A stretch of 64,000 nucleotides of DNA, taken from NCBI RefSeq assembly GCF_900090305.1, contig NZ_LT607751.1, forward strand, positions 3,038,001 to 3,102,000. The letters are read 5' to 3'. This DNA comes from Micromonospora siamensis (lineage in GTDB: Bacteria > Actinomycetota > Actinomycetes > Mycobacteriales > Micromonosporaceae). The position numbers and the translations under genes were made by a program. Shown here one piece after another: positions 1 to 64,000 of the stretch (position 1 is its first letter; every line of letters starts with the position of its first letter). The notes under the pieces were generated by a model. It saw only the letters and a program-made list of their open reading frames with translations, was not told where the DNA came from and ran no database searches.

Positions 1-756
1 TTCAACAAGGAGCGGCGCGAGGAGGCGATCGAGGCCGGCAAGGACGCGATCGTCAAGGCGATGCGCAAGCAGGGCATGCCCCTGCAGCGGATGCTCACCT
101 CCGACAACCTGATGGCGATCGCCCGGGACCTGCACCTGGCCGACGTGGCGTCGCTCTACGCGGCGGTCGGCGACAGCCAGGTCTCCGCCCAGTCCGTGGT
201 GCAGAAGCTGATGGCCACGTACGGCGGGGAGGAGGGGGCGGCCGAGGACATCGCCGAGACCGCCGTCGCGACCCGGCCGCCGCGCAGCCGGCAGAACAGC
301 AGCGACCCCGGTGTGGTGGTCCGGGGCGTCAGCGACGTCTGGATCAAGCTGGCCCGGTGCTGCACGCCGGTGCCGCCGGACGCGGTGTTCGGCTTCGTCA
401 CCCGCTCCGGTGGGGTGAGCGTGCACCGGGACGACTGCGCCAACGCCGAGGACCTGCGGGCCCAGGCGGAGCGGGTGGTGGAGGTCAGCTGGAAGCTCAC
501 CTCCGCCTCGACGTTTCTGGTCGCGATACAGGTCGAGGCGCTGGACCGGCACAAGCTGCTCGCCGATGTGACGCGGGTGCTGTCGGAGGAGCGGGTGAAC
601 ATCCTCTCCGCGACGGTCACCACCACCCGGGACCGGGTGGCGGTGAGCCGGTTCAGCTTCGAGATGGCCGACCCGAAGCACCTGGGCCACCTGCTGGCCG
701 CGGTCCGCAAGGTCGACGGGGTGTTCGACGCGTACCGGGTCACCTCGGGCGCCTGA
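1..756 (+). CDS. relA: RelA/SpoT-type (p)ppGpp synthetase/hydrolase, C-terminal part
   Basis: This is the 3' end (251 codons) of a gene that begins before the window; the frame is open from base 1. The visible part is the regulatory C-terminal half of a bifunctional stringent-response enzyme, which makes and degrades (p)ppGpp under ribosome control. It shows the conserved Cys region (LARCCTPVPPDAVFGFV, then GVSVHRDDC) from about base 346 and a final ACT domain from about base 500 to the stop (VSRFSFEMADPKHL near the end). The catalytic hydrolase and synthetase domains are outside the window. It ends 21 bases before a strong hairpin shared with the convergent cyclophilin gene. Family assignment is secure; the choice of RelA over another long RSH member rests on actinobacteria normally having one long Rel. 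Confidence 0.93.
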   Translation, partial: FNKERREEAIEAGKDAIVKAMRKQGMPLQRMLTSDNLMAIARDLHLADVASLYAAVGDSQVSAQSVVQKLMATYGGEEGAAEDIAETAVATRPPRSRQNSSDPGVVVRGVSDVWIKLARCCTPVPPDAVFGFVTRSGGVSVHRDDCANAEDLRAQAERVVEVSWKLTSASTFLVAIQVEALDRHKLLADVTRVLSEERVNILSATVTTTRDRVAVSRFSFEMADPKHLGHLLAAVRKVDGVFDAYRVTSGA

Positions 757-777
757 CCCCGCCCGCAGCACACGCGA

Positions 778-809
778 AAGCGCCCGCCGGCTGCTGCCGG
801 CGGGCGCTT
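778..809. terminator. Hairpin terminator between relA and convergent cyclophilin gene
   Basis: There is a perfect 14-bp stem, AAGCGCCCGCCGGC (778-791) and GCCGGCGGGCGCTT (796-809), around the loop TGCT. It lies between two gene ends that face each other, so it can serve both strands. No long U-tract follows, which is usual in high-GC actinobacteria. Confidence 0.8.
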
Positions 810-825
810 GCTCGTTCCGGGTGGC

Positions 826-1653
826 TCAGCTCATCGTCAGCTTGTTGATGACGATCTCCTTCTTGGGGTGGCCGCCGCCGGCCTGCTGGGCGAACGCCTT
901 GTCGTCGCCGGCCGCCGCGACCTGCTTGACGATGTCCATCCCGCCGGTGATGGTGCCGAGCACGGTGTACTTCGGGTCGAGCTGCGAGTCGCCGTAGACG
1001 ATGAAGAACTGGCTGCCGGTGCTGCCCGGGTCGCCGTTGTTCGCCATCGCGATGACGCCCTCCGGGTACGCGGGCCGCTTGTCGGTGGGCAGGTTCTCCT
1101 CGGCGAGCCGGTAGCTGGGGCCGCCGGTGCCGTCGGTGGGTCGCCAGCCCTTGCCGGTGACGCTCGGGTCACCGCACTGCAACACCTTGATGCCCTCGGT
1201 CACCAGCCGGTGGCACTTGGTGTTGTCGAAGAAGTTCTTGCTGGCCAGGTGGGTGAAGCTGCCAGCGGTGCAGGGCACCTTGGACCGGTCGACCTTAGCG
1301 GTGATCGCACCCAGGTTGGTGTCGAGCGTCATGGTCTGGGTGCCGGTGTCGGGTTGCTGGGTCTTCGGCAGCCCGACGTCCTTGATCTCCTTGGTGCGCT
1401 GGTCCTTCGGCACCTCGGTGAAGACGCACTGGGCGGCCCCGGCCTGCGGAGCGGCGGTGTCGGTCTTGTCGTCGTCGCCACCGAGGCTGGTCGCCAGCCA
1501 GACGGTGCCGGCGATCACCAGCAGCAGGGCGGCGCCCGCCCCGACGATCGCCTGCGTCTGCCGGCGCTTGCGGGCCTTGGCCGCCCGCTCGGCCATCTTC
1601 CGCTCGAGCTGGGCGCGCGCCGCAGCGCGCTGCCGCTCTCTGGTGGACGTCAC
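826..1653 (-). CDS. Membrane-anchored cyclophilin-type peptidyl-prolyl isomerase
   Basis: The 275-aa protein has an Arg/Lys-rich, probably coiled N-terminus (1-34), one membrane segment at about 35-57, an Asp/Thr-rich linker and an extracytoplasmic cyclophilin domain from about 105 to the end. Seen directly are FFDNTKCHRL, with the catalytic-type His148-Arg149, and GSQFFIVYGDSQL. Cyclophilins isomerise X-Pro bonds and help secreted proteins fold. Cysteines at 128 and 147 and in LQCGDP could form a disulfide outside the cell (inference). The ATG start at 1653 follows a plausible ribosome site. The next gene on the same strand is a paralogue 60 bases upstream, so the two are probably co-transcribed. 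Confidence 0.92.
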   Translation of the reverse strand: MTSTRERQRAAARAQLERKMAERAAKARKRRQTQAIVGAGAALLLVIAGTVWLATSLGGDDDKTDTAAPQAGAAQCVFTEVPKDQRTKEIKDVGLPKTQQPDTGTQTMTLDTNLGAITAKVDRSKVPCTAGSFTHLASKNFFDNTKCHRLVTEGIKVLQCGDPSVTGKGWRPTDGTGGPSYRLAEENLPTDKRPAYPEGVIAMANNGDPGSTGSQFFIVYGDSQLDPKYTVLGTITGGMDIVKQVAAAGDDKAFAQQAGGGHPKKEIVINKLTMS

Positions 1654-1713
1654 GCTTCACTCCTTGAGGACTTGCCGGGCGCGGCCGGTGCCGCCGATCG
1701 TCGGTGGGGCGGG

Positions 1714-2580
1714 TCAGCCGGCGCTGGGACTGGCGCTCGGCGCCGCGGAGGCCGCGCCGCTGGGCGTCGTCGCCGGCGCGCCGGCCGGGTCGCTGACGGT
1801 GAGGCTCTGGATCACCACGTCCGTCTTCGGCTTGACCTTGGCCCCGGAACCATTGTCCACGGTCGGCAGGGCACCGATCTTCTGCACCGTGGCGAGCCCA
1901 CCGGTGACCTTGCCGACGATCGGGTACGCCGGCTTGGCCGGGTTGAAGTCCTTGAAGAAGATCAGGAACTGGCTGCCGTTCTGCCCCGGCGGGTTCCCGA
2001 TCATCGCGACGGTGCCCTGCGGGTACGCGGGGGCGGCTCCGGACGGCGCCGGGTCCGGGAGGTCCTCGTCGTAGAAGGTGTACGCCGGGCCGCCGATGCC
2101 GGTGCCGCTCGGGTCGCCGCAGCGCAGCGCGCCCTCGGTGGTGATCTCGTGGCACTTGGTGTTGTCGTAGAACGCCTTGCCGGCCAGGTGCGCGATGCTT
2201 GCGCCGGCGCACGGCGCGGAGGCCAGGTCCAGCTCGGCGGTGATCGGGGCGCCCTGGTTGGTGGTGACGGTCATCGTCCGGGTGCCCGAGGTGGGCAGGC
2301 CGGTCGTGTTCGGGGTGCCGACGTCCTTGAGGTTGGGGTTGCCCTCGGCGTTCTGTGGGGTCCAGAGGCAGACGTCCTCGGCGGCCTTGTTCTCCGTGGG
2401 GTCCTTGTCGAAGGCGCCCAGTCCCCAGGCCGCGCCGACCACCACCAGGACGAGCACCACGGCGGCGCCCACACCTGCCTGGATCTGCCGGCGGCGTCGG
2501 GCGGCGGCGGCCCGTCGGGCCAACTGCCGGTCGAGCTTCTCCCGCGCGAGCTTGCGCTGCCGGTCCCTGCTGGAAGCCAC
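1714..2580 (-). CDS. Second membrane-anchored cyclophilin-like protein, catalytic Arg replaced
   Basis: I place the start at the GTG at 2578-2580 (MASSRDRQRK), giving 288 aa. The reading frame stays open far upstream, but that part looks like antisense of the MBL-hydrolase gene. The architecture copies its downstream neighbour: basic N-terminus, membrane segment about 36-56, linker, cyclophilin domain about 100-265, and an Ala/Ser/Pro tail. FYDNTKCHE and GSQFLIFFKDF are recognisable, but the position equivalent to the catalytic Arg is Glu145 (CHE instead of CHR). It may therefore be a weak isomerase or a chaperone-like paralogue. Family call is secure; activity is uncertain. Confidence 0.88.
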   Translation of the reverse strand: MASSRDRQRKLAREKLDRQLARRAAAARRRRQIQAGVGAAVVLVLVVVGAAWGLGAFDKDPTENKAAEDVCLWTPQNAEGNPNLKDVGTPNTTGLPTSGTRTMTVTTNQGAPITAELDLASAPCAGASIAHLAGKAFYDNTKCHEITTEGALRCGDPSGTGIGGPAYTFYDEDLPDPAPSGAAPAYPQGTVAMIGNPPGQNGSQFLIFFKDFNPAKPAYPIVGKVTGGLATVQKIGALPTVDNGSGAKVKPKTDVVIQSLTVSDPAGAPATTPSGAASAAPSASPSAG

Positions 2581-2790
2581 CCGTGCTCCCCTTCCTCTAC
2601 CCTGGTCGTCACCGGCGGACGGGCGTCCGCGCCCGTCGGGCGCCGAGTGCGCCATGCCACACGCCCGCCAGAGTGTACGGGTAGCCGCTGGGAAAGTGGT
2701 GTACGAGGTCAGTGCCGCGTTATCGGAAGGCGTCACTGCCCCGACCGGCGTAGCGTCCGGCGTGCGGTCCGGTACCTCCGGTCGGCCCGA

Positions 2791-2796
2791 TAGGCT
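2791..2796 (+). promoter_or_regulatory. Candidate -10 box upstream of the MBL-fold hydrolase
   Basis: TAGGCT sits 42 bases before the GTG start of the hydrolase, in the 258-base gap after the divergent cyclophilin gene. No good -35 is visible at the usual distance. The same hexamer recurs upstream of other genes in this window. Confidence 0.35.
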
Positions 2797-2838
2797 GCTG
2801 GTCGCAGACGACAAGCTCGACACGGAAGGGGAGCTGAC

Positions 2839-3555
2839 GTGCTCGTGGCCGGCTTTCCCGCGGACGCCTTCGGCACCAACTGCTACGTGGTGGCCACCGC
2901 GCCGGGGGAGCAGTGCGTGGTGGTCGATCCCGGCATCGGGGTGCTCGACCAGCTCGACGCGGTCCTCGCCGAGCACCGCCTGCACCCGGCCGCCGTGCTG
3001 CTCACCCACGGCCACCTGGACCACACCTTCTCCGTCGCCCCGGTCTGCGGCGCCCGCGGGATCACCGCCTACCTGCACCCGGCCGACCGGGAGATGCTGG
3101 CCGACCCGGCCAAGGCGCTCTCGATGGACCTCACCCAGCTGTTCGGCGGTCGCCTGCCGTACACCGAGCCCGACGACGTCGCGGAGCTGACCGACGGCGC
3201 GGTGCTGCGGATGGCCGGCCTGGAGATCACCGTCGACCACGCCCCCGGCCATACCGGCGGGTCGGTGATGTTCCGGATGCCCGGCGCGGGTTCGCCGTGG
3301 GAGGCCGAGCAGCTCTGCCTCTCCGGCGACGTGCTCTTCGCCGGCTCGATCGGGCGCACCGACCTGCCGGGCGGCAGCAACGAGGCGATGCTGGCCAGCC
3401 TCCGGGACAAGGTCCTCCCGCTGGCCGACGACACCGTCGTGCTGCCCGGCCACGGACCGGCCACCACCATCGGCCGGGAGCGTGTGCGCAACCCGTACCT
3501 CGTCGAGGTGGCGGGCTCCGGCGGCGCGCGACCGGCACCCACCCGCGGCCTGTAG
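2839..3555 (+). CDS. Metallo-beta-lactamase-fold hydrolase (glyoxalase II-like)
   Basis: This is a 238-aa soluble protein with the zinc-binding motif THGHLDHT (His57, His59, Asp61, His62). Further metal ligands are at DHAPGHTGGSV, LSGDVLFAGSIGR and the final LPGHGP. These features match the glyoxalase II-like branch of the MBL superfamily, which hydrolyses thioesters such as S-lactoyl-thiols; the actual substrate cannot be read from sequence. The GTG start follows GGAAGGGGAG at a normal distance. It precedes hisS by 85 bases, a pairing between relA and hisS that is common in actinomycetes. Confidence 0.88.
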   Translation: MLVAGFPADAFGTNCYVVATAPGEQCVVVDPGIGVLDQLDAVLAEHRLHPAAVLLTHGHLDHTFSVAPVCGARGITAYLHPADREMLADPAKALSMDLTQLFGGRLPYTEPDDVAELTDGAVLRMAGLEITVDHAPGHTGGSVMFRMPGAGSPWEAEQLCLSGDVLFAGSIGRTDLPGGSNEAMLASLRDKVLPLADDTVVLPGHGPATTIGRERVRNPYLVEVAGSGGARPAPTRGL

Positions 3556-3640
3556 CCGCGCCACGACCTTCCCCGCGCGGCCGCCGCGCGGGCCCTGACA
3601 GACCCGGCCGCGCCCGGCGCGGCTGCCGAGGGAGTACGCC

Positions 3641-4969
3641 ATGAGCAAGCCCACGCCCATCTCCGGCTTCCCGGAGTGGACGCCCGCCCAGCGGATGATC
3701 GAGCAGTTCGTGCTGGACCGGATCCGCGCGACCTTCGAGCTGTACGGCTTCGCGCCGCTGGAGACCCGGTCGGTGGAGCCACTGGACCAGCTGCTGCGCA
3801 AGGGGGAGACGTCCAAGGAGGTCTACCTGCTGCGCCGGTTGCAGGCGGACGCCGACGGGCCGGCCGGTGACGACGCGCTCGGCCTGCACTTCGACCTGAC
3901 CGTCCCGTTCGCCCGCTACGTGCTGGAGAACGCGGGCAAGCTCCAGTTCCCGTTCCGCCGCTACCAGATCCAGAAGGTGTGGCGGGGCGAGCGCCCGCAG
4001 GAGGGGCGCTATCGCGAGTTCCTCCAGGCCGACATCGACATCGTCGACCGGGACACCCTGCCGGCCCACTACGAGGCGGAGATGCCGCTGGTGATCGGCG
4101 ACGCGCTGCGCTCGCTGCCGATCCCGCCGGTGCGGATCCAGGTCAACAACCGCAAGATCTGCGAGGGCTTCTACCGGGGCATCGGGCTGACCGACCCGGA
4201 GGCGACCCTGCGCGCCGTGGACAAGCTCGACAAGATCGGCCCGGCGAAGGTGGCCGAGCTGCTGGCGGAGACCGTCGGGGCGAGCGAGGCGCAGGCCAAG
4301 GCGGTGCTGGCGCTGGCGGAGATCTCCGCGCCGGACGCCTCCTTCGCCGATGCGGTGCGCGCGCTGGGGGTGGACGACCCGCTGCTCGACGAGGGCGTCG
4401 CCGAGCTGACCGCCGTGATGGAGACCGCGGTCGCCCACTCGCCCGGGCTCTGCGTGGCCGACCTGCGGATCGCCCGGGGCCTCGACTACTACACCGGCAC
4501 CGTCTACGAGACGCAGATGGTCGGCTACGAGCGGTTCGGTTCGGTCTGCTCCGGTGGTCGATACGACAACCTGGCCAGCTCGGGCAACGTCCGCTTCCCG
4601 GGCGTGGGCATCTCGATCGGGGTGACCCGGCTGCTCGGCCTGCTCTTCGGCGCCGAGGCGCTGTCGGTGTCCCGCAGCGTGCCGACCTGCGTGCTGGTGG
4701 CGGTCGCCGCCGAGGACGACCGTCCGGCGAGCAACCGGGTGGCCGAGGCGCTGCGGTCGCGGGGCGTACCGACCGAGGTGTCGCCGAGCGCGGCGAAGTT
4801 CGGCAAGCAGATCCGGTACGCCGAGCGGCGGGGCATCCCGTTCGTCTGGTTCCCGGGGGCCGACGGCGCGGGCGACGAGGTGAAGGACATCCGCTCGGGT
4901 GAGCAGGTGGCCGCGGCGGCGGGGGAGTGGATGCCGCCCCGGGCGGACCTGAAGCCGCTGGTCAGCTGA
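3641..4969 (+). CDS. hisS: Histidine-tRNA ligase
   Basis: This is a 442-aa class II aminoacyl-tRNA synthetase that charges tRNA-His in the cytoplasm. Motif 2 is seen as RRYQIQKVWRGERPQEGRYREF. The histidine-specific signatures are RGLDYYTGTVYETQ and SGGRYDNL, and an anticodon-binding domain follows from about residue 345 (VPTCVLVAVAAEDD). Length is normal for the family. The ATG is preceded by GAGGGAG. No T-box-like leader is visible in the 85 bases upstream. Confidence 0.96.
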   Translation: MSKPTPISGFPEWTPAQRMIEQFVLDRIRATFELYGFAPLETRSVEPLDQLLRKGETSKEVYLLRRLQADADGPAGDDALGLHFDLTVPFARYVLENAGKLQFPFRRYQIQKVWRGERPQEGRYREFLQADIDIVDRDTLPAHYEAEMPLVIGDALRSLPIPPVRIQVNNRKICEGFYRGIGLTDPEATLRAVDKLDKIGPAKVAELLAETVGASEAQAKAVLALAEISAPDASFADAVRALGVDDPLLDEGVAELTAVMETAVAHSPGLCVADLRIARGLDYYTGTVYETQMVGYERFGSVCSGGRYDNLASSGNVRFPGVGISIGVTRLLGLLFGAEALSVSRSVPTCVLVAVAAEDDRPASNRVAEALRSRGVPTEVSPSAAKFGKQIRYAERRGIPFVWFPGADGAGDEVKDIRSGEQVAAAAGEWMPPRADLKPLVS

Positions 4970-5001
4970 CCGGCATTACTCGCGCGTACGACGGATTCGA
5001 C

Positions 5002-5030
5002 CTACGGTGGCGTAAGTTACGCCACCGTAG
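5002..5030. promoter_or_regulatory. Perfect 29-bp palindrome: candidate operator of the desaturase gene
   Basis: The arms CTACGGTGGCGTAA (5002-5015) and TTACGCCACCGTAG (5017-5030) are exact reverse complements around one central base. The right arm runs into the ribosome-binding GGGAG, ten bases before the ATG at 5040. Such a site is expected for a dimeric repressor (TetR-like regulators commonly control acyl-lipid desaturases). As RNA it could also hide the ribosome site. The regulator itself is not next to it. Confidence 0.72.
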
Positions 5031-5039
5031 GGAGAACCG

Positions 5040-5978
5040 ATGACCGCCCCGTTGAGCCAGACCGCCCTGCTCCTGGAACTCGAAGCCGTGGTGGAGAAGA
5101 ACCTCGACCGGCACCTCTCGATGGCCAAGGAGTGGTTCCCGCACGAGTACGTGCCGTGGAGCGAGGGCCGCACGTTCGACGGCCCGCTCGGCGGGCAGGC
5201 GTGGGCCGAGACCGACTCGACCATCCCCGACGTGGCGCGTACCGCGCTGATCGTCAACCTGCTCACCGAGGACAACCTGCCCTCGTACCACCACGAGATC
5301 GCCACCCTCTTCGGTCGGGACGGCGCGTGGGGGAACTGGGTGCACCGGTGGACCGCCGAGGAGGGCCGGCACGGCACCGCCATCCGCGACTACCTGACGG
5401 TGACCCGGGCGGTGGACCCGGTGGCCCTGGAGCGGGCCCGGATGACCCACATGTCCGCCGGCTACGTCAACGCGCACGGCGACGAGGTGCTGCACTCCCT
5501 GGCGTACGTCTCGTTCCAGGAGCTGGCGACCCGGATCTCGCACCGCAACACCGGCCGGGTGACCGGCGACCCGGCGTGCGAGGCGCTGCTGGCCCGGGTG
5601 GCCGCCGACGAGAACCTGCACATGGTCTTCTACCGCAACCTGCTCGCGGCCGGTTTCGAGCTGGCGCCGAGCCAGGCTATGCGGGCGGTGGCCGACGTGC
5701 TGGCCGACTTCCAGATGCCGGGCGCCGGCATCGACGGCTTCGCCCGCAAGTCGGTGGCGATCGCGCTGGCCGGCATCTACGACCTGCGCCAGCACCGCGA
5801 CGAGGTGGTCGCTCCGGTGCTGCGGCAGTGGAACGTGTTCGAGGTGACCGGCCTGGACGCCGACGGCGAGGCCGCCCGCGACCAGATCGCCGCCCACCTC
5901 GACGCGCTGGAGACCGCGGCCTCCCGCTTCGAGGAGAAGCGCGCCGCCCGGGCCGCCCGCCTCGCCGCCGCCCGCTGA
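5040..5978 (+). CDS. Acyl-ACP desaturase (soluble diiron fatty acid desaturase)
   Basis: The 312-aa ferritin-like protein of the DesA/stearoyl-ACP desaturase family introduces a double bond into acyl-ACP using O2 and reduced ferredoxin. Diiron ligands are recognisable: Glu77 in LLTEDNL, ExxH at Glu108-His111 (AEEGRH), and a second ExxH at Glu191-His194 (DENLH). There is no membrane segment, as expected for this soluble class. The gene is monocistronic, with a perfect palindrome overlapping its ribosome site (5002-5030), so it is probably tightly repressed. It meets the thioesterase gene tail to tail four bases downstream. Confidence 0.92.
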   Translation: MTAPLSQTALLLELEAVVEKNLDRHLSMAKEWFPHEYVPWSEGRTFDGPLGGQAWAETDSTIPDVARTALIVNLLTEDNLPSYHHEIATLFGRDGAWGNWVHRWTAEEGRHGTAIRDYLTVTRAVDPVALERARMTHMSAGYVNAHGDEVLHSLAYVSFQELATRISHRNTGRVTGDPACEALLARVAADENLHMVFYRNLLAAGFELAPSQAMRAVADVLADFQMPGAGIDGFARKSVAIALAGIYDLRQHRDEVVAPVLRQWNVFEVTGLDADGEAARDQIAAHLDALETAASRFEEKRAARAARLAAAR

Positions 5979-5982
5979 CGCC

Positions 5983-6498
5983 TCAGGCGGGGGTGTCGAG
6001 CGGGAAGAGCAGGCAGCTGGAGGTGGCGTGGGCGATCAGGCGGCCCTTCGCGTCGGTCAGTCTCGCCTCGGCCAGGGCGGTGCGCCGGCCGCGTTGCAGC
6101 ACGTTGCCCTCGCAGCGCAGGGTGCCGCTGGCCACGGTGACCGCGCGGAGGAACTTCACGTTGAGGTCCAGCGACGTGTAGCCGACGCCGGCCGGCAGCG
6201 TGGTGTGCACGGCGCAGGCGGCGGCGGTGTCCAGCAGGGTGGAGATGACCCCGCCGTGTACGGTGCCGAGCGGGTTGTAGTGGAACTCCTGCGGCACCAG
6301 CTCGACGGCGACCCGCCCCTCGTCGGCCTCCATCCGAGCCATGTCGATCAGGTGCATGATCGGCGGGGCGGCCAGCTCTCCGGCGATCATCGCGCGGAGC
6401 AGTTCCAGGCCGCCGCGCCGACCGACGTGGGCCGCCCCCGCCGCCGGGTCGGACCAGGAGAAGGTACGGCTGCGCGCCGGGTCCTGCGTCTGTGTCAT
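5983..6498 (-). CDS. PaaI-type hotdog-fold acyl-CoA thioesterase
   Basis: This 171-aa protein has a single hotdog domain. The signature stretch NPLGTVHGGVISTLLDTAAA contains the HGG motif of PaaI/DUF4442-like thioesterases, followed by YTSLDLNVKFLRAV. It probably hydrolyses acyl-CoA or aryl-CoA thioesters. The ATG at 6498 is preferred over the next upstream start because the latter would run across the divergent promoter. It is divergent from the HxlR regulator, whose operator-like dyad lies between the two genes, so it may be a target of that regulator (inference). Confidence 0.85.
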   Translation of the reverse strand: MTQTQDPARSRTFSWSDPAAGAAHVGRRGGLELLRAMIAGELAAPPIMHLIDMARMEADEGRVAVELVPQEFHYNPLGTVHGGVISTLLDTAAACAVHTTLPAGVGYTSLDLNVKFLRAVTVASGTLRCEGNVLQRGRRTALAEARLTDAKGRLIAHATSSCLLFPLDTPA

Positions 6499-6518
6499 GG
6501 ACCCAGCCTGGCAGCGCA

Positions 6519-6547
6519 TTGCTGAGTCTGTCAATCAGACCTAGCCT
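6519..6547 (+). promoter_or_regulatory. HxlR promoter with dyad in the spacer
   Basis: A -35 TTGCTG (6519-6524) and -10 TAGCCT (6542-6547) are 17 bp apart. The spacer is filled by the inverted repeat GTCTG-TCAAT-CAGAC (6526-6540). The ATG at 6555 lies seven bases after the -10 box, so the transcript is probably leaderless. The position of the dyad suggests autorepression and possibly control of the divergent thioesterase. Confidence 0.6.
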
Positions 6548-6554
6548 GGTCGGC

Positions 6555-7061
6555 ATGAGACCCGCGGCACTGGACTGGTCGGTGGAGAACTGCACCATCG
6601 CCCGCGCGATGGAGATCCTCGGCGAGCGGTGGACGCTGGTCGTGCTCCGCGAGGTCTTCAACGGCGTACGCCGCTTCGACGACATGCGGGTGCGCACCGG
6701 CATCCCCCGGCAGGTGCTCACCAACCGACTCGCCACCCTGGTCGAGCACGGGCTGCTGCGCCGTGAGCCGTACCGCGAACCGGGCGCCCGCGAGCGCCAC
6801 GAGTACCGGCTCACCGACAAGGGGCTGGACCTGTGGCCGGTGCTGGTCGCCGTGCTGGGCTGGGGCGACCGTTACCTGGCCGACCCGGAGGGCTCGCCGC
6901 TCAGCGTCGGGCACCGCGACTGCGGCGCCGAGGTGCACGTCGAGCTGCGCTGCGCCGCCGGGCACGAGGTGGGCACCCCGCGCGACGTGGTGCCCCGGCC
7001 GGGGCCGGGCGCGCGTCGGCGCGCGGACGGGGACCGCCCGCGCGCCGCCGTGGAGGACTGA
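6555..7061 (+). CDS. HxlR-family transcriptional regulator
   Basis: This 168-aa winged-helix regulator matches the HxlR family. CTIARAMEILGERWTLVVLREVF at 14-36 contains the conserved G-x-x-W-T/x-L core, followed by RRFDDMRV and IPRQVLTNRLATL with the recognition helix. The C-terminal ~45 residues are Arg-rich and poorly conserved. The ATG at 6555 has no Shine-Dalgarno sequence but lies just after a -10 box, which fits leaderless translation. HxlR proteins often sense redox or electrophilic stress; the ligand here is unknown. Its stop abuts the stop of the convergent SGNH esterase. Confidence 0.9.
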   Translation: MRPAALDWSVENCTIARAMEILGERWTLVVLREVFNGVRRFDDMRVRTGIPRQVLTNRLATLVEHGLLRREPYREPGARERHEYRLTDKGLDLWPVLVAVLGWGDRYLADPEGSPLSVGHRDCGAEVHVELRCAAGHEVGTPRDVVPRPGPGARRRADGDRPRAAVED

Positions 7062-7892
7062 CTACCAGCCGAACCCGCTGGCGTACGAGATGGTGGCCAG
7101 CACCGCCTGGCCGCTGGTGTTCGGGTGGAAGTAGTCCCAGGTGGAGACCTGGCTCAGGGCGAACGGGTAGTTGAACACCGCGTTGTCGTCGAAGTCGCAG
7201 TTCGCGCCGTACGCGGCACAGGCCTGGGCGAGCTGGGTGTTGTAGTCGACCACCCGCTGGCGTACCCGGGCCCGCCGGTCGACGTCGGTCTGGTTGGTGG
7301 AGGTGGGGTTGGCCAGCATGGACTGGCAGATCCCGAAGAGCGACCAGGTGGACCGGGCGCTGCTGCTGCCCTTGCCCACGTACCACAGGCGGTAGATGTC
7401 CGGCACGCTGATCACCGCGACCCGGGCGTTGGGCAGGCCGGCCTTGATCCGGTTCAGCGCGCTGTCGATGTTGGCCCGGTAGGTGCTCACCGGGGTCATC
7501 GTCGACTCGGAGCCGGTGCAGGCGTCGTTCGCGCCGATCAGCATCGTGACGTACTCGGCGCCCTGGCTCACCGCGCTGCCAGCCTGGCCGTACATGTCGG
7601 CGGACTTGGCGCCGGTGCGCGCGTCGTTGTAGTTGCGGCCCTGGATCGTCGGGTTGACCGCCCGGATGCGCAGGTAGTGGCTGTTCACGCTGGAGTAGTC
7701 GCCGGTGCTGAACGACCGGGAGGTGCAGTCGGAGTACCAGCCGCAGGCGTTGAAGCCGCGGGTGATCGAGTCACCCATGCTGGCCATCGAGTTGGGCGGG
7801 GGTGTGGTGGCGGCCGGGGCGGGGCCGGCGGCGAGCAGGACGAGGGCGGTGGCGCCGGCGAGTGTGGCGAGCGCGCGTCGGACGAGGGTCAT
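7062..7892 (-). CDS. Secreted SGNH/GDSL-type esterase
   Basis: The 276-aa precursor has a Sec signal peptide (1-28, hydrophobic ALATLAGATALVLLAAG, cleavage near APAAT). The SGNH blocks are clear: block I GDSITRG with nucleophile Ser42, the oxyanion-type Gly in the LIGANDAC block, and block V DYFHPN with Asp253 and His256. Family members hydrolyse esters such as lipids, acetylated sugars or polyester-like substrates outside the cell. Cysteines in CGWYSDC and elsewhere suggest disulfides. The ATG at 7892 is followed by a basic n-region as expected. Substrate is not inferable. Confidence 0.92.
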   Translation of the reverse strand: MTLVRRALATLAGATALVLLAAGPAPAATTPPPNSMASMGDSITRGFNACGWYSDCTSRSFSTGDYSSVNSHYLRIRAVNPTIQGRNYNDARTGAKSADMYGQAGSAVSQGAEYVTMLIGANDACTGSESTMTPVSTYRANIDSALNRIKAGLPNARVAVISVPDIYRLWYVGKGSSSARSTWSLFGICQSMLANPTSTNQTDVDRRARVRQRVVDYNTQLAQACAAYGANCDFDDNAVFNYPFALSQVSTWDYFHPNTSGQAVLATISYASGFGW

Positions 7893-8136
7893 GGTGGCCT
7901 CCGGATCGCGGGTGCCGGGAAGCAGGGGTGACCTCAGCGTATGGACATGCGTCGTTGTCCACAATGTTGCGGACCGGTTACATGGGACTCCCGGGTGAAT
8001 TCGGGCAAACAGAGGTCTTGCTCACGATCTTAAATGTATGAATACTTTGGTCACTCGTCCGGTTCCCCAGGTCGGTCGGGTAGCCCGAGGCTCGGCCGAA
8101 CGGCCGGGCCCCCATCCCCACCCGGGAGGCTGTTAC

Positions 8137-9192
8137 ATGCGACCCACGAGGTCATCGCTCCGCCGCGCCGTCACCGCCGCCGTCGCCGGAACCCTGGTCG
8201 TCGGCTCGTTGCTGGGCGCCCCCGCCCAGGCGGCGCCCGCCGCAGCCGCGTCCCCCGACGCCGCCGCCACCCTGGCTGCCAAGCTGGGCGACCGCGCTGC
8301 CGGCACGTACGCCGACGCCAGTGGCAAGATGGTCGTGGCCGTCACCGACGCCGCCGCCGCCCGCCAGGTCCGGGCCGCCGGCGCCACCCCCAAGCTGGTC
8401 ACCCGCGGCGCCGCGCAGCTGGCCGGCGCCACCGCCGAGCTGGAGCGCTCGGCCAAGATCCCCGGTACCGCCTGGTGGACCGACCCGGCCACCAACCAGG
8501 TCGTCGTCTCCTACGACAGCACCGTCACCGGCGCCAAGCTGGAAAGGGTGAAGGCCGCCGCGGCCCGCGCCAACGGCGCCGTGCGGCTGGTCTCCGAGGG
8601 TGGCGTGCTGAGCAAGCGCATCTCCGGCGGCCAGGCCATCTACACCGGCGGCTACCGCTGCTCGCTCGGCTTCAACGTCCGCAGCAGCTCCGGCACCAAG
8701 TACTTCATCACCGCCGGGCACTGCACCAACCTGGGCAGCAACTGGTACTCCAACTCCAGCCAGACCACCCTGCTCGGCACCCGGGCCGGCACCAGCTTCC
8801 CGGGCAACGACTACGGCATCGTCAGGTACAGCAACCAGACCACCACCCAGCCCGGCAACGTCTACCTGTACAACGGCAGCTACCAGGACATCACCACCGC
8901 GGGCAACGCGTACGTCAACCAGTCCGTGAAGCGGTCCGGCAGCACCACCGGCGTGCACAGCGGCACGGTGACCGCCACCGGCGCCACCGTGAACTACGCC
9001 GAGGGCAGCGTCTCCGGCCTGATCCGCACCACGGTCTGCGCCGAGGGCGGCGACAGCGGCGGCTCGCTCTTCGCCGGCAGCACCGCCCTGGGCCTCACCT
9101 CCGGCGGCAGCGGCAACTGCTCCTCCGGCGGCACCACCTACTTCCAGCCGGTCACCGAGGTGCTCAGCGTCTACGGCGTGAGCGTCTACTGA
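8137..9192 (+). CDS. Secreted S1-family serine protease (streptogrisin/alpha-lytic type)
   Basis: The 351-aa preproenzyme has a signal peptide (about 1-33), a propeptide (about 34-160) and a chymotrypsin-fold protease domain from ISGGQAIY onward. The triad is His195 in ITAGHC, Asp225 in NDYGIV and Ser307 in GGDSGGS. Cysteine pairs (CSLGF/GHC and VCAEGG/GNC) fit disulfides of the alpha-lytic protease group. The propeptide of this family acts as a folding catalyst and is cleaved off. The ATG at 8137 follows GGGAGG. The 244-base upstream gap is less GC-rich (TTAAATGTATGAATAC region, 8030-8046) and probably carries the promoter. Confidence 0.95.
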
Positions 9193-9207
9193 TCCACCCC
9201 TCGCGAG

Positions 9208-9233
9208 CGGGCCGCCGGGTGACCGGCGGCCCG
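9208..9233 (+). terminator. Hairpin terminator after the S1 protease gene
   Basis: CGGGCCGCCGG (9208-9218) and CCGGCGGCCCG (9223-9233) form an 11-bp stem around GTGA, 15 bases after the stop codon. Confidence 0.75.
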
Positions 9234-9282
9234 TTGCGCGTACCCGGGACTGGGCGGCCCGCGCCGGGGTACGTTCCCGGCG

Positions 9283-9416
9283 GTGAGCGCCTCCGAGAAA
9301 CAGACCGCCGAAGCGTCCGCGTGGGCGCCGCTGCGGATCGCCGCCTTCCGCAGCCTCTGGCTCGCCGTGCTGGCCAGCAACATCGGCACCTGGATGCAGA
9401 CCGTCGGCATGCATTC
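9283..9416 (+). pseudogene. Remnant of an MFS transporter gene (N-terminal ~42 codons only)
   Basis: From a GTG start the frame encodes a typical N-terminus of an EntS/DHA-type MFS exporter: APLRIAAFRSLWLAVLASNI, then GTWMQTVG, i.e. the first membrane helix and its following loop. Homology-like sequence ends abruptly near 9405-9416. After that the frame runs into the palindrome 9421-9438 and then antisense of the DUF998 gene. The remaining ~350-400 residues of such a transporter are absent. It is best read as the scar of a deletion or rearrangement rather than a functional small protein. Confidence 0.7.
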
Positions 9417-9420
9417 GGTA

Positions 9421-9438
9421 GAGCAGGGGCCCCTTCTC
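9421..9438. repeat. Imperfect palindrome at the rearrangement junction
   Basis: GAGCAGGGGCCCCTTCTC is GAG-x-AGGGGCCCCT-x-CTC, symmetric except for one position in each arm. It lies exactly where the MFS remnant stops, and it supplies the stop codon of the convergent membrane-protein gene. Similar AAGGGGCCCCTT-centred palindromes are, as far as I recall, common between genes in Micromonosporaceae; only this copy of that form is present here. Confidence 0.5.
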
Positions 9439-10036
9439 AACACCGCGCCCGGCGCAGCCGGAGCACCACCAGCAGGGGGCAGAGCGCCTCCGCGCCGGCC
9501 GCCAGCCGCTCGGCGAGGCCGATCCGGTCGCCGCCGCCGACCAGTTCGACGGTGAACCAGCCGACCAGGAGCAGCAGCGCCGCCGCTGCGGTCGTACCCG
9601 TGCCGGTGGAGAGTCCGGCGGCCCGGTCGGGCGCGCGGCGGCCGGCGACGGCGAGCGCCGGCCAGAGCGCGAGGGCGCCGAACGCGACCGCGGCGGCCGT
9701 CGCGTGCGGCGCCGACGAGCCACCCCCGGCCGGCAGCGGCAGGGCCGCCACCGCGAGGGTGGCCGCGCCGCCGAGGGCGAGCAGCGCCCGGCCAGCCGGG
9801 CGCGCGGGCCGCAGCCCGGCCGCCGTGACGAGGTGGCACAGGCCGAGGCCGGCCAGCGCGACCGTCATGATCCACCGGTCGGTCGCGTCGTGCCCGGCGA
9901 GGGCGCTGATCGTGCCGGTGACCGCATCGAAGCCGCCGGGCTGGCGGGCGGCCGCCAGCGTCCAACCGCCGATCAGCAGCGTCGGGGCGGTCGCGGCGGA
10001 GATCAGGGCCCACGGGGGTACGACGCGCACCCGCAC
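9437..10036 (-). CDS. DUF998-like integral membrane protein
   Basis: This is a 199-aa protein of about six hydrophobic segments: ALISAATAPTLLIGGWTL; a segment after DRWIMTVALAGLGLCHLVTAAG; RALLALGGAATLAVAALPL; TAAAVAFGALALWPALAVAG; TAAAALLLLVGWFTVELVGG; and a C-terminal segment. Pattern and spacing fit DUF998 proteins, whose function is unknown. The GTG at 10036 is chosen because the longer frame begins with Cys/His/Arg-rich, unlikely sequence. Its TGA stop falls inside the junction palindrome at 9421-9438, so the original C-terminus may have been altered by the rearrangement. Confidence 0.65.
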   Translation of the reverse strand: MRVRVVPPWALISAATAPTLLIGGWTLAAARQPGGFDAVTGTISALAGHDATDRWIMTVALAGLGLCHLVTAAGLRPARPAGRALLALGGAATLAVAALPLPAGGGSSAPHATAAAVAFGALALWPALAVAGRRAPDRAAGLSTGTGTTAAAALLLLVGWFTVELVGGGDRIGLAERLAAGAEALCPLLVVLRLRRARC

Positions 10037-10140
10037 ACCGTACGCGCCGCATCGGTGTACCAGTGCGGTCACAGTGGGCCAACATCGGGCTCGCCACGCA
10101 GCGTGACCCACCGGCCCGTCCCACCCCGCCGTCCTCGCCT

Positions 10141-10265
10141 CCTTTGCTCTGCTGCAACGGACGCAACACGGCCATGAGCTGCGCCGTCATTGTTTCTACG
10201 AGCAGGGCGAGTCGGACGGGCCGTTGCGCTGAGCAACTGTTGCGTGGATTGCAGCAGAGCAAAGG
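10141..10265. repeat. Structured palindromic element, copy A (125 bp)
   Basis: The outer arms CCTTTGCTCTGCTGCAA (10141-10157) and TTGCAGCAGAGCAAAGG (10249-10265) are perfect 17-bp inverted repeats. Inside a 3x3 loop a second helix ACGCAACA (10161-10168)/TGTTGCGT (10238-10245) forms. Further pairing is possible at CGGCC/GGCCG (10169-10173/10219-10223) and TTGC/GCAA (10224-10227/10233-10236), giving a branched structure. It lies between divergent genes, upstream of aspS. Copies B and C are at 45813-45944 and 56494-56576. No coding capacity or target duplication is evident. Confidence 0.85.
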
Positions 10266-10379
10266 CGGAGGGAGGGATGGGTGGACCGGGCGGATGTGAC
10301 CACCGTCGGCGACGGTCGGGCCGGTGGAGGCAGGTGGGAAGGTGGTGCTGCGGGTGCCCGGGAATCGGCGCGGGTCGCC

Positions 10380-10407
10380 CTGACAGAATGCGGAGGGAAG
10401 ACATAGC
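10380..10407 (+). promoter_or_regulatory. Candidate aspS promoter
   Basis: CTGACA (10380-10385) and CATAGC (10402-10407) are separated by 16 bp. They lie 22 bases before the GTG start, with GAGGAG (10415-10420) as the ribosome site. Matches are moderate only. Confidence 0.4.
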
Positions 10408-10429
10408 AGCAGACGAGGAGACGCAAGCC

Positions 10430-12235
10430 GTGATCCGTACCCACAATGCCGGAAGCCTGCGCGCGGCGGACGCCGGCTCGACGGTGACCCTCGCCGGTTG
10501 GGTGGCCCGCCGGCGCGACCACGGCGGTGTCATCTTCGTCGACCTGCGCGACGCCTCCGGCGTGGTGCAGGTCGTCTTCCGCGAGGAGGACGCGCACGCG
10601 CTGCGCAACGAGTTCTGCGTCAAGGTGACCGGTGAGGTGACCCGCCGGCCCGAGGGCAACGAGAACCCGGACCTGCCCACCGGCGAGGTCGAGGTGACCG
10701 CCAGCGAGCTGGAGGTGCTCTCCGAGGCGGCCCCGCTGCCGCTGCCGGTGGACGACCAGGTCGAGGCCGGCGACGACATCCGGCTGAAGTACCGCTACCT
10801 GGACCTGCGGCGCAGCGGCCCGGCGAAGGCGCTGCGGCTGCGCTCGCGGGCCAGCCAGCTCGCCCGCACCGTGCTGCACGAGCGGGACTTCCTGGAGATC
10901 GAGACCCCGACGCTGACCCGCTCCACCCCGGAGGGCGCCCGCGACTTCCTGGTCCCGGTCCGCCTCCAGCCGGGCAGCTGGTACGCCCTGCCGCAGTCCC
11001 CGCAGCTGTTCAAGCAGCTGCTGATGGTCGGCGGCATGGAGCGGTACTACCAGATCGCCCGCTGCTACCGGGACGAGGACTTCCGGGCCGACCGGCAGCC
11101 GGAGTTCACCCAGCTCGACATCGAGATGTCCTTCGTCACCGAGGACGACGTGATCGACCTCGGTGAGGCGATCGTGGCGTCGCTCTGGAAGGACCTGGCC
11201 GGTCACGAGATCACCCGGCCGATCCCGCGGATCACCTGGCACGACGCGATGGCCCGGTACGGCTCGGACAAGCCGGACCTGCGCTACGGCGTGGAGCTGA
11301 CCGAGCTGACCGACTACCTGCGCGGCACCGAGTTCCGGGTCTTCGCCGGCGCCATCGACGCGGGCGGCTACGTCGGCGCGGTGGTCATGCCGGGCGGCGC
11401 GGCGCAGACCCGCAAGGAGCTGGACGGCTGGCAGGACTGGGCCAAGGCGCGCGGCGCCAGGGGCCTCGCCTACGTGGTGCTCGACGCCGAGACCGGCGCA
11501 CCGCGCGGCCCGGTGGCGAAGAACCTCTCCGAGGCGCACCTGGCCGGGCTGGCCGACGCGGTCGGCGCGAAGCCGGGCGACGCGGTCTTCTTCGCCGCCA
11601 GCGCCAACACCCGGGAGGCGCAGGAGCTGCTCGGCGCGGCCCGGATCGAGATCGCCAAGCGGTCCAACCTGATCGACGAGTCCGCCTGGGCGTTCTGCTG
11701 GGTGGTCGACGCGCCGATGTTCGAGCGCACCGACGAGGGCGGCTGGACCGCGGTGCACCACCCGTTCACCTCGCCGAACGCCGAGTGGGTGGACCGGTTC
11801 GAGGAGGCCCCCGACCGCGCGCTGGCCTACGCGTACGACATCGTCTGCAACGGCAACGAGATCGGCGGCGGCTCGATCCGTATCCACCGGGGTGACGTGC
11901 AGCAGCGGGTCTTCGACCTGCTCGGCATCACCCCCTCCGAGGCGCAGGACAAGTTCGGCTTCCTGCTGGAGGCGTTCAAGTACGGCGCCCCGCCGCACGG
12001 CGGCATCGCGTTCGGCTGGGACCGGGTCTGCATGCTGCTCGCCGGCGCGGACTCGATCCGTGAGGTGATCGCCTTCCCGAAGACCCGGGGTGGCTTCGAC
12101 CCGCTGACCGGCGCGCCGACGCCGATCACCGGCCAGCAGCGCACCGAGGCGGGCATCGACGCCAAGCCGAAGGCGCCGACCGGCCCGCACGCCGGCACCG
12201 CCGGCCCGGCCGCCCCGGTGGCCGACCCGGTCTGA
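10430..12235 (+). CDS. aspS: Aspartate-tRNA ligase, probably non-discriminating (AspRS)
   Basis: This 601-aa class II synthetase has an N-terminal OB-fold anticodon-binding domain (about 1-110), the catalytic core and a bacterial-type GAD insertion (about 295-420). Seen are [20 protein letters not shown], the motif 2 region [19 protein letters not shown], and motif 3 [14 protein letters not shown]. His31 in RRRDHGG is the residue linked in the literature to AspRS that also charges tRNA-Asn. That fits the usual absence of AsnRS and use of GatCAB in actinobacteria (inference). The GTG at 10430 is chosen from its GAGGAG site; upstream in-frame sequence overlaps repeat copy A. A low-complexity Pro/Ala tail closes the protein. 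Confidence 0.95.
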
Positions 12236-12249
12236 TCCCTGGCCTCACC

Positions 12250-12282
12250 GAACGGCCCGCGTCATGATGACGCGGGCCGTTC
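12250..12282 (+). terminator. Hairpin terminator after aspS
   Basis: GAACGGCCCGCGTCAT (12250-12265) pairs with ATGACGCGGGCCGTTC (12267-12282), 14 bases after the aspS stop. It is followed by a short T-containing stretch (TCGTCGTTCG). Confidence 0.8.
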
Positions 12283-12303
12283 GTCGTTCGGGGGAGAGAC
12301 GTC

Positions 12304-13113
12304 ATGACGTTGCTCGTGGTGGGGGCCAGCGGTCTGCTGGGCGCCGAGGTGTGCCGGCAGGCGGTCGCGGCGGGACAGCGGGTGGTCGGCACGTACCACT
12401 CAAATCCGGTCGTGGTGCCGGGCGTCGAGGCCCGCCGGCTGGACGTGACCGACCGGTCCGCGGTGCGCGGGCTGCTGACCGGGGTACGCCCCGACGCCGT
12501 GGTCGCCACCCCCTACCGGTACGACGACTGGGGGGTCACCGCCGACGGGGCGGCGCACATCGCGTACGCCGCCGCGGAGGTGGGTGCCCGGCTGGTGCAC
12601 CTGTCCAGCGACGCGCTGCACGCCGGGCGGCCGACGCCCTACCTGGACGACGACGTGCCGACGCCGATCCACGCGTACGGCGCGGCGAAGGCGGCGGCGG
12701 AGACGGCGGTGCGGGCGATCGACCCGACGGCGGTGCTGGTGCGTACCTCGTTGATCCTGGGGGAGGGGAGCAAGCAGATCCAGCTCTGCCGGGACGCCCT
12801 GGCCGGGCGGGCGGTGCTCTTCAGCGACGAGCTGCGCTGCCCGCTCGACGTGACCGACCTGGCGGCCGCGGTGCTGGAGCTGGTGCCCGGCGACCACGCC
12901 GGCCTGCTCAACGTGGCCGGTCCGGAGGCGGTCAGCCGGGCGGAGCTGGGGTTGCTGGTGGCCCACCGGTTCGGCATCGACCCGACCGGCCTGAAGACGA
13001 CGACCACGCTCGCCGCCGGCCTGCGCCGCCCCACCGACGTACGCCTGGACTCCTCCCGCGCCGTGGCCCTGCTGCGGACCCGGCTGCGCGGGGTCGGCGA
13101 ACTGCTCGGCTAA
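12304..13113 (+). CDS. RmlD-like NAD(P)-binding sugar-nucleotide reductase/epimerase
   Basis: This 269-aa extended-SDR protein has the nucleotide-binding motif VGASGLLG at 6-13, an Asp in ARRLDVTD, and the active-site-like YGAAK (Tyr-x-x-x-Lys) near residue 125. It resembles dTDP-4-dehydrorhamnose reductase (RmlD) and related proteins. No rml neighbours are present, so the substrate is open. The ATG follows GGGGGAGAG. It stands alone between the aspS terminator and the operator-like palindrome of the next gene. Confidence 0.82.
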   Translation: MTLLVVGASGLLGAEVCRQAVAAGQRVVGTYHSNPVVVPGVEARRLDVTDRSAVRGLLTGVRPDAVVATPYRYDDWGVTADGAAHIAYAAAEVGARLVHLSSDALHAGRPTPYLDDDVPTPIHAYGAAKAAAETAVRAIDPTAVLVRTSLILGEGSKQIQLCRDALAGRAVLFSDELRCPLDVTDLAAAVLELVPGDHAGLLNVAGPEAVSRAELGLLVAHRFGIDPTGLKTTTTLAAGLRRPTDVRLDSSRAVALLRTRLRGVGELLG

Positions 13114-13138
13114 GTCACCGCGTCCACTTTCCGACTGC

Positions 13139-13181
13139 TGCACACTTTCTATGCACAACTCTTGTGCATAGAAAGTGTGCA
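13139..13181. promoter_or_regulatory. 43-bp palindromic operator with TGTGCA repeats
   Basis: The 20-bp arms at 13139-13158 and 13162-13181 are exact reverse complements around CTC (core arm CACACTTTCTATGCACAA). On the + strand the hexamer TGTGCA appears at 13163, 13176 and 13190, roughly one helical turn plus three bases apart, with mirrored TGCACA on the left. It overlaps the -35 region of the regulator-exporter operon, so it is a strong candidate for autoregulatory repressor binding. Confidence 0.8.
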
Positions 13182-13191
13182 AAGATATTGT
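13162..13191 (+). promoter_or_regulatory. Promoter of the HTH-MFS operon
   Basis: A -35 TTGTGC (13162-13167) and -10 TATTGT (13186-13191) are 18 bp apart. The GTG at 13199 lies eight bases after the -10 box, so the mRNA is probably leaderless. The -35 lies inside the right arm of the palindrome. Confidence 0.5.
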
Positions 13192-13198
13192 GCAGGGT

Positions 13199-13831
13199 GT
13201 GGCGAACGATGAGACGCAGACGCGACCCGAACCGAGCACGGTTCGACTCGACCACCGGCAGGTCCGGGTCCTGGCCCACCCGCTGCGCATGCGCGTGGTG
13301 GGGGCGCTGAGGGTGCAGGGCCCCCTCACCGCGACGAGCCTGGCCGAACTGCTGGGCACCAACACCGGAGCTACCAGCTATCACCTACGGCAGCTCGCCG
13401 AGGTCGGCCTCGTCGTCGAGGATCCGCAGCTGGGCACCGGCCGGCAGCGATTCTGGCGCGCCGCGCACGAGGTGACCAGCTGGGATCCCAGCGACTTCGA
13501 CGACGACCCGGACTCCCGGGCCGCGATCGAATGGATCGAGGGCGACCAGTTCCGCTACCTGGCCCAGCACGCCGAGAAGTGGTTCGCCCAGCGACAGCAG
13601 TGGTCGCCGGACTGGCGGGACGCGTTCGGCATCGGCGACGCCTTCCTCACCATCCCCGCCGCCCGACTGGCGGCGCTGAAGTCGGAGATCTGGGAGCTGC
13701 TCGTGCGCTACCGCGACGAGTCCGACCCCACCGAGCCCGGCGCCGAGCAGGTGCAGCTCTACATAGCCGCGTTTCCGCTGCTGGCCGGGTTGCAGCCGAC
13801 CGAGCCGCCCCGATCCGAGGAGAAGCCGTGA
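13199..13831 (+). CDS. ArsR-like winged-helix transcriptional regulator
   Basis: This is a 210-aa protein with an N-terminal winged helix (about 15-80: VRVLAHPLRMRVVGALRVQG, LAELLGTNTGATSYHLRQL, then the wing GLVVED). The C-terminal domain resembles actinobacterial HTH_20/ArsR-type regulators that sit next to MFS exporters. In-frame GTGs at 13175 and 13190 would also work, but the first lies inside the operator palindrome. The GTG at 13199 matches a leaderless start. It overlaps the MFS gene by GTGA, so the two form an operon. It is probably the repressor for the palindrome at 13139-13181. Confidence 0.88.
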   Translation: MANDETQTRPEPSTVRLDHRQVRVLAHPLRMRVVGALRVQGPLTATSLAELLGTNTGATSYHLRQLAEVGLVVEDPQLGTGRQRFWRAAHEVTSWDPSDFDDDPDSRAAIEWIEGDQFRYLAQHAEKWFAQRQQWSPDWRDAFGIGDAFLTIPAARLAALKSEIWELLVRYRDESDPTEPGAEQVQLYIAAFPLLAGLQPTEPPRSEEKP

Positions 13832-15120
13832 GCGCCCTGTCCGTACGCCAGGTCCGGTTGCGCTACCTCACCCTCTACGGCCTGCGCTGGCTGCCCAGCG
13901 GCCTGGTGATCCCGGTGATGATCCTGCTGATGCGGGAGCGCGGCCTCACGCTGTCCCAGATCGGCCTGGTCGCCATCGCACAGGGCCTGGTCGTGCTGGC
14001 CCTGGAGCTGCCCACCGGCGGGCTCGCCGACGCGCTGGGCCGCAAGCCGGTGCTCGCCACCGCCTGGGCGGTCGGCCTGGCCTCCCTGGTGCTGTTCGCG
14101 GTGGCCGACTCGTTCTGGCTCTTCTTCCTGGTCTGGGCCCTGCAGGGGATCTACCGGGCGCTGGACAGCGGCCCCCTGGAGTCCTGGTACGTCGACGCCA
14201 CCCTGGCCGCCGACCCGGACGCCCGGTACGAACGCGGCCTCGGCTGGGCCGGTACGGTCAGCGGCCTGGCCATCGGCGCCGGCGCGCTGCTCAGCGGCGG
14301 TCTGATCGCGCTGGGACCCGTTGGCCCGGTCAGCGCGCTGACCCTGCCGGTGCTGGTCGCCATCGTGCTCCAGGCGGTGTCGCTGGTCGCCCTGCTGGTC
14401 CTGCTCCGCGAGACCCGGCCCGCCCGGGGCGCCGCCGCGCTGCGCGCCTCCGTGGTCGAGGCGCCCCGGATGGTCGGTCAGGCGCTCGGCCTGCTGCGCC
14501 GCTCCCGGGTGCTGCTCGCCCTGGTCGCCGTCGAACTGTTCTGGGGATTCGGCATGGTGACCTTCGAGTCGCTGCTGCCGGTCCGTCTCGCCGAGGTGGT
14601 CGGCGACACCGACCGGGCCGCCGCCCTGCTCGGCCCGGCCAGCTCGGCGGCCTGGCTGGCCAACGCCGCCGGCGCCGCGCTGACCCCGTTCCTGCTGCGC
14701 CGGTTCGGCGCCGCGCCGGCCGCCGGGCTGCTGCGGATCCTCCAGGGTGCGACGGTGGTCGGGATGGCGCTGCTCGCCGGCCCGGTCGGGGTGCTGATCG
14801 CCTACCTGGCCTGCTACACGGTGCACGGCGCGTCGAACCCGCTGCACTACGGGTTGCTGCACCGCCAGGTCGACGGCCCGTACCGGACCAGCGTGCTGTC
14901 GCTGAACTCGATGATGTCCCAGCCCGGCGGTGCGATCGGCATGGTGGCGCTCACCGCGCTGGCCGACGCCACCAGCGTCAGCCTCGCCATGCTGGTCGGC
15001 GCGGTGGTGCTGGCCGTGGCCGCCCCGCTCTACCTGCCGGCCTGGCGGGCCGCCCGGAAGGCCCCGGCCACCTCGGCCGACCCCACCGTGGCAGGTCGGG
15101 CCGGTGCGCCGGTGTCGTGA
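13828..15120 (+). CDS. MFS transporter, probable drug/toxin exporter
   Basis: The 430-aa membrane protein has about 12 hydrophobic segments and the MFS loop 2-3 signature GGLADALGRKPVL (family motif G-x-x-x-D-x-x-G-R-R/K). It begins with a GTG that overlaps the regulator's stop. An exporter directly behind its own HTH regulator and a strong operator is the classic layout of inducible efflux. The substrate is unknown. It ends 13 bases before the convergent GNAT gene with no hairpin of note. Confidence 0.9.
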   Translation: MSALSVRQVRLRYLTLYGLRWLPSGLVIPVMILLMRERGLTLSQIGLVAIAQGLVVLALELPTGGLADALGRKPVLATAWAVGLASLVLFAVADSFWLFFLVWALQGIYRALDSGPLESWYVDATLAADPDARYERGLGWAGTVSGLAIGAGALLSGGLIALGPVGPVSALTLPVLVAIVLQAVSLVALLVLLRETRPARGAAALRASVVEAPRMVGQALGLLRRSRVLLALVAVELFWGFGMVTFESLLPVRLAEVVGDTDRAAALLGPASSAAWLANAAGAALTPFLLRRFGAAPAAGLLRILQGATVVGMALLAGPVGVLIAYLACYTVHGASNPLHYGLLHRQVDGPYRTSVLSLNSMMSQPGGAIGMVALTALADATSVSLAMLVGAVVLAVAAPLYLPAWRAARKAPATSADPTVAGRAGAPVS

Positions 15121-15133
15121 CGCGGACGCGGGC

Positions 15134-15874
15134 TCAGTCGAGCTGCACCGAGTTGAACTCCACGGTGCCGGTGAAGCCCAGCCGCCGGTACAACCGAATC
15201 GCCCCCACGTTGTCCAGGTAGGCGCCGAGCGCCACCTGGTCGTAACGGGCGAACAGCGCCCGGGCCATCCCGACCGTGAGCGCCGCGCCCAGCCCCTGCC
15301 CCCGCCGCCGCCGGTCAACGGTCAGGCCGGCCAGGAAGCCGACGTCGCCCCGGCTGCGGTCCGCCCCGCAGGCCACCAGCCGGTCGCCGTCGCGGATGCC
15401 GTACCAGTCGGCGATGTGCGCGTCGCCCGGGCGGGAGGTGCTGGTCGGGAAGGACTCCTCGATCAGCGCGGCCAGCTCCGGGTGGTCGGCCCCGGTGAGG
15501 CGTACCACCCGCTCCTCGCCGCTGCGGTGCGGCGGCGGGGTGGTCGTGAAGAGGTAGTCCCAGCTGGTCAGCACGGTCAGCGGCAGCCGGTCGGCCAGCT
15601 CGTCGACGATCGCGCGGGGCAGCGGCAGCCGGACACCCGCGGGCAGGTCGCCGGCCGCGTACAGGTCGCGGAGCAGGTCGGCGGCCGGGGCGGCCGGACC
15701 GACCGCCCCGGCCGCCGGCCAGACACCGGGCGGCGCGAGCCAGACCACCGCGCCGTCGCGCAGCCAACCGCGCTGCTCGTCGCCCCGGGCCAGCGCGTGC
15801 CGGGCGTACGGGTGATGGCCGGTGGCGCGCAGCACGGCGTCCCGGCCCGCCAGCACCTGGTCGGCTTTGATCAT
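15134..15874 (-). CDS. GNAT-family N-acetyltransferase
   Basis: In this 246-aa protein the C-terminal ~120 residues form a GNAT domain. Acetyl-CoA-binding motif A is LTVDRRRRGQGLGAAL (R/Q-x-x-G-x-G/A type), followed by LDNVGAIRLYRRLGF. The N-terminal half (HHPYARHALARGDEQ, WLAPPGVW) has no family I recognise. The ATG at 15874 is chosen because the longer frame covers the next gene antisense. The acetylated substrate is unknown. Confidence 0.82.
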   Translation of the reverse strand: MIKADQVLAGRDAVLRATGHHPYARHALARGDEQRGWLRDGAVVWLAPPGVWPAAGAVGPAAPAADLLRDLYAAGDLPAGVRLPLPRAIVDELADRLPLTVLTSWDYLFTTTPPPHRSGEERVVRLTGADHPELAALIEESFPTSTSRPGDAHIADWYGIRDGDRLVACGADRSRGDVGFLAGLTVDRRRRGQGLGAALTVGMARALFARYDQVALGAYLDNVGAIRLYRRLGFTGTVEFNSVQLD

Positions 15875-16036
15875 CCACCCAGCGTAGAACCGGCCCGGCG
15901 CGGCGCCCGGCCGCCCCTCGAACCGACCACCGACGGTCGACCCCGCCACCGCCGGTCCACGGTGGAGATTGACGGACGGACCGATTGGGTACATCCCGCG
16001 CCGACCTACTGGTACCCCCCCACCGGAGGACCTTCC

Positions 16037-16249
16037 ATGCTCGCCATTCTCGCGGCCATCGTGTTCGGCTTCGCGCTGCTGATCGACTTCATGAACACGA
16101 ACTTCGGCGCACCCGATCTCTTCAACGTGCACACCCTGATGGTGCTCGGCCTGCTGCTGCTCTCGCTCTACCTGGCCGGGGTCGGCTCGGGCCCGCGTGG
16201 TGGTGGGGGTGGCCGCTGGTACCGGGGCCGGCGCCCGGGCCGGGGCTGA
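16037..16249 (+). CDS. Small membrane protein of unknown function
   Basis: The 70-aa protein has two hydrophobic helices (residues about 2-18, AILAAIVFGFALLIDF, and about 33-49, LMVLGLLLLSLYLAGV) and a Gly/Arg-rich tail (GGGGGRWYRGRR). GGAGGA at 16024-16029 is a good ribosome site seven bases before the ATG, and the coding bias fits a real gene. I do not recognise a family with a known role. It lies alone between the divergent GNAT gene and rarA. Confidence 0.72.
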   Translation: MLAILAAIVFGFALLIDFMNTNFGAPDLFNVHTLMVLGLLLLSLYLAGVGSGPRGGGGGRWYRGRRPGRG

Positions 16250-16324
16250 CCGGAACCGATCACCATGGGCCCGGCCGGTGGCGCGATTCCCGCGCCGCGG
16301 GCCGGGCCCGGTAATGTCTTCGTG

Positions 16325-17848
16325 ATGGAGTCCGACACCCTCTTCTCCCTCGGCGAACCCGCCGGAGCGCAGCGCGCCCCCGCGGACGCCGGTGGTGTCG
16401 CCGACTTCGCCACGGTCGAGGCCGATTCGCCCCTGCCCGTCCGGATGCGTCCCGCCAGCCTCGACGAGCTCGTCGGCCAGGGACACCTGCTCGCACCCGG
16501 GGCGCCGCTACGCCAGCTGGTCGGCGGCGGGGCGCCCATGTCGGTGATCCTCTGGGGGCCGCCCGGCACCGGCAAGACCACCATCGCCCACCTGGTGGCG
16601 CAGGCCACCGATCGCACCTTCGTCGCCATGTCGGCGCTCAACGCCGGGGTCAAGGACGTCCGGGCGGTGATCGAGACCGCCCGCCGGCAGCGCCGCTCCG
16701 GCGGCGCGCAGACCGTCCTGTTCATCGACGAGGTGCACCGGTTCAGCAAGACCCAGCAGGACTCGCTGCTCGCCGCCGTGGAGGACCGGACGGTCACCCT
16801 GCTGGCGGCCACCACCGAGAACCCGTACTTCTCGGTCATCTCCCCGCTGCTGTCCCGGTGCGTGCTGCTCACCCTCCAACCGCTGGACGACGACGCCGTA
16901 CGCGGGCTGCTGCGCCGCGCGGTGGCCGACCGGCGCGGCCTGGGCGGCGCGCTCACCCTGGCCGCCGAGGCCGAGGAGCACCTCGTACGCCTCGCCGGTG
17001 GTGACGTCCGCAAGGCGCTCACCGCGCTGGAGGCGGCCGCCGCCTCCGCCGAGGCGCTCGGTGCCGGCGTGATCGACCTGGCCACCGCCGAGCAGGCGGT
17101 CGACGTCGCCGCGGTGCGCTACGACCGCGACGGCGACGCCCACTACGACGTGACCAGCGCCTTCATCAAGAGCATGCGCGGCTCCGACGTCGACGCGGCG
17201 CTGCACTGGCTGGCCCGGATGCTGGTCGCCGGGGAGGACGCCCGGTTCATCGCCCGTCGACTGGTGATCTTCGCCAGCGAGGACGTCGGGATGGCCGATC
17301 CGACCGCGCTGTCGGTGGCGACCGCCGCCGCGCACGCCGTGGAGTACGTCGGCCTGCCCGAGGTCCAGCTGAACCTCGCCCAGGCGGTGATCCACCTGGC
17401 CACCGCACCGAAGTCCAACTCGGCGACCACGGCGATCGGCGCCGCCATCGCCGACGTACGCGCCGGTCGGGGCGGCCCGGTCCCGCGCGGGCTGCGCGAC
17501 GCGCACTACGCCGGCGCCCGCGGGCTCGGGCACGGCACGGGCTACCGCTACCCGCACGACGACCAGCGCGGGGTGGTCACCCAGCAGTACGCTCCGGACG
17601 ACCTCGTCGGGGCGGACTACTACCGCCCCAGCGGGCACGGCGCCGAACGGTCCGTCGCCGCGCGGTTGCCGGTGCTGCGCCGGATCGTGCGCGGACTGCC
17701 GGCGCCACCGGCCCGGCCGGAACCAGTGGCACCACTCGCACGGCCGGAACCGGCCGCACCGGGGTCCGGCCGGCGCTCGCCGGACGCGGAGAACGCCAGC
17801 TCGGCGGAGGACGGCGGCACGGACGCCGCCAGGGAGGCTCAGCAGTGA
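16325..17848 (+). CDS. rarA: Replication-associated recombination protein A (AAA+ ATPase)
   Basis: This 507-aa AAA+ protein of the RarA/MgsA/WRNIP1 family acts at stalled replication forks with SSB and RecA. Walker A is GPPGTGKT at 78-85 and Walker B is [10 protein letters not shown]. Sensor 1 is [20 protein letters not shown], and the RarA-specific tetramerisation domain follows ([30 protein letters not shown]). The C-terminus carries an extra Pro/Ala-rich tail of about 60 residues. The stop overlaps the next start (GTGA), coupling it to the Pro-rich membrane protein. Confidence 0.94.
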
Positions 17849-20631
17849 ATCCTCGTGGTTCGGAGCGACCGGAGGACGGCCCGGAGGAGCGGCGGGACGC
17901 CCGCGCCAAGGGCCGCCGCTGGGGGCGGGGCCGGTCCGACGCCGAGCCGGAGGCCACCTCGGGCGGCGAGGACTTCGGCTGGATCGACGACCTCCGTACG
18001 GCCAAGCAGGAGCGCTCAGAGCTGGGCCCCGGCGGTGCTCCGGCCGGTGGCCCCGGTCAGGTGCCGTCGCCGGCCGTACCGCCGGTGCGCCCCGCCCCGG
18101 GTATGCCCTCGGCCCGGCCGGCGCCGGGTGGGCCGCCCGCCGCTCGGCCGGTCCCGGGTTCGGGGCCGTCCGGCCCGGGCTCCCCGCCGGCCCAGCCGAC
18201 TCCCGGCTCTGCGCCGTCAGGTCGACCCGGACCAGCCACCCGACCCGGAGCGGCTGTGCCGCCGGCCGCGCGACCCGGGGCGGTGCCTCCGCCGGGCACG
18301 CGACCCGGAGCGGTGCCTCCGCCGGGTGCCGTCCAGCCCGCCGCCGGCCCGCCCGCCGGGCCCTCCCGTGGGTCGGCGCCGCGCCGGGACGCCACGCCCG
18401 CCGGCCACGGCGGCGCACCGGTGCCCTCGCCGGCCCGTCCGGACGACTGGACCGGCCCGCAGCCGCCCCGCCGTGCCGTGGACGCCGCGGCGCAGTCCCG
18501 TCCGCCGCGCCGCGAGCCGACCCAGCCCGGTCGGGTGCCGCCACCGGCCGGCCCGGTCGCCGGCGTCGACGACCCCGCCCGCCGGGCCGGCCGCGCCCGG
18601 CCGCTGAGCCGGCCGCCGGGCGACGGCACCGACCCTGGCCGACGGGACCCGGGGCCGCCCGTCCAGCCACCGACCGACCCCGCTCGGCGAGGTGCCGAAG
18701 GCGGAACGCGTACGCCAACGGGCGCGACGGATCCCGGCCGGCGGGGTGGAGCCCGTCCGCCGGTCGACCCGAGCGCCCCGCAGCAGGGACCGACCGTCCG
18801 GGACGGCGGCGACCGGCAGCCGACCGGTCGGACCGGCGCCGGCGCGCCGGGCGCGCGCGTCGGACGACGGCGGGCCGCCGAGGACGACGCCCCGGTCGTG
18901 CCCCGCTCCGGCAACGCTCCACCCCTGCCGTCCGCGGCGGCCCGGTCCGGGCCCGCGTCCGGCCGCGGTCCGGCCGCCGGGCCGGTGAACCCGCCGACCG
19001 GTGACCGGGCCGCCACCGAGGCGGCCGCCGAGCGCCCGCAGCGCCCGGCGGACTGGCTGCGCCAGGCCGGCCGGACCCCGCACACCGATCCCGCCATGCC
19101 GGCGGCCGGCCGTTCCGGCCCGGCCGCTCCGGCCGGCCCCGGCGCCCGTCGAGGTACGCCGGCCGGCGAGGCGCGGCCGGTCTCCGGCGCGCCGGGCCGC
19201 GCCGAGCCCCCGGGTCAGCCGCCGCGCCCCGGTGAGCCGGTGACCGGCGCCGCGGATCGCTCCGGGCGGGCCCCGGGCCAACGGCCGGTCGCCGGTCGCC
19301 CGCCGGCGCCGGACCGGACGGAGCAGCGCGGAACCGCCCGCTCCGGCGGCGGCACCGGGACGCCGGGAGTGGCCCGGGCCACCGTCGAACCGCCGACCGA
19401 GGCCCCCGCCGCGCCGCGCGGCTCGGCCCGTCCGGCCAGCCCGTCGGCGCCCTGGCCGGTCTACGGCGCGGCCCGTCCCGGCCAGCCACCGGTCGACCCG
19501 CCCCGGGGACCGGCCCGCGCGGGCGCCGACGATCCCGGTGCCGGGCCGATGCCCGGTGACGGCCGGGGCCCGGTGCCCCGACCGGAGGCCGACGCAGACC
19601 GGCGACCGGGCCGCCCCCCGGTGGCCCGCGCCGCCGTGACCGCGCCCTCGGTGGCGGCCAGCGCCACCGCGCGGCCCGCCGGAGCGGCGACCCCGGTGAG
19701 CGGCCCCGGCGCACCGGCCGGTGGTCCGGCCGGCACGGTCACCGGTCCGCACGGACCCGGATCCGCGCCCGGCGCGCCGAACGGACCGGTCGACCCGAAC
19801 GACCGGCAGCCCGCGCGGGCCGGCGTCCCGGTGCCGCGTCCCGCCGAGCCGCCGGCGGTGGCCCGGGCGGCCGTCGCCGTCGGCCCCGTCGACCCGGCCG
19901 ACCCACGACCCGACCCGACCAGCGGCCCGCCGCTGCGACCCGGCGCCGGACCGGACGCCACCGACGCCTCCCCGGCGGGGGGCGCCCGCTCCGAGCTGCG
20001 CCGCCGGATCCGCGAACGCCGGCGCCTGCGGATGGGCATCCTGGCCCTGGTCAGCCTGGTCGTCCTCGGTGCGGTGCCGCTCTACTTCGGCATCCGCACC
20101 CTGGCCCACGACCCGGTCTTCGACTCCCTCGACCAGCTCGGCGTGCCGGACTGGGCGGCGACGAAGACCGTCGACGACGTCAGCGGCAGCCGCTGGTGCC
20201 TGCTCGACTGCCGGCTGCGGGAGCGCACCGTGGAGTCGCAGCGCCCACCGAAGGAGACCGCCCAGGTCTACGAGCGGGCGCTGACCGACGCAGGCTGGCA
20301 GCCGTGGAAGGTCACCCGGTGCCCCGAGCAGCCGGCCAAGGGGCGCTACACCTGCTGGCGCCGCGACGAGCTGACCCTCGACCTGTGGGTACGCCAGCCG
20401 ACCTGCGTACCGCCGCCGGTCAACGGCGAGCCGGCGATCCCGCCGTCGCCCGTGGCGAAGCCCGCTGCGGGCAAGTGCACCGGATCGTTGGTGTCGGTGA
20501 AGGTGCGCAACGCGATCGACGACGAGCGGACCCGGCCACAACCGAGCACCGATCCGTCACTTACCGGTGAGGATCCGTTCCCCACCATCACCGACGATCC
20601 GCTCGGGGAACTGACACCTTCACCGTCCTGA
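17845..20631 (+). CDS. Large Pro-rich single-pass membrane protein of unknown function
   Basis: The 928-aa protein starts at a GTG overlapping the rarA stop. Residues 1-60 are charged ([14 protein letters not shown], then [15 protein letters not shown]). About 60-715 is disordered sequence dominated by Pro, Ala, Gly and Arg with short recurring PxxRP/PGA units. A basic stretch ([12 protein letters not shown]) precedes one membrane helix at about 731-752. An extracytoplasmic domain of about 175 residues follows with six cysteines, in CLLDC, TRCPEQ, YTCW, PTC and GKC. The topology is therefore a long cytoplasmic Pro-rich arm and a small, probably disulfide-bonded outer domain. I recognise no function; a scaffold or envelope sensor is conceivable. 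Confidence 0.78.
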
Positions 20632-20781
20632 GCCGCTTTTCATCACGGACGGTAGGGTCTGGGGCTGGCGCACCCCGCCACCCGCTCGCGGTCGATCGCG
20701 GGCCGGGCGCCGGCGCGGGTACGACGGTCGCGTGTTCCGAGGACGTCCGGTCCTCAGAACCCTGCTTGAGGAGGACATGGC

Positions 20782-21243
20782 GTGGATGGTGGACAGATCG
20801 CTGCGCTGATCGCGGCCGGCGCGTTCCTGATGCTGGTGCTCGTGCTGGCGGTGCCGATCCTGCGGCTGCGACACACCGTGGACGCGACCACCCGCATGAT
20901 CACCGACCTCAACGAGCGGACCACGCCGCTGCTCGGCGACGTCAACACCACGGTGAAGAACGTCAACGTGGCGCTGGAGCAGGTGCAGACCTCGCTGGAC
21001 GGGGTGAACCTCCAGCTCGCCAAGGTGGACACCATGACCTCCCACGCGCAGAACGTCACCGCCAACGTGGCGAACCTGGCGACGGTGGTCTCCGCCGCCG
21101 CGGCCAACCCGCTGGTGAAGGTGGCCTCGTTCGGCTACGGCGTGCGCAAGGCCGCCGCGGCCCGCCGCAACGCCGAGACCGAGCGTGAGGTGCGCGACAC
21201 CATCAAGCAGCAGCGTCGGGCCGCCAGGCGGGGCAACCGCTGA
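20782..21243 (+). CDS. DUF948-family membrane-anchored coiled-coil protein
   Basis: In this 153-aa protein one N-terminal membrane helix (about 6-27, IAALIAAGAFLMLVLVLAVPIL) is followed by a long amphipathic/coiled-coil region (about 30-90) and a basic tail. This layout matches the DUF948 family, small proteins of unknown role found next to alaS in actinobacteria. The GTG at 20782 follows GAGGAGG. It precedes the next small gene and alaS in the same orientation. A TAGGGT hexamer at 20653-20658 may be a -10 box. Confidence 0.8.
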   Translation: MDGGQIAALIAAGAFLMLVLVLAVPILRLRHTVDATTRMITDLNERTTPLLGDVNTTVKNVNVALEQVQTSLDGVNLQLAKVDTMTSHAQNVTANVANLATVVSAAAANPLVKVASFGYGVRKAAAARRNAETEREVRDTIKQQRRAARRGNR

Positions 21244-21274
21244 CCCGGTCGGCGCGAGCAGGAGGATTGGGAAC

Positions 21275-21580
21275 ATGAGGCGACTGTTCTGGCTGGGCAT
21301 CGGTCTGGCCGTCGGCGTGGTGGTGGTCCGCAAGGCCACCCGCACCGCCCAGGCGTACACGCCGGCCGGCATCGCGAGCGGCCTGTCGGAATCCGCTGGC
21401 GGCCTGATCGAGTCGCTGCGTAGCTTCGTGGAGGACGTCCGGGTCGGGATGGCCGAGCGCGAGCAGGAGATCAACGCCGCGTTCGCCCGTGGCGAGGCGT
21501 TCGACGACAAGTTCGCCGAGCTGCGCGAGGACCCGCGCATCGGCGACCGAGAGATCTTTCCGGAGGAGCACCAGCGATGA
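21275..21580 (+). CDS. Small conserved actinobacterial protein upstream of alaS (DUF6167-like)
   Basis: The 101-aa protein has an N-terminal hydrophobic helix (about 3-19, [18 protein letters not shown]) and a mostly helical, acidic C-terminal half ([15 protein letters not shown]). AGGAGG lies eight bases before the ATG. Its stop overlaps the alaS start (ATGA), so it is translationally coupled to alaS. Conserved position beside alaS is known in actinomycetes; function is not. Confidence 0.75.
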
Positions 21581-24255
21581 AGACGGCGGAGATCAAGCGG
21601 CGGTACCTCGCCCACTTCGAGGCTAACGGCCATGCCGTGGTGCCGTCCGCTCCGCTGCCCGCCATCAGCGACCCGAACCTGCTGTTCGTCAACGCCGGGA
21701 TGGTGCAGTTCGTCCCCTACTTCCTCGGCCAGCAGAAGCCGGCGTACAGCCGCGCGGTGAGCGTCCAGAAGTGCATTCGTACCCCGGACATCGACGAGGT
21801 CGGCAAGACCAGCCGGCACGGCACGTTCTTCCAGATGAACGGCAACTTCTCCTTCGGTGACTACTTCAAGGACCAGGCGATCCCGTTCGCCTGGGACCTG
21901 GTCACCAAGCCGGTCGCCGAGGGTGGCTTCGGGCTGGACGCGGAGCGGATCTGGCCGACCGTCTACCTCGACGACGACGAGGCGTTCGCCATCTGGCGCT
22001 CGGTGGGCGTGCCGGCCGAGCGGATCGTGCGCCGGGGCAAGAAGGACAACTACTGGTCGATGGGCATCCCCGGCCCGGCCGGCCCGTGCTCCGAGCTGTT
22101 CTACGACCGCGGCCCGGAGTACGGCCGCGAGGGCGGTCCGGAGGTCGACGAGGACCGCTACATGGAGTTCTGGAACCTCGTCTTCATGCAGTACGAGATC
22201 GCCGACGTCCGCAGCAAGGAGGAGTTCCGGATCGTCGGCGAGCTGCCGGCCAAGAACATCGACACCGGCATGGGGCTGGAGCGGATGGCCTCCATCCTCC
22301 AGGGCGTCGACAACCTCTACGAGATCGACGAGGTTCGGCCGATCCTGGCGAAGGCCGCCGAGCTGACCGGCAAGCGGTACGGTGCCCACTCCGGCCACGT
22401 GGCCAGCGAGTCGCACCCGGACGACGTCCGGCTGCGGGTGATCGCCGACCACGTGCGTACCGCCCTGATGCTGATCGGCGACGGCGTCACCCCCTCCAAC
22501 GAGGGGCGTGGCTACGTGCTGCGCCGGATCATGCGCCGGGCGATCCGTGCCGTGCGGCTGCTGGGCTGGCAGGACCGGGCGCTGCCCGAGCTGCTGCCGG
22601 TGGCCCGGGACTGCATGTCCCCGTCGTACCCGGAGCTGTCCGCCGAGTTCGACCGGATCTCCCAGTACGCGTACGCCGAGGAGGACGCGTTCCTGGCGAC
22701 GTTGCGCTCCGGGACGACGATCCTGGACACCGCGATCGCCGAGACCAAGTCGGCGGGCAGGCCGGCGCTCTCCGGTGACAAGGCGTTCCAGCTGCACGAC
22801 ACCTACGGCTTTCCGATCGACCTGACCCTGGAGATCGCGGCCGAGCAGGGGCTCCAGGTCGACGCCGAGGGCTTCCGCCGGCTGATGGCCGACCAGCGCA
22901 ATCGGGCCAAGGCCGACGCGCGGGCCCGCAAGACCGGGCACACGGACGTGTCGGCGTACCGGTCGGTGCTCGACGACGGCGGCGAGGTGCTCTTCACCGG
23001 CTACACCGAGCTGAACCGGGAGTCCCGGGTCCGGGCGCTGATGTCCGGCGGCGCGGCGGTCGGCGCGGCGGTCGAGGGGGACACCGTCGAGCTGGTGCTC
23101 GACGTGACCCCGTTCTACGCCGAGGGCGGTGGCCAGCAGCCCGACCAGGGTCTGATCACGGTCGGCGGCGGGCAGGTCGAGGTCTTCGACGTGCAGCAGC
23201 CGGTGCCGGGTCTGATCGTGCACCGGGCGCGGGTGCTGCGCGGCGAGGTGCGCGCCGGGGAGACCGGGTACGCCGAGATCGACGCGTCCCGGCGGCGGGC
23301 CATCTCCCGCTCGCACACCGCCACCCACCTGGTGCACCAGACCATGCGCAACTTCCTCGGCGAGTCGGCGACCCAGGCGGGTTCGCTGAACGCCCCGGGC
23401 CGGCTGCGGTTCGACTTCAACACCCCGACCGGGGTGGCGCCGAGCGTGCTGCACGACGTGGAGCAGCAGGTCAACGAGGTGCTCCTGGCCGACCTGGAGG
23501 TGCACGCCTTCATCACCACCCAGGAGGAGGCCCGCCGGATCGGCGCGATGGCGCTGTTCGGCGAGAAGTACGGTGAGCGGGTCCGGGTCGTCGAGGTCGG
23601 CGACTACGCCCGGGAGCTGTGCGGTGGCACGCACGTGGCCCGGTCGGCCCAGCTCGGCCTGGTGAAGATCCTCTCCGAGGCGTCGGTCGGCTCCGGCGTC
23701 CGGCGGATCGAGGCCCTGGTCGGCATGGACGCGTTCGGCTTCCTGGCCCGCGAGCACCTGCTGGTCTCCCGGCTGGCGGAGCTGTTCCGGGTGCCGGGCG
23801 AGCAGGTCGGCGAGCGGGTGGAGCAGACCGTGACCCAGCTCCGCGACGCCGAGAAGGAACTGGAGAAGCTCCGCGCCCAGCTGGTGCTGGGTGGCGCGGC
23901 GGCGCTGGCGCAGCAGGCGAAGGACGTGCGCGGGGTCGCGTACGTCGGGACCGAGGCGCCGGAGGGCGCGGCCGGCAACGACGTGCGGACCCTGGCCCAG
24001 GAGATCCGCGGCAAGATCGACCCGGCCCGGCCGGCGGTGGTCGCGGTGGCGGCCCGGTCGAACGGCAAGGCGTCCCTGGTGGTGGCCGTGAACGCGGCGG
24101 CCCGCGGTCGTGGCCTCGCCGCGAACGACCTGGTGAAGGCGGCCTTCTCCGGTCGCGGCGGTGGCAGCCCGGACGTCGCCCAGGGTGGCGGCCTGCCCGC
24201 GGCCGAGGCGCCGAACCTGCTGCTCACGGTCGAGAAGGCGATCGCCGACGCGTGA
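21577..24255 (+). CDS. alaS: Alanine-tRNA ligase
   Basis: The 892-aa protein has the full AlaRS layout. The class II catalytic domain comes first, with an early motif [20 protein letters not shown] and later [12 protein letters not shown] and [10 protein letters not shown]. An anticodon/tRNA-recognition domain is next, then the editing domain with zinc-binding HTATHLVH and the distal CGGTH, and the C-Ala domain from about 740 ([12 protein letters not shown]). It charges tRNA-Ala and clears mischarged Ser/Gly. The ATG overlaps the preceding gene's stop. No T-box leader is seen. A hairpin follows at 24272-24300. Confidence 0.97.
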
Positions 24256-24271
24256 GAACCTCTCCGATTGC

Positions 24272-24300
24272 CCAGGGCGGACCGACCCGGTCCGCCCTGG
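24272..24300 (+). terminator. Hairpin between alaS and ruvX
   Basis: CCAGGGCGGACC (24272-24283) pairs with GGTCCGCCCTGG (24289-24300) around GACCC, 16 bases after the alaS stop. It may terminate or attenuate transcription into ruvX. Confidence 0.7.
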
Positions 24301-24327
24301 CTCGTCACTGCGGGGGAGTGACCGGTT

Positions 24328-24789
24328 TTGAGTGAGCTCTCCCGAGGTGTCCGGCTCGGCGTGGACGTCGGGCAGGTGCGGGTCGGCGTGGCCCGGTCCG
24401 ACCCGCACGGCGTGCTCGCCACGCCGCTGGTCACCCTCGCCCGTGACCTCACCGCCGCTCCCGAGGCGGTGCCGAGTGACATCGCCGAGCTGGCGGCGCT
24501 GGTCGCCGAGCACGAGGTGGTGGAGGTGGTCCTCGGCCTTCCGGTCAACCTTGCCGGAAAGGACGGGCCCGCCGCCGTACACGTGCGGGCGTACGCCGAC
24601 CGTTTGGCCCATGTAATAGCGCCGGTTCCGGTAACGCTCACCGACGAGAGGATGTCGACGGTGGTCGCCTCTCGTAGGCTTGCCGAGCGCGGCGTCCGAG
24701 GGAAACGCCAGCGCGCGGTGGTCGACCAGGCCGCCGCGGTCGAGATCCTGCAGAGCTGGCTGGAAGCACAGCGGAGGCGGACGCGATGA
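24328..24789 (+). CDS. ruvX: Putative Holliday junction resolvase RuvX/YqgF
   Basis: This 153-aa RNase H-fold nuclease has RLGVDVGQVRVGVARSD at the N-terminus (catalytic Asp in GVDVG). VEVVLGLPVNLAGKDGP is in the middle, and the end has LTDERMSTVVASRRL with VVDQAAAVEILQSWL. Family members process Holliday junctions or pre-16S rRNA 5' ends. A TTG at 24328, preceded by GGGGGAG, is the best start; the nearby GTG is in another frame. Its end overlaps mltG (ATGA). The order alaS-ruvX-mltG-aroE is conserved in actinobacteria. Confidence 0.93.
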   Translation: MSELSRGVRLGVDVGQVRVGVARSDPHGVLATPLVTLARDLTAAPEAVPSDIAELAALVAEHEVVEVVLGLPVNLAGKDGPAAVHVRAYADRLAHVIAPVPVTLTDERMSTVVASRRLAERGVRGKRQRAVVDQAAAVEILQSWLEAQRRRTR

Positions 24790-26024
24790 TCGACGATCTG
24801 GACCTGGGGTTCGACGACGAGCCGGACCGGGGGGAGAAGGGGCGCCACCGCAGGGGCTTCGTCGCGAAACGCAACGGCGGGTCGAGCGGCCGGGGCAAGA
24901 CCTTCTTCGCCCTGTTCATGGCGCTGGTGCTGCTGGGCGGCATCGGTGGCGGCGCATACGTCGGCTTCGACCGGATCCGTAACCACTTCGTCACCCCCGA
25001 CTACACCGGGTCGGGCAGCGGGGAGGCGCAGGTCGAGGTCAAGCGCGGCGACACGGCCACCGACATCGGCGTGAGTCTCTACGACGCGGGCGTGGTGAAG
25101 AGCGTCAAGGCGTTCATCAACGCCGCCGACGAGAACTCCCGCAGCAAGAACATCCAGGTCGGCCGGTACAAGGTCCGCAAGGAGATGAAGGCCAGCGAGG
25201 CGCTGGTGATGCTGCTGGACCCGAAGAACCGGCTGGTCAGCGGGGTCACCATCCCCGAGGGCATGATCACGCTGGCGATCTACGACAAGCTCTCCAAGCA
25301 GACCAAGATCCCGGTCGCCGAGTTCAAGGCGGCGGCGAAGGACCCGGTCGCGCTGGGCGTACCGGCGTCCTGGTTCGTCCGCAAGGACGGCAAGAAGTCG
25401 CCGAAGAGCCTGGAGGGCTTCCTCTTCCCGGCGACGTACGAGCTCCCGCCGAAGGCGACCGCCGAGCAGATCCTGTCGATCATGGTGGAGAAGTTCCTCA
25501 CCGTCACCGAGGAGATGAAGTTCGTCGAGACGGTGCAGGCCGAGCGGGGCGGCATCACCCCGTACGAGGCGCTGATCACGGCCTCCATCGCGCAGGCCGA
25601 GTCGGTCAACCACGTGGACATGCCGAAGGTGGCCCGGGTGCTCTACAACCGGGTCTACACCGACAACTACCACTGCCACTGCCTGGAGATCGACAGCGCG
25701 TTGAACTACTGGCTGCGGTTGCAGGGCAAGGACCCGAAGGACTCCGACGTCCTCAAGCGCAGTGAGCTCCTCGACACCAAGAACCCGTACCGGACGCACG
25801 GGCCGGGCTCGGACGGGCTGCCGATCACCCCGATCAGCAACCCGGGGATCGACGCGCTCAAGGGCGCGATGGACCCGCCGCCGGGTGACTGGGTGTACTT
25901 CATGACCATCGACAAGAAGGGCACGATGGGCTACGGCCGCAACGACGCCGAGTACATCGAGCTGACCCGGAAGATGTGTCAGAACAAGGTGCTCACGGGT
26001 TCCAACTGCGCCCGGTTCCAGTGA
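24786..26024 (+). CDS. mltG: Endolytic murein transglycosylase MltG
   Basis: This 412-aa protein has a charged cytoplasmic N-terminus (1-37), one membrane helix (about 38-60), a LysM-like region (VEVKRGDTATDIGVSLYDAGVV) and the YceG catalytic domain. ASIAQAESVNHVDMPKVARV carries the catalytic-type Glu. The C-terminal signature is the NPYRTHG...LPITPISNPGIDAL region. MltG cuts nascent glycan strands at the membrane and is thought to set their length. It overlaps ruvX upstream and aroE downstream, so the three are probably translated from one message. Confidence 0.95.
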   Translation: MIDDLDLGFDDEPDRGEKGRHRRGFVAKRNGGSSGRGKTFFALFMALVLLGGIGGGAYVGFDRIRNHFVTPDYTGSGSGEAQVEVKRGDTATDIGVSLYDAGVVKSVKAFINAADENSRSKNIQVGRYKVRKEMKASEALVMLLDPKNRLVSGVTIPEGMITLAIYDKLSKQTKIPVAEFKAAAKDPVALGVPASWFVRKDGKKSPKSLEGFLFPATYELPPKATAEQILSIMVEKFLTVTEEMKFVETVQAERGGITPYEALITASIAQAESVNHVDMPKVARVLYNRVYTDNYHCHCLEIDSALNYWLRLQGKDPKDSDVLKRSELLDTKNPYRTHGPGSDGLPITPISNPGIDALKGAMDPPPGDWVYFMTIDKKGTMGYGRNDAEYIELTRKMCQNKVLTGSNCARFQ

Positions 26025-26833
26025 GAGCGGCGGTCGTCGGCAGGCCGATCGCCCACTCGCTCTCCCCGGTGATCCACAACGCCGGGTACGCGGCGGCCGG
26101 GTTGACCGGCTGGTCGTACACCCGTTTCGAGTGCGCGGCCGACGAACTGGCGGCGTTGGTCGCCGGCCTGGGCCCGGAGTGGGCCGGGCTGTCGGTGACC
26201 ATGCCGGGCAAGGAGGCCGCGCTCGCGGTGGCCGACGAGGTCTCGCCGGTCGCCGCCACGGTCGGTGCGGCCAACACGTTGGTACGCCGACCCGACGGCA
26301 CCTGGTACGCCGACAACACCGACGTGGCCGGCATGGTGGAGGTGCTCACCGCCGCCGGGGTGGTCCGGGGCGCCACGGTGACCGTGCTGGGCGCCGGGGG
26401 CACCGCCCGGGCGGCGCTGGCGGCGGCGGCCCGGCTCGGCGCGACCGGGGTGACCTTGGTGGCCCGCCGTCCCGAGGCGGTGGCCGAGCTGGCACCGGTG
26501 GCCGCCGCCCTCGGCGTCGCGCTGACCGGTGCGCCCTGGTCGGCGGCCCCGACCCGGGTCGAAGCGGACGTGGTGGTCTCCACCGTCCCCCGGGGGGTGG
26601 CCGACCCGCTGGTCGCCGGGCTGCGTTGGCGGCCCGGCACGGTCTGCTTCGACGCGCTGTACGACCCGTGGCCCACCCCGCTGGCCGCGTCCGCCGCCGC
26701 GGCCGGCTGCCCGGTTGTGTCCGGCCTCGACCTGCTGCTGGCCCAGGCGGTCGGCCAGTTCGAGCAGTTCACCGGCGTGCCGGCGCCCCGGGCCGCGATG
26801 GCGGCCGCCCTGGCCGCCGCCCGCCGACCCTGA
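26021..26833 (+). CDS. aroE: Shikimate dehydrogenase
   Basis: This 270-aa enzyme reduces 3-dehydroshikimate to shikimate with NADPH. Seen are the substrate-binding motif PIAHSLSPVIHN at the N-terminus, MPGKEAAL with the catalytic-type Lys, ADNTDVAGM, and the nucleotide-binding GAGGTARAA. The GTG at 26021 overlaps the mltG stop. In many actinobacteria aroC follows directly; here the next aro gene is 13.7 kb away, beyond a polysaccharide locus. Confidence 0.94.
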   Translation: MRAAVVGRPIAHSLSPVIHNAGYAAAGLTGWSYTRFECAADELAALVAGLGPEWAGLSVTMPGKEAALAVADEVSPVAATVGAANTLVRRPDGTWYADNTDVAGMVEVLTAAGVVRGATVTVLGAGGTARAALAAAARLGATGVTLVARRPEAVAELAPVAAALGVALTGAPWSAAPTRVEADVVVSTVPRGVADPLVAGLRWRPGTVCFDALYDPWPTPLAASAAAAGCPVVSGLDLLLAQAVGQFEQFTGVPAPRAAMAAALAAARRP

Positions 26834-26903
26834 GCTGGTGGGCTGCCGGAGCGGGTGTCGCATGGGGACGGTGGCGTCCGGTAATCGGGCGTTCGCCCCC
26901 GGT

Positions 26904-26926
26904 TTTCTTAGCCTTCGCTTAAGAAA
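26904..26926. promoter_or_regulatory. A/T-rich dyad upstream of the polysaccharide locus
   Basis: TTTCTTA (26904-26910) and TAAGAAA (26920-26926) are inverted around GCCTTCGCT, the inner AGC/GCT extending the symmetry apart from one extra T. It is unusually A/T-rich for this region and lies upstream of the GH26 gene. A regulator site is a reasonable guess; the protein is unknown. Confidence 0.45.
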
Positions 26927-26948
26927 CGTTGACGTCCGGCTGTCAGGT

Positions 26949-26978
26949 TGGTCGCGTACCGTGACCGGCCGATAGGCT
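26949..26978 (+). promoter_or_regulatory. Candidate promoter of the GH26 gene
   Basis: TTGGTC (26949-26954) and TAGGCT (26973-26978) are 18 bp apart, 47 bases before the TTG start. The -10 matches the TAGGCT form seen elsewhere in the window. Confidence 0.45.
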
Positions 26979-27025
26979 CCGGCACGGCTCCACCCCGCCG
27001 CCTCAGTAGACCCAGGGGGTCCTCC

Positions 27026-28780
27026 TTGAGCAGGCACGGACTGCACCGCCTCACCCGCCACGTCGGGCCACGCCGCAAGGCGCTGGTCCTCGGCGTCCTC
27101 AGCGCCGGCGTCGCCATCGGGCTGACCGCGTCGATGATGCCGTTGCTGGCCGGTGACGACGCGTCGGTGCGCCCAGTAGCCGACACCACCGCCACCACGG
27201 TCGTCCAGGACGGCGACAACGCCGCGAAGACGACCCTGGCGACCTGCCCCGCACCGTGTGAGGGCAATCCCCGCGGCAGCCGGCAGGCGGTGCTCGCCTT
27301 CGCGGTGACCACCCTGCCGGCCAACGCCACCCATGTCCGGGCGAAGCTGCGGGTGCACGCCTGGCAGCAGTTCAACGCCACGGTGACCGCCCGGGTCTCC
27401 CGGCTCGACGCCGCCGCCGCGCGCCCCGCCCCGCTGGCCGCCGGCACCGTGCTGGACCGCAACTCCGGCGTGGCCCGCGGCTTCAACGAGTGGGACGTCT
27501 CCGCCCTGGTGACCCGCAACGGCACCTGGACGATCGCGCTGGAGCAGACCGGGCTGGCGAACCGGATCTACTGGGCGTCCCGGGAGAACCGCGACTCGTC
27601 GATCCGGCCCCAACTGGTGCTCGACTACGACCTCGCCGCCCGGCCGACGACCGTGCCGAGCACGGCGGCGCCGACCACGGCCGTACCCTCGCCGACGCTG
27701 GCGCCGTCGCCCACCCGCAGCCCGTCGCCGACCCCCTCGCCGACGGCCACCGTGCGGCCCTCGCCCACGGCGAGCCCCACCCCGACCGCGACCCCGCGTC
27801 GGACCGTCGCCGCGCCCAGCCCGACGGCCGGCACCGGCTGCGGCCGGGTCTCGACCAAGCTGGTGCCCTCCTGCGGTGCCTGGTGGGGCATGTACTCCCC
27901 GGCCGGCCCGCAGGACGGCTGGGACCACGGGGGCGCGATCACCGACCTCGAGGCCAAGGTGGGCCGCCGGTTCGACATCGTGCACCGCTACCACGACTTC
28001 TCCAACACCGGCAGCAACGGCGCCTTCCCGGACCAGTACGAGCAGGAGCTGATGCGCGACGGCCGGCTGATGTTCTTCGCCTGGGAGTCCCGCGTCTTCT
28101 CCAGCGGCACCACGCTGACCTGGAGCGACGTCTACAGCGGACGGTACGACGCGACGATCGACGCGGTCGCCGGCCGGATCCGGGCCACCGGCACCCCCGT
28201 CTTCATGGGCTTCGACCACGAGCCGGAGGACTCACCGGCCAAGGGCGGCGACGCCGACTTCGTGCGGGCCTGGCGGCACGTGCACGACCGGTTCGTCCGA
28301 GCCGGCGCCACCAACGCCGTCTGGGTGTGGACGATGATGGGCTGGTCCGGCCACTACGACCGTTACCAGGCGCTCTACCCGGGTGACGGCTACGTCGACT
28401 GGGTGGCCTACGACCCGTACAACTTCTACGCCTGCAACGGCAACCCGACCTGGAAGAGCCCGTACACCACGGTGGACGGCTTCTACCGCTGGCTCGACGA
28501 GCACGGCATCGGCGCCGGCAAGCCGCGGATGCTCGCCGAGTTCGGCACGAACCTGAACCCGGCCGACCCGGGCGCCAAGCGGCGCTGGTTCGAGGAGTTC
28601 CCCCGGGCGCTGAAGGACCACCCGAAGATCAAGGCGGCGGTGTACTTCAACTCGGCGGGCATGACCAGCTTCGCCGGCAACTGCGACATGACGATGGACC
28701 GGGACGCCTCGGCGCTGGCCGGCTACACCCGCGCCGGTCAGGACGCGTACCTTCGGCAGCCGACGAGGCCGATCGGCTGA
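27026..28780 (+). CDS. Secreted GH26-like glycoside hydrolase with DNRLRE-type domain
   Basis: Starting at the TTG at 27026 (after a GGGGGT site), the protein is 584 aa. It has an N-terminal signal/anchor helix (about 18-42), a DNRLRE-like beta domain (about 50-215, with cysteines in CPAPCEGN), a Pro/Thr/Ser linker (about 215-270) and a GH26 domain to the end. GH26 enzymes are retaining endo-hydrolases of mannans and related beta-glycans. FDHEPED places the acid/base at Glu399 and LAEFGT the nucleophile at Glu505. It opens the polysaccharide locus and may trim, release or degrade the polymer made by the genes downstream (inference). Confidence 0.87.
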   Translation: MSRHGLHRLTRHVGPRRKALVLGVLSAGVAIGLTASMMPLLAGDDASVRPVADTTATTVVQDGDNAAKTTLATCPAPCEGNPRGSRQAVLAFAVTTLPANATHVRAKLRVHAWQQFNATVTARVSRLDAAAARPAPLAAGTVLDRNSGVARGFNEWDVSALVTRNGTWTIALEQTGLANRIYWASRENRDSSIRPQLVLDYDLAARPTTVPSTAAPTTAVPSPTLAPSPTRSPSPTPSPTATVRPSPTASPTPTATPRRTVAAPSPTAGTGCGRVSTKLVPSCGAWWGMYSPAGPQDGWDHGGAITDLEAKVGRRFDIVHRYHDFSNTGSNGAFPDQYEQELMRDGRLMFFAWESRVFSSGTTLTWSDVYSGRYDATIDAVAGRIRATGTPVFMGFDHEPEDSPAKGGDADFVRAWRHVHDRFVRAGATNAVWVWTMMGWSGHYDRYQALYPGDGYVDWVAYDPYNFYACNGNPTWKSPYTTVDGFYRWLDEHGIGAGKPRMLAEFGTNLNPADPGAKRRWFEEFPRALKDHPKIKAAVYFNSAGMTSFAGNCDMTMDRDASALAGYTRAGQDAYLRQPTRPIG

Positions 28781-28790
28781 TAGCGGGGTA

Positions 28791-28826
28791 TCGGGCCCGG
28801 GACCGGCTTCCGGTCACCGGGCCCGA
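28791..28826 (+). terminator. Long hairpin after the GH26 gene
   Basis: TCGGGCCCGG+GACCGG (28791-28806) pairs with CCGGTC+CCGGGCCCGA (28810-28815, 28817-28826) with a single bulged A and a CTT loop. It starts 11 bases after the stop, so the hydrolase is probably transcribed separately from the next gene. Confidence 0.82.
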
Positions 28827-28942
28827 CCCGATACGGTCGCTGTGCGTCGTCCTGCCGACTCCGTCACCGACCAATCGGCGGATGTCATCCGGAACCCCTC
28901 ACAAGGCAGGCTACGCAGGTCCAATCCCCTTGGAGGCGCAGC

Positions 28943-30931
28943 GTGCCCGTCCCCCCGTTCCCGCGGCGATCCGCCGGAAGATCCCGCGTGCTGACCACGG
29001 CCGTCGCCGCCCTGGTGGCCGGCGCCGGCGTGCTGGTCGCCGCCACCCCGGCGTCCGCACAGGTGCTACCGGCGCCCGCGTCGGCGACCCTGGTCTCGGC
29101 GAACCCGTCCGACCTCACCCCGCACGCCAGGGACGGTGAGACCCGCGCCTTCGCGCAGGTCGGCGACCTGGTCATCGTCGGCGGCAGCTTCACCCAGCTC
29201 CGCCAGACCGCCAGCTCCGCCTGGGTCACCCAGAACTACCTCTTCGCGTACGACCGCACCACCGGGGAGATCTCCTCGACCTTCCGGCCGGTGCTCGACG
29301 GCGCGGTCAACACCCTGGTCGCCGGCCCGAACGGCACGGTCATCGTGGGCGGCGCCTTCAAGACCGTCAACGGGGTCTCCCGCAAGAACCTGGTCGCGCT
29401 CAACCCCACCAGCGGCGCGACCGTGGACAGTTGGGTCGGCCGTTCCGACGGCGGCACGGTCCGCGACCTGGAGCTCAACGGCGACTGGCTCTACGTCGCC
29501 GGCGCCTTCAACTGGCTCAACGGCACCGCGCACGCCGGGTTGGCCCGGGTCGACGCCGCCACCGGCGCCATCGACCCCACCTTCAACGTGAACATGAGCG
29601 TCGGGCGGAACACCACCTCGCCGTACGTGTGGTCCATCGACGTCACCCCGAACGGCGACACCATGGTCGTCGGCGGCAACTTCATGTACCTCAACGACCT
29701 GCCCCGCAACCAGATCGCGCTGGTCGGCCTGGAGGGCACCCCGACGGTGCTCGACTGGAGCACCCAGAAGTACGTCCCGCCGTGCGCCGCGCCCGCCACG
29801 TTCATCCACTACGTGCAGGACGTGAAGTTCGGCCCCGACGGCAGTTACTTCATCGTCGGCAGCAACGGCGGCTCCGGCTGGCCGACGGCGTACTGCGACG
29901 CGCTGGTCCGCTTCGAGACCGGGGCTCGCGGCGACAGCCAGTTGGCCACCTGGGTCGACTTCACCGGCAACGACACGATCACCTCGGTGGAGGTGGCCGA
30001 CGGGGTGATCTACCTCGGTGGGCACTTCCGTTGGCTGAACAACCCTAACGCCAGCGACAAGGCCGGCCCCGGCGCGATCGACCGGCTCGGCATCGCCGCG
30101 GTCACCCCGGCCACCGGCCTGCCGGTGAACTGGAACCCCCGGCGCAGCGCCTCGTCGCTGCCGACCGGCACCACCTCGTGGGGCTCCGCGGTGCCGGTGC
30201 TGTGGCGCGGCACCGACGGCATCTACTTCGGCCAGAACTCCGACGCGATGGGCAACGAGTACCACGGCCGGCTGGGCATGTTCCCGCTCTCCGGCGGCCG
30301 CACCGTGACCCCGAAGAACCCGACCACCGCGCAGGCCGGCAACCTCTACCTGGAGACCGCCGACGGTGAGCTGAGCAAGGCGCCGTTCGACGGCACCGCC
30401 GTGGCCGCGCCGACGGTGCAGAGCCAGCCCAACTACGCCGGCGCCGGCGCGACCTGGGGGCTCGGCGACCGGATCTACTGGGCGCACACGGTGGCCGGCA
30501 CCCCCACCGGCAGCCGGATCGACATCTCGCTGTTCAACGGCACCACTGTCGGTGCTCCGTGGGAGGCGTCCGGTTACAACGACTGGTACAACGCCGCCGC
30601 GCTGACCGGCACGTTCTACCTCAACGGCCGGCTCTACTACACCCGCTCCGGCGCCACCGGGCTCTACTACCGGTACTTCGAGGTCGACGGCAACTACCTG
30701 GGCGCGACCGAGTTCACCGCGCCCACCAGTGGTGTCGCCTGGTCGTCGGTCCGGGGCATGGCCTGGGTCGCCGGCAAGATCGTGTACGGCTCGACCGACG
30801 GCAAGCTGCGCTCGGTGGCGTTCGACCCGACCGCCGCTCCGGTGGTGGACGGCACGACGGCCACCGTCGTCGCCGAACCGACGGCCGAGCTGACCTGGTC
30901 CAACCCGGCGCTCTTCTTCACGGCGCAGTGA
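28943..30931 (+). CDS. Secreted beta-propeller protein (delta-60/DUF5122-like repeats)
   Basis: The 662-aa protein has a signal peptide (about 1-40, VAALVAGAGVLVAATPASAQ). It is built from repeats of about 45-60 residues, each with a VIVGGSF/VIVGGAF-type strand followed by Asn-Gly and a D/N-rich turn: GDLVIVGGSFTQL, GTVIVGGAFKTVNG, LYVAGAFNWLNG, TMVVGGNFMYLND, IYLGGHFRWLNN. This is typical of secreted propellers of unknown function, often surface-associated. The C-terminal third is less regular. The GTG follows GGAGG. It sits between the GH26 hydrolase and the transferase genes, so a role at the cell surface is plausible. No catalytic residues can be assigned. Confidence 0.75.
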   Translation: MPVPPFPRRSAGRSRVLTTAVAALVAGAGVLVAATPASAQVLPAPASATLVSANPSDLTPHARDGETRAFAQVGDLVIVGGSFTQLRQTASSAWVTQNYLFAYDRTTGEISSTFRPVLDGAVNTLVAGPNGTVIVGGAFKTVNGVSRKNLVALNPTSGATVDSWVGRSDGGTVRDLELNGDWLYVAGAFNWLNGTAHAGLARVDAATGAIDPTFNVNMSVGRNTTSPYVWSIDVTPNGDTMVVGGNFMYLNDLPRNQIALVGLEGTPTVLDWSTQKYVPPCAAPATFIHYVQDVKFGPDGSYFIVGSNGGSGWPTAYCDALVRFETGARGDSQLATWVDFTGNDTITSVEVADGVIYLGGHFRWLNNPNASDKAGPGAIDRLGIAAVTPATGLPVNWNPRRSASSLPTGTTSWGSAVPVLWRGTDGIYFGQNSDAMGNEYHGRLGMFPLSGGRTVTPKNPTTAQAGNLYLETADGELSKAPFDGTAVAAPTVQSQPNYAGAGATWGLGDRIYWAHTVAGTPTGSRIDISLFNGTTVGAPWEASGYNDWYNAAALTGTFYLNGRLYYTRSGATGLYYRYFEVDGNYLGATEFTAPTSGVAWSSVRGMAWVAGKIVYGSTDGKLRSVAFDPTAAPVVDGTTATVVAEPTAELTWSNPALFFTAQ

Positions 30932-31026
30932 GGTGAACGACGCGTGACGCAGGACCGGTAGATTGTTCGCGTTGGGTCGGTGGCGGAGTTCCCGTCACCG
31001 ACCCACGAGAGCTTGGGGGAGGGACC

Positions 31027-31575
31027 GTGAACGGCACCGGTGGGGCCCGGGGGCGGGCGGTGCGTACGGTCTTCGCCGTCAAGCGCGCCTGGTACCGGCT
31101 GCGCTATCCGCGGCTGACGTTGGGCCGCGACGTCGAGATCCGCGGCCGGATCCGGTTGCGCCGGGGCGTACGGGTCAGCATCGGCGACCGCACCCGGCTG
31201 AACAAACTGGTCCGGTTCTCCGGTGCCGGTGAGATCCGGGTGGGCGCGGACTGCCTGGTCAACGCCACCTGGATCGGCAGCTGGACCTCGGTGACGGTCG
31301 GTGACCGGTGCCTGTTGTCGGACTGCGAGATCTTCGACAACGACTTCCACAACCTTCCCCCGGAACAGCGGCACGACCGGCCCACGCCGGCCACCCGCGC
31401 CCCGATCGTGATCGAGGACAATGTCTGGATCGGGGCGCACGCCCTGGTGATGAAGGGCGCCCGGATCGGTCGGGACAGCGTGGTCGGTGCCGGCACGGTC
31501 GTCCGGTCCGAGGTCCCACCCCGCGTCGTGGTGATCGGCAACCCCCAGCAGACGGTGAAGAAGTTCCATGACTGA
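31027..31575 (+). CDS. Left-handed beta-helix acyltransferase (hexapeptide-repeat family)
   Basis: The 182-aa protein has hexapeptide repeats through most of its length. The NodL/maltose-acetyltransferase-like end is IVIEDNVWIGAHALVMKGARIGRDSVVGAGTVV, followed by the terminal VVIGNPQQTVKK. A catalytic-type His is present in NDFHNL. It likely O-acetylates a sugar of the surface polymer. The GTG follows GGGGGAGGG. Its stop overlaps the start of the Wzz-like gene, the first of a run of overlapping genes. Confidence 0.86.
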   Translation: MNGTGGARGRAVRTVFAVKRAWYRLRYPRLTLGRDVEIRGRIRLRRGVRVSIGDRTRLNKLVRFSGAGEIRVGADCLVNATWIGSWTSVTVGDRCLLSDCEIFDNDFHNLPPEQRHDRPTPATRAPIVIEDNVWIGAHALVMKGARIGRDSVVGAGTVVRSEVPPRVVVIGNPQQTVKKFHD

Positions 31576-33253
31576 CCGAACCCCGGCCCCCTGGCCCGCC
31601 GACGGCTGGGCCGCCGGCTCCGACTCCCGCACCGTCACCCTCGGGGACCTGCTCCGCGTGCCGCTGCACCGGCTCCGCCTGATCGGCGTGACGGCGCTGG
31701 TGGGGCTCCTCGGCGCGCTCGGCTACGTGCTGCTCGCCGGCGCGTCGGTGACCGCCAACGCGGTGGTCGCCGTCCGGCCCGTGGTCACCGACGCGTTCAG
31801 CCCCAGCGGGGCGGGCGCCGACCGGTCGGTCAACATGAACGTCGAGAGCGGCATCGCCACCGGCACCGACGTCGTCGGTGCGCTGTCCCGGGCCACCGGG
31901 GAGGACCCGGTCGTGGTCCGGGAGTTGCTGCAGGTCGAGGTCCCCACCGGTGGCCAGATCCTGCGCTTCACCTACCAGGGCGACGGCGCCGACGCGGCGG
32001 TCGACGCGGTCAACCTGGCCGCCCAGACCTACCTCGACGTCCGGCGGCAGATGTACGAGAAGCAGCGCGCCGACATGCTCCGCTCCTACGACGACAGCAT
32101 CGCCAAGGTGGCCAAGCAGCAGGCCAGCCTCCAGAAGCGGGTGAACGGCGCCAAGGGCAGCGCCGCGGCCGACGCCGCGGTGGCCGAGCTGGCCGGCATC
32201 AACAACCAGCTCACCCAGCTGAACTCGTCCCGTACCGAGATCGCGGCGGTGGACGTCAACCCGGGCTGGATCACCCAGCGGGCCGAGCCGGCCCTGGTCA
32301 CCAGCGACGGCAAGGGCGCCCTGCTGCTGGTCGCCGGCCTGCTCGGTGGCGTGCTGCTCGGTGTCGTGCTCGCGTACGCCTGGGAGGCGATGGACCGGCG
32401 GGTCCGTTCGGTGGCCGACGCCCGCGACGCCACCGGCCTGCCGCTGCTCGGCACGGTACGCCGCCGTCGCTTCCGGGGTCGCGCCCAGCCGGTCGACGCC
32501 GACGTGCGGTACGTGGCGATGGCCGTGGCCGAGCGGGTGGGCAAGCCGGCCCGGGTGGCCCTGCTCGCCGCCCGGGAGGACACCACCGTGCTCACCGCCG
32601 GTCTCGCGGTGGCGCTCGCCGCCGGGGGCCGGGAGGTGTTCATCGCCGACGACAGCGGTCGGCTGGACCGGTTGCGGGGCATCGTGCAGACCGACCGTGG
32701 CCGGCTGCCGGTGCCGATCCCGGGCCGCTCGTCGGTCCCCGCGTCCCGTCCGTCGGCGGAGGACGACGCCACCGCGGTGATCCCGATCGCCGGTTCCGCC
32801 CGGCGGCCGTCCCCGCACCCGAGTCCCGCCCCGGCGTCCACCGATCCCGAGGCGACGCTGATGCTGCCCCGGATCGCCACCGCCAAGGCGGGCACCGCCA
32901 AGGTCGGCGCCGTCAAGACCGGCACCGCGACCGGCTCCAGCAACGGCACGCCCGCCGCGGGCGGCGGTAGCCGCAACGGCCGGGCGGTCGACCCGGACAG
33001 TCTCGTCGTCGGCACCGGCCGCGTCGGCTTCGGCACCTGGCGGCAGGGCGCCGACCAGAAGCTGGTGCTGTTCAACGCCCCGCCGGCCGAGGCCGACGAG
33101 CGGGGCGTCTCCGCCGCCCGGCAGGGCACCGCGGTGGTGGTCGTCGAGCGGGACCGCACCCGGCAGAGCGACCTGCGCCGGCTGGTGGAGCGACTGCGGG
33201 CGGCCGGGGTGACTCCGCTGGGCTTCGTGCTCAACCGCAGCGGCCGTGGCTGA
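31568..33253 (+). CDS. Wzz-type chain-length protein fused to a degenerate BY-kinase-like domain
   Basis: This 561-aa protein has membrane helices at about 38-58 and 247-268 flanking an extracytoplasmic, partly coiled-coil Wzz domain. It is followed by a P-loop-like cytoplasmic domain, as in bacterial tyrosine kinases that control polysaccharide length. The Walker A position is only AAREDTTVLTAG (no GxGKT) and the A' position is IADDSGR (about 360-367). A low-complexity Ala/Pro/Lys insert (about 380-490) precedes LVLFNAPP and LGFVLNRSG, which resemble the Walker B and C-terminal parts. No Tyr-rich tail is seen. It is probably a non-catalytic co-polymerase. Confidence 0.82.
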   Translation: MTDRTPAPWPADGWAAGSDSRTVTLGDLLRVPLHRLRLIGVTALVGLLGALGYVLLAGASVTANAVVAVRPVVTDAFSPSGAGADRSVNMNVESGIATGTDVVGALSRATGEDPVVVRELLQVEVPTGGQILRFTYQGDGADAAVDAVNLAAQTYLDVRRQMYEKQRADMLRSYDDSIAKVAKQQASLQKRVNGAKGSAAADAAVAELAGINNQLTQLNSSRTEIAAVDVNPGWITQRAEPALVTSDGKGALLLVAGLLGGVLLGVVLAYAWEAMDRRVRSVADARDATGLPLLGTVRRRRFRGRAQPVDADVRYVAMAVAERVGKPARVALLAAREDTTVLTAGLAVALAAGGREVFIADDSGRLDRLRGIVQTDRGRLPVPIPGRSSVPASRPSAEDDATAVIPIAGSARRPSPHPSPAPASTDPEATLMLPRIATAKAGTAKVGAVKTGTATGSSNGTPAAGGGSRNGRAVDPDSLVVGTGRVGFGTWRQGADQKLVLFNAPPAEADERGVSAARQGTAVVVVERDRTRQSDLRRLVERLRAAGVTPLGFVLNRSGRG

Positions 33254-34583
33254 CGGCACGCCGGCGGCTCCGATCCAGCCCGCTCCGGTCGTGGGCGCGG
33301 CGCCCCTGCTGCCGCTCTGGCCACTGGGCGCGATGTTCGGCCTGATCCCCGTCTGGTGGGGACTCGGCCTGTTCTACCTCGGCTGGCCGCTGCTGGGCGC
33401 GGTGCTGCTGGCCCTGCTGCTGGTGCGCGGCCGGGTGCCGTTGCCGCCGGGCACCGGGGTCTGGCTGTTCTTCCTGGCGATCGTGCTGGTCAGTGCCACC
33501 CAGTTGGCCCAGCCGTCCTCGCTGGTCCCGTTCGGGCTGCGGTTGGGCTTCTACCTCACCGCGCTGGTGGTCGGCTGCTACGTCTACGCCGCGGCCCGGG
33601 AACGCGGTCCCACGGCGGCGCTGCTGGTGCCGATCTGCGCGTTCTGGTTCGGCCTGGTGCTGCTCGGCTGGTTCGGGGTGCTCGCACCCCGGTTCGAGAT
33701 GACCACGCCGGTCGAGGCGGCACTCCCCGGCGGCCTGGCGAGCAACCCGTTCGTCAGGGACATGGTGCACCTGCACACCAGCGAGTTCAGCCGCCGCTCG
33801 CTCAACCCGATCTACCGTCCGGCCGCGCCGTTCAGCTACACCAACGCCTACGGCAGCTCGTACGCGATGACGTTGCCCTGCGTGGTGGCCTTCACCATGC
33901 TGCGCCGTCGCGGCCTGCTGCGCTGGGCGCTGCTGGCGTCGCTGCCGTTCTCCCTGGTCCCGGCGTTCCTCACGCTGAACCGGGCGATGTTCCTCAGCCT
34001 CGGCGCGGGCCTGGCCGTGCTGGGCGTACGCGCGAGCCTGCGGGGCAACATCCGGATCGCCGCGTCGATCGTCGGCCTGGTCGCGGTCGCCGCCACGGCC
34101 ACCCTGTTCATCCCGGTCACCGATCTGATCAGCAACCGGGTCGACAACAGCGACACCAACACCGACCGGTTCTCCCTCTACGCCGAGGTGCTGCGCCGGG
34201 TGCAGGAGTCGCCGCTGCTCGGCTACGGCGGCCCGGTCAGCGCGGACACGGTCACCGCGCAGGCGCCGGTCGGCACCCAGGGCCAGCTGTGGATGGTGCT
34301 GTTCAGCCACGGGGTGATCGCGCTGGCCTGCTTCCTCGGCTGGTTCGTGCTGGCCGCCGTGCGTACCGGCCGGGCGTCGTCGCCCGCGGGGCAGTGGCTG
34401 GCGGTGATCCCGGTGATCTGCCTGGTGCAGATCCCCTTCTACGGCATGGCCAACCCGAACCTCGCGGTGGCCTTCTTCATGATCTGTTTCGCGCTGGCCC
34501 TGACCGAACGGGAGCGGGCGAGGCCCGGGCCGGGCGGCACCACGCCGGACGGCGTACCCAGGACGGCGGTGGTACCGGCATGA
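33246..34583 (+). CDS. O-antigen ligase/Wzy-type polysaccharide polymerase
   Basis: This 445-aa integral membrane protein has about ten hydrophobic segments and a long outer loop before FSYTNAYGSSYAMTLP. GRPAs in LTLNRAMFLS and ESPLLGYGG fit the O-antigen ligase/polymerase (Wzy_C) superfamily. It would polymerise or transfer lipid-linked repeat units on the outer face of the membrane. It begins at a GTG overlapping the Wzz gene and ends overlapping the flippase gene, consistent with a Wzx/Wzy-dependent machine. Confidence 0.85.
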   Translation: MADGTPAAPIQPAPVVGAAPLLPLWPLGAMFGLIPVWWGLGLFYLGWPLLGAVLLALLLVRGRVPLPPGTGVWLFFLAIVLVSATQLAQPSSLVPFGLRLGFYLTALVVGCYVYAAARERGPTAALLVPICAFWFGLVLLGWFGVLAPRFEMTTPVEAALPGGLASNPFVRDMVHLHTSEFSRRSLNPIYRPAAPFSYTNAYGSSYAMTLPCVVAFTMLRRRGLLRWALLASLPFSLVPAFLTLNRAMFLSLGAGLAVLGVRASLRGNIRIAASIVGLVAVAATATLFIPVTDLISNRVDNSDTNTDRFSLYAEVLRRVQESPLLGYGGPVSADTVTAQAPVGTQGQLWMVLFSHGVIALACFLGWFVLAAVRTGRASSPAGQWLAVIPVICLVQIPFYGMANPNLAVAFFMICFALALTERERARPGPGGTTPDGVPRTAVVPA

Positions 34584-36166
34584 CCACGACCACGGCTCCT
34601 CCCGCCTCGGGCGGGTCGGCCGACGAGGCGGCGGAGACCCGGCGCAGCGCCCGCAGCGGGGTGGCCGGGCTGATCGGCGCCGCCACCAGTGGACTGTTCG
34701 GCTTCGTCCTGGCGGTGGTGATCACCCGCAGCTACGGCACGGTCGGCTCGGGCGCCTTCTTCGCCGCGATCGGCGTGGTCACGGTTGCCGCGGGGGTCTC
34801 CTCGCTGGGCGCGGAGACCGGCACCATGTGGTCGCTGCCGCGCCGGCGTACCGGCCCCGACGGTGACGCGGCGCGGGTGCTGCCGGTGGCCCTGCTGCCC
34901 CCGCTGGTGGTGGCGACGCTGGTCGCGGCCGTCGGGATCGCCGCGTCGGACCGGCTGGCGCCGCGGCTGCTGACCGGTTCCGGGGAGGCCGGACCGCCGC
35001 TGCTGGCGTTGACCTTCGCGGCGGTGCCGGTGGTGGTCGCCACGACCGTGCTGCTGGCGGCCGTGCGCTGCGTACGACCGATCCGGGCGTACGTCGCGGT
35101 GCAGTTCTTCCTGCTGCCGGTGGCGCGTCCGGTGCTGGTGGGCGCCGCGGCGCTGGTCGGCGGCGGGCTGCTGGCCGGCATGACGGGTTGGCTGGTGCCG
35201 GCCGCGGTGGCCCTGATCGCCTGCCTGGCCCTGGTCGCCGGGCCGCTCGGGGTGGCCCGGGGGGCCCGGCTGCGACCGGACGCGCGGGACTGGCGGACGT
35301 TCTGGGGCTTCGCGCTGCCGCGGGCCGCCTCGGCGGCGATCGACGCGGCGAGCATGTGGGTCGGGGTGCTGATGACCGCGGCCCTGGCCGGGCAGGCCGA
35401 CGCGGGTGTGTTCGGCGCGGTGGGCCGCTACATCCTCGCCGGGCAGCTGGCCATGCAGGGACTTCGGGTGGCCGTCTCCCCGCAGCTGTCCCGGCTGCTC
35501 GGCCGCGGGCAGCCGGGTGCCGCCGCCGCGGTGCACCGGCACCTGACCACCTGGGGGCTGGTGCTGTCCTGGCCGGTCTACCTGCTGCTCGCGGTCTTCG
35601 GGCTGGCCTTCCTGCAACTGTTCGGACCGGAGTTCACCGCGGGCTCGACGGCGATGACCGTGCTCGCCCTGGCCATGCTGGTCAACACCGGCGTCGGCAA
35701 CGTGCAGAGCCTGCTGCTGATGGGCGGCCGCAGCGGCCTGCACCTGGCCGCCACGGTGGCCGGGTTGGCCGTCAACGTGACGCTCGGGCTGCTGCTCATC
35801 CCCGGCCACGGCGTGACCGGTGCCGCGGTCGCCTGGGCCTGCGGCATCGCCACCGAGAACCTCACCGCGGTGGGCTGTGCCCGGGCCGTCTTCGGGCAGC
35901 CCCTGGTGGACCGGGCGATGGCGCGGGCCGCGGCCCTCACGGTGGCCGGGGTGGGCGCAGCCGCGCTGCTCGGCGTGCTGGCCGGCGGGCGGGGGATCCC
36001 CGGACTGCTGGTGGCGGTGGCCGTGCTGGCCGTCGGTTGCGTCGGGATGTTGACCGTTGCCCGGGTCCGGCGGGGGCTTCGGGAAATCATGGACCAGATC
36101 CGGGGACGGGACACCCGGCCGACGCCGGCCGCCGGGGCCGCCCCGACGTCAACTGAAGAGGGGTAG
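34580..36166 (+). CDS. Wzx-type polysaccharide flippase (MOP superfamily)
   Basis: This is a 528-aa membrane protein with 12-14 hydrophobic segments and the MOP-like opening GVAGLIGAATSGLFGFVLAV...GTVGSGAFFAA. Later GFALPRAASAAIDAASMWVG and NTGVGNVQSLLLMGG match the two halves of the family. It would move undecaprenyl-linked oligosaccharides across the membrane. The ATG overlaps the polymerase stop. The N-terminus carries a short Thr/Ala/Glu-rich cytoplasmic arm. Confidence 0.88.
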   Translation: MTTTTAPPASGGSADEAAETRRSARSGVAGLIGAATSGLFGFVLAVVITRSYGTVGSGAFFAAIGVVTVAAGVSSLGAETGTMWSLPRRRTGPDGDAARVLPVALLPPLVVATLVAAVGIAASDRLAPRLLTGSGEAGPPLLALTFAAVPVVVATTVLLAAVRCVRPIRAYVAVQFFLLPVARPVLVGAAALVGGGLLAGMTGWLVPAAVALIACLALVAGPLGVARGARLRPDARDWRTFWGFALPRAASAAIDAASMWVGVLMTAALAGQADAGVFGAVGRYILAGQLAMQGLRVAVSPQLSRLLGRGQPGAAAAVHRHLTTWGLVLSWPVYLLLAVFGLAFLQLFGPEFTAGSTAMTVLALAMLVNTGVGNVQSLLLMGGRSGLHLAATVAGLAVNVTLGLLLIPGHGVTGAAVAWACGIATENLTAVGCARAVFGQPLVDRAMARAAALTVAGVGAAALLGVLAGGRGIPGLLVAVAVLAVGCVGMLTVARVRRGLREIMDQIRGRDTRPTPAAGAAPTSTEEG

Positions 36167-36177
36167 GTGATCGTTCC

Positions 36178-37080
36178 GTGTCGTCCGTCCGCAACCGGAT
36201 CAAGCAGCTCGTGCCCACGCAGGTCTCCGATCGCATCAAGGGCAGCCTGGTCGACTACGGCGTACGCACCAGCGACCGTCGTCCGCTGCCGGACTTCCTG
36301 ATCATCGGCACGAAACGCGGCGGCACGACCTCGCTGTGGAACTACCTCATCCAGCACCCGTTGGTGCCGCGGCTCTTCCCGGCCTGGAACACCAAGGCCA
36401 CGCACTACTTCGAGGAGAACTGGCACCGCGGCGAGGCGTGGTACCGGTCGCACTTCCCGACCACCCGGCAGCGGGCGGCCCTGGAGAACCGGCACGGCGG
36501 GCCGGCGCGGGCGGGAGAGGCCGCGCCGCTGTACATGTTCCACCCCCTCGCCGCGCAGCGGGTCGCCGCGCTGATGCCCGGGGTGCGACTCATCGTGCTG
36601 CTGCGCGATCCGGTGGAGCGGGCGTACTCGCACTGGAAGGAGCGGCGCACCAACGGCGTCGAGCCGCTGGGCTTCGCCGAGGCGCTGGCCGCCGAGCCGG
36701 AGCGTACGGCGGGGGAGCGGGAACGCCTGATCGCCGAGCCGAACCACTTCAGCGAGGCGTACGACTGGTACACCTACCGGGCCCGCGGGCGCTACCTGGA
36801 GCACCTGGAGCCGTGGCTGGGGCGGTTCGACCGCTCGCAGATCCTCTTCCTGCCCAGCGAGCAGCTCTACCGGGACGCCCGTGGCACCTACCGCCGGACG
36901 CTGGACTTCCTCGGCCTGCCCCCGCACGAGCTGGGCGACTTCAAGGTCTACAACGACCGTCGGTCGGCGCCGCTGGACCCGGCGCTGCGCGCCGAGCTGA
37001 CCGAGTACTACCGGCCGTACAACGCCGCGCTGCGGCAACGGCTCGACCTGGATCTCGACTGGCCGGACGGGGTGGCGTGA
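36178..37080 (+). CDS. PAPS-dependent sulfotransferase
   Basis: The 300-aa sulfotransferase-fold protein shows the 5'-phosphosulfate loop IIGTKRGGTTS (43-52; Lys46, Gly48-Thr51). The 3'-phosphate-binding region is RDPVERAYSHW at 143-153. Close relatives transfer sulfate from PAPS to carbohydrate hydroxyls. Located within a polysaccharide operon, it predicts a sulfated polymer (inference). The GTG start follows GAGGGG at a short distance. Its stop overlaps the next gene (GTGA). Confidence 0.9.
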   Translation: MSSVRNRIKQLVPTQVSDRIKGSLVDYGVRTSDRRPLPDFLIIGTKRGGTTSLWNYLIQHPLVPRLFPAWNTKATHYFEENWHRGEAWYRSHFPTTRQRAALENRHGGPARAGEAAPLYMFHPLAAQRVAALMPGVRLIVLLRDPVERAYSHWKERRTNGVEPLGFAEALAAEPERTAGERERLIAEPNHFSEAYDWYTYRARGRYLEHLEPWLGRFDRSQILFLPSEQLYRDARGTYRRTLDFLGLPPHELGDFKVYNDRRSAPLDPALRAELTEYYRPYNAALRQRLDLDLDWPDGVA

Positions 37081-38342
37081 ACGCGCGGACGGTGCAGACA
37101 CCGGCGGATCCCCGTACCCGCACCGACGGGCTGGGCTGGGTGGCCCGGGCCCTGTTCCCCGACGACCGGGTGGGGGTGACGCTGGGCGACCAGCCGCCGG
37201 CCGGGCACCGGACGCACTCCCGGTACGCGGTGGTGCCCTCGGTGGAGCGGGCGCGGTTCCTGCTGCCGCTCGGCGCGCCCCGGGCCACGGCGGCGTCCCT
37301 GCTGGCGTACAACGCCCTGCGGCCACCGAAGGTCCGCGCGGCGCGGGCGGTGCTGGGCGGGCTGGCCCGGGCCGGCGCGGTGGACCTGGCGCCCTTCCCG
37401 CGGCTGACCGTGTCGGTGCCGGCCGGTGCCGACCCGGCGGAGCTGCTGCTCGCCGAGCGGCTGGCCGCGACCGCCGGGCAGTCGGGCTGGCTGGCCGCGT
37501 GCGGGGTACGCCCACCGGACCCGAACCACAAGCCCACGTTGCAGCTCTTCGGCCGCGACGGCACCCCCCGCGGGTACGCCAAGGTGGGCTGGAACCTGGC
37601 GACCCGCGCCCTGGTCACCGCCGAGTCGGCGGTGCTGCGGCAGTTGCCGCCGGTGAGCGGGGTCGGCGACCATCCGGTGGTGCCCCGGCTGCTGGGCGAG
37701 CTGACCTGGGCCGGGCAGGCGGTGGCCGTGGTGGAGCCGCTGCCCGGCGACGTACGCGGTGTCGGCGCCGACGACCCGCCGCGGCTGGCCGCGCTGCTGG
37801 CGGTGGCGCGGCGGGGCGGCCCGCCGGCGCCGCCGCTGCCGCTGGCCGGTTCGCCGTTCCTGGCCCGGCTGGCCGCCGAGGCGGCGCGGGCGGCCGACGC
37901 CGACCCGGTGGGGCAGCGGGCGCTGGCGGCCGTCGAGGCGCTGACCCGGCGGCACGGCACGACCACCGTCGAGTTCGGCCACTGGCACGGCGACTGGGTG
38001 CCGTGGAATCTCGGCGTGCACGCCGGGCGGCTGGTGGCGTGGGACTGGGAGCACAGCGGGCCGGACGTGCCGGTCGGCTTCGACCTGGCCCACGACGCCT
38101 TCCAGCGGTCCCTGGTGCTGGCCGGCGCTCCCGCGGCCGAGGCGGCCCGGGCGGTCGACGCGCACCTGGAGCGGCACGGGGACGAGTTGGGGCTCGGGCC
38201 GGCGCAGCGCCGGCTGGTCGCCGACGGCTACCTGCTGGAGATGTGGCTGCGCACCTGGCGGCTGGCCGACGCCGGCGCCGGGTGGAACGCCGCCCTGCAC
38301 CCGGCGCTGCTGGACGTGCTGCGCGGTCGGGACGAGGCCTGA
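37077..38342 (+). CDS. Aminoglycoside-phosphotransferase-like kinase in the polysaccharide locus
   Basis: In this 421-aa protein the C-terminal half has a protein-kinase-like APH fold: catalytic loop HWHGDWVPWN (His304, Asp306, Asn311) and metal-binding WDWEHSG (Asp323). The N-terminal ~200 residues hold the nucleotide-binding lobe (YAKVGWN with a Lys) and an additional region I do not recognise. APH-fold enzymes phosphorylate small molecules such as choline, sugars or drugs. Embedded between a sulfotransferase and glycosyltransferases, it more likely acts on a polymer precursor than on an antibiotic. Confidence 0.75.
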   Translation: MNARTVQTPADPRTRTDGLGWVARALFPDDRVGVTLGDQPPAGHRTHSRYAVVPSVERARFLLPLGAPRATAASLLAYNALRPPKVRAARAVLGGLARAGAVDLAPFPRLTVSVPAGADPAELLLAERLAATAGQSGWLAACGVRPPDPNHKPTLQLFGRDGTPRGYAKVGWNLATRALVTAESAVLRQLPPVSGVGDHPVVPRLLGELTWAGQAVAVVEPLPGDVRGVGADDPPRLAALLAVARRGGPPAPPLPLAGSPFLARLAAEAARAADADPVGQRALAAVEALTRRHGTTTVEFGHWHGDWVPWNLGVHAGRLVAWDWEHSGPDVPVGFDLAHDAFQRSLVLAGAPAAEAARAVDAHLERHGDELGLGPAQRRLVADGYLLEMWLRTWRLADAGAGWNAALHPALLDVLRGRDEA

Positions 38343-38389
38343 CCTCCGGCTGGAGTACGGGTGACGGACAAGAGCAGGTGGGGAGTCGC

Positions 38390-38872
38390 GTGAACAGAGC
38401 TGTCGAGGATCGACCGGATCCTCCCGTGGTGCTGCTGGTCGGGTCCAGCGGCGGGCACCTGGCCCAACTGCTCGCCCTGAAGCCCTGGTACGAGGGGCGG
38501 CGCCGCCGTTGGGTCACCTTCGACACCCCGGACGCGGTGTCGTTGCTGGCCGGTGAGGAGGTGGTCCCGGCGCACCACCCGACCACCCGCAACGTGCGCA
38601 ACCTGCTGCGCAACGCCCTGCTGGCGCGGCGCGAGCTGCGCCGCGGCGACGTGGCTGCGGTGATCACCACCGGGGCCGGGGTCGCGGTGCCGTTCGTGGT
38701 GCTGGCCCGGCTGCGCGGCATCCCCACCGTCTACATCGAGGTGTACGACCGGATCGACACCGCCACGCTCACCGCCCGCCTGTGCCGCCCGTTCCTGTCG
38801 GCGATGCTCGTGCAGTGGGAGGAGCAGCGCCGCCAGTACCCGGAGGCCACCGTCGTGGGGAACCTGCTGTGA
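38390..38872 (+). CDS. Alg14/PssD-like glycosyltransferase subunit
   Basis: The 160-aa protein has VVLLVGSSGGHLAQLLAL at the N-terminus, the hallmark SGGHL of Alg14/PssD/CpsF proteins. TTGAGVAVPFVVLARLRGIPTVYIEVYDR follows. In this group one polypeptide carries the acceptor/membrane-binding half and pairs with an Alg13/PssE partner that binds UDP-sugar. The GTG at 38390 lies 47 bases after the kinase gene. Its stop overlaps the partner gene's start, as expected for a two-subunit enzyme. Confidence 0.87.
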   Translation: MNRAVEDRPDPPVVLLVGSSGGHLAQLLALKPWYEGRRRRWVTFDTPDAVSLLAGEEVVPAHHPTTRNVRNLLRNALLARRELRRGDVAAVITTGAGVAVPFVVLARLRGIPTVYIEVYDRIDTATLTARLCRPFLSAMLVQWEEQRRQYPEATVVGNLL

Positions 38873-39531
38873 ACGTCGAACCGACCGCGCCGGGCGCGGC
38901 TTCCGCCACCACGTCCTGGCTGCCGGCGCAGCGGGACCACCGGGCCCCGGCCCGCACCAGCGTGCTGGTGGCGGTGGGGACCGACAAGCATCCGTTCGAC
39001 CGGCTGGTGGGTTGGCTGGAGGAGTGGCACCGGGAGGTCGGCGACGCGGTGGCGTTGACCGTCCAGCACGGGCACACCCGCGCGCCGGCCGTGCCGGGCG
39101 CGGTGCCGTTCCTCGACCACGACGCGTTGCAGGCCGGGATGGCCGGGGCGGACCTGGTGGTCTGCCACGGCGGGCCGGCCACGATCCTGGAGGCCCGTCG
39201 GCACGGCCACCTGCCCATCGTGGTGCCCCGGGACCCGGGCCGCGGCGAGCACGTCGACGACCACCAGCAGCTGTTCGCCCGCCGGCTCGGCGCGGTGGGC
39301 AAGGTGGCGCTCTGCGAGACGCGGGAGGCGTTGTTCGGGGCGCTGCGCGCCGGCCTGGCGGACCGGGAGCGGTTCGCGGTGACGGCCGACCCGGCCGAGG
39401 TGGCCGCGCGCCGCGCGGCGGTGGGCCGGGTCGGCGAGATCGTGGAGGGGCTGGTGGCCGCGTCGGCGCGGCGCCGGCCGTGGTGGCGACGCCGGCCGGG
39501 CGCCGGCCGGGACGGAGGACGGAACCGATGA
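38869..39531 (+). CDS. Alg13/PssE-like glycosyltransferase subunit (GT28 C-terminal type)
   Basis: The 220-aa protein has SVLVAVGTDKHPFDRLVGWL, a middle region DALQAGMAGADLVVCHGGPATILEA with the GT28-type HGG donor-site motif, and PIVVPRDPGRGEHVDDHQQLFA. It would bind the UDP-sugar donor and form a complex with the Alg14-like product. The GTG overlaps the preceding stop. The Arg-rich last 25 residues are probably disordered. Confidence 0.87.
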   Translation: MNVEPTAPGAASATTSWLPAQRDHRAPARTSVLVAVGTDKHPFDRLVGWLEEWHREVGDAVALTVQHGHTRAPAVPGAVPFLDHDALQAGMAGADLVVCHGGPATILEARRHGHLPIVVPRDPGRGEHVDDHQQLFARRLGAVGKVALCETREALFGALRAGLADRERFAVTADPAEVAARRAAVGRVGEIVEGLVAASARRRPWWRRRPGAGRDGGRNR

Positions 39532-40445
39532 ACCACCCCAGCGTGAGTGTGGTGGTCCCGACCCGGGACCGCCCGGAGCTGCTCCGGGCCGCGGTCGCTG
39601 CGATCCTCGCCCAGGAGCACCCCGGCGAGGTCGAGGTCGTGGTGGTGTACGACCAGTCCGAGCCGGACCGGTCGTTGACGGAGCTGTCCCGGCCCGGCCG
39701 CACCGTACAGGTGATCACCAACGGCCGTACGGCGGGGCTGGCCGGGGCCCGCAACTCGGGTGTGCTGGCCGCGACCGGTGAGCTGGTGGCGTTCTGCGAC
39801 GACGACGACGAGTGGCTGCCGGGGAAGCTGGCCGCCCAGGTGGCCGCCCTGGCCGCCGCGCCGGAGGCGGAGTTCGTCAGCTGCGGGATCCGGGTCCGCT
39901 ACGACGGGAACACCGTCGACCGGGTGCTGGACCGCGACCGGGTCACCCTGGACGCGTTGCTGCGCGACCGGATGACCGAGCTGCACCCGTCGACCTTCCT
40001 GATCCGCGCGTCGGCGTTGCGGGACGGCTTCGGGCTGGTCGACGAGGAGATCCCGGGCAGCTACGCCGAGGACTACGAGTTCCTGCTCCGGGCCGCCCGC
40101 AGCGCGCCGCTGGTCAACCTGCGCACCCCGTACGTGCTGGTGCGCTGGCACAAGCGGTCGTACTTCGCGCAGCGGTGGGACACCATCTCCGAGGCGTTGC
40201 AGTGGTTGCTGGAGCGCTACCCCGAGTTCGCCGGCCAGCCGGCGGGGCAGGCCCGGGTCACCGGCCAGATCGCCTTCGCCCGGGCCGCGTCCGGCGACCG
40301 TAAGGGTGCGCTGTCCTGGGCGGGGCGGACGATCCGCAGCAATCCGCGGGAGCCGCGGGCGTACCTGGCGCTGGCGGTGGCCGGCAAGGTGGTGGGCGCG
40401 GACGCGGTGCTGCGCACCCTGCACAAGCGTGGCCGGGGGATCTGA
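39528..40445 (+). CDS. Family 2 glycosyltransferase
   Basis: In this 305-aa protein a GT-A fold is clear from [29 protein letters not shown] and the metal-binding acidic cluster [26 protein letters not shown] and [11 protein letters not shown] follow as acceptor-side signatures. It likely adds one sugar of the repeat unit. The ATG overlaps the previous stop, and this gene closes the polysaccharide operon. The 71-base gap before aroC shows no terminator. Confidence 0.9.
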
Positions 40446-40516
40446 GTGGGTTCCGGTGGGCGGGACGCGGTGGCCACGCCGTCGCCCCGCTCACCGGACG
40501 TGACAGACTGACCCCC

Positions 40517-41695
40517 GTGTTGCGCTGGCTGACCGCAGGTGAATCGCACGGACCCGCCCTGGTGGCGATGATCGAGGGCGTCCCCGCCGGCATCGAGGTG
40601 ACCACCACCGAGATCGCCGACGAGCTGGCCCGCCGCCGGCTCGGCTATGGCCGGGGCGCGCGGATGTCCTTCGAGCGCGACGAGGTCGAGGTGATCGGCG
40701 GTCTGCGGCACGGGGTGACGTTGGGCAGCCCGGTCGCCATCCGGGTGGGCAACTCCGAGTGGCCGAAGTGGCAGACGGTGATGGCGGCCGACCCGGTCGA
40801 CCCGGAGGAGCTGGCCCGGCAGGCCCGCAACGCACCGCTGACCCGGCCCCGGCCGGGCCACGCCGACCTGGCCGGCATGCAGAAGTACGGCCACACCGAC
40901 GCCCGGCCGATCCTGGAGCGGGCCAGCGCCCGGGAGACCGCCGCCCGGGTGGCCGCCGGCACGGTGGCCAAGGCCCTGGTGCGTCAGGCCCTCGGCGTCG
41001 AGATCGTGTCGCATGTGGTGGAGTTGGGCCCGGTCGCCGCCAAGCCCGGCCTGCGGCCCACCCCGGCCGACACCGAGCGGATCGACGCCGACCCGCTGCG
41101 CTGCCTGGACCCGGAGGCCAGCGCCCGGATGGTCGCCGAGGTCGACGCCGCGAAGAAGGCCGCCGACACCCTGGGCGGCGTGGTCGAGGTCCTGGCGTAC
41201 GGGGTGCCGCCGGGCCTGGGCAGCCACGTGCAGTGGGACCGCAAGCTCGACGCCCGGCTGGCCACCGCGCTGATGTCGATCCAGGCGATCAAGGGCGTGG
41301 AGATCGGCGACGGCTGGGAGCAGGCCCGCTCCCGAGGCTCGGCGGCGCACGACGAGATCGTGCCGACCGCCACCGGCGTGCGTCGGGTCACCGACCGGGC
41401 GGGTGGCCTGGAGGGCGGCATCACCACCGGCGAGCCGCTGCGGGTGAAGGCGGCGATGAAGCCGATCTCCTCGCTGAACCGGGCCCTCGCGACGGTCGAC
41501 GTGACGACCGGGGAGCCGGCGACCGCCATCAACCAGCGGTCGGACGTGTGCGCGGTGCCGGCCGCCGCGGTGGTCGCCGAGGCGATGGTCGCGCTGGTGC
41601 TGGCCGAGGCGGCCACCGAGAAGTTCGGCGGCGACTCGGTCGCGGAGATCCGCCGCAACCTGGCGGCGTACCTCGACGCGCTGGTGATTCGGTGA
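40517..41695 (+). CDS. aroC: Chorismate synthase
   Basis: The 392-aa FMN-dependent enzyme makes chorismate from EPSP. Signatures are [18 protein letters not shown] at the start, [14 protein letters not shown] in the middle, and [10 protein letters not shown] with [13 protein letters not shown] later. The GTG start gives the canonical [12 protein letters not shown]-terminus. Seventeen bases downstream comes aroK. Length is normal. Confidence 0.97.
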
Positions 41696-41711
41696 GCGGG
41701 AGCGTGATCCG

Positions 41712-42218
41712 GTGACGCGGCCGGTCTGCGTGCTGGTCGGGGCTCCCGGCTCCGGCAAGTCCACCGTCGGCCAGGTGCTCGCCGAGGCGTTGGGGGTGTC
41801 GTTCCGGGACACCGACGCCGACATCGAGCGGCTGGCCGGCAAGCCGATCCCGGAGATCTTCATCGACGAGGGTGAGGCGCACTTCCGCGCGCTGGAGCGG
41901 GCCGCGGTGGCGGCGGCGCTGGCCTCGCACACCGGGGTGCTCGCCCTCGGCGGCGGCGCGGTCCTCGCCGAGGAGAACCGCGCCGCGTTGATCGGGCACC
42001 CGGTGGTGCACCTGTCGGTCGAGTTGCCGGACGCGGTGAGGCGGGTCGGGCTGGGCGCCGGGCGACCGCTGCTGGCGATCAACCCGCGAGCCACCCTGAA
42101 GCACCTGATGGATCAGCGCCGACCGCTCTACGCAGAGGTGGCCACCGCGACCGTGGTCACCGACGGGCGTACCCCCGAGGAGATCGCCGCGGAGATCACC
42201 GCCCTGCTCACGGCCTGA
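41712..42218 (+). CDS. aroK: Shikimate kinase
   Basis: This 168-aa P-loop kinase phosphorylates shikimate at O3. Walker A is GAPGSGKST, followed by the shikimate-binding FRDTDADIE and [19 protein letters not shown] is the glycine-rich loop and the LID Arg is in GAGRPLL. Its 3' end overlaps the convergent hydrolase gene by 11 bases, so no terminator fits between them. This suggests the hydrolase-regulator pair was inserted downstream of aroK. Confidence 0.95.
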
Positions 42219-43023
42219 CCCCGGCGGCGATCTCGTCGAGCAGTCCGGCGAGCGCCGCCGGCTCGCTCAGCATCGGCCAGTGGCCGGTCGGCAGCGCGTG
42301 CAGGTCCGCGCCGGCCAGCTCGGCGAAGAACGGGTGTCCCTGCGCCATCATCGCGGTCACCACGTCCAGCGGGAAGGTGCAGGCGACCAGCGCCGCCGGC
42401 ACCACCGGCGTCTCACCCGGCACCGCCAGCGTCCCACCCGGCACCGCCGGCGTCCCACCCGCCGCCGGTCGCGGTCCGGATCCGGGCCCGCCGGTCCGCC
42501 GGACCGGGTCGGTGGCGGCGCGCAACGGCTCCGGGGTGGACCGGCGGCGCAGCAGCGCCAGCGCCGTGTCGTCCAGTCCGGCCAGGCCGACCGCGTCGTC
42601 GGCCGGGTCCCAGGAGGGCGGCGGCAGCAGGTGCCCGTCGCCGATCACCGCGCGCAGTCGCTCCTGCTCCTCCGGGGGGTGGATGTCGAACTGGGCCGCC
42701 CCATCGGGCAGCGGGCCGCTGTCCACGTAGACCACCTTGGCGATCCGGTCCGGGAGCCGGTCGGCGGCCTGCGTCACCGGCATCCCCCCGCCGGAGTGCC
42801 CGACGAGCACCACGTCGTGCAGCTCCTCGGTCTCGATCAGGGCGGTGATGTCGGTGGTGTGGGTTTCCAGGCCGACCTCCGGCCCGGCCAGGTGGGCCCG
42901 TTCGGCCAGCCCCGTCAGGGTCACCGGGAACACCTCGTGCCCCCGCTCCCGCAGCTTCGCGGTCACCTCCCGCCACGCCCAACCGCCCAACCAGAAACCG
43001 GGCACCAGCACGAAAGTCGCCAT
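42208..43023 (-). CDS. Alpha/beta hydrolase (esterase family)
   Basis: This 271-aa protein has the fold signatures [14 protein letters not shown] (oxyanion region) and [11 protein letters not shown] (nucleophile Ser). The terminal [11 protein letters not shown] supplies the catalytic His. The closest overall style is plant methylesterase/EstC-like hydrolases. A 21-bp unit repeated three times (42401-42463) inserts Pro/Gly-rich heptapeptides before [13 protein letters not shown]. The ATG at 43023 is preceded by GAGGGAGA on the minus strand. It is divergent from a WYL regulator that may control it. Confidence 0.88.
42401..42463. repeat. In-frame 21-bp minisatellite (3 units) inside the hydrolase gene
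   Basis: Units at 42401-42421, 42422-42442 and 42443-42463 differ by a few bases (unit type ACCGCCAGCGTCCCACCCGGC is 21 bp). Each encodes seven residues of the type GGTPAVP on the minus strand, so unit gain or loss keeps frame. Confidence 0.75.
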
Positions 43024-43108
43024 CTCAGATATCTCCCTCGGTTCGTCGTACGGGGGAGACCGTAGGCTGCATTGCGGACAGGTTCCGCCCGGAACAGAGA
43101 GGTGCCGC

Positions 43109-45656
<2,548 letters not shown>

Positions 45657-45665
45657 CCGGCCGGC

Positions 45666-45725
45666 GCCGCACACCGTCCGGCCGCACACCGTCCGGCCGC
45701 ACGCCGTTCGGCGCCACGCCCTTCG
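45666..45725. repeat. 15-bp tandem repeat (4 units) after aroQ
   Basis: The first two units, GCCGCACACCGTCCG at 45666-45680 and 45681-45695, are identical; units at 45696-45710 and 45711-45725 are diverged. It starts ten bases after the aroQ stop. The 459-base gap to efp otherwise holds repeat copy B, and nothing else coding was seen. A possible efp promoter lies just upstream of 46116. Confidence 0.7.
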
Positions 45726-45812
45726 GCCGCATGGTGGCGAGGGCGACACCCGGCGACGTGTGCCGTTTGTAACGTACCGTAACGCCCGCCACCCGGTCGG
45801 CGACCCGCCGCT

Positions 45813-45944
45813 CCGCCTTTGCTCTGCTGCGCCCCACGCGACACCGATGGTGAGCTGCCTGGTCGCATTCTGGCCCGATCTACCAGAACGGCTCACTGGC
45901 AACCGTGCGTGACTGTCGCGTGGGTTGCAGCAGAGCAAAGGCGG
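45813..45944. repeat. Structured palindromic element, copy B (132 bp)
   Basis: The outer arms CCGCCTTTGCTCTGCTGC (45813-45830) and GCAGCAGAGCAAAGGCGG (45927-45944) are perfect 18-bp inverted repeats. A second perfect 11-bp helix, CCCACGCGACA (45833-45843)/TGTCGCGTGGG (45914-45924), is separated by a 2x2 loop. Inner pairings include GGTGAGC/GCTCAC (45849-45855/45891-45896) and the hairpin TTCTGG/CCAGAA (45868-45873/45883-45888). It lies between aroQ and efp. Confidence 0.87.
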
Positions 45945-46115
45945 GCGGGGGAGGCGGTGCGGGTGGCGGTCGGCGGCGCGGTGGAGGAAGCGCCGTGGAG
46001 GAGCCGCGGCCGGTGAGCCGCCGGCCAGGCCCGGGGCTGCGGCGGGCCGGCCACGGATTCGACGCGGCTTGTAGACTTGCCAGGTCTGTCCGCCAATTGA
46101 TGATCAAGGCAGGAA

Positions 46116-46673
46116 ATGGCCTCCACCAACGACCTCAAGAACGGCCTGGTACTCAACCTCGACGGGGAGCTCTGGTCCGTCGTCGAGTTCCAGCACGTCA
46201 AGCCCGGTAAGGGTGGCGCCTTCGTGCGCACCACGCTGAAGAACGTGCTGTCCGGGAAGGTGGTCGACAAGACCTTCAACGCGGGCACCAAGGTCGAGAC
46301 CGCCACCGTCGACAAGCGCACCATGCAGTACCTCTACGCCGACGGCGAGGACTACGTCTTCATGGATCTGGAGACCTTCGACCAGATCACCGTCCCCGGC
46401 GGCACCGTCGGCGAGGCCGCCAACTACCTCCTCCCCGAGGCCGAGGCGACCGTCGCCACCCACGAGGGTGTCCCGCTGTACATCGAGCTGCCGACCTCGG
46501 TCGTGCTCGAGGTGACCTACACCGAGCCGGGCCTGCAGGGCGACCGGTCGACCGGCGGCAACAAGCCGGCCACCGTCGAGACCGGCGCGACCGTGCAGGT
46601 GCCGCTCTTCATCACCACCGGCGAGAAGATCAAGGTCGACACCCGCGACGGCCGTTACCTCGGCCGCGCCTGA
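46116..46673 (+). CDS. efp: Translation elongation factor P
   Basis: The 185-aa protein has three OB-like domains; it enters the ribosomal E site and relieves stalling at polyproline. The tip loop KPGKGGAF contains Lys32, the usual modification position. [15 protein letters not shown] and the terminal [12 protein letters not shown] are family signatures. This is relevant here because the window itself encodes very Pro-rich proteins. The ATG follows AAGGCAGGA. The last base of its stop is shared with the nusB start. Confidence 0.97.
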
Positions 46674-47107
46674 TGGCCGAGGCACCGAAGCAGCAGATGC
46701 CTGCGCGCCGCAAGGCGCGCAAGCGGGCGCTGGACGTGCTCTACGAGGCCGACCTGCGGGACCGTCCGCCGGTCGAGGTGCTCGCCGGCTACATCGAGCG
46801 GATCGAGAAGCCCCGCCCGGAACACCTGGATTACGCGGTCAGCCTGGTCGAGGGCGTCGCCGCGCACCTGGACCGGATCGACGAGCTGCTGGCCAGCTAC
46901 GCCGAGGGCTGGACGCTGGACCGGATGCCGGTGGTCGACCGGAACCTGGCCCGGATCGCGGTCTACGAGCTGCTCTACGTCGACGAGATCGACGACGCGG
47001 TGGCGATCAGCGAGGCCGTCGAGCTGGCCCGCCAGATGTCGACCGACGATTCGCCGCGCTTCCTCAACGGCCTGCTCGGCCGGATCGCCGAGTACGCCAC
47101 CCGCTGA
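46673..47107 (+). CDS. nusB: Transcription antitermination factor NusB
   Basis: This 144-aa all-helical protein has RKARKRALDVLYEADLR at the N-terminus, DRMPVVDRNLARIAVYELLY and FLNGLLGRIAEY at the end. NusB binds boxA RNA with NusE to support rRNA antitermination. The start overlaps the efp stop, so the pair is coupled. A long terminator hairpin follows. Confidence 0.95.
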   Translation: MAEAPKQQMPARRKARKRALDVLYEADLRDRPPVEVLAGYIERIEKPRPEHLDYAVSLVEGVAAHLDRIDELLASYAEGWTLDRMPVVDRNLARIAVYELLYVDEIDDAVAISEAVELARQMSTDDSPRFLNGLLGRIAEYATR

Positions 47108-47127
47108 CCGGCGAACCGCAGCGACGA

Positions 47128-47161
47128 CAAGGGGCCCGTGCCGACCGGCACGGGCCCCTTG
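47128..47161. terminator. Bidirectional terminator between nusB and bldD
   Basis: CAAGGGGCCCGTGCC (47128-47142) pairs perfectly with GGCACGGGCCCCTTG (47147-47161) around GACC. It sits between convergent genes. Confidence 0.9.
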
Positions 47162-47175
47162 CGGTACGCGATGGA

Positions 47176-47664
47176 TCAGGACGCGAAGAACGCCCGGGGG
47201 TCGGCGACCAGCACGCCGTGCTCGGTCAGCCGCTCGATCAGGCCCGACGGCGAGGCGTCGTACACGATCGCGAGGGCGCGCAGGTCGTCGGCGCGGATGG
47301 AGAGCACCCGGCCGTTGTAGTCGCCGCGCTGCTGCTGGATGGCGCGGGCGTACCGGGCGACGTAGGCCAGGTCCTCGGAGGCCTCGTCGTAGAGGCGCTC
47401 GAGGTCCAGCACGATCTTGCTGGTGGCCTCGTGCCGCACGCCACTGCCGTCCGGCAGGAGCTCCGAGACGGGCACCCGGTAGAAGTCGGCCAGCTCGGCC
47501 AGGCGGGACACGGTGACGGCGCGGTCCCCGCGCTCGTACGAGCCGACCACCACGGCCTTCCAGCGCCCGTTCGACTTCTCCTCCACCCCCTGCAGGGACA
47601 GGCCCTGCTGCTGGCGGATGGAGCGCAGGCGGGCGCCCAGCGACTTGGCGTATTCAGAGGGCAT
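47176..47664 (-). CDS. bldD: BldD-type developmental regulator with c-di-GMP motif
   Basis: The 162-aa protein has an N-terminal Xre-type HTH (about 9-66: LGARLRSIRQQQGLSL, then VGSYERGDRAVTVSRLAELA) and a C-terminal domain with RGD-x8-RADD (Arg113-Asp115, Arg124-Asp127). That is the form of the c-di-GMP-binding signature described for Streptomyces BldD, where c-di-GMP drives dimerisation and repression of sporulation genes. The position beside nusB, efp and pyrR is the conserved bldD locus. The ATG at 47664 is clear. The 288-base upstream gap leads to pyrR on the other strand. Confidence 0.93.
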   Translation of the reverse strand: MPSEYAKSLGARLRSIRQQQGLSLQGVEEKSNGRWKAVVVGSYERGDRAVTVSRLAELADFYRVPVSELLPDGSGVRHEATSKIVLDLERLYDEASEDLAYVARYARAIQQQRGDYNGRVLSIRADDLRALAIVYDASPSGLIERLTEHGVLVADPRAFFAS

Positions 47665-47908
47665 TCGGACACTCCCAGTGCTGTGCTTTGGGGTTCTCCC
47701 AGCGATCGCTACGGAGCGTGACGGTACGGGGATTGCGACACCTGGTCAAGTGGCGCGGACCCGCCGGTTGGGGAGCGTGGGGGGAGTTGTCCCCATTTAA
47801 CCGCCCTGATCCGGAGGTCAGTGCCGACGGCGGCCGACCCGGTGACCACTGGTAACGTGGCGTGAAGCCTCGGTCGGGCCGGACCCGGACCGGCCGCAGG
47901 TGCCAGAC

Positions 47909-47946
47909 GTCCTTTAACGACCCGTCCCGTGAGGCGGGGAAGGAGG
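47909..47946 (+). promoter_or_regulatory. Candidate PyrR-binding leader hairpin
   Basis: GTCCTTTAACGACC is followed by a hairpin CCCG-tCC-CGTGA-GG-CGGG (47921-47938) and then by AGGAGG (47941-47946), the ribosome site of pyrR. The same arrangement precedes pyrR in other actinomycetes. There PyrR is thought to bind the loop and control translation or antitermination in response to UMP. Assignment is by resemblance. Confidence 0.6.
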
Positions 47947-47952
47947 TCCGCC

Positions 47953-48534
47953 GTGGCCTGCCCACCGGCTGCCCCGTCGTCGCCACCGCGACAACCCTCG
48001 GTGAAGGTGATCCTCGCCGCCACCGACGTCTCGCGAGTGGTCGACCGCATCGCCCACCAGATCCTGGAGAAGACCCAGGGCGCCGCCGACACCGTGCTGC
48101 TCGGCATCCCCACCCGGGGTACGCCGCTGGCGAAGCGGCTCGCCGCCCGGATCAGCACCTTCGAGGACGTGTCCGTCCCGGTCGGCGTGCTCGACATCAC
48201 GCTCTACCGCGACGACCTGCGCCGGCACGCCACCCGCGCGATCGGCCCCACCCAGCTCCCGCCGGGCGGGATCGACGGCAAGCGGGTCGTCCTCGTCGAC
48301 GACGTGCTCTTCTCCGGCCGTACCGTCCGGGCCGCGCTCGACGCCCTCAACGACCTCGGCCGCCCGGCCTCCGTGCAGCTGGCCGTCCTGGTCGACCGCG
48401 GGCACCGGCAGCTGCCGATCCGCGCCGACTACGTCGGCAAGAACATCCCCACCTCGCTCGCCGAGAGCGTGAAGGTCACCCTGGCCGAGACCGACGGTCT
48501 CGACGAGGTCAAGTTGTACGGGGGTGCGGTGTGA
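47953..48534 (+). CDS. pyrR: PyrR: uracil phosphoribosyltransferase/pyr operon regulator
   Basis: This 193-aa PRTase-fold protein has the PRPP loop [29 protein letters not shown], and the RNA-binding-type basic face around LYRDDLRRH. It binds pyr leader RNA when UMP is high and can make UMP from uracil and PRPP. The GTG at 47953 is six bases after AGGAGG and is preferred to upstream frames that would run through the hairpin. It is the first gene of the pyrimidine operon. Its stop is followed by intercistronic element copy 1. Confidence 0.95.
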
Positions 48535-48536
48535 GC

Positions 48537-48589
48537 GCGAGGAGTGCAGCGGAGCGGAGCCCCGCAGTCGCGAACGAAGGGAATCTCAG
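48537..48589 (+). repeat. Intercistronic pyr element, copy 1
   Basis: This 53-base unit starts GCGAGGAGTGCAGCGGAGCG and ends at the pyrB start codon. Its first 33 bases match copy 2 (50796-50828) at 29 positions. It includes a GAAGGG ribosome site. Confidence 0.75.
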
Positions 48590-49516
48590 GTGATCCGCCA
48601 CCTGCTCTCCGGCGCCGACCTGGACGCGGCCACCGCCACCCAGATCCTGGACACCGCCGCCGAGATGGCCACCGTCGCCGGTCGCGAGGTCAAGAAGCTC
48701 CCGGCGCTGCGCGGCCGGACCGTGGTCAACCTCTTCTACGAGGACTCCACCCGGACCCGGATCTCCTTCGAGGCCGCCGCCAAGCGGCTCTCCGCCGACG
48801 TGATCAACTTTTCGGCCAAGGGCTCCAGCGTGACCAAGGGCGAGAGCCTGAAGGACACCGCGCTCACCCTCCAGGCGATGGGCGCCGACGCGGTGGTCGT
48901 CCGGCACCCCGCCTCCGGGGCGCCGCACCGGCTGGCCAACTGGGTGGACGGCTCCGTGGTCAACGCCGGCGACGGCACCCACGAGCACCCGACCCAGGCG
49001 CTGCTCGACGCGTACACGATGCGCTCCCGGCTGGGCCGGCTCGCCGGCCTGCACGTCGCGATCGTCGGGGACGTGCTCCACTCCCGGGTGGCCCGCTCCA
49101 ACGTGCTGCTGCTGTCCACCCTCGGCGCGAAGGTCACCCTGGTCGGCCCGCCCACCCTCATCCCGGTCGACATCTCGGCCGCGCTCGCCCCCGGCACCGA
49201 CGTCTCCTACGACCTCGACACCGTTCTTCCCGGCGTGGACGTGGTGATGATGCTGCGGGTGCAGCGGGAACGGATGGGCGACTCCTACTTCCCCTCCGCC
49301 CGCGAGTACGCCCGCCGCTATGGGCTGGACGGACCGCGGCTGCGCCGGCTGCCGGAACACGCGATCGTCATGCACCCCGGTCCGATGAACCGCGGCATGG
49401 AGATCACGCCCGAGGTCGCCGACTCACCCCGCTCCACCATCGTCGAACAGGTCGCCAACGGGGTCTCCGTGCGGATGGCCGTCCTCTATCTCCTGCTCGG
49501 GGGGAACAACCTGTGA
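48590..49516 (+). CDS. pyrB: Aspartate carbamoyltransferase catalytic subunit
   Basis: The 308-aa enzyme joins carbamoyl phosphate and aspartate. Carbamoyl-phosphate-binding FYEDSTRTR, then [23 protein letters not shown] and the final [11 protein letters not shown] are all present. The GTG at 48590 is placed by the conserved N-terminus ([10 protein letters not shown]) and the preceding element. No pyrI regulatory subunit is seen. It overlaps pyrC. Confidence 0.96.
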
Positions 49517-50790
49517 CCGCGTACCTGATCACCAACGTCAGCGTCGTCGGCGCCGCGCCCACCGACCTGCTGATCCGCGACGGCGTCGTCGCGGAGACCG
49601 GCGTCGGCCTGAGCGCGCCGGAGGCCACCGTGCTCGACGGCACCGGGCTGGTCGCCCTGCCCGGCCTGGTCGACCTGCACACCCACCTGCGCGAGCCGGG
49701 CCGGGAGGACGCCGAGACCGTCGAGTCCGGCTCCCGGGCCGCCGCCCTCGGCGGCTACACCGCGGTCTGCGCGATGGCCAACACCTCGCCGGTCGCCGAC
49801 ACCGCTGGCGTCGTCGAGCAGGTCTGGCGACTCGGCCGCGAGGCCGGGCTGGTCGACGTGCAGCCGATCGGCGCGGTCACCGTCGGCCTGGCCGGCGAGC
49901 GCCTCGCCGAACTCGGCGCGATGGCCGACTCCGCCGCCCGGGTCCGGATCTTCTCCGACGACGGCCACTGCGTCGCCGACCCGAAGCTGATGCGCCGGGC
50001 CCTGGAGTACGTCAAGGCGTTCGACGGGATCATCGCCCAGCACGCCGAGGAGCCGCGGCTCACCGAGGGCGCGCAGATGCACGAGGGCGAGGTCTCCACC
50101 CGGCTCGGGCTGACCGGCTGGCCGGCCGTCGCCGAGGAGGCGATCATCGCCCGCGACGTGCTGCTCGCCGAGCACGTCGGCAGCCGGCTGCACGTCTGCC
50201 ACGTCTCCACCGCCGGCAGCGTCGAGGTGCTCCGGCACGCCAAGGCCCGCGGGGTCCGGGTGACCGCCGAGGTCACCCCGCACCACCTGCTGCTCACCGA
50301 CGTCAAGGCCGAGACGTACGACCCGGTCTTCAAGGTCAACCCGCCGCTGCGCACCGACGCCGACGTCGCCGCGCTGCGCGCGGCGCTGGCCGAGGGCGTG
50401 ATCGACATCGTGGCCACCGACCACGCCCCGCACGCCGTGGAGGACAAGGAGTGCGAGTGGGCGTACGCCCGGCCGGGCATGCTCGGCCTGGAGACGGCGC
50501 TGTCGATCGCGCTGGACGTGCTCGGCCCGCAGTGGGACCTGATCGCCGAGCGGATGTCCCGCGCCCCGGCCCGGATCGCCGGGCTGGACTCGCACGGCCT
50601 CGACCCGGCCCCCGGTGTCCCGGCCAACCTGACCCTGGTCGACCCGGCCGCCCGCCGCACCATCGAGCCGGCGGAGCTGGCCAGCCGCAGTCGCAACACC
50701 CCGTACGCCCGCATGACGCTGCCGGGTCGCATCGTGGCGACCTTCCTGCGCGGCGAGCCGACGGTCCTGGACGGAAAGGCTGTCAAGTGA
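49513..50790 (+). CDS. pyrC: Dihydroorotase
   Basis: This 425-aa amidohydrolase cyclises carbamoyl aspartate. Zinc ligands are in [10 protein letters not shown], later HVCHVST and EVTPHHL, and the catalytic Asp is in [10 protein letters not shown]. The GTG overlaps the pyrB stop. The C-terminus [13 protein letters not shown] is typical. Intercistronic element copy 2 follows. Confidence 0.96.
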
Positions 50791-50795
50791 TCCGA

Positions 50796-50848
50796 GCGAG
50801 GAACGTAGCGGAGCGGAGTCCCGCAGTCCGGATCGAAGGAGGCGCAGC
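50796..50848 (+). repeat. Intercistronic pyr element, copy 2
   Basis: This 53-base unit starts GCGAGGAACGTAGCGGAGCG and ends at the carA start codon, exactly the same length as copy 1 before pyrB. GAAGGAGG within it is the ribosome site. Confidence 0.75.
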
Positions 50849-52031
50849 GTGAAGAGACGTCCTGCGATTCTCGTCCTCGAGGACGGGCGCACCTTCCACG
50901 GCGAGGCGTACGGCAGCGTCGGGGAGACCTTCGGCGAGGCGGTCTTCAACACCGGCATGACCGGCTACCAGGAGACCCTGACCGACCCGTCGTACCACCG
51001 GCAGGTGGTGGTGCAGACCGCCCCGCACATCGGCAACACCGGCGTCAACGGCGAGGACGACGAGTCCAACCGGATCTGGGTCGCCGGCTACGTGGTCCGC
51101 GACCCGGCCCGCATCGGCTCCAACTGGCGGGCCACCGGCGGCCTGGAGGACCGGCTGGCCGCCGAGGGCGTGGTCGGCATCGGCGGGGTGGACACCCGGG
51201 CGCTGACCCGGCACCTGCGCGAGCGGGGCGCCATGCGGGTCGGCATCTCCAGCGTCGACGACGACCCGAGGGCCCTGCTGGCCCGGGTCCGGCAGTCGCC
51301 GCAGATGGTCGGCGCGGACCTCTCCGCGCAGGTGAGCACCGCCGAGCCGTACGTGGTGCAGGCGCAGGGGGAGCACCGGTTCACGGTGGCCGCGCTGGAC
51401 CTGGGCATCAAGCGCAACGTGCCGCGTCGGCTGGCATCCCGCGGCGTCACCACCCACGTGCTGCCCGCCGGCAGCACCATCGACGACCTGCTGGCCACCG
51501 GCGCCGACGCGGTTTTCTTCTCGCCCGGCCCGGGCGACCCGGCCACCGCCGACGCCCCGGTGGCGCTGGCCCAGGAGGTGCTGCGCCGCCGGATCCCACT
51601 GTTCGGCATCTGCTTCGGCAGCCAGATCCTCGGCCGGGCGCTCGGCTTCGGCACCTACAAGCTGGGCTACGGCCACCGCGGCATCAACCAGCCGGTGCTC
51701 GACCGGGCCACCGGCAAGGTCGAGGTGACCAGCCACAACCACGGCTTCGCCGTGCAGGTGCCCGGCGCGCAGGCCGGTGCCGTCGTCCCCGACCAGGTGA
51801 TCGACACCGAGTTCGGTGGCGTCCAGGTCAGTCATGTCTGCCTCAATGACAACGTGGTCGAGGGGCTGCGGGCGCTGGACGTGCCCGCCTTCACCGTCCA
51901 GTACCACCCCGAGGCGGCGGCCGGCCCGCACGACGCGGACTACCTCTTCGACCGCTTCGCCGAGCTGATCGAGGGCCGCGCCCTCGACCGGCAGCCCAGT
52001 GAGGGCCGGAACCACACCGAGGGGCGCACGA

Positions 52032-52039
<8 letters not shown>
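50849..52039 (+). CDS. carA: Carbamoyl-phosphate synthase small (glutaminase) subunit
   Basis: In this 396-aa protein the N-terminal CPSase domain ([28 protein letters not shown]) is followed by a class I amidotransferase. The nucleophile Cys is in [12 protein letters not shown] and the catalytic His/Glu in [11 protein letters not shown]. It supplies ammonia from glutamine to CarB. The C-terminal ~20 residues are polar and non-conserved. The stop overlaps the carB start by eight bases. Confidence 0.96.
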
Positions 52040-55420
<3,381 letters not shown>

Positions 55421-55424
<4 letters not shown>

Positions 55425-56464
55425 TCTTCGAACGGGTGGTGCGGCCCCGGCTCTTCGCCCTCGGTGGCGGGGACGCCGAGGAGGCGCACGAGTGGACGCT
55501 GCGCCGGCTGGCCGTGCTCTCCGGCCGGCCGGCCGCGCTGGCGGCGCTGCGGGCCCGCTACTTCCAGCGGGCCCCGCGCACGGTGTTCGGCGTGGAGTTC
55601 CCGAACCCGGTCGGCCTGGCCGCCGGGATGGACAAGAACGGGGTCGCCCTGGCGGCCTGGCCAGCGCTCGGGTTCGGTTTCGTCGAGGTGGGCACGGTCA
55701 CCGCGCACGCCCAGCCGGGCAACCCCCGGCCGCGGCTGTTCCGGCTGCGCGACAGCGAGGCCGTGGTGAACCGGATGGGCTTCAACAACGCCGGTGCGGA
55801 GGCGCTCGCCGCGCGGCTGTCGGCGCTGCCCCGGCCGATCGGGGTGCCGCTGGGCATCTCGCTCGGCAAGTCCAAGGTGACCCCGCTGGACCAGGCGGTC
55901 GAGGACTACCTGGCCTCGTACCGGGCGCTGCGGGAGCACGGTGACTACTTCGCGGTCAACGTCTCCTCACCGAACACCCCGGGCCTGCGGTCGCTTCAGG
56001 ACCGGTCGCACCTGGACGCTCTGCTGGCCGCGCTGGTGGGGGAGAAGCCGGTGCTGGTCAAGATCGCTCCGGACCTCACCGAGCCGGCGATCGCCGAGCT
56101 GCTGGAGGTCTGCCTGGACCGGGGCGCGGCCGGCGTGATCGCGACCAACACCACGCTGGCCCGCGACGGGCTCGCCCCGGCCGACCGGGAGACCGGCGCG
56201 CAGACCGGCGGCCTCTCCGGCCGGCCGCTGGCGGCCCGGTCCCGCGAGGTGGTCTCCTTCGTGCACCGGGAGACCGGTGGTCGGCTGCCGGTGATCGGGG
56301 TGGGCGGCATCCTCGACCCCGACGACGCCGGCCGGATGCTCGACGCCGGGGCCAGCCTGGTCCAGCTCTACACCGGCTTCATCTACCGCGGACCGGCCCT
56401 GGTCCGTTCCGCCGTCCGGGCGAGCGCGGGCCGGACGGCGGTGCCGGCGGCCGGCCGGCGGTGA
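55421..56464 (+). CDS. pyrD: Dihydroorotate dehydrogenase (quinone), class 2
   Basis: The 347-aa FMN enzyme shows the class 2 N-terminal extension ([20 protein letters not shown]), [25 protein letters not shown] with the catalytic Ser, and [12 protein letters not shown]. It oxidises dihydroorotate at the membrane. The GTG overlaps the carB stop. Thirty bases after its stop begins structured repeat copy C. Confidence 0.95.
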
Positions 56465-56493
56465 TCCGGGAGCCGGACAGGTCCTCGCCCGCG

Positions 56494-56576
56494 CCTTTGC
56501 TCTGCTGCACCCGGCGCAACGCTGCCCGTCCGGTATCCGGACGTTCGGGGTTGCGCGGGCCGCAGCAGAGCAAAGG
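56494..56576. repeat. Structured palindromic element, copy C (83 bp)
   Basis: The outer arms CCTTTGCTCTGCTGC (56494-56508) and GCAGCAGAGCAAAGG (56562-56576) are perfect 15-bp inverted repeats. The second helix is GCGCAAC (56514-56520)/GTTGCGC (56550-56556). The apical hairpin is GTCCGG-TAT-CCGGAC (56528-56542). It is shorter than copies A and B, the apical part being reduced. It lies between pyrD and bioA. Confidence 0.85.
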
Positions 56577-56645
56577 GCGGGGGAGAGGTCCGTGCGGCCG
56601 CCCGGGCCGCGCCCGCCGTCCGCTCGACGACACGAAGGAGACCCG

Positions 56646-57920
56646 ATGACCCCCGAGGAGATCCTGGCCGGGGACCGGGCGCACGTCTGGCATCCGTACG
56701 CGACGCTCCCGCCGGGCAGCCCGCCCTACGTCGTGGAGAGCGCCCAGGGGGTACGCCTGCGGCTGGCCGACGGCCGGGAACTGGTGGACGGGATGTCGTC
56801 CTGGTGGGCGGCGATCCACGGCTACCGCCACCCGGTGCTCGACGCGGCCGTGGTCGATCAGCTCGGCCGGATGAGCCACGTGATGTTCGGCGGGCTGACC
56901 CACGAGCCCGCCGTCCGGCTGGCCCGGACCCTGGTCGAGTTGACCCCGGAGGGCCTGGAGCACGTCTTCCTGGCCGACTCCGGCTCGGTGAGCGTAGAGG
57001 TGGCGGTCAAGATGTGCCTGCAGTACCAGCGGGCCGTCGGGCGCCCCGAGCGCCGCCGGCTCGGCACCTGGCGGGGCGGCTACCACGGCGACACCTTCCA
57101 CCCGATGAGCGTCTGCGACCCCGAGGGCGGGATGCACCACCTCTGGGGCGACGTGCTGCCCCGGCAGGTCTTCGCCCCGGTCCCGCCGGGTGGCTTCGAC
57201 GACGAGCCGGACCCGGCGTACCTGGCGGCGCTGACCGACACGGTGCGGCGGCACGCCGGCGAGCTGGCCGCGGTGATCGTCGAGCCGGTGGTGCAGGGCG
57301 CCGGGGGGATGCGCTTCCACCACCCGGGTTACCTGCGGGCGTTGCGCGAGGTGACCCGAGAGCACGGCATCCTGCTGATCTTCGACGAGATCGCCACCGG
57401 CTTCGGTCGTACCGGCCGGCTGTTCGCCGCCGAGCACGCCGGGGTGACCCCGGACGTGCTCTGCGTGGGCAAGGCGCTCACCGGCGGCTACCTGACCCTG
57501 GCGGCCGCCCTCTGCACCCCGGAGGTGGCCGAGGGCATCTCCGCCGGCGGGGTGCTGGCGCACGGCCCGACCTTCATGGGCAACCCGCTGGCCTGCGCGG
57601 TCGCCAACGCCTCGCTGGACCTGCTGCGCGTCGGCGACTGGGCGGCCGAGGTGGCCCGGGTGGGTGCCGGGCTGCGGGCCGGCCTGGAGCCGCTGCGCGG
57701 CGCCCCCGGGGTCACCGACGTACGCGTGCTCGGCGCGATCGGGGTGGTACAGCTCGACCACGAGGTGGACCTGCCCCGGGCCACGGCCGCCGCGGTGGCC
57801 CAGGGGGTCTGGCTGCGCCCCTTCCGCGACCTGGTCTACGCCATGCCGCCGTACGTCACCGACGACGCCGACGTGGCCCGGATCGCGGCGGGGATCGCCG
57901 CCGCCGTCGAGGCCGGCTGA
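56646..57920 (+). CDS. bioA: Adenosylmethionine-8-amino-7-oxononanoate aminotransferase
   Basis: This 424-aa class III PLP aminotransferase of biotin synthesis uses SAM as amino donor to make DAPA. Signatures are [10 protein letters not shown] near the N-terminus, [46 protein letters not shown] and the PLP Lys in [11 protein letters not shown]. The ATG follows GAAGGAGA. No other bio gene is in the window. It is placed between pyrD and pyrF, directly behind repeat copy C. Confidence 0.94.
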
Positions 57921-57943
57921 CCGACCGCCGGCCACCACCGCGC

Positions 57944-57975
57944 CGCACCGGCACCGCACCGCACCGGCACCGCAC
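57944..57975. repeat. 16-bp tandem duplication before pyrF
   Basis: CGCACCGGCACCGCAC occurs twice in tandem (57944-57959, 57960-57975), within the 76-base gap between bioA and pyrF. It ends 21 bases before the pyrF start. Confidence 0.7.
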
Positions 57976-57996
57976 CGCAACGAGGAGAGGACGTTC

Positions 57997-58833
57997 ATGG
58001 AGAGTTTCGGGGCCCGGCTGCACCGGGCGGTCACGGAGCGGGGTCCGCTCTGCGTCGGCATCGATCCGCATCCCGGTCTGCTGGCCCGCTGGGGGCTGAC
58101 CGACGACGTCTCCGGTCTCGACCGGTTCAGCCGTACGGTGGTCGAGGCGATCGGTGACCGGGTTGCGGTGGTCAAGCCCCAGTCGGCCTTTTTCGAGCGG
58201 TTCGGGGCCCGCGGAGTGGAAATTCTTGAGTCAACTATCCGACAGTTGCGCGATGCTGGAGCCCTCGTTCTGCTTGACGTCAAACGGGGCGACATCGGCT
58301 CCACGGTCGCCGCGTACGCCGCCGCGTATCTCGATCCGGCCAGCCCGCTGTACGTCGACGCGGTGACCGCCAGTCCTTACCTCGGCGTCGGCTCGCTGGC
58401 GCCGATGTTCGACCTCGCCACCACGCACGGCGGCGGCGTCTTCGTCCTGGCGCTCACCTCGAACCCGGAGGGCGCCGCCGTGCAGCATGCCCGCGCGGCC
58501 GACGGGCGCACCGTCGCGCAGACCGTCATCGACGAGATTTCGCAGCTCAACCGGGGTGCGGAGCCAATCGGCAGCTTCGGTCTGGTGGTCGGCGCGACCA
58601 TCGGCGACACCGGGCACGACCTCTCCGGGGTGAACGGTCCGCTGCTGGCACCGGGGCTGGGCGCCCAGGGCGCCACGGCGGCGGACCTCCGTACCGTCTT
58701 CGGCACCAGCCTCTCGTCGGTGCTGCCGTCGTACTCCCGGGAGGTATTGAACGCGGGCCCCGACATCGGCGCCCTGCGGGCCGCCACGGACCGGGTGCTG
58801 ACCGAGTGCCATGCTGCCGTGACCGCCTCCTGA
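57997..58833 (+). CDS. pyrF: Orotidine 5'-phosphate decarboxylase, type 2
   Basis: This 278-aa enzyme makes UMP from OMP. CVGIDPHPGLLARWG and the catalytic LLDVKRGDIGSTVAAYA are typical of the long type 2 family found in actinobacteria. The ATG follows GAGGAGAGG. Codons at about 58216-58285, just before the catalytic motif, are strikingly AT-rich compared with the rest of the gene (ATT, CTT, TCA, ACT). A dyad CAACT/AGTTG is included at 58232-58248. Confidence 0.95.
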   Translation: MESFGARLHRAVTERGPLCVGIDPHPGLLARWGLTDDVSGLDRFSRTVVEAIGDRVAVVKPQSAFFERFGARGVEILESTIRQLRDAGALVLLDVKRGDIGSTVAAYAAAYLDPASPLYVDAVTASPYLGVGSLAPMFDLATTHGGGVFVLALTSNPEGAAVQHARAADGRTVAQTVIDEISQLNRGAEPIGSFGLVVGATIGDTGHDLSGVNGPLLAPGLGAQGATAADLRTVFGTSLSSVLPSYSREVLNAGPDIGALRAATDRVLTECHAAVTAS

Positions 58834-59012
58834 CTGACTGACAGGTCGGTCACTTTCTGTTGATCATGGCGCGCCCACGTTGCCGAAAGCTCCGATGACC
58901 GCTAGTTTTCCCCGCGCTGGGAACCACGGACCCCTTTGGTTGCCAGCGACACCACGTTTCACAGATGCGGCGGCGCGTCCGGCCCGTCGCGATAGGGACC
59001 TGAGGAGAACTG

Positions 59013-59330
59013 GTGCCGCTCCCGTCACTGACCCCTGAGCAGCGCGCTGCCGCGCTGGAGAAGGCCGCGGAGATCCGCAAGGCCCGTGCTGAGCTGAAGG
59101 AGCAGCTCAAGCAGGGCAAGACCACCCTCGCCGCCGTCCTGGACCGGGCCGAGTCCGACGACGTCGTCGGCAAGCTCAAGGTTTCGGCCGTGCTCCAGGC
59201 GATGCCGGGTATCGGCAAGATCCGGGCCACCCAGATCATGGAGAAGCTCAAGATCGCCGACAGCCGTCGCCTGCGTGGCCTGGGCGAGCAGCAGCGCAAG
59301 GCGCTGCTTGGAGAGTTCGCCGCCAACTGA
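59013..59330 (+). CDS. mihF: Actinobacterial integration host factor (mIHF)
   Basis: This 105-aa basic nucleoid-associated protein has the long N-terminal helix (LTPEQRAAALEKAAEIRKA) and the S13-like H2TH region QAMPGIGKIRATQIMEKLKI that binds DNA. It bends DNA non-specifically and is required for phage integration in mycobacteria. The GTG follows GAGGAG. The 179-base upstream gap is the most AT-rich spacer nearby and contains TGACTGACTGAC (58832-58843); it probably holds the promoter. mIHF followed by gmk and rpoZ is the conserved order. Confidence 0.95.
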   Translation: MPLPSLTPEQRAAALEKAAEIRKARAELKEQLKQGKTTLAAVLDRAESDDVVGKLKVSAVLQAMPGIGKIRATQIMEKLKIADSRRLRGLGEQQRKALLGEFAAN

Positions 59331-59356
59331 GCTGCGGAGACGTGTAAAAACAAGCA

Positions 59357-59890
59357 GTGAGCACGGATGGTGAGGCGCGCCCGGCGGCTCGGCTCACCGT
59401 CCTGACCGGACCGTCAGGTACGGGTCGGGGCGGTGTGGCCAGGTTGGTCCGGGCGCGTCTGCCGTCGGTGTGGGTGCCGGTGCCGGTCACCACCCGGCCG
59501 GCCGGCCCCGGTGAGACCCAGGGCGTGGACCGGCACTTCGTCGACGCGGGCGACTTCGACCGGATGGTCGCCGCCGGGCAGCTGCTGGAGTGGACCCGGA
59601 TCGGGTCGTACCGCCGGGGTCTGCCCCGCGAGCCGGTGCGGGCCCGGCTGGCCGCCGGGCGACCGGTGCTGCTGCCGCTCGACCTCCCCGGCGCGCTGGC
59701 GCTGCGCGCGACGGTGCCCGACGTGCGGCTGATCCTGCTCGTGCCCCCCGGGCACCGGCCGGACCCGACCGTCACGGCCGTCGCCGAACACACCGTCCGT
59801 CACGACCACACCGGGCGGGCCGTTACCGAGCTGGTAGGCTTGCTCGGTTCTTCCTTGCTGGCCCCGGCCCAGCCGCCGTCGCGCGGTTGA
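59357..59890 (+). CDS. Guanylate-kinase-like protein with degenerate active site
   Basis: The 177-aa protein is at the canonical gmk locus and is recognisable by LTVLTGPSGTG, PVPVTTRPAGPGE, DFDRMVAAGQLLEW and LAAGRPVLLPLDLPGA. The P-loop is GPSGTGRGG: the invariant Lys is Arg24 and the following Ser/Thr is Gly25. The GMP-site Arg and Tyrs are also lost: RPAG at 47-50, Arg59 where Tyr is usual, and RRGLP for YGTP at 86-90. About 40 residues that normally hold the LID and its arginines are missing after 130. The frame is intact, so this is a full-length but probably inactive protein, not a frameshift. The GTG start lacks an obvious ribosome site. Confidence 0.82.
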   Translation: MSTDGEARPAARLTVLTGPSGTGRGGVARLVRARLPSVWVPVPVTTRPAGPGETQGVDRHFVDAGDFDRMVAAGQLLEWTRIGSYRRGLPREPVRARLAAGRPVLLPLDLPGALALRATVPDVRLILLVPPGHRPDPTVTAVAEHTVRHDHTGRAVTELVGLLGSSLLAPAQPPSRG

Positions 59891-59938
59891 GGGATCGGGC
59901 CGCGTTCGCGCGGTTACTTCAGACGCAGAGGTTCATTC

Positions 59939-60202
59939 GTGGGATCCATCGCCAACCCCGAAGGCATCACCAACCCGCCGATCGACGAGCTCCTCGAGAA
60001 GACCACCTCGAAGTACGCGCTGGTCATCTTCGCCGCCAAGCGCGCCCGCCAGGTCAACGCCTACTACAGCCAGCTCGGTGAGGGCCTGCTGGAGTACGTC
60101 GGCCCGCTGGTGGAGACCACCCCCCAGGAGAAGCCGCTCTCGATCGCCATGCGGGAGATCAACGCCGGTCTGCTCACCGCTGAGCCGACCGACCAGCCGT
60201 AA
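59939..60202 (+). CDS. rpoZ: RNA polymerase omega subunit
   Basis: The 87-aa protein has [22 protein letters not shown] and [12 protein letters not shown], the omega signatures, and a short C-terminal extension typical of actinobacteria. Omega supports assembly of beta' into RNA polymerase. The GTG at 59939 follows AGAGG. It is 16 bases upstream of coaBC. Confidence 0.95.
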
Positions 60203-60217
60203 CCAGCCCGCGCGTCG

Positions 60218-61426
60218 ATGTCCGCCGAGATCGTCCTCGGGGTCGGCGGTGGCATCGCCGCCTACAAGGCGTGTGAGCTGCTGCGGCTCTTCACCGAGTC
60301 GGGCCACCGCGTCCGGGTCGTGCCGACCGCGTCGGCGCTGCGCTTCGTCGGGGCGCCGACCTGGGCGGCGCTGAGCGGCCAGCCGGTCGCCGACGACGTC
60401 TGGTCCGACGCGCACGAGGTGCCGCACGTCCGGCTGGGCCGGCGGGCCGACCTGGTGGTCGTCGCGCCGGCCACCGCGGACCTGCTCGCCAAGGCCGCCA
60501 CCGGCCTCGCCGACGACCTGCTCACCAACACGCTGCTGACCGCCCGCTGCCCGGTGGTGCTCGCCCCGGCGATGCACACCGAGATGTGGGAGCACCCGGC
60601 GACCGTGGCCAACGTCGCCACGCTGCGTGCCCGCGGCGTACGCGTCATCGAGCCGGCGGTCGGCCGGTTGACCGGAGCGGACACCGGCAAGGGGCGGTTG
60701 CCCGACCCGGCCGAGATCTTCGCGGTGGCCCGTCGGGCCCTGCGGCGCGGCCTCGACGCCCCGGCCGACCTCACCGGCCGGCACGTGGTGGTCACGGCGG
60801 GCGGCACCCGCGAGCCGCTCGACCCGGTCCGCTTCCTCGGCAACCGCTCCTCCGGCAAGCAGGGTTACGCCTTCGCCCGCACGGCGGTCGCCCGGGGCGC
60901 CCGGGTCACCCTGATCTCGGCCAACGTCGCCCTGGCCGACCCGGCGGGCGTCGACCTGGTCCGGGTCGGCACCACCGAGGAGCTGCGCAAGGCGACCCTG
61001 GAGGCGGCCGACGACGCGGACGTCGTGGTGATGGCGGCGGCGCCGGCCGACTTCCGTCCGGCGAGCTACGCGACCGGTAAGATCAAGAAGGTGGAGGACG
61101 GCAGCGCGCCCGTCATCGAGCTGGTCACCAACCCGGACATCGCCGCCGAGCTGGGCCGCCGCCGGCGGCCGGAGCAGGTCCTGGTGGTGTTCGCTGCGGA
61201 GACCGGGGACGCCGAGGTCAACGGCCGTGCCAAGCTCGCCCGCAAGCGGGCCGACCTGATCGTCGTCAACGAGGTCGGGGTGGACAAGGTCTTCGGCGCC
61301 GAAACCAACGCGGCGACCGTGATCGGCGCGGACGGCTCGGTGCACCGGCTGCCCGAGCAGCCCAAGGAGGACCTGGCCGACGGCGTCTGGGACCTCGTTT
61401 CGCCCCGGTTGGTGCAACGGTCCTGA
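60218..61426 (+). CDS. coaBC: Bifunctional phosphopantothenoylcysteine decarboxylase/synthetase
   Basis: In this 402-aa protein the N-terminal CoaC flavoprotein half has GGIAAYKACELLR and the PAMHTEMW active-site-type motif. The C-terminal CoaB half has TAGGTREPLDPVRFLGNRSS and later KADLIVVNEV-like KRADLIVVNEVG. It makes 4'-phosphopantetheine in coenzyme A synthesis. The ATG is 16 bases after rpoZ, so the two are co-transcribed. Confidence 0.96.
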   Translation: MSAEIVLGVGGGIAAYKACELLRLFTESGHRVRVVPTASALRFVGAPTWAALSGQPVADDVWSDAHEVPHVRLGRRADLVVVAPATADLLAKAATGLADDLLTNTLLTARCPVVLAPAMHTEMWEHPATVANVATLRARGVRVIEPAVGRLTGADTGKGRLPDPAEIFAVARRALRRGLDAPADLTGRHVVVTAGGTREPLDPVRFLGNRSSGKQGYAFARTAVARGARVTLISANVALADPAGVDLVRVGTTEELRKATLEAADDADVVVMAAAPADFRPASYATGKIKKVEDGSAPVIELVTNPDIAAELGRRRRPEQVLVVFAAETGDAEVNGRAKLARKRADLIVVNEVGVDKVFGAETNAATVIGADGSVHRLPEQPKEDLADGVWDLVSPRLVQRS

Positions 61427-61451
61427 GCCGTGGGCACTTCGCCGTTCCACG

Positions 61452-61474
61452 AGTCACCCTAGAACCTGGTGACT
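61452..61474. promoter_or_regulatory. Inverted repeat upstream of metK
   Basis: AGTCACC (61452-61458) and GGTGACT (61468-61474) are inverted around CTAGAACCT, in the 98-base gap before metK. A TAAACT hexamer (61474-61479) may be a -10 box. No SAM-riboswitch fold is recognisable in so short a leader. Confidence 0.45.
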
Positions 61475-61524
61475 AAACTGCCGCGGAGCGACCGTTCAAG
61501 AGTTTCCACATGTTTAGGAGTGCC

Positions 61525-62715
61525 GTGACACGTCTCTTCACGTCCGAATCGGTCACGGAAGGCCACCCGGACAAGATTGCCGACCAGATCAGCGACGGCA
61601 TCCTGGACGCCCTGCTGTCCCAGGACCCGCACAGCCGGGTCGCGGTCGAAACCCTGATCACCACCGGCCAGGTCCACGTGGCCGGTGAGGTGACCACCAA
61701 GGCTTACGCGGACATCCCGACCATCGTCCGGGAGACCATCCTGGGCATCGGGTACGACTCGTCGAAGAAGGGCTTCGACGGCGCCTCCTGCGGCGTGAGC
61801 GTCTCCATCGGCTCCCAGTCCGCGGACATCGCCCAGGGCGTCGACAATGCCTTCGAGCTGCGTACCGGCGCGTCGGAGAGCGCGCTGGACGCGCAGGGCG
61901 CCGGCGACCAGGGCATGATGTTCGGCTTCGCCTGCTCGGAGACCCCCGAGCTGATGCCGCTGCCGATCGCGCTGGCCCACCGGCTGGCCCGCCGGCTCTC
62001 GGCGGTGCGCAAGGACGGCACCGTGCCCTACCTGCGGCCGGACGGCAAGACGCAGGTCACCATCGAGTACGACGGCCTGCGGCCGGTGCGGCTCAACACG
62101 GTGGTCGTCTCCAGCCAGCACGCCGCGGACATCTCGCTGGACTCGCTGCTCACCCCGGACGTGCGCGAGCACGTCATCGCCCCGGAGCTGGAGGACCTCG
62201 GGCTGGACACCGAGGGCTACCGGCTGCTGGTGAACCCGACCGGCCGGTTCGAGATCGGCGGCCCGATGGGCGACGCCGGCCTGACCGGACGCAAGATCAT
62301 CGTCGACACGTACGGCGGTTACGCCCGGCACGGCGGCGGCGCGTTCTCCGGCAAGGACCCGTCGAAGGTGGACCGCTCGGCCGCGTACGCCATGCGCTGG
62401 GTGGCCAAGAACGTCGTGGCCGCCGGCCTGGCCGAGCGTTGCGAGGCGCAGGTCGCGTACGCGATCGGCAAGGCCCACCCGGTGAGCCTGTTCATCGAGA
62501 CGTTCGGCACCGAGACCGTGTCGGTCAGCTCGATCGAGAAGGCCGTCGGTGAGGTCTTCGACCTCCGCCCGGCCGCGATCATCCGGGACCTCAACCTGCT
62601 CCGCCCGATCTACCAGCAGACCGCCGCCTACGGCCACTTCGGCCGTGAGCTGCCCGAGCTGACCTGGGAGAGCACCGACCGGGCCGCCGACCTCAAGTCG
62701 GCCGCGGGAGCCTGA
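61525..62715 (+). CDS. metK: S-adenosylmethionine synthetase
   Basis: This 396-aa enzyme makes SAM from methionine and [34 protein letters not shown] and [16 protein letters not shown] are the family signatures. The GTG at 61525 ([14 protein letters not shown]) is preferred over the ATG at 61510 because TAGGAG lies just before it and the shorter form has the standard N-terminus. A long hairpin 16 bases after the stop separates it from priA. Confidence 0.96.
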
Positions 62716-62730
62716 CCGGCACCAGGCGCA

Positions 62731-62764
62731 GCGACCGGCGACCCGCTGACGGGTCGCCGGTCGC
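62731..62764 (+). terminator. Strong hairpin between metK and priA
   Basis: GCGACCGGCGACCCG (62731-62745) pairs perfectly with CGGGTCGCCGGTCGC (62750-62764) around CTGA. It starts 16 bases after the metK stop and ends 11 bases before the likely priA start, so it may attenuate read-through. Confidence 0.78.
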
Positions 62765-62774
62765 GCGCGTCTGC

Positions 62775-64000
62775 GTGGACGTGCCCCTGGCCCACCTGGA
62801 CCGGCCCTTCGACTACCTGGTCCCCGCCGAGCTGGACGGGACCGCCGTCGCCGGGGTCCGGGTGAAGGTGCGCTTCGCCGGGCAGCTGGTCGACGGCTGG
62901 CTGCTGGAGCGGGTCGCCGAGTCCGACCACCCCCGGCTGGCCTACCTGGAGAAGGTGGTCTCACCGGAGCCGGTGCTGGCCCCGGAGATCGCGGCGCTGG
63001 CCCGCGCGGTCGCCGACCGGTACGCCGGCAGCCTCGCCGACGTGCTGCGGCTGGCCGTACCGCCCCGGCACGCCCGGGCCGAGAAGGAGGCCCGCGCCGA
63101 CGCGGACCGGCCCGCCCCGTTCGACGGGCCCGTCGAGCCGCGCGGCTGGCGGGACTATCCGGCGGGGCCGGCGTACCTGCGGGCGCTCACCGAGGGCCGG
63201 GCCCCGCGCGCCGTCTGGTCGGCCCTGGCCGGCGAGGACTGGGCGGCCCGGTACGCCGACGCGGTGGCCGCCACGGTCGCCGGTGGCCGGGGCGCCGTGG
63301 TGGTGGTGGCCGACAACCGCGACCTCGACCGGCTCGACACCGCGCTGACCGCCGTGCTCGGTCCGGGCCGGCACGCCTGCCTCTCGGCGGCCCTCGGTCC
63401 GGCCCGCCGCTACCGGGCCTTCCTCGCCGCCCGCCGCGGCGACGTGTCCGTGGTGATCGGCACCCGGGCGGCGATGTTCGCGCCGGTGGACCGGCTCGGC
63501 CTGGTGGCCGTCTGGGACGACGGCGACGACCTGCACGCCGAGCCGCGCGCCCCCTATCCGCACGCCCGGGAGGTGCTGCTCACCCGGGCCCAGCTCGCCT
63601 CCGCCGGCGCCCTGGTCGGCGGGTACGCCCGCACCGCCGAGGCGCAACTGCTGGTGGAGACCGGCTGGGCCCGGGAGGTGGTCGCCGACCGGTCGACCGT
63701 GCGGGCGCGTACCCCGGCCATCGCACCGACCGGCGACGACCCGCAGCTGGCCCGCGACCCGGGCGCGGCGACCGCCCGGCTGCCCAGCCTGGCCTGGACC
63801 GCGGCCCGGGACACCCTGCGCGCGGACGCCCCGGTGCTGGTCCAGGTGCCGCGCCGCGGCTACCTGCCCTCGGTCTCCTGCGCCGACTGCCGTACCCCGG
63901 CCCGCTGCCCGCACTGCGCCGGCCCGCTCGCCCTGCGCTCGCACGACGCCCCGCCGGCCTGCCGCTGGTGCGGCCGGGTCGCCGCCGCCTACGCCTGCCC
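62775..64000 (+). CDS. priA: PriA-like primosomal protein N' (5' part, helicase motifs degenerate)
   Basis: The frame is open from 62649 to the window end. It contains no ATG, GTG or TTG before the GTG at 62775, so that is the best start (DVPLAHLDRPFDYLVPAEL); a CTG at 62712 overlapping the metK stop is the alternative. The N-terminal 3'-DNA-end-binding domain is recognisable. Where Walker A should lie there is GGRGAVVVVADNRD, and the DEEH box is replaced by VWDDGDDLHAE. Zinc-binding cysteines begin at CADCRTPARCPHC and CRWCG. Actinobacterial PriA proteins are known to lack helicase motifs. The 3' end is outside the window. Confidence 0.88.
   Translation, partial: MDVPLAHLDRPFDYLVPAELDGTAVAGVRVKVRFAGQLVDGWLLERVAESDHPRLAYLEKVVSPEPVLAPEIAALARAVADRYAGSLADVLRLAVPPRHARAEKEARADADRPAPFDGPVEPRGWRDYPAGPAYLRALTEGRAPRAVWSALAGEDWAARYADAVAATVAGGRGAVVVVADNRDLDRLDTALTAVLGPGRHACLSAALGPARRYRAFLAARRGDVSVVIGTRAAMFAPVDRLGLVAVWDDGDDLHAEPRAPYPHAREVLLTRAQLASAGALVGGYARTAEAQLLVETGWAREVVADRSTVRARTPAIAPTGDDPQLARDPGAATARLPSLAWTAARDTLRADAPVLVQVPRRGYLPSVSCADCRTPARCPHCAGPLALRSHDAPPACRWCGRVAAAYAC

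Follow-up and report, generated by a model that had tools for sequence, protein, structure and literature searches.

Palindromic copies in the window

Three palindromic copies, A, B and C, were found in the window, the whole stretch of 64,000 nucleotides of Micromonospora siamensis analysed here. Copy A (121 bp, 10143..10263) stands between a DUF998 gene (called at 9437-10036, minus strand) and an Asp-tRNA synthetase-type gene (called from 10502, plus strand; both by Pfam), the true start of the latter being probably further upstream than 10502, and it is among the few copies sitting between divergent genes. Its left arm, TTTGCTCTGCTGC in the TGC spelling, occupies 10143..10155 on the plus strand, with the inner box GACGCAACA four bases inside it at 10160..10168 (plus). 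Both are found again in inverted form, the box at 10238..10246 (minus; TGTTGCGTG on the plus strand) and the arm TTTGCTCTGCTGC at 10251..10263 (minus).

Copy B (122 bp, 45818..45939) lies between a type II dehydroquinase gene and efp, both on the plus strand (Pfam). Its arms are at 45818..45830 (plus) and, inverted, at 45927..45939 (minus), and its inner boxes at 45835..45843 (CACGCGACA, plus) and, inverted, at 45914..45922 (minus; TGTCGCGTG on the plus strand). Copy C (56496..56574), of the 79 bp class, separates a dihydroorotate dehydrogenase gene from a class-III aminotransferase gene (both plus; Pfam), the second being bioA-like by inspection. The arms of this copy occupy 56496..56508 (plus) and 56562..56574 (minus, inverted), and the core of the inner box, GCGCAAC at 56514..56520 (plus), returns inverted at 56550..56556 (minus; GTTGCGC on the plus strand). 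A 79 bp element is present at the same place in genome G254.

The initial annotation described invariant arms around interiors that differ. In the window sequence the 13-bp arm pairs of the three copies are indeed all exact inverted matches. The interiors vary in length and sequence as it said, but most copies share, by eye, a looser inner box, GACGCAACA/TGTTGCGTC, on the inner side of both arms at a distance of about four bases.

Number, length classes and placement of the copies

Across the genome, a single contig of 6,250,119 bases, the 13-mer has 38 exact matches, 19 per strand, against 0 for its reversed spelling. The genome holds 22 elements and not only the three first counted: 16 have both arms exact and 6 have one imperfect arm, with 1-3 changes each. 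They fall into length classes of 120-123 bp (14 copies), 111-113 bp (3), 79 bp (1) and 67 bp (4). The base just outside the arm is C at all 44 arm ends of these copies, and no fixed tag is found further out at the same 44 ends, neither GTAG nor CGTC.

Placement relative to genes was followed in 99 distinct copies from the M. siamensis genome and 80 named loci, with both 10-mers exact and genes called by our own script. Convergent gaps hold 39 of them, co-directional gaps 41 and divergent gaps 5, with 12 unplaced and 2 inside an ORF by our own ORF caller, in agreement with the intergenic position initially reported. Among the other gaps of 150 bp or more in these stretches, 14 are convergent, 82 co-directional and 52 divergent (p=9e-12). 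The mapping to gene ends that had been proposed therefore returns a convergent bias (39/85 placed copies against 14/148 background gaps): the copies prefer places where genes converge and are scarce in divergent gaps. Along the chromosome of M. siamensis they are spread over the whole length (KS against uniform, p=0.87).

Some loci hold copies in tandem or nested in one another, with about 34-82 bp between the repeated arms, namely L108 (G254), L083 (G205), L085 (G121), L087 (G075) and G292:C63 14237-14445, which suggests local duplication. At L082 (G276), two direct arm matches lie 1373 bp apart in identical surroundings, and here a gene was probably duplicated, the arm matches being due to chance and not to elements.

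Conservation of arms, interiors and flanks

The closest comparison was with G035, very probably M. mirobrigensis DSM 44830; its XRE protein (see below) is identical to one named for M. mirobrigensis (P0001). At 14 common sites, 4/364 arm positions have changed (1.1%), against 267/1195 in the interiors and 251/1113 in the 40-bp flanks (22-23%), the arm identity being somewhat inflated since the G035 loci were selected by the presence of an exact arm, one or both (the first 30 of 39 matches yielded 17 loci, 14 of which matched an M. siamensis copy) and the M. siamensis copies likewise. With one arm per site set aside, a rate of 22% would still put about 40 changes in the other arms, against the 4 seen in both. 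Between M. siamensis and G254, the changes are 8/156 in arms, 217/507 in interiors and 209/465 in flanks. In more distant genomes they are 10/286, 463/833 and 459/854, respectively, in a group where some pairs may share only the neighbourhood and possibly represent independent insertions. The arms are therefore kept, and the rest of the element drifts at the rate of its flanks.

Folding of the copies

All six strands of copies A-C fold better than shuffled sequences (z -5.1 to -9.6), because a long inverted repeat must fold in this way. The C-rich left and G-rich right flanks noted in the initial annotation are real, but the lengthening of the stem attributed to them is not copy-specific: swapping flanks between copies gives a mean of 138.6 flank pairs, the 144 pairs of the real copies are reached by 1020/5000 permutations, and the flank duplex energy of the real copies was reached by 45/300 swaps. 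Outer-flank pairing was therefore rejected as structural evidence.

Within 158 distinct 67-nt copies, in which arm positions 1-10 were fixed at selection and are therefore uninformative, pairing near the loop reaches 0.60, against 0.42 after shuffling. For the conserved inner box the values are 0.72 against 0.66 and 0.63 against 0.48 with shuffled partners. An Rfam scan of the window gave no family at gathering score over the copies. The only family to reach that score was ASdes (in Rfam, a TB sRNA), at window positions 5361-5428 (minus), with 71.3 bits against a gathering score of 40.

Arm spelling across the genus and turnover of sites

Arms occur in most of the 121 genomes of the genus, which extends to relatives the search suggested in the initial annotation. 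They read TTTGCTCTGC followed by a species-typical ending, TGC, TTC, AGC, ACC or ATC. The TGC arm is present in 42/121 genomes and the TTC arm in 50/121 (single matches included), and genomes rich in one of them mostly lack the other, with TGC/TTC counts of 38/0 in M. siamensis (G000), 39/0 in G035, 0/39 in G003 and 0/72 in G039. A few are mixed (G032, 11/7; G044, 10/7). Among 20 genomes with neither TGC nor TTC, 14 matched the pattern TTTGCTCTGCNNC, the endings among the matches listed being mostly AGC, ACC or ATC, and a few elements of these genomes carry two different endings (G021, G025). By this pattern, 79/121 genomes have at least 10 arms and 17/121 have no arm at all.

None of 244 genomes outside the family has more than 5 matches, a number that the reversed control also reaches. 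Carriers of the short TGC and TTC classes belong, among the matches listed, to Micromonospora, Verrucosispora and Asanoa. A phage or plasmid origin was considered and rejected: the paired TGC/TTC pattern is absent from viral contigs, and phage and plasmid records gave no xre protein at E<=1e-15. Integron attC-like sites were another candidate, which was set aside.

Gene-end sites of M. siamensis were located in three TTC species, and 1 of the 21 sites found holds an element: that of E19 in G063, 67 bp long, with TTC arms and at the same distance of 110 bp. A change of spelling is therefore mostly site turnover and not re-spelling in place, which for all sites finds no support at 1/21. Of ten gene-end sites queried, E08 and E20 had no counterpart. 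The efp gap of copy B, which is not among the 21 sites, was inspected in 30 other genomes. Elements are found there in G035, G010, G254 and G038 (TGC) and in G003 and G017 (TTC-type), and a single arm in G044. The stretches of G001, G005 and G016 end too early, and the rest show none.

In G041, the gene ends that flank E09 are 7 bp apart against 536 in M. siamensis, and those that flank E11 are 135 bp apart against 346; the stretch gained or lost therefore exceeds the palindrome. In the other five empty-site comparisons the sequences did not align cleanly. Target-site duplications were looked for with 5 elements against 7 loci and none was seen, the boundaries of the empty sites there not being clean.

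Other repeats were observed in the same kind of gap. L160 (G004), some 45-213 bp upstream of efp, holds a different inverted-repeat insertion with perfect ends beginning CTAGGGCGTGTTTCAGAAGTG. Small palindromes, TSAC-N4..6-GTSA, are seen in the flanks of 120-123 bp copies, about 25-80 bp beyond the arms, and also at gaps with no element: in the zone 25-100 bp outward from the 44 arm ends 12 matches begin, for which the window rate predicts fewer than 1, and the near form (one mismatch allowed) has 537 matches genome-wide. They are possibly a second repeat family at gene ends.

An XRE gene beside the elements

In G157, an arm pair 1484 bp apart encloses an XRE-type gene, relatives of which adjoin elements across the family. 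We compiled 93 loci of this gene (xre), covering 72 of the 75 xre-bearing genomes of the genus (G044, G057 and G087 left out) and 21 others, six of them hand-chosen. Both arms lie within 650 bp upstream of xre in 85/93 loci (one mismatch allowed in the 10-mer), and 67 bp is the spacing of 57/77 element-like arm pairs found there. In 70/93 loci hemB is within the fetched stretch. The DnaA-type 9-mer TT(A/G)TCCACA occurs within 400 bp upstream of xre in 75/93 loci and stands between element and gene in 70/70 loci having both; around other copies, 8 such 9-mers were found in 822,027 bp. These boxes, conserved in most species and several genera (L303-L402), suggest a link of xre to replication control.

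Inverted ends matching over arm and inner box flank xre in G146 (36 of 48 bases), G217 (35) and G157 (35). An arm is located downstream of the gene in 4/93 loci, so xre is rarely inside an element.

A match to xre (E<=1e-25) is present in 75/121 genomes of the genus, one in each. The median is 23 arms in these genomes (n=75) against 2 in those lacking xre (n=46; p=5e-15), and at least 10 arms are found in 70/75 against 9/46 (p=3e-17), p values in which the genomes are related and kinship is ignored. Five xre-bearing genomes have fewer than 8 arms. At least 8 arms are kept by 14/46 xre-lacking genomes, led by M. siamensis with 38; the protein is therefore not needed for upkeep of the sites in the short run.

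M. siamensis retains a remnant of xre beside hemB (L049 3633-3816, minus; about 6237332-6237515 of the genome) with the middle deleted, matching some 24 N-terminal and 37 C-terminal residues, where the G035 gene is whole. Its elements are still intact, so the loss looks recent: 32/38 exact arms have an exact partner. In a hand-picked few of the genomes with a complete list of arms, the partner of an exact arm is itself exact in 8/17 cases in G004 and G006, both lacking xre, against 68/77 in the xre-bearing G034, G115 and G021 (p=0.0005).

The XRE protein and the arm endings

The protein P0001 matches HTH_31 with 31 bits (cut-off 27) and HTH_3 with 23.7 (cut-off 23), and its N-terminal fold is of the Cro/CI type (fold comparison, residues 24-87). 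Only HTH families were matched, with no match to Y1_Tnp. About 85 residues follow the HTH, with many invariant positions in the alignment. For them, Pfam, NCBIfam, PHROGs and PADLOC gave nothing above curated cut-offs, and PDB sequences gave no match beyond residue 92 of the profile. Two AlphaFold models have pLDDT block means of 46-81 in residues 91-140. The C-terminal region contains invariant D, R, H, W, E, T and R residues, which could form an active site. The named matches, among the best 120 of 635, 585 and 405, presumably all belong to Micromonosporaceae, and the names that family members bear among the matches listed go no further than helix-turn-helix or XRE protein.

As a measure of association between spelling and the columns of the protein, raw mutual information was rejected as clade-driven, and near pairs and a hemB tree were used instead. 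The column with the greatest contrast between near pairs of different and same spelling is residue 54 in the numbering of G035, which immediately precedes the recognition helix (modelled at 55-62): it differs in 55% of 130 pairs with different spelling against 3% of 209 with the same, 14/93 loci having been left out for an ambiguous arm label or a short C-domain. With 15/93 loci left out on the same grounds, arm position 11 is A for 39/39 proteins with H or N at residue 54 and a residue other than G at 56, against 3/39 of the others.

Helix types and endings correspond further in 79 labelled loci. H-P-(T/S/A)-T goes with AG (16/17), H-H-A-T with AC (14/17, the other 3 having AG), H-H-G-T with TG (5/5), and (A/S)-P-(S/A)-T with TT when followed by E-(A/S)-G (20/22) or with TG when followed by E-T-G (6/6). 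Some rare types also fit (H-A-T-T with AG; A-A-S-T/E-T-G with TG), and others are H-A-S-T with AC (2) and N-H-S-T with AT (2) or AG (1). Misfits occur in other genera, namely E-T-G with AC in G205, S-H-G-T with AC in G137 and A-Q-G-T with AT in G217, and a further exception is an E-A-G protein with TGC in the mixed genome G032.

A DNA tree of hemB, independent of xre, was built from the 48/93 loci with enough hemB sequence, 45 of them labelled. Along it, the residue-spelling trait has 6 supported independent pairs, of which a mean of 5.8 change in the same direction and 0 against it (p=0.03), and a second trait has 5 such pairs, a mean of 4.9 the same way and never opposite (p=0.06), the helix residues having been chosen after viewing the residue-spelling table. 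A tree of the C-terminal domain was set aside as too poorly supported, with 1 supported independent pair only.

Discussion

The spelling of the arms and the DNA-reading part of the protein change together across species, and they therefore look like a coevolving repeat family and its dedicated DNA-binding partner. We suggest that the palindromes are probably dispersed paired targets of one dedicated XRE protein, and that the pair behaves like REPIN/RAYT, with an unrelated protein in the place of RAYT. It seems very likely that the arms are read by this protein. It may only bind, as an architectural or regulatory factor of the host, for which the chances appear nearly even; that it also drives copying is a possibility we hold somewhat short of even.

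Each arm (TTTGCTCTGC plus the species-typical ending, with the inner box four bases in) would be one recognition site, and two sites facing each other across a spacer of fixed class would make one docking place, so that two bound protein units could be brought together. One copy stands before the protein's own gene, usually beside hemB, and the others would be copies of copies, resting at gene ends and retained for as long as they are legible to the resident protein. With a change of the recognition helix, the lineage would gain a set with the new spelling and largely lose the old one. Physical binding, bridging, and the promotion of copying by this protein rather than by an unseen transposase are what we infer. 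A new two-part mobile DNA, in which the copying and spread of a repeat would require a Cro/CI-type protein whose C-terminal domain is so far unnamed, and helix and sites would be re-spelled together, is a more doubtful proposal.

The palindromes could instead be chromosome-organising or regulatory sites of the host, the XRE protein being an architectural or global factor, the palindromes its paired operators and mobility incidental or ancient. We consider this reading only a little short of an even chance, since the arms are selectively conserved at common sites, the copies span the whole chromosome, 75 genomes have a single xre match each, with hemB nearby in 70/93 loci, and the DnaA-type boxes perhaps put expression under DnaA control. 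However, 39 convergent and 5 divergent positions among 85 placed copies (14 and 52 of 148 in the background) make a poor spot for transcriptional operators, and the fixed length classes across species argue for copying and not for independent birth of operators. Moreover, 17/121 genomes are armless and M. siamensis has lost the protein, so the system is dispensable. Both this reading and that of a mobile system require the protein to read the sites. The copies might also be ordinary MITEs of an insertion sequence whose transposase was missed, and xre would then be either a passenger or the repressor of this transposase. Such MITEs would suit the inverted ends, the fixed length classes, the tandem copies, the lineage-specific sets and the xre gene between matching ends in three genomes, but neutral ones would not hold 13-bp arms at 1-5% change against 22-43% elsewhere, and covariation with a recognition helix is unexpected of a passenger. 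By eye, three long-spaced exact arm pairs (G157 twice, G121) contain one xre gene and no transposase, the units with matching ends that were inspected carry xre and no recognised transposase, and we regard this origin as quite unlikely.

Bidirectional terminators or insulators, with the XRE protein as an optional roadblock, would account for the convergent bias (39/85 against 14/148), yet neither arm of copies A-C is followed by a U tract, only 22 copies are present in a genome of 6.25 Mb, and what is kept is the arm sequence and not the strength of the stem; we consider this unlikely. The family of structured RNAs put forward in the initial annotation, or RNase III-type processing hairpins at 3' ends, is very improbable, although the folds of both strands are very stable, copies sit at gene ends and the 158 distinct 67-nt copies have some excess pairing inside. 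This covariation inside the arms is modest, exceeding shuffled partners only slightly at the inner box, both strands are palindromic, no Rfam family matches there, and invariant arms with species-typical spelling point to recognition of sequence.

The non-autonomous mobile or REP-like element that had also been considered for copy A fits the findings: the copies are dispersed and intergenic, in fixed length classes and lineage-specific sets, and one of them is beside a dedicated gene. The partner protein and the species-typical spelling of the arms go beyond that proposal. If true, a DNA-binding helix and its sites would here form a natural pair that has been re-coded repeatedly, with five arm endings in one genus and helix types to match. 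It would bear on how the specificity of a protein can change with tens of sites relying on it, and on why REPIN-like repeats persist for long, and it would give a lead to the function of a conserved protein family named only helix-turn-helix or XRE.

Comparison with known systems

ERIC, Correia and other MITE-like repeats are also palindromic intergenic copies of about 70-130 bp in size classes; to our knowledge, none has a linked DNA-binding gene or a species-typical spelling of its arms. With MatP/matS, ParB/parS and Noc the elements share the arrangement of one protein and tens of short chromosomal sites. Those sites, however, are single short palindromes with neither copied spacers nor length classes, the XRE protein is unrelated, and the copies have no regional clustering in the M. 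siamensis genome. From controller proteins of restriction-modification systems and from Cro/CI repressors the system differs in its tens of dispersed sites and in a region after the HTH with no library match above a curated cut-off.

Within the open-access literature searched, the 13-mer and its complement are absent, and nothing on the family appears among the papers listed for palindromes, MITEs, REPs or XRE proteins of Micromonospora and for actinobacterial REP transposases. The absence of a named family, stated in the initial annotation, thus stands for this literature. Five actinobacterial terms are absent from the main text of PMC3733652, a paper whose title names the GTAG or CGTC tags of REPs.

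The closest resemblance is to REPIN/RAYT systems, in which, according to passages of PMC3116915 and PMC8049555, REP doublets form hairpins and are accompanied by REP-associated tyrosine transposases, with 430 doublets in P. fluorescens SBW25. Here the gene linked to the repeats codes for a Cro/CI HTH protein, its C-terminal region unnamed, instead of a Y1 transposase. The arms read C-TTTGC, without GTAG or CGTC tags, and are 41, 53 or about 95 bp apart, and at most 72 of them (36 pairs) were seen per genome against the 430 doublets given for SBW25 in those passages. As far as the same passages go, both kinds of element consist of two short, strongly conserved sequences in inverted orientation on either side of a spacer that is conserved less but matters by its length, both are intergenic and hairpin-forming, with singlets as decay products, and both have one vertically kept cognate gene beside a copy, which in our case is xre.
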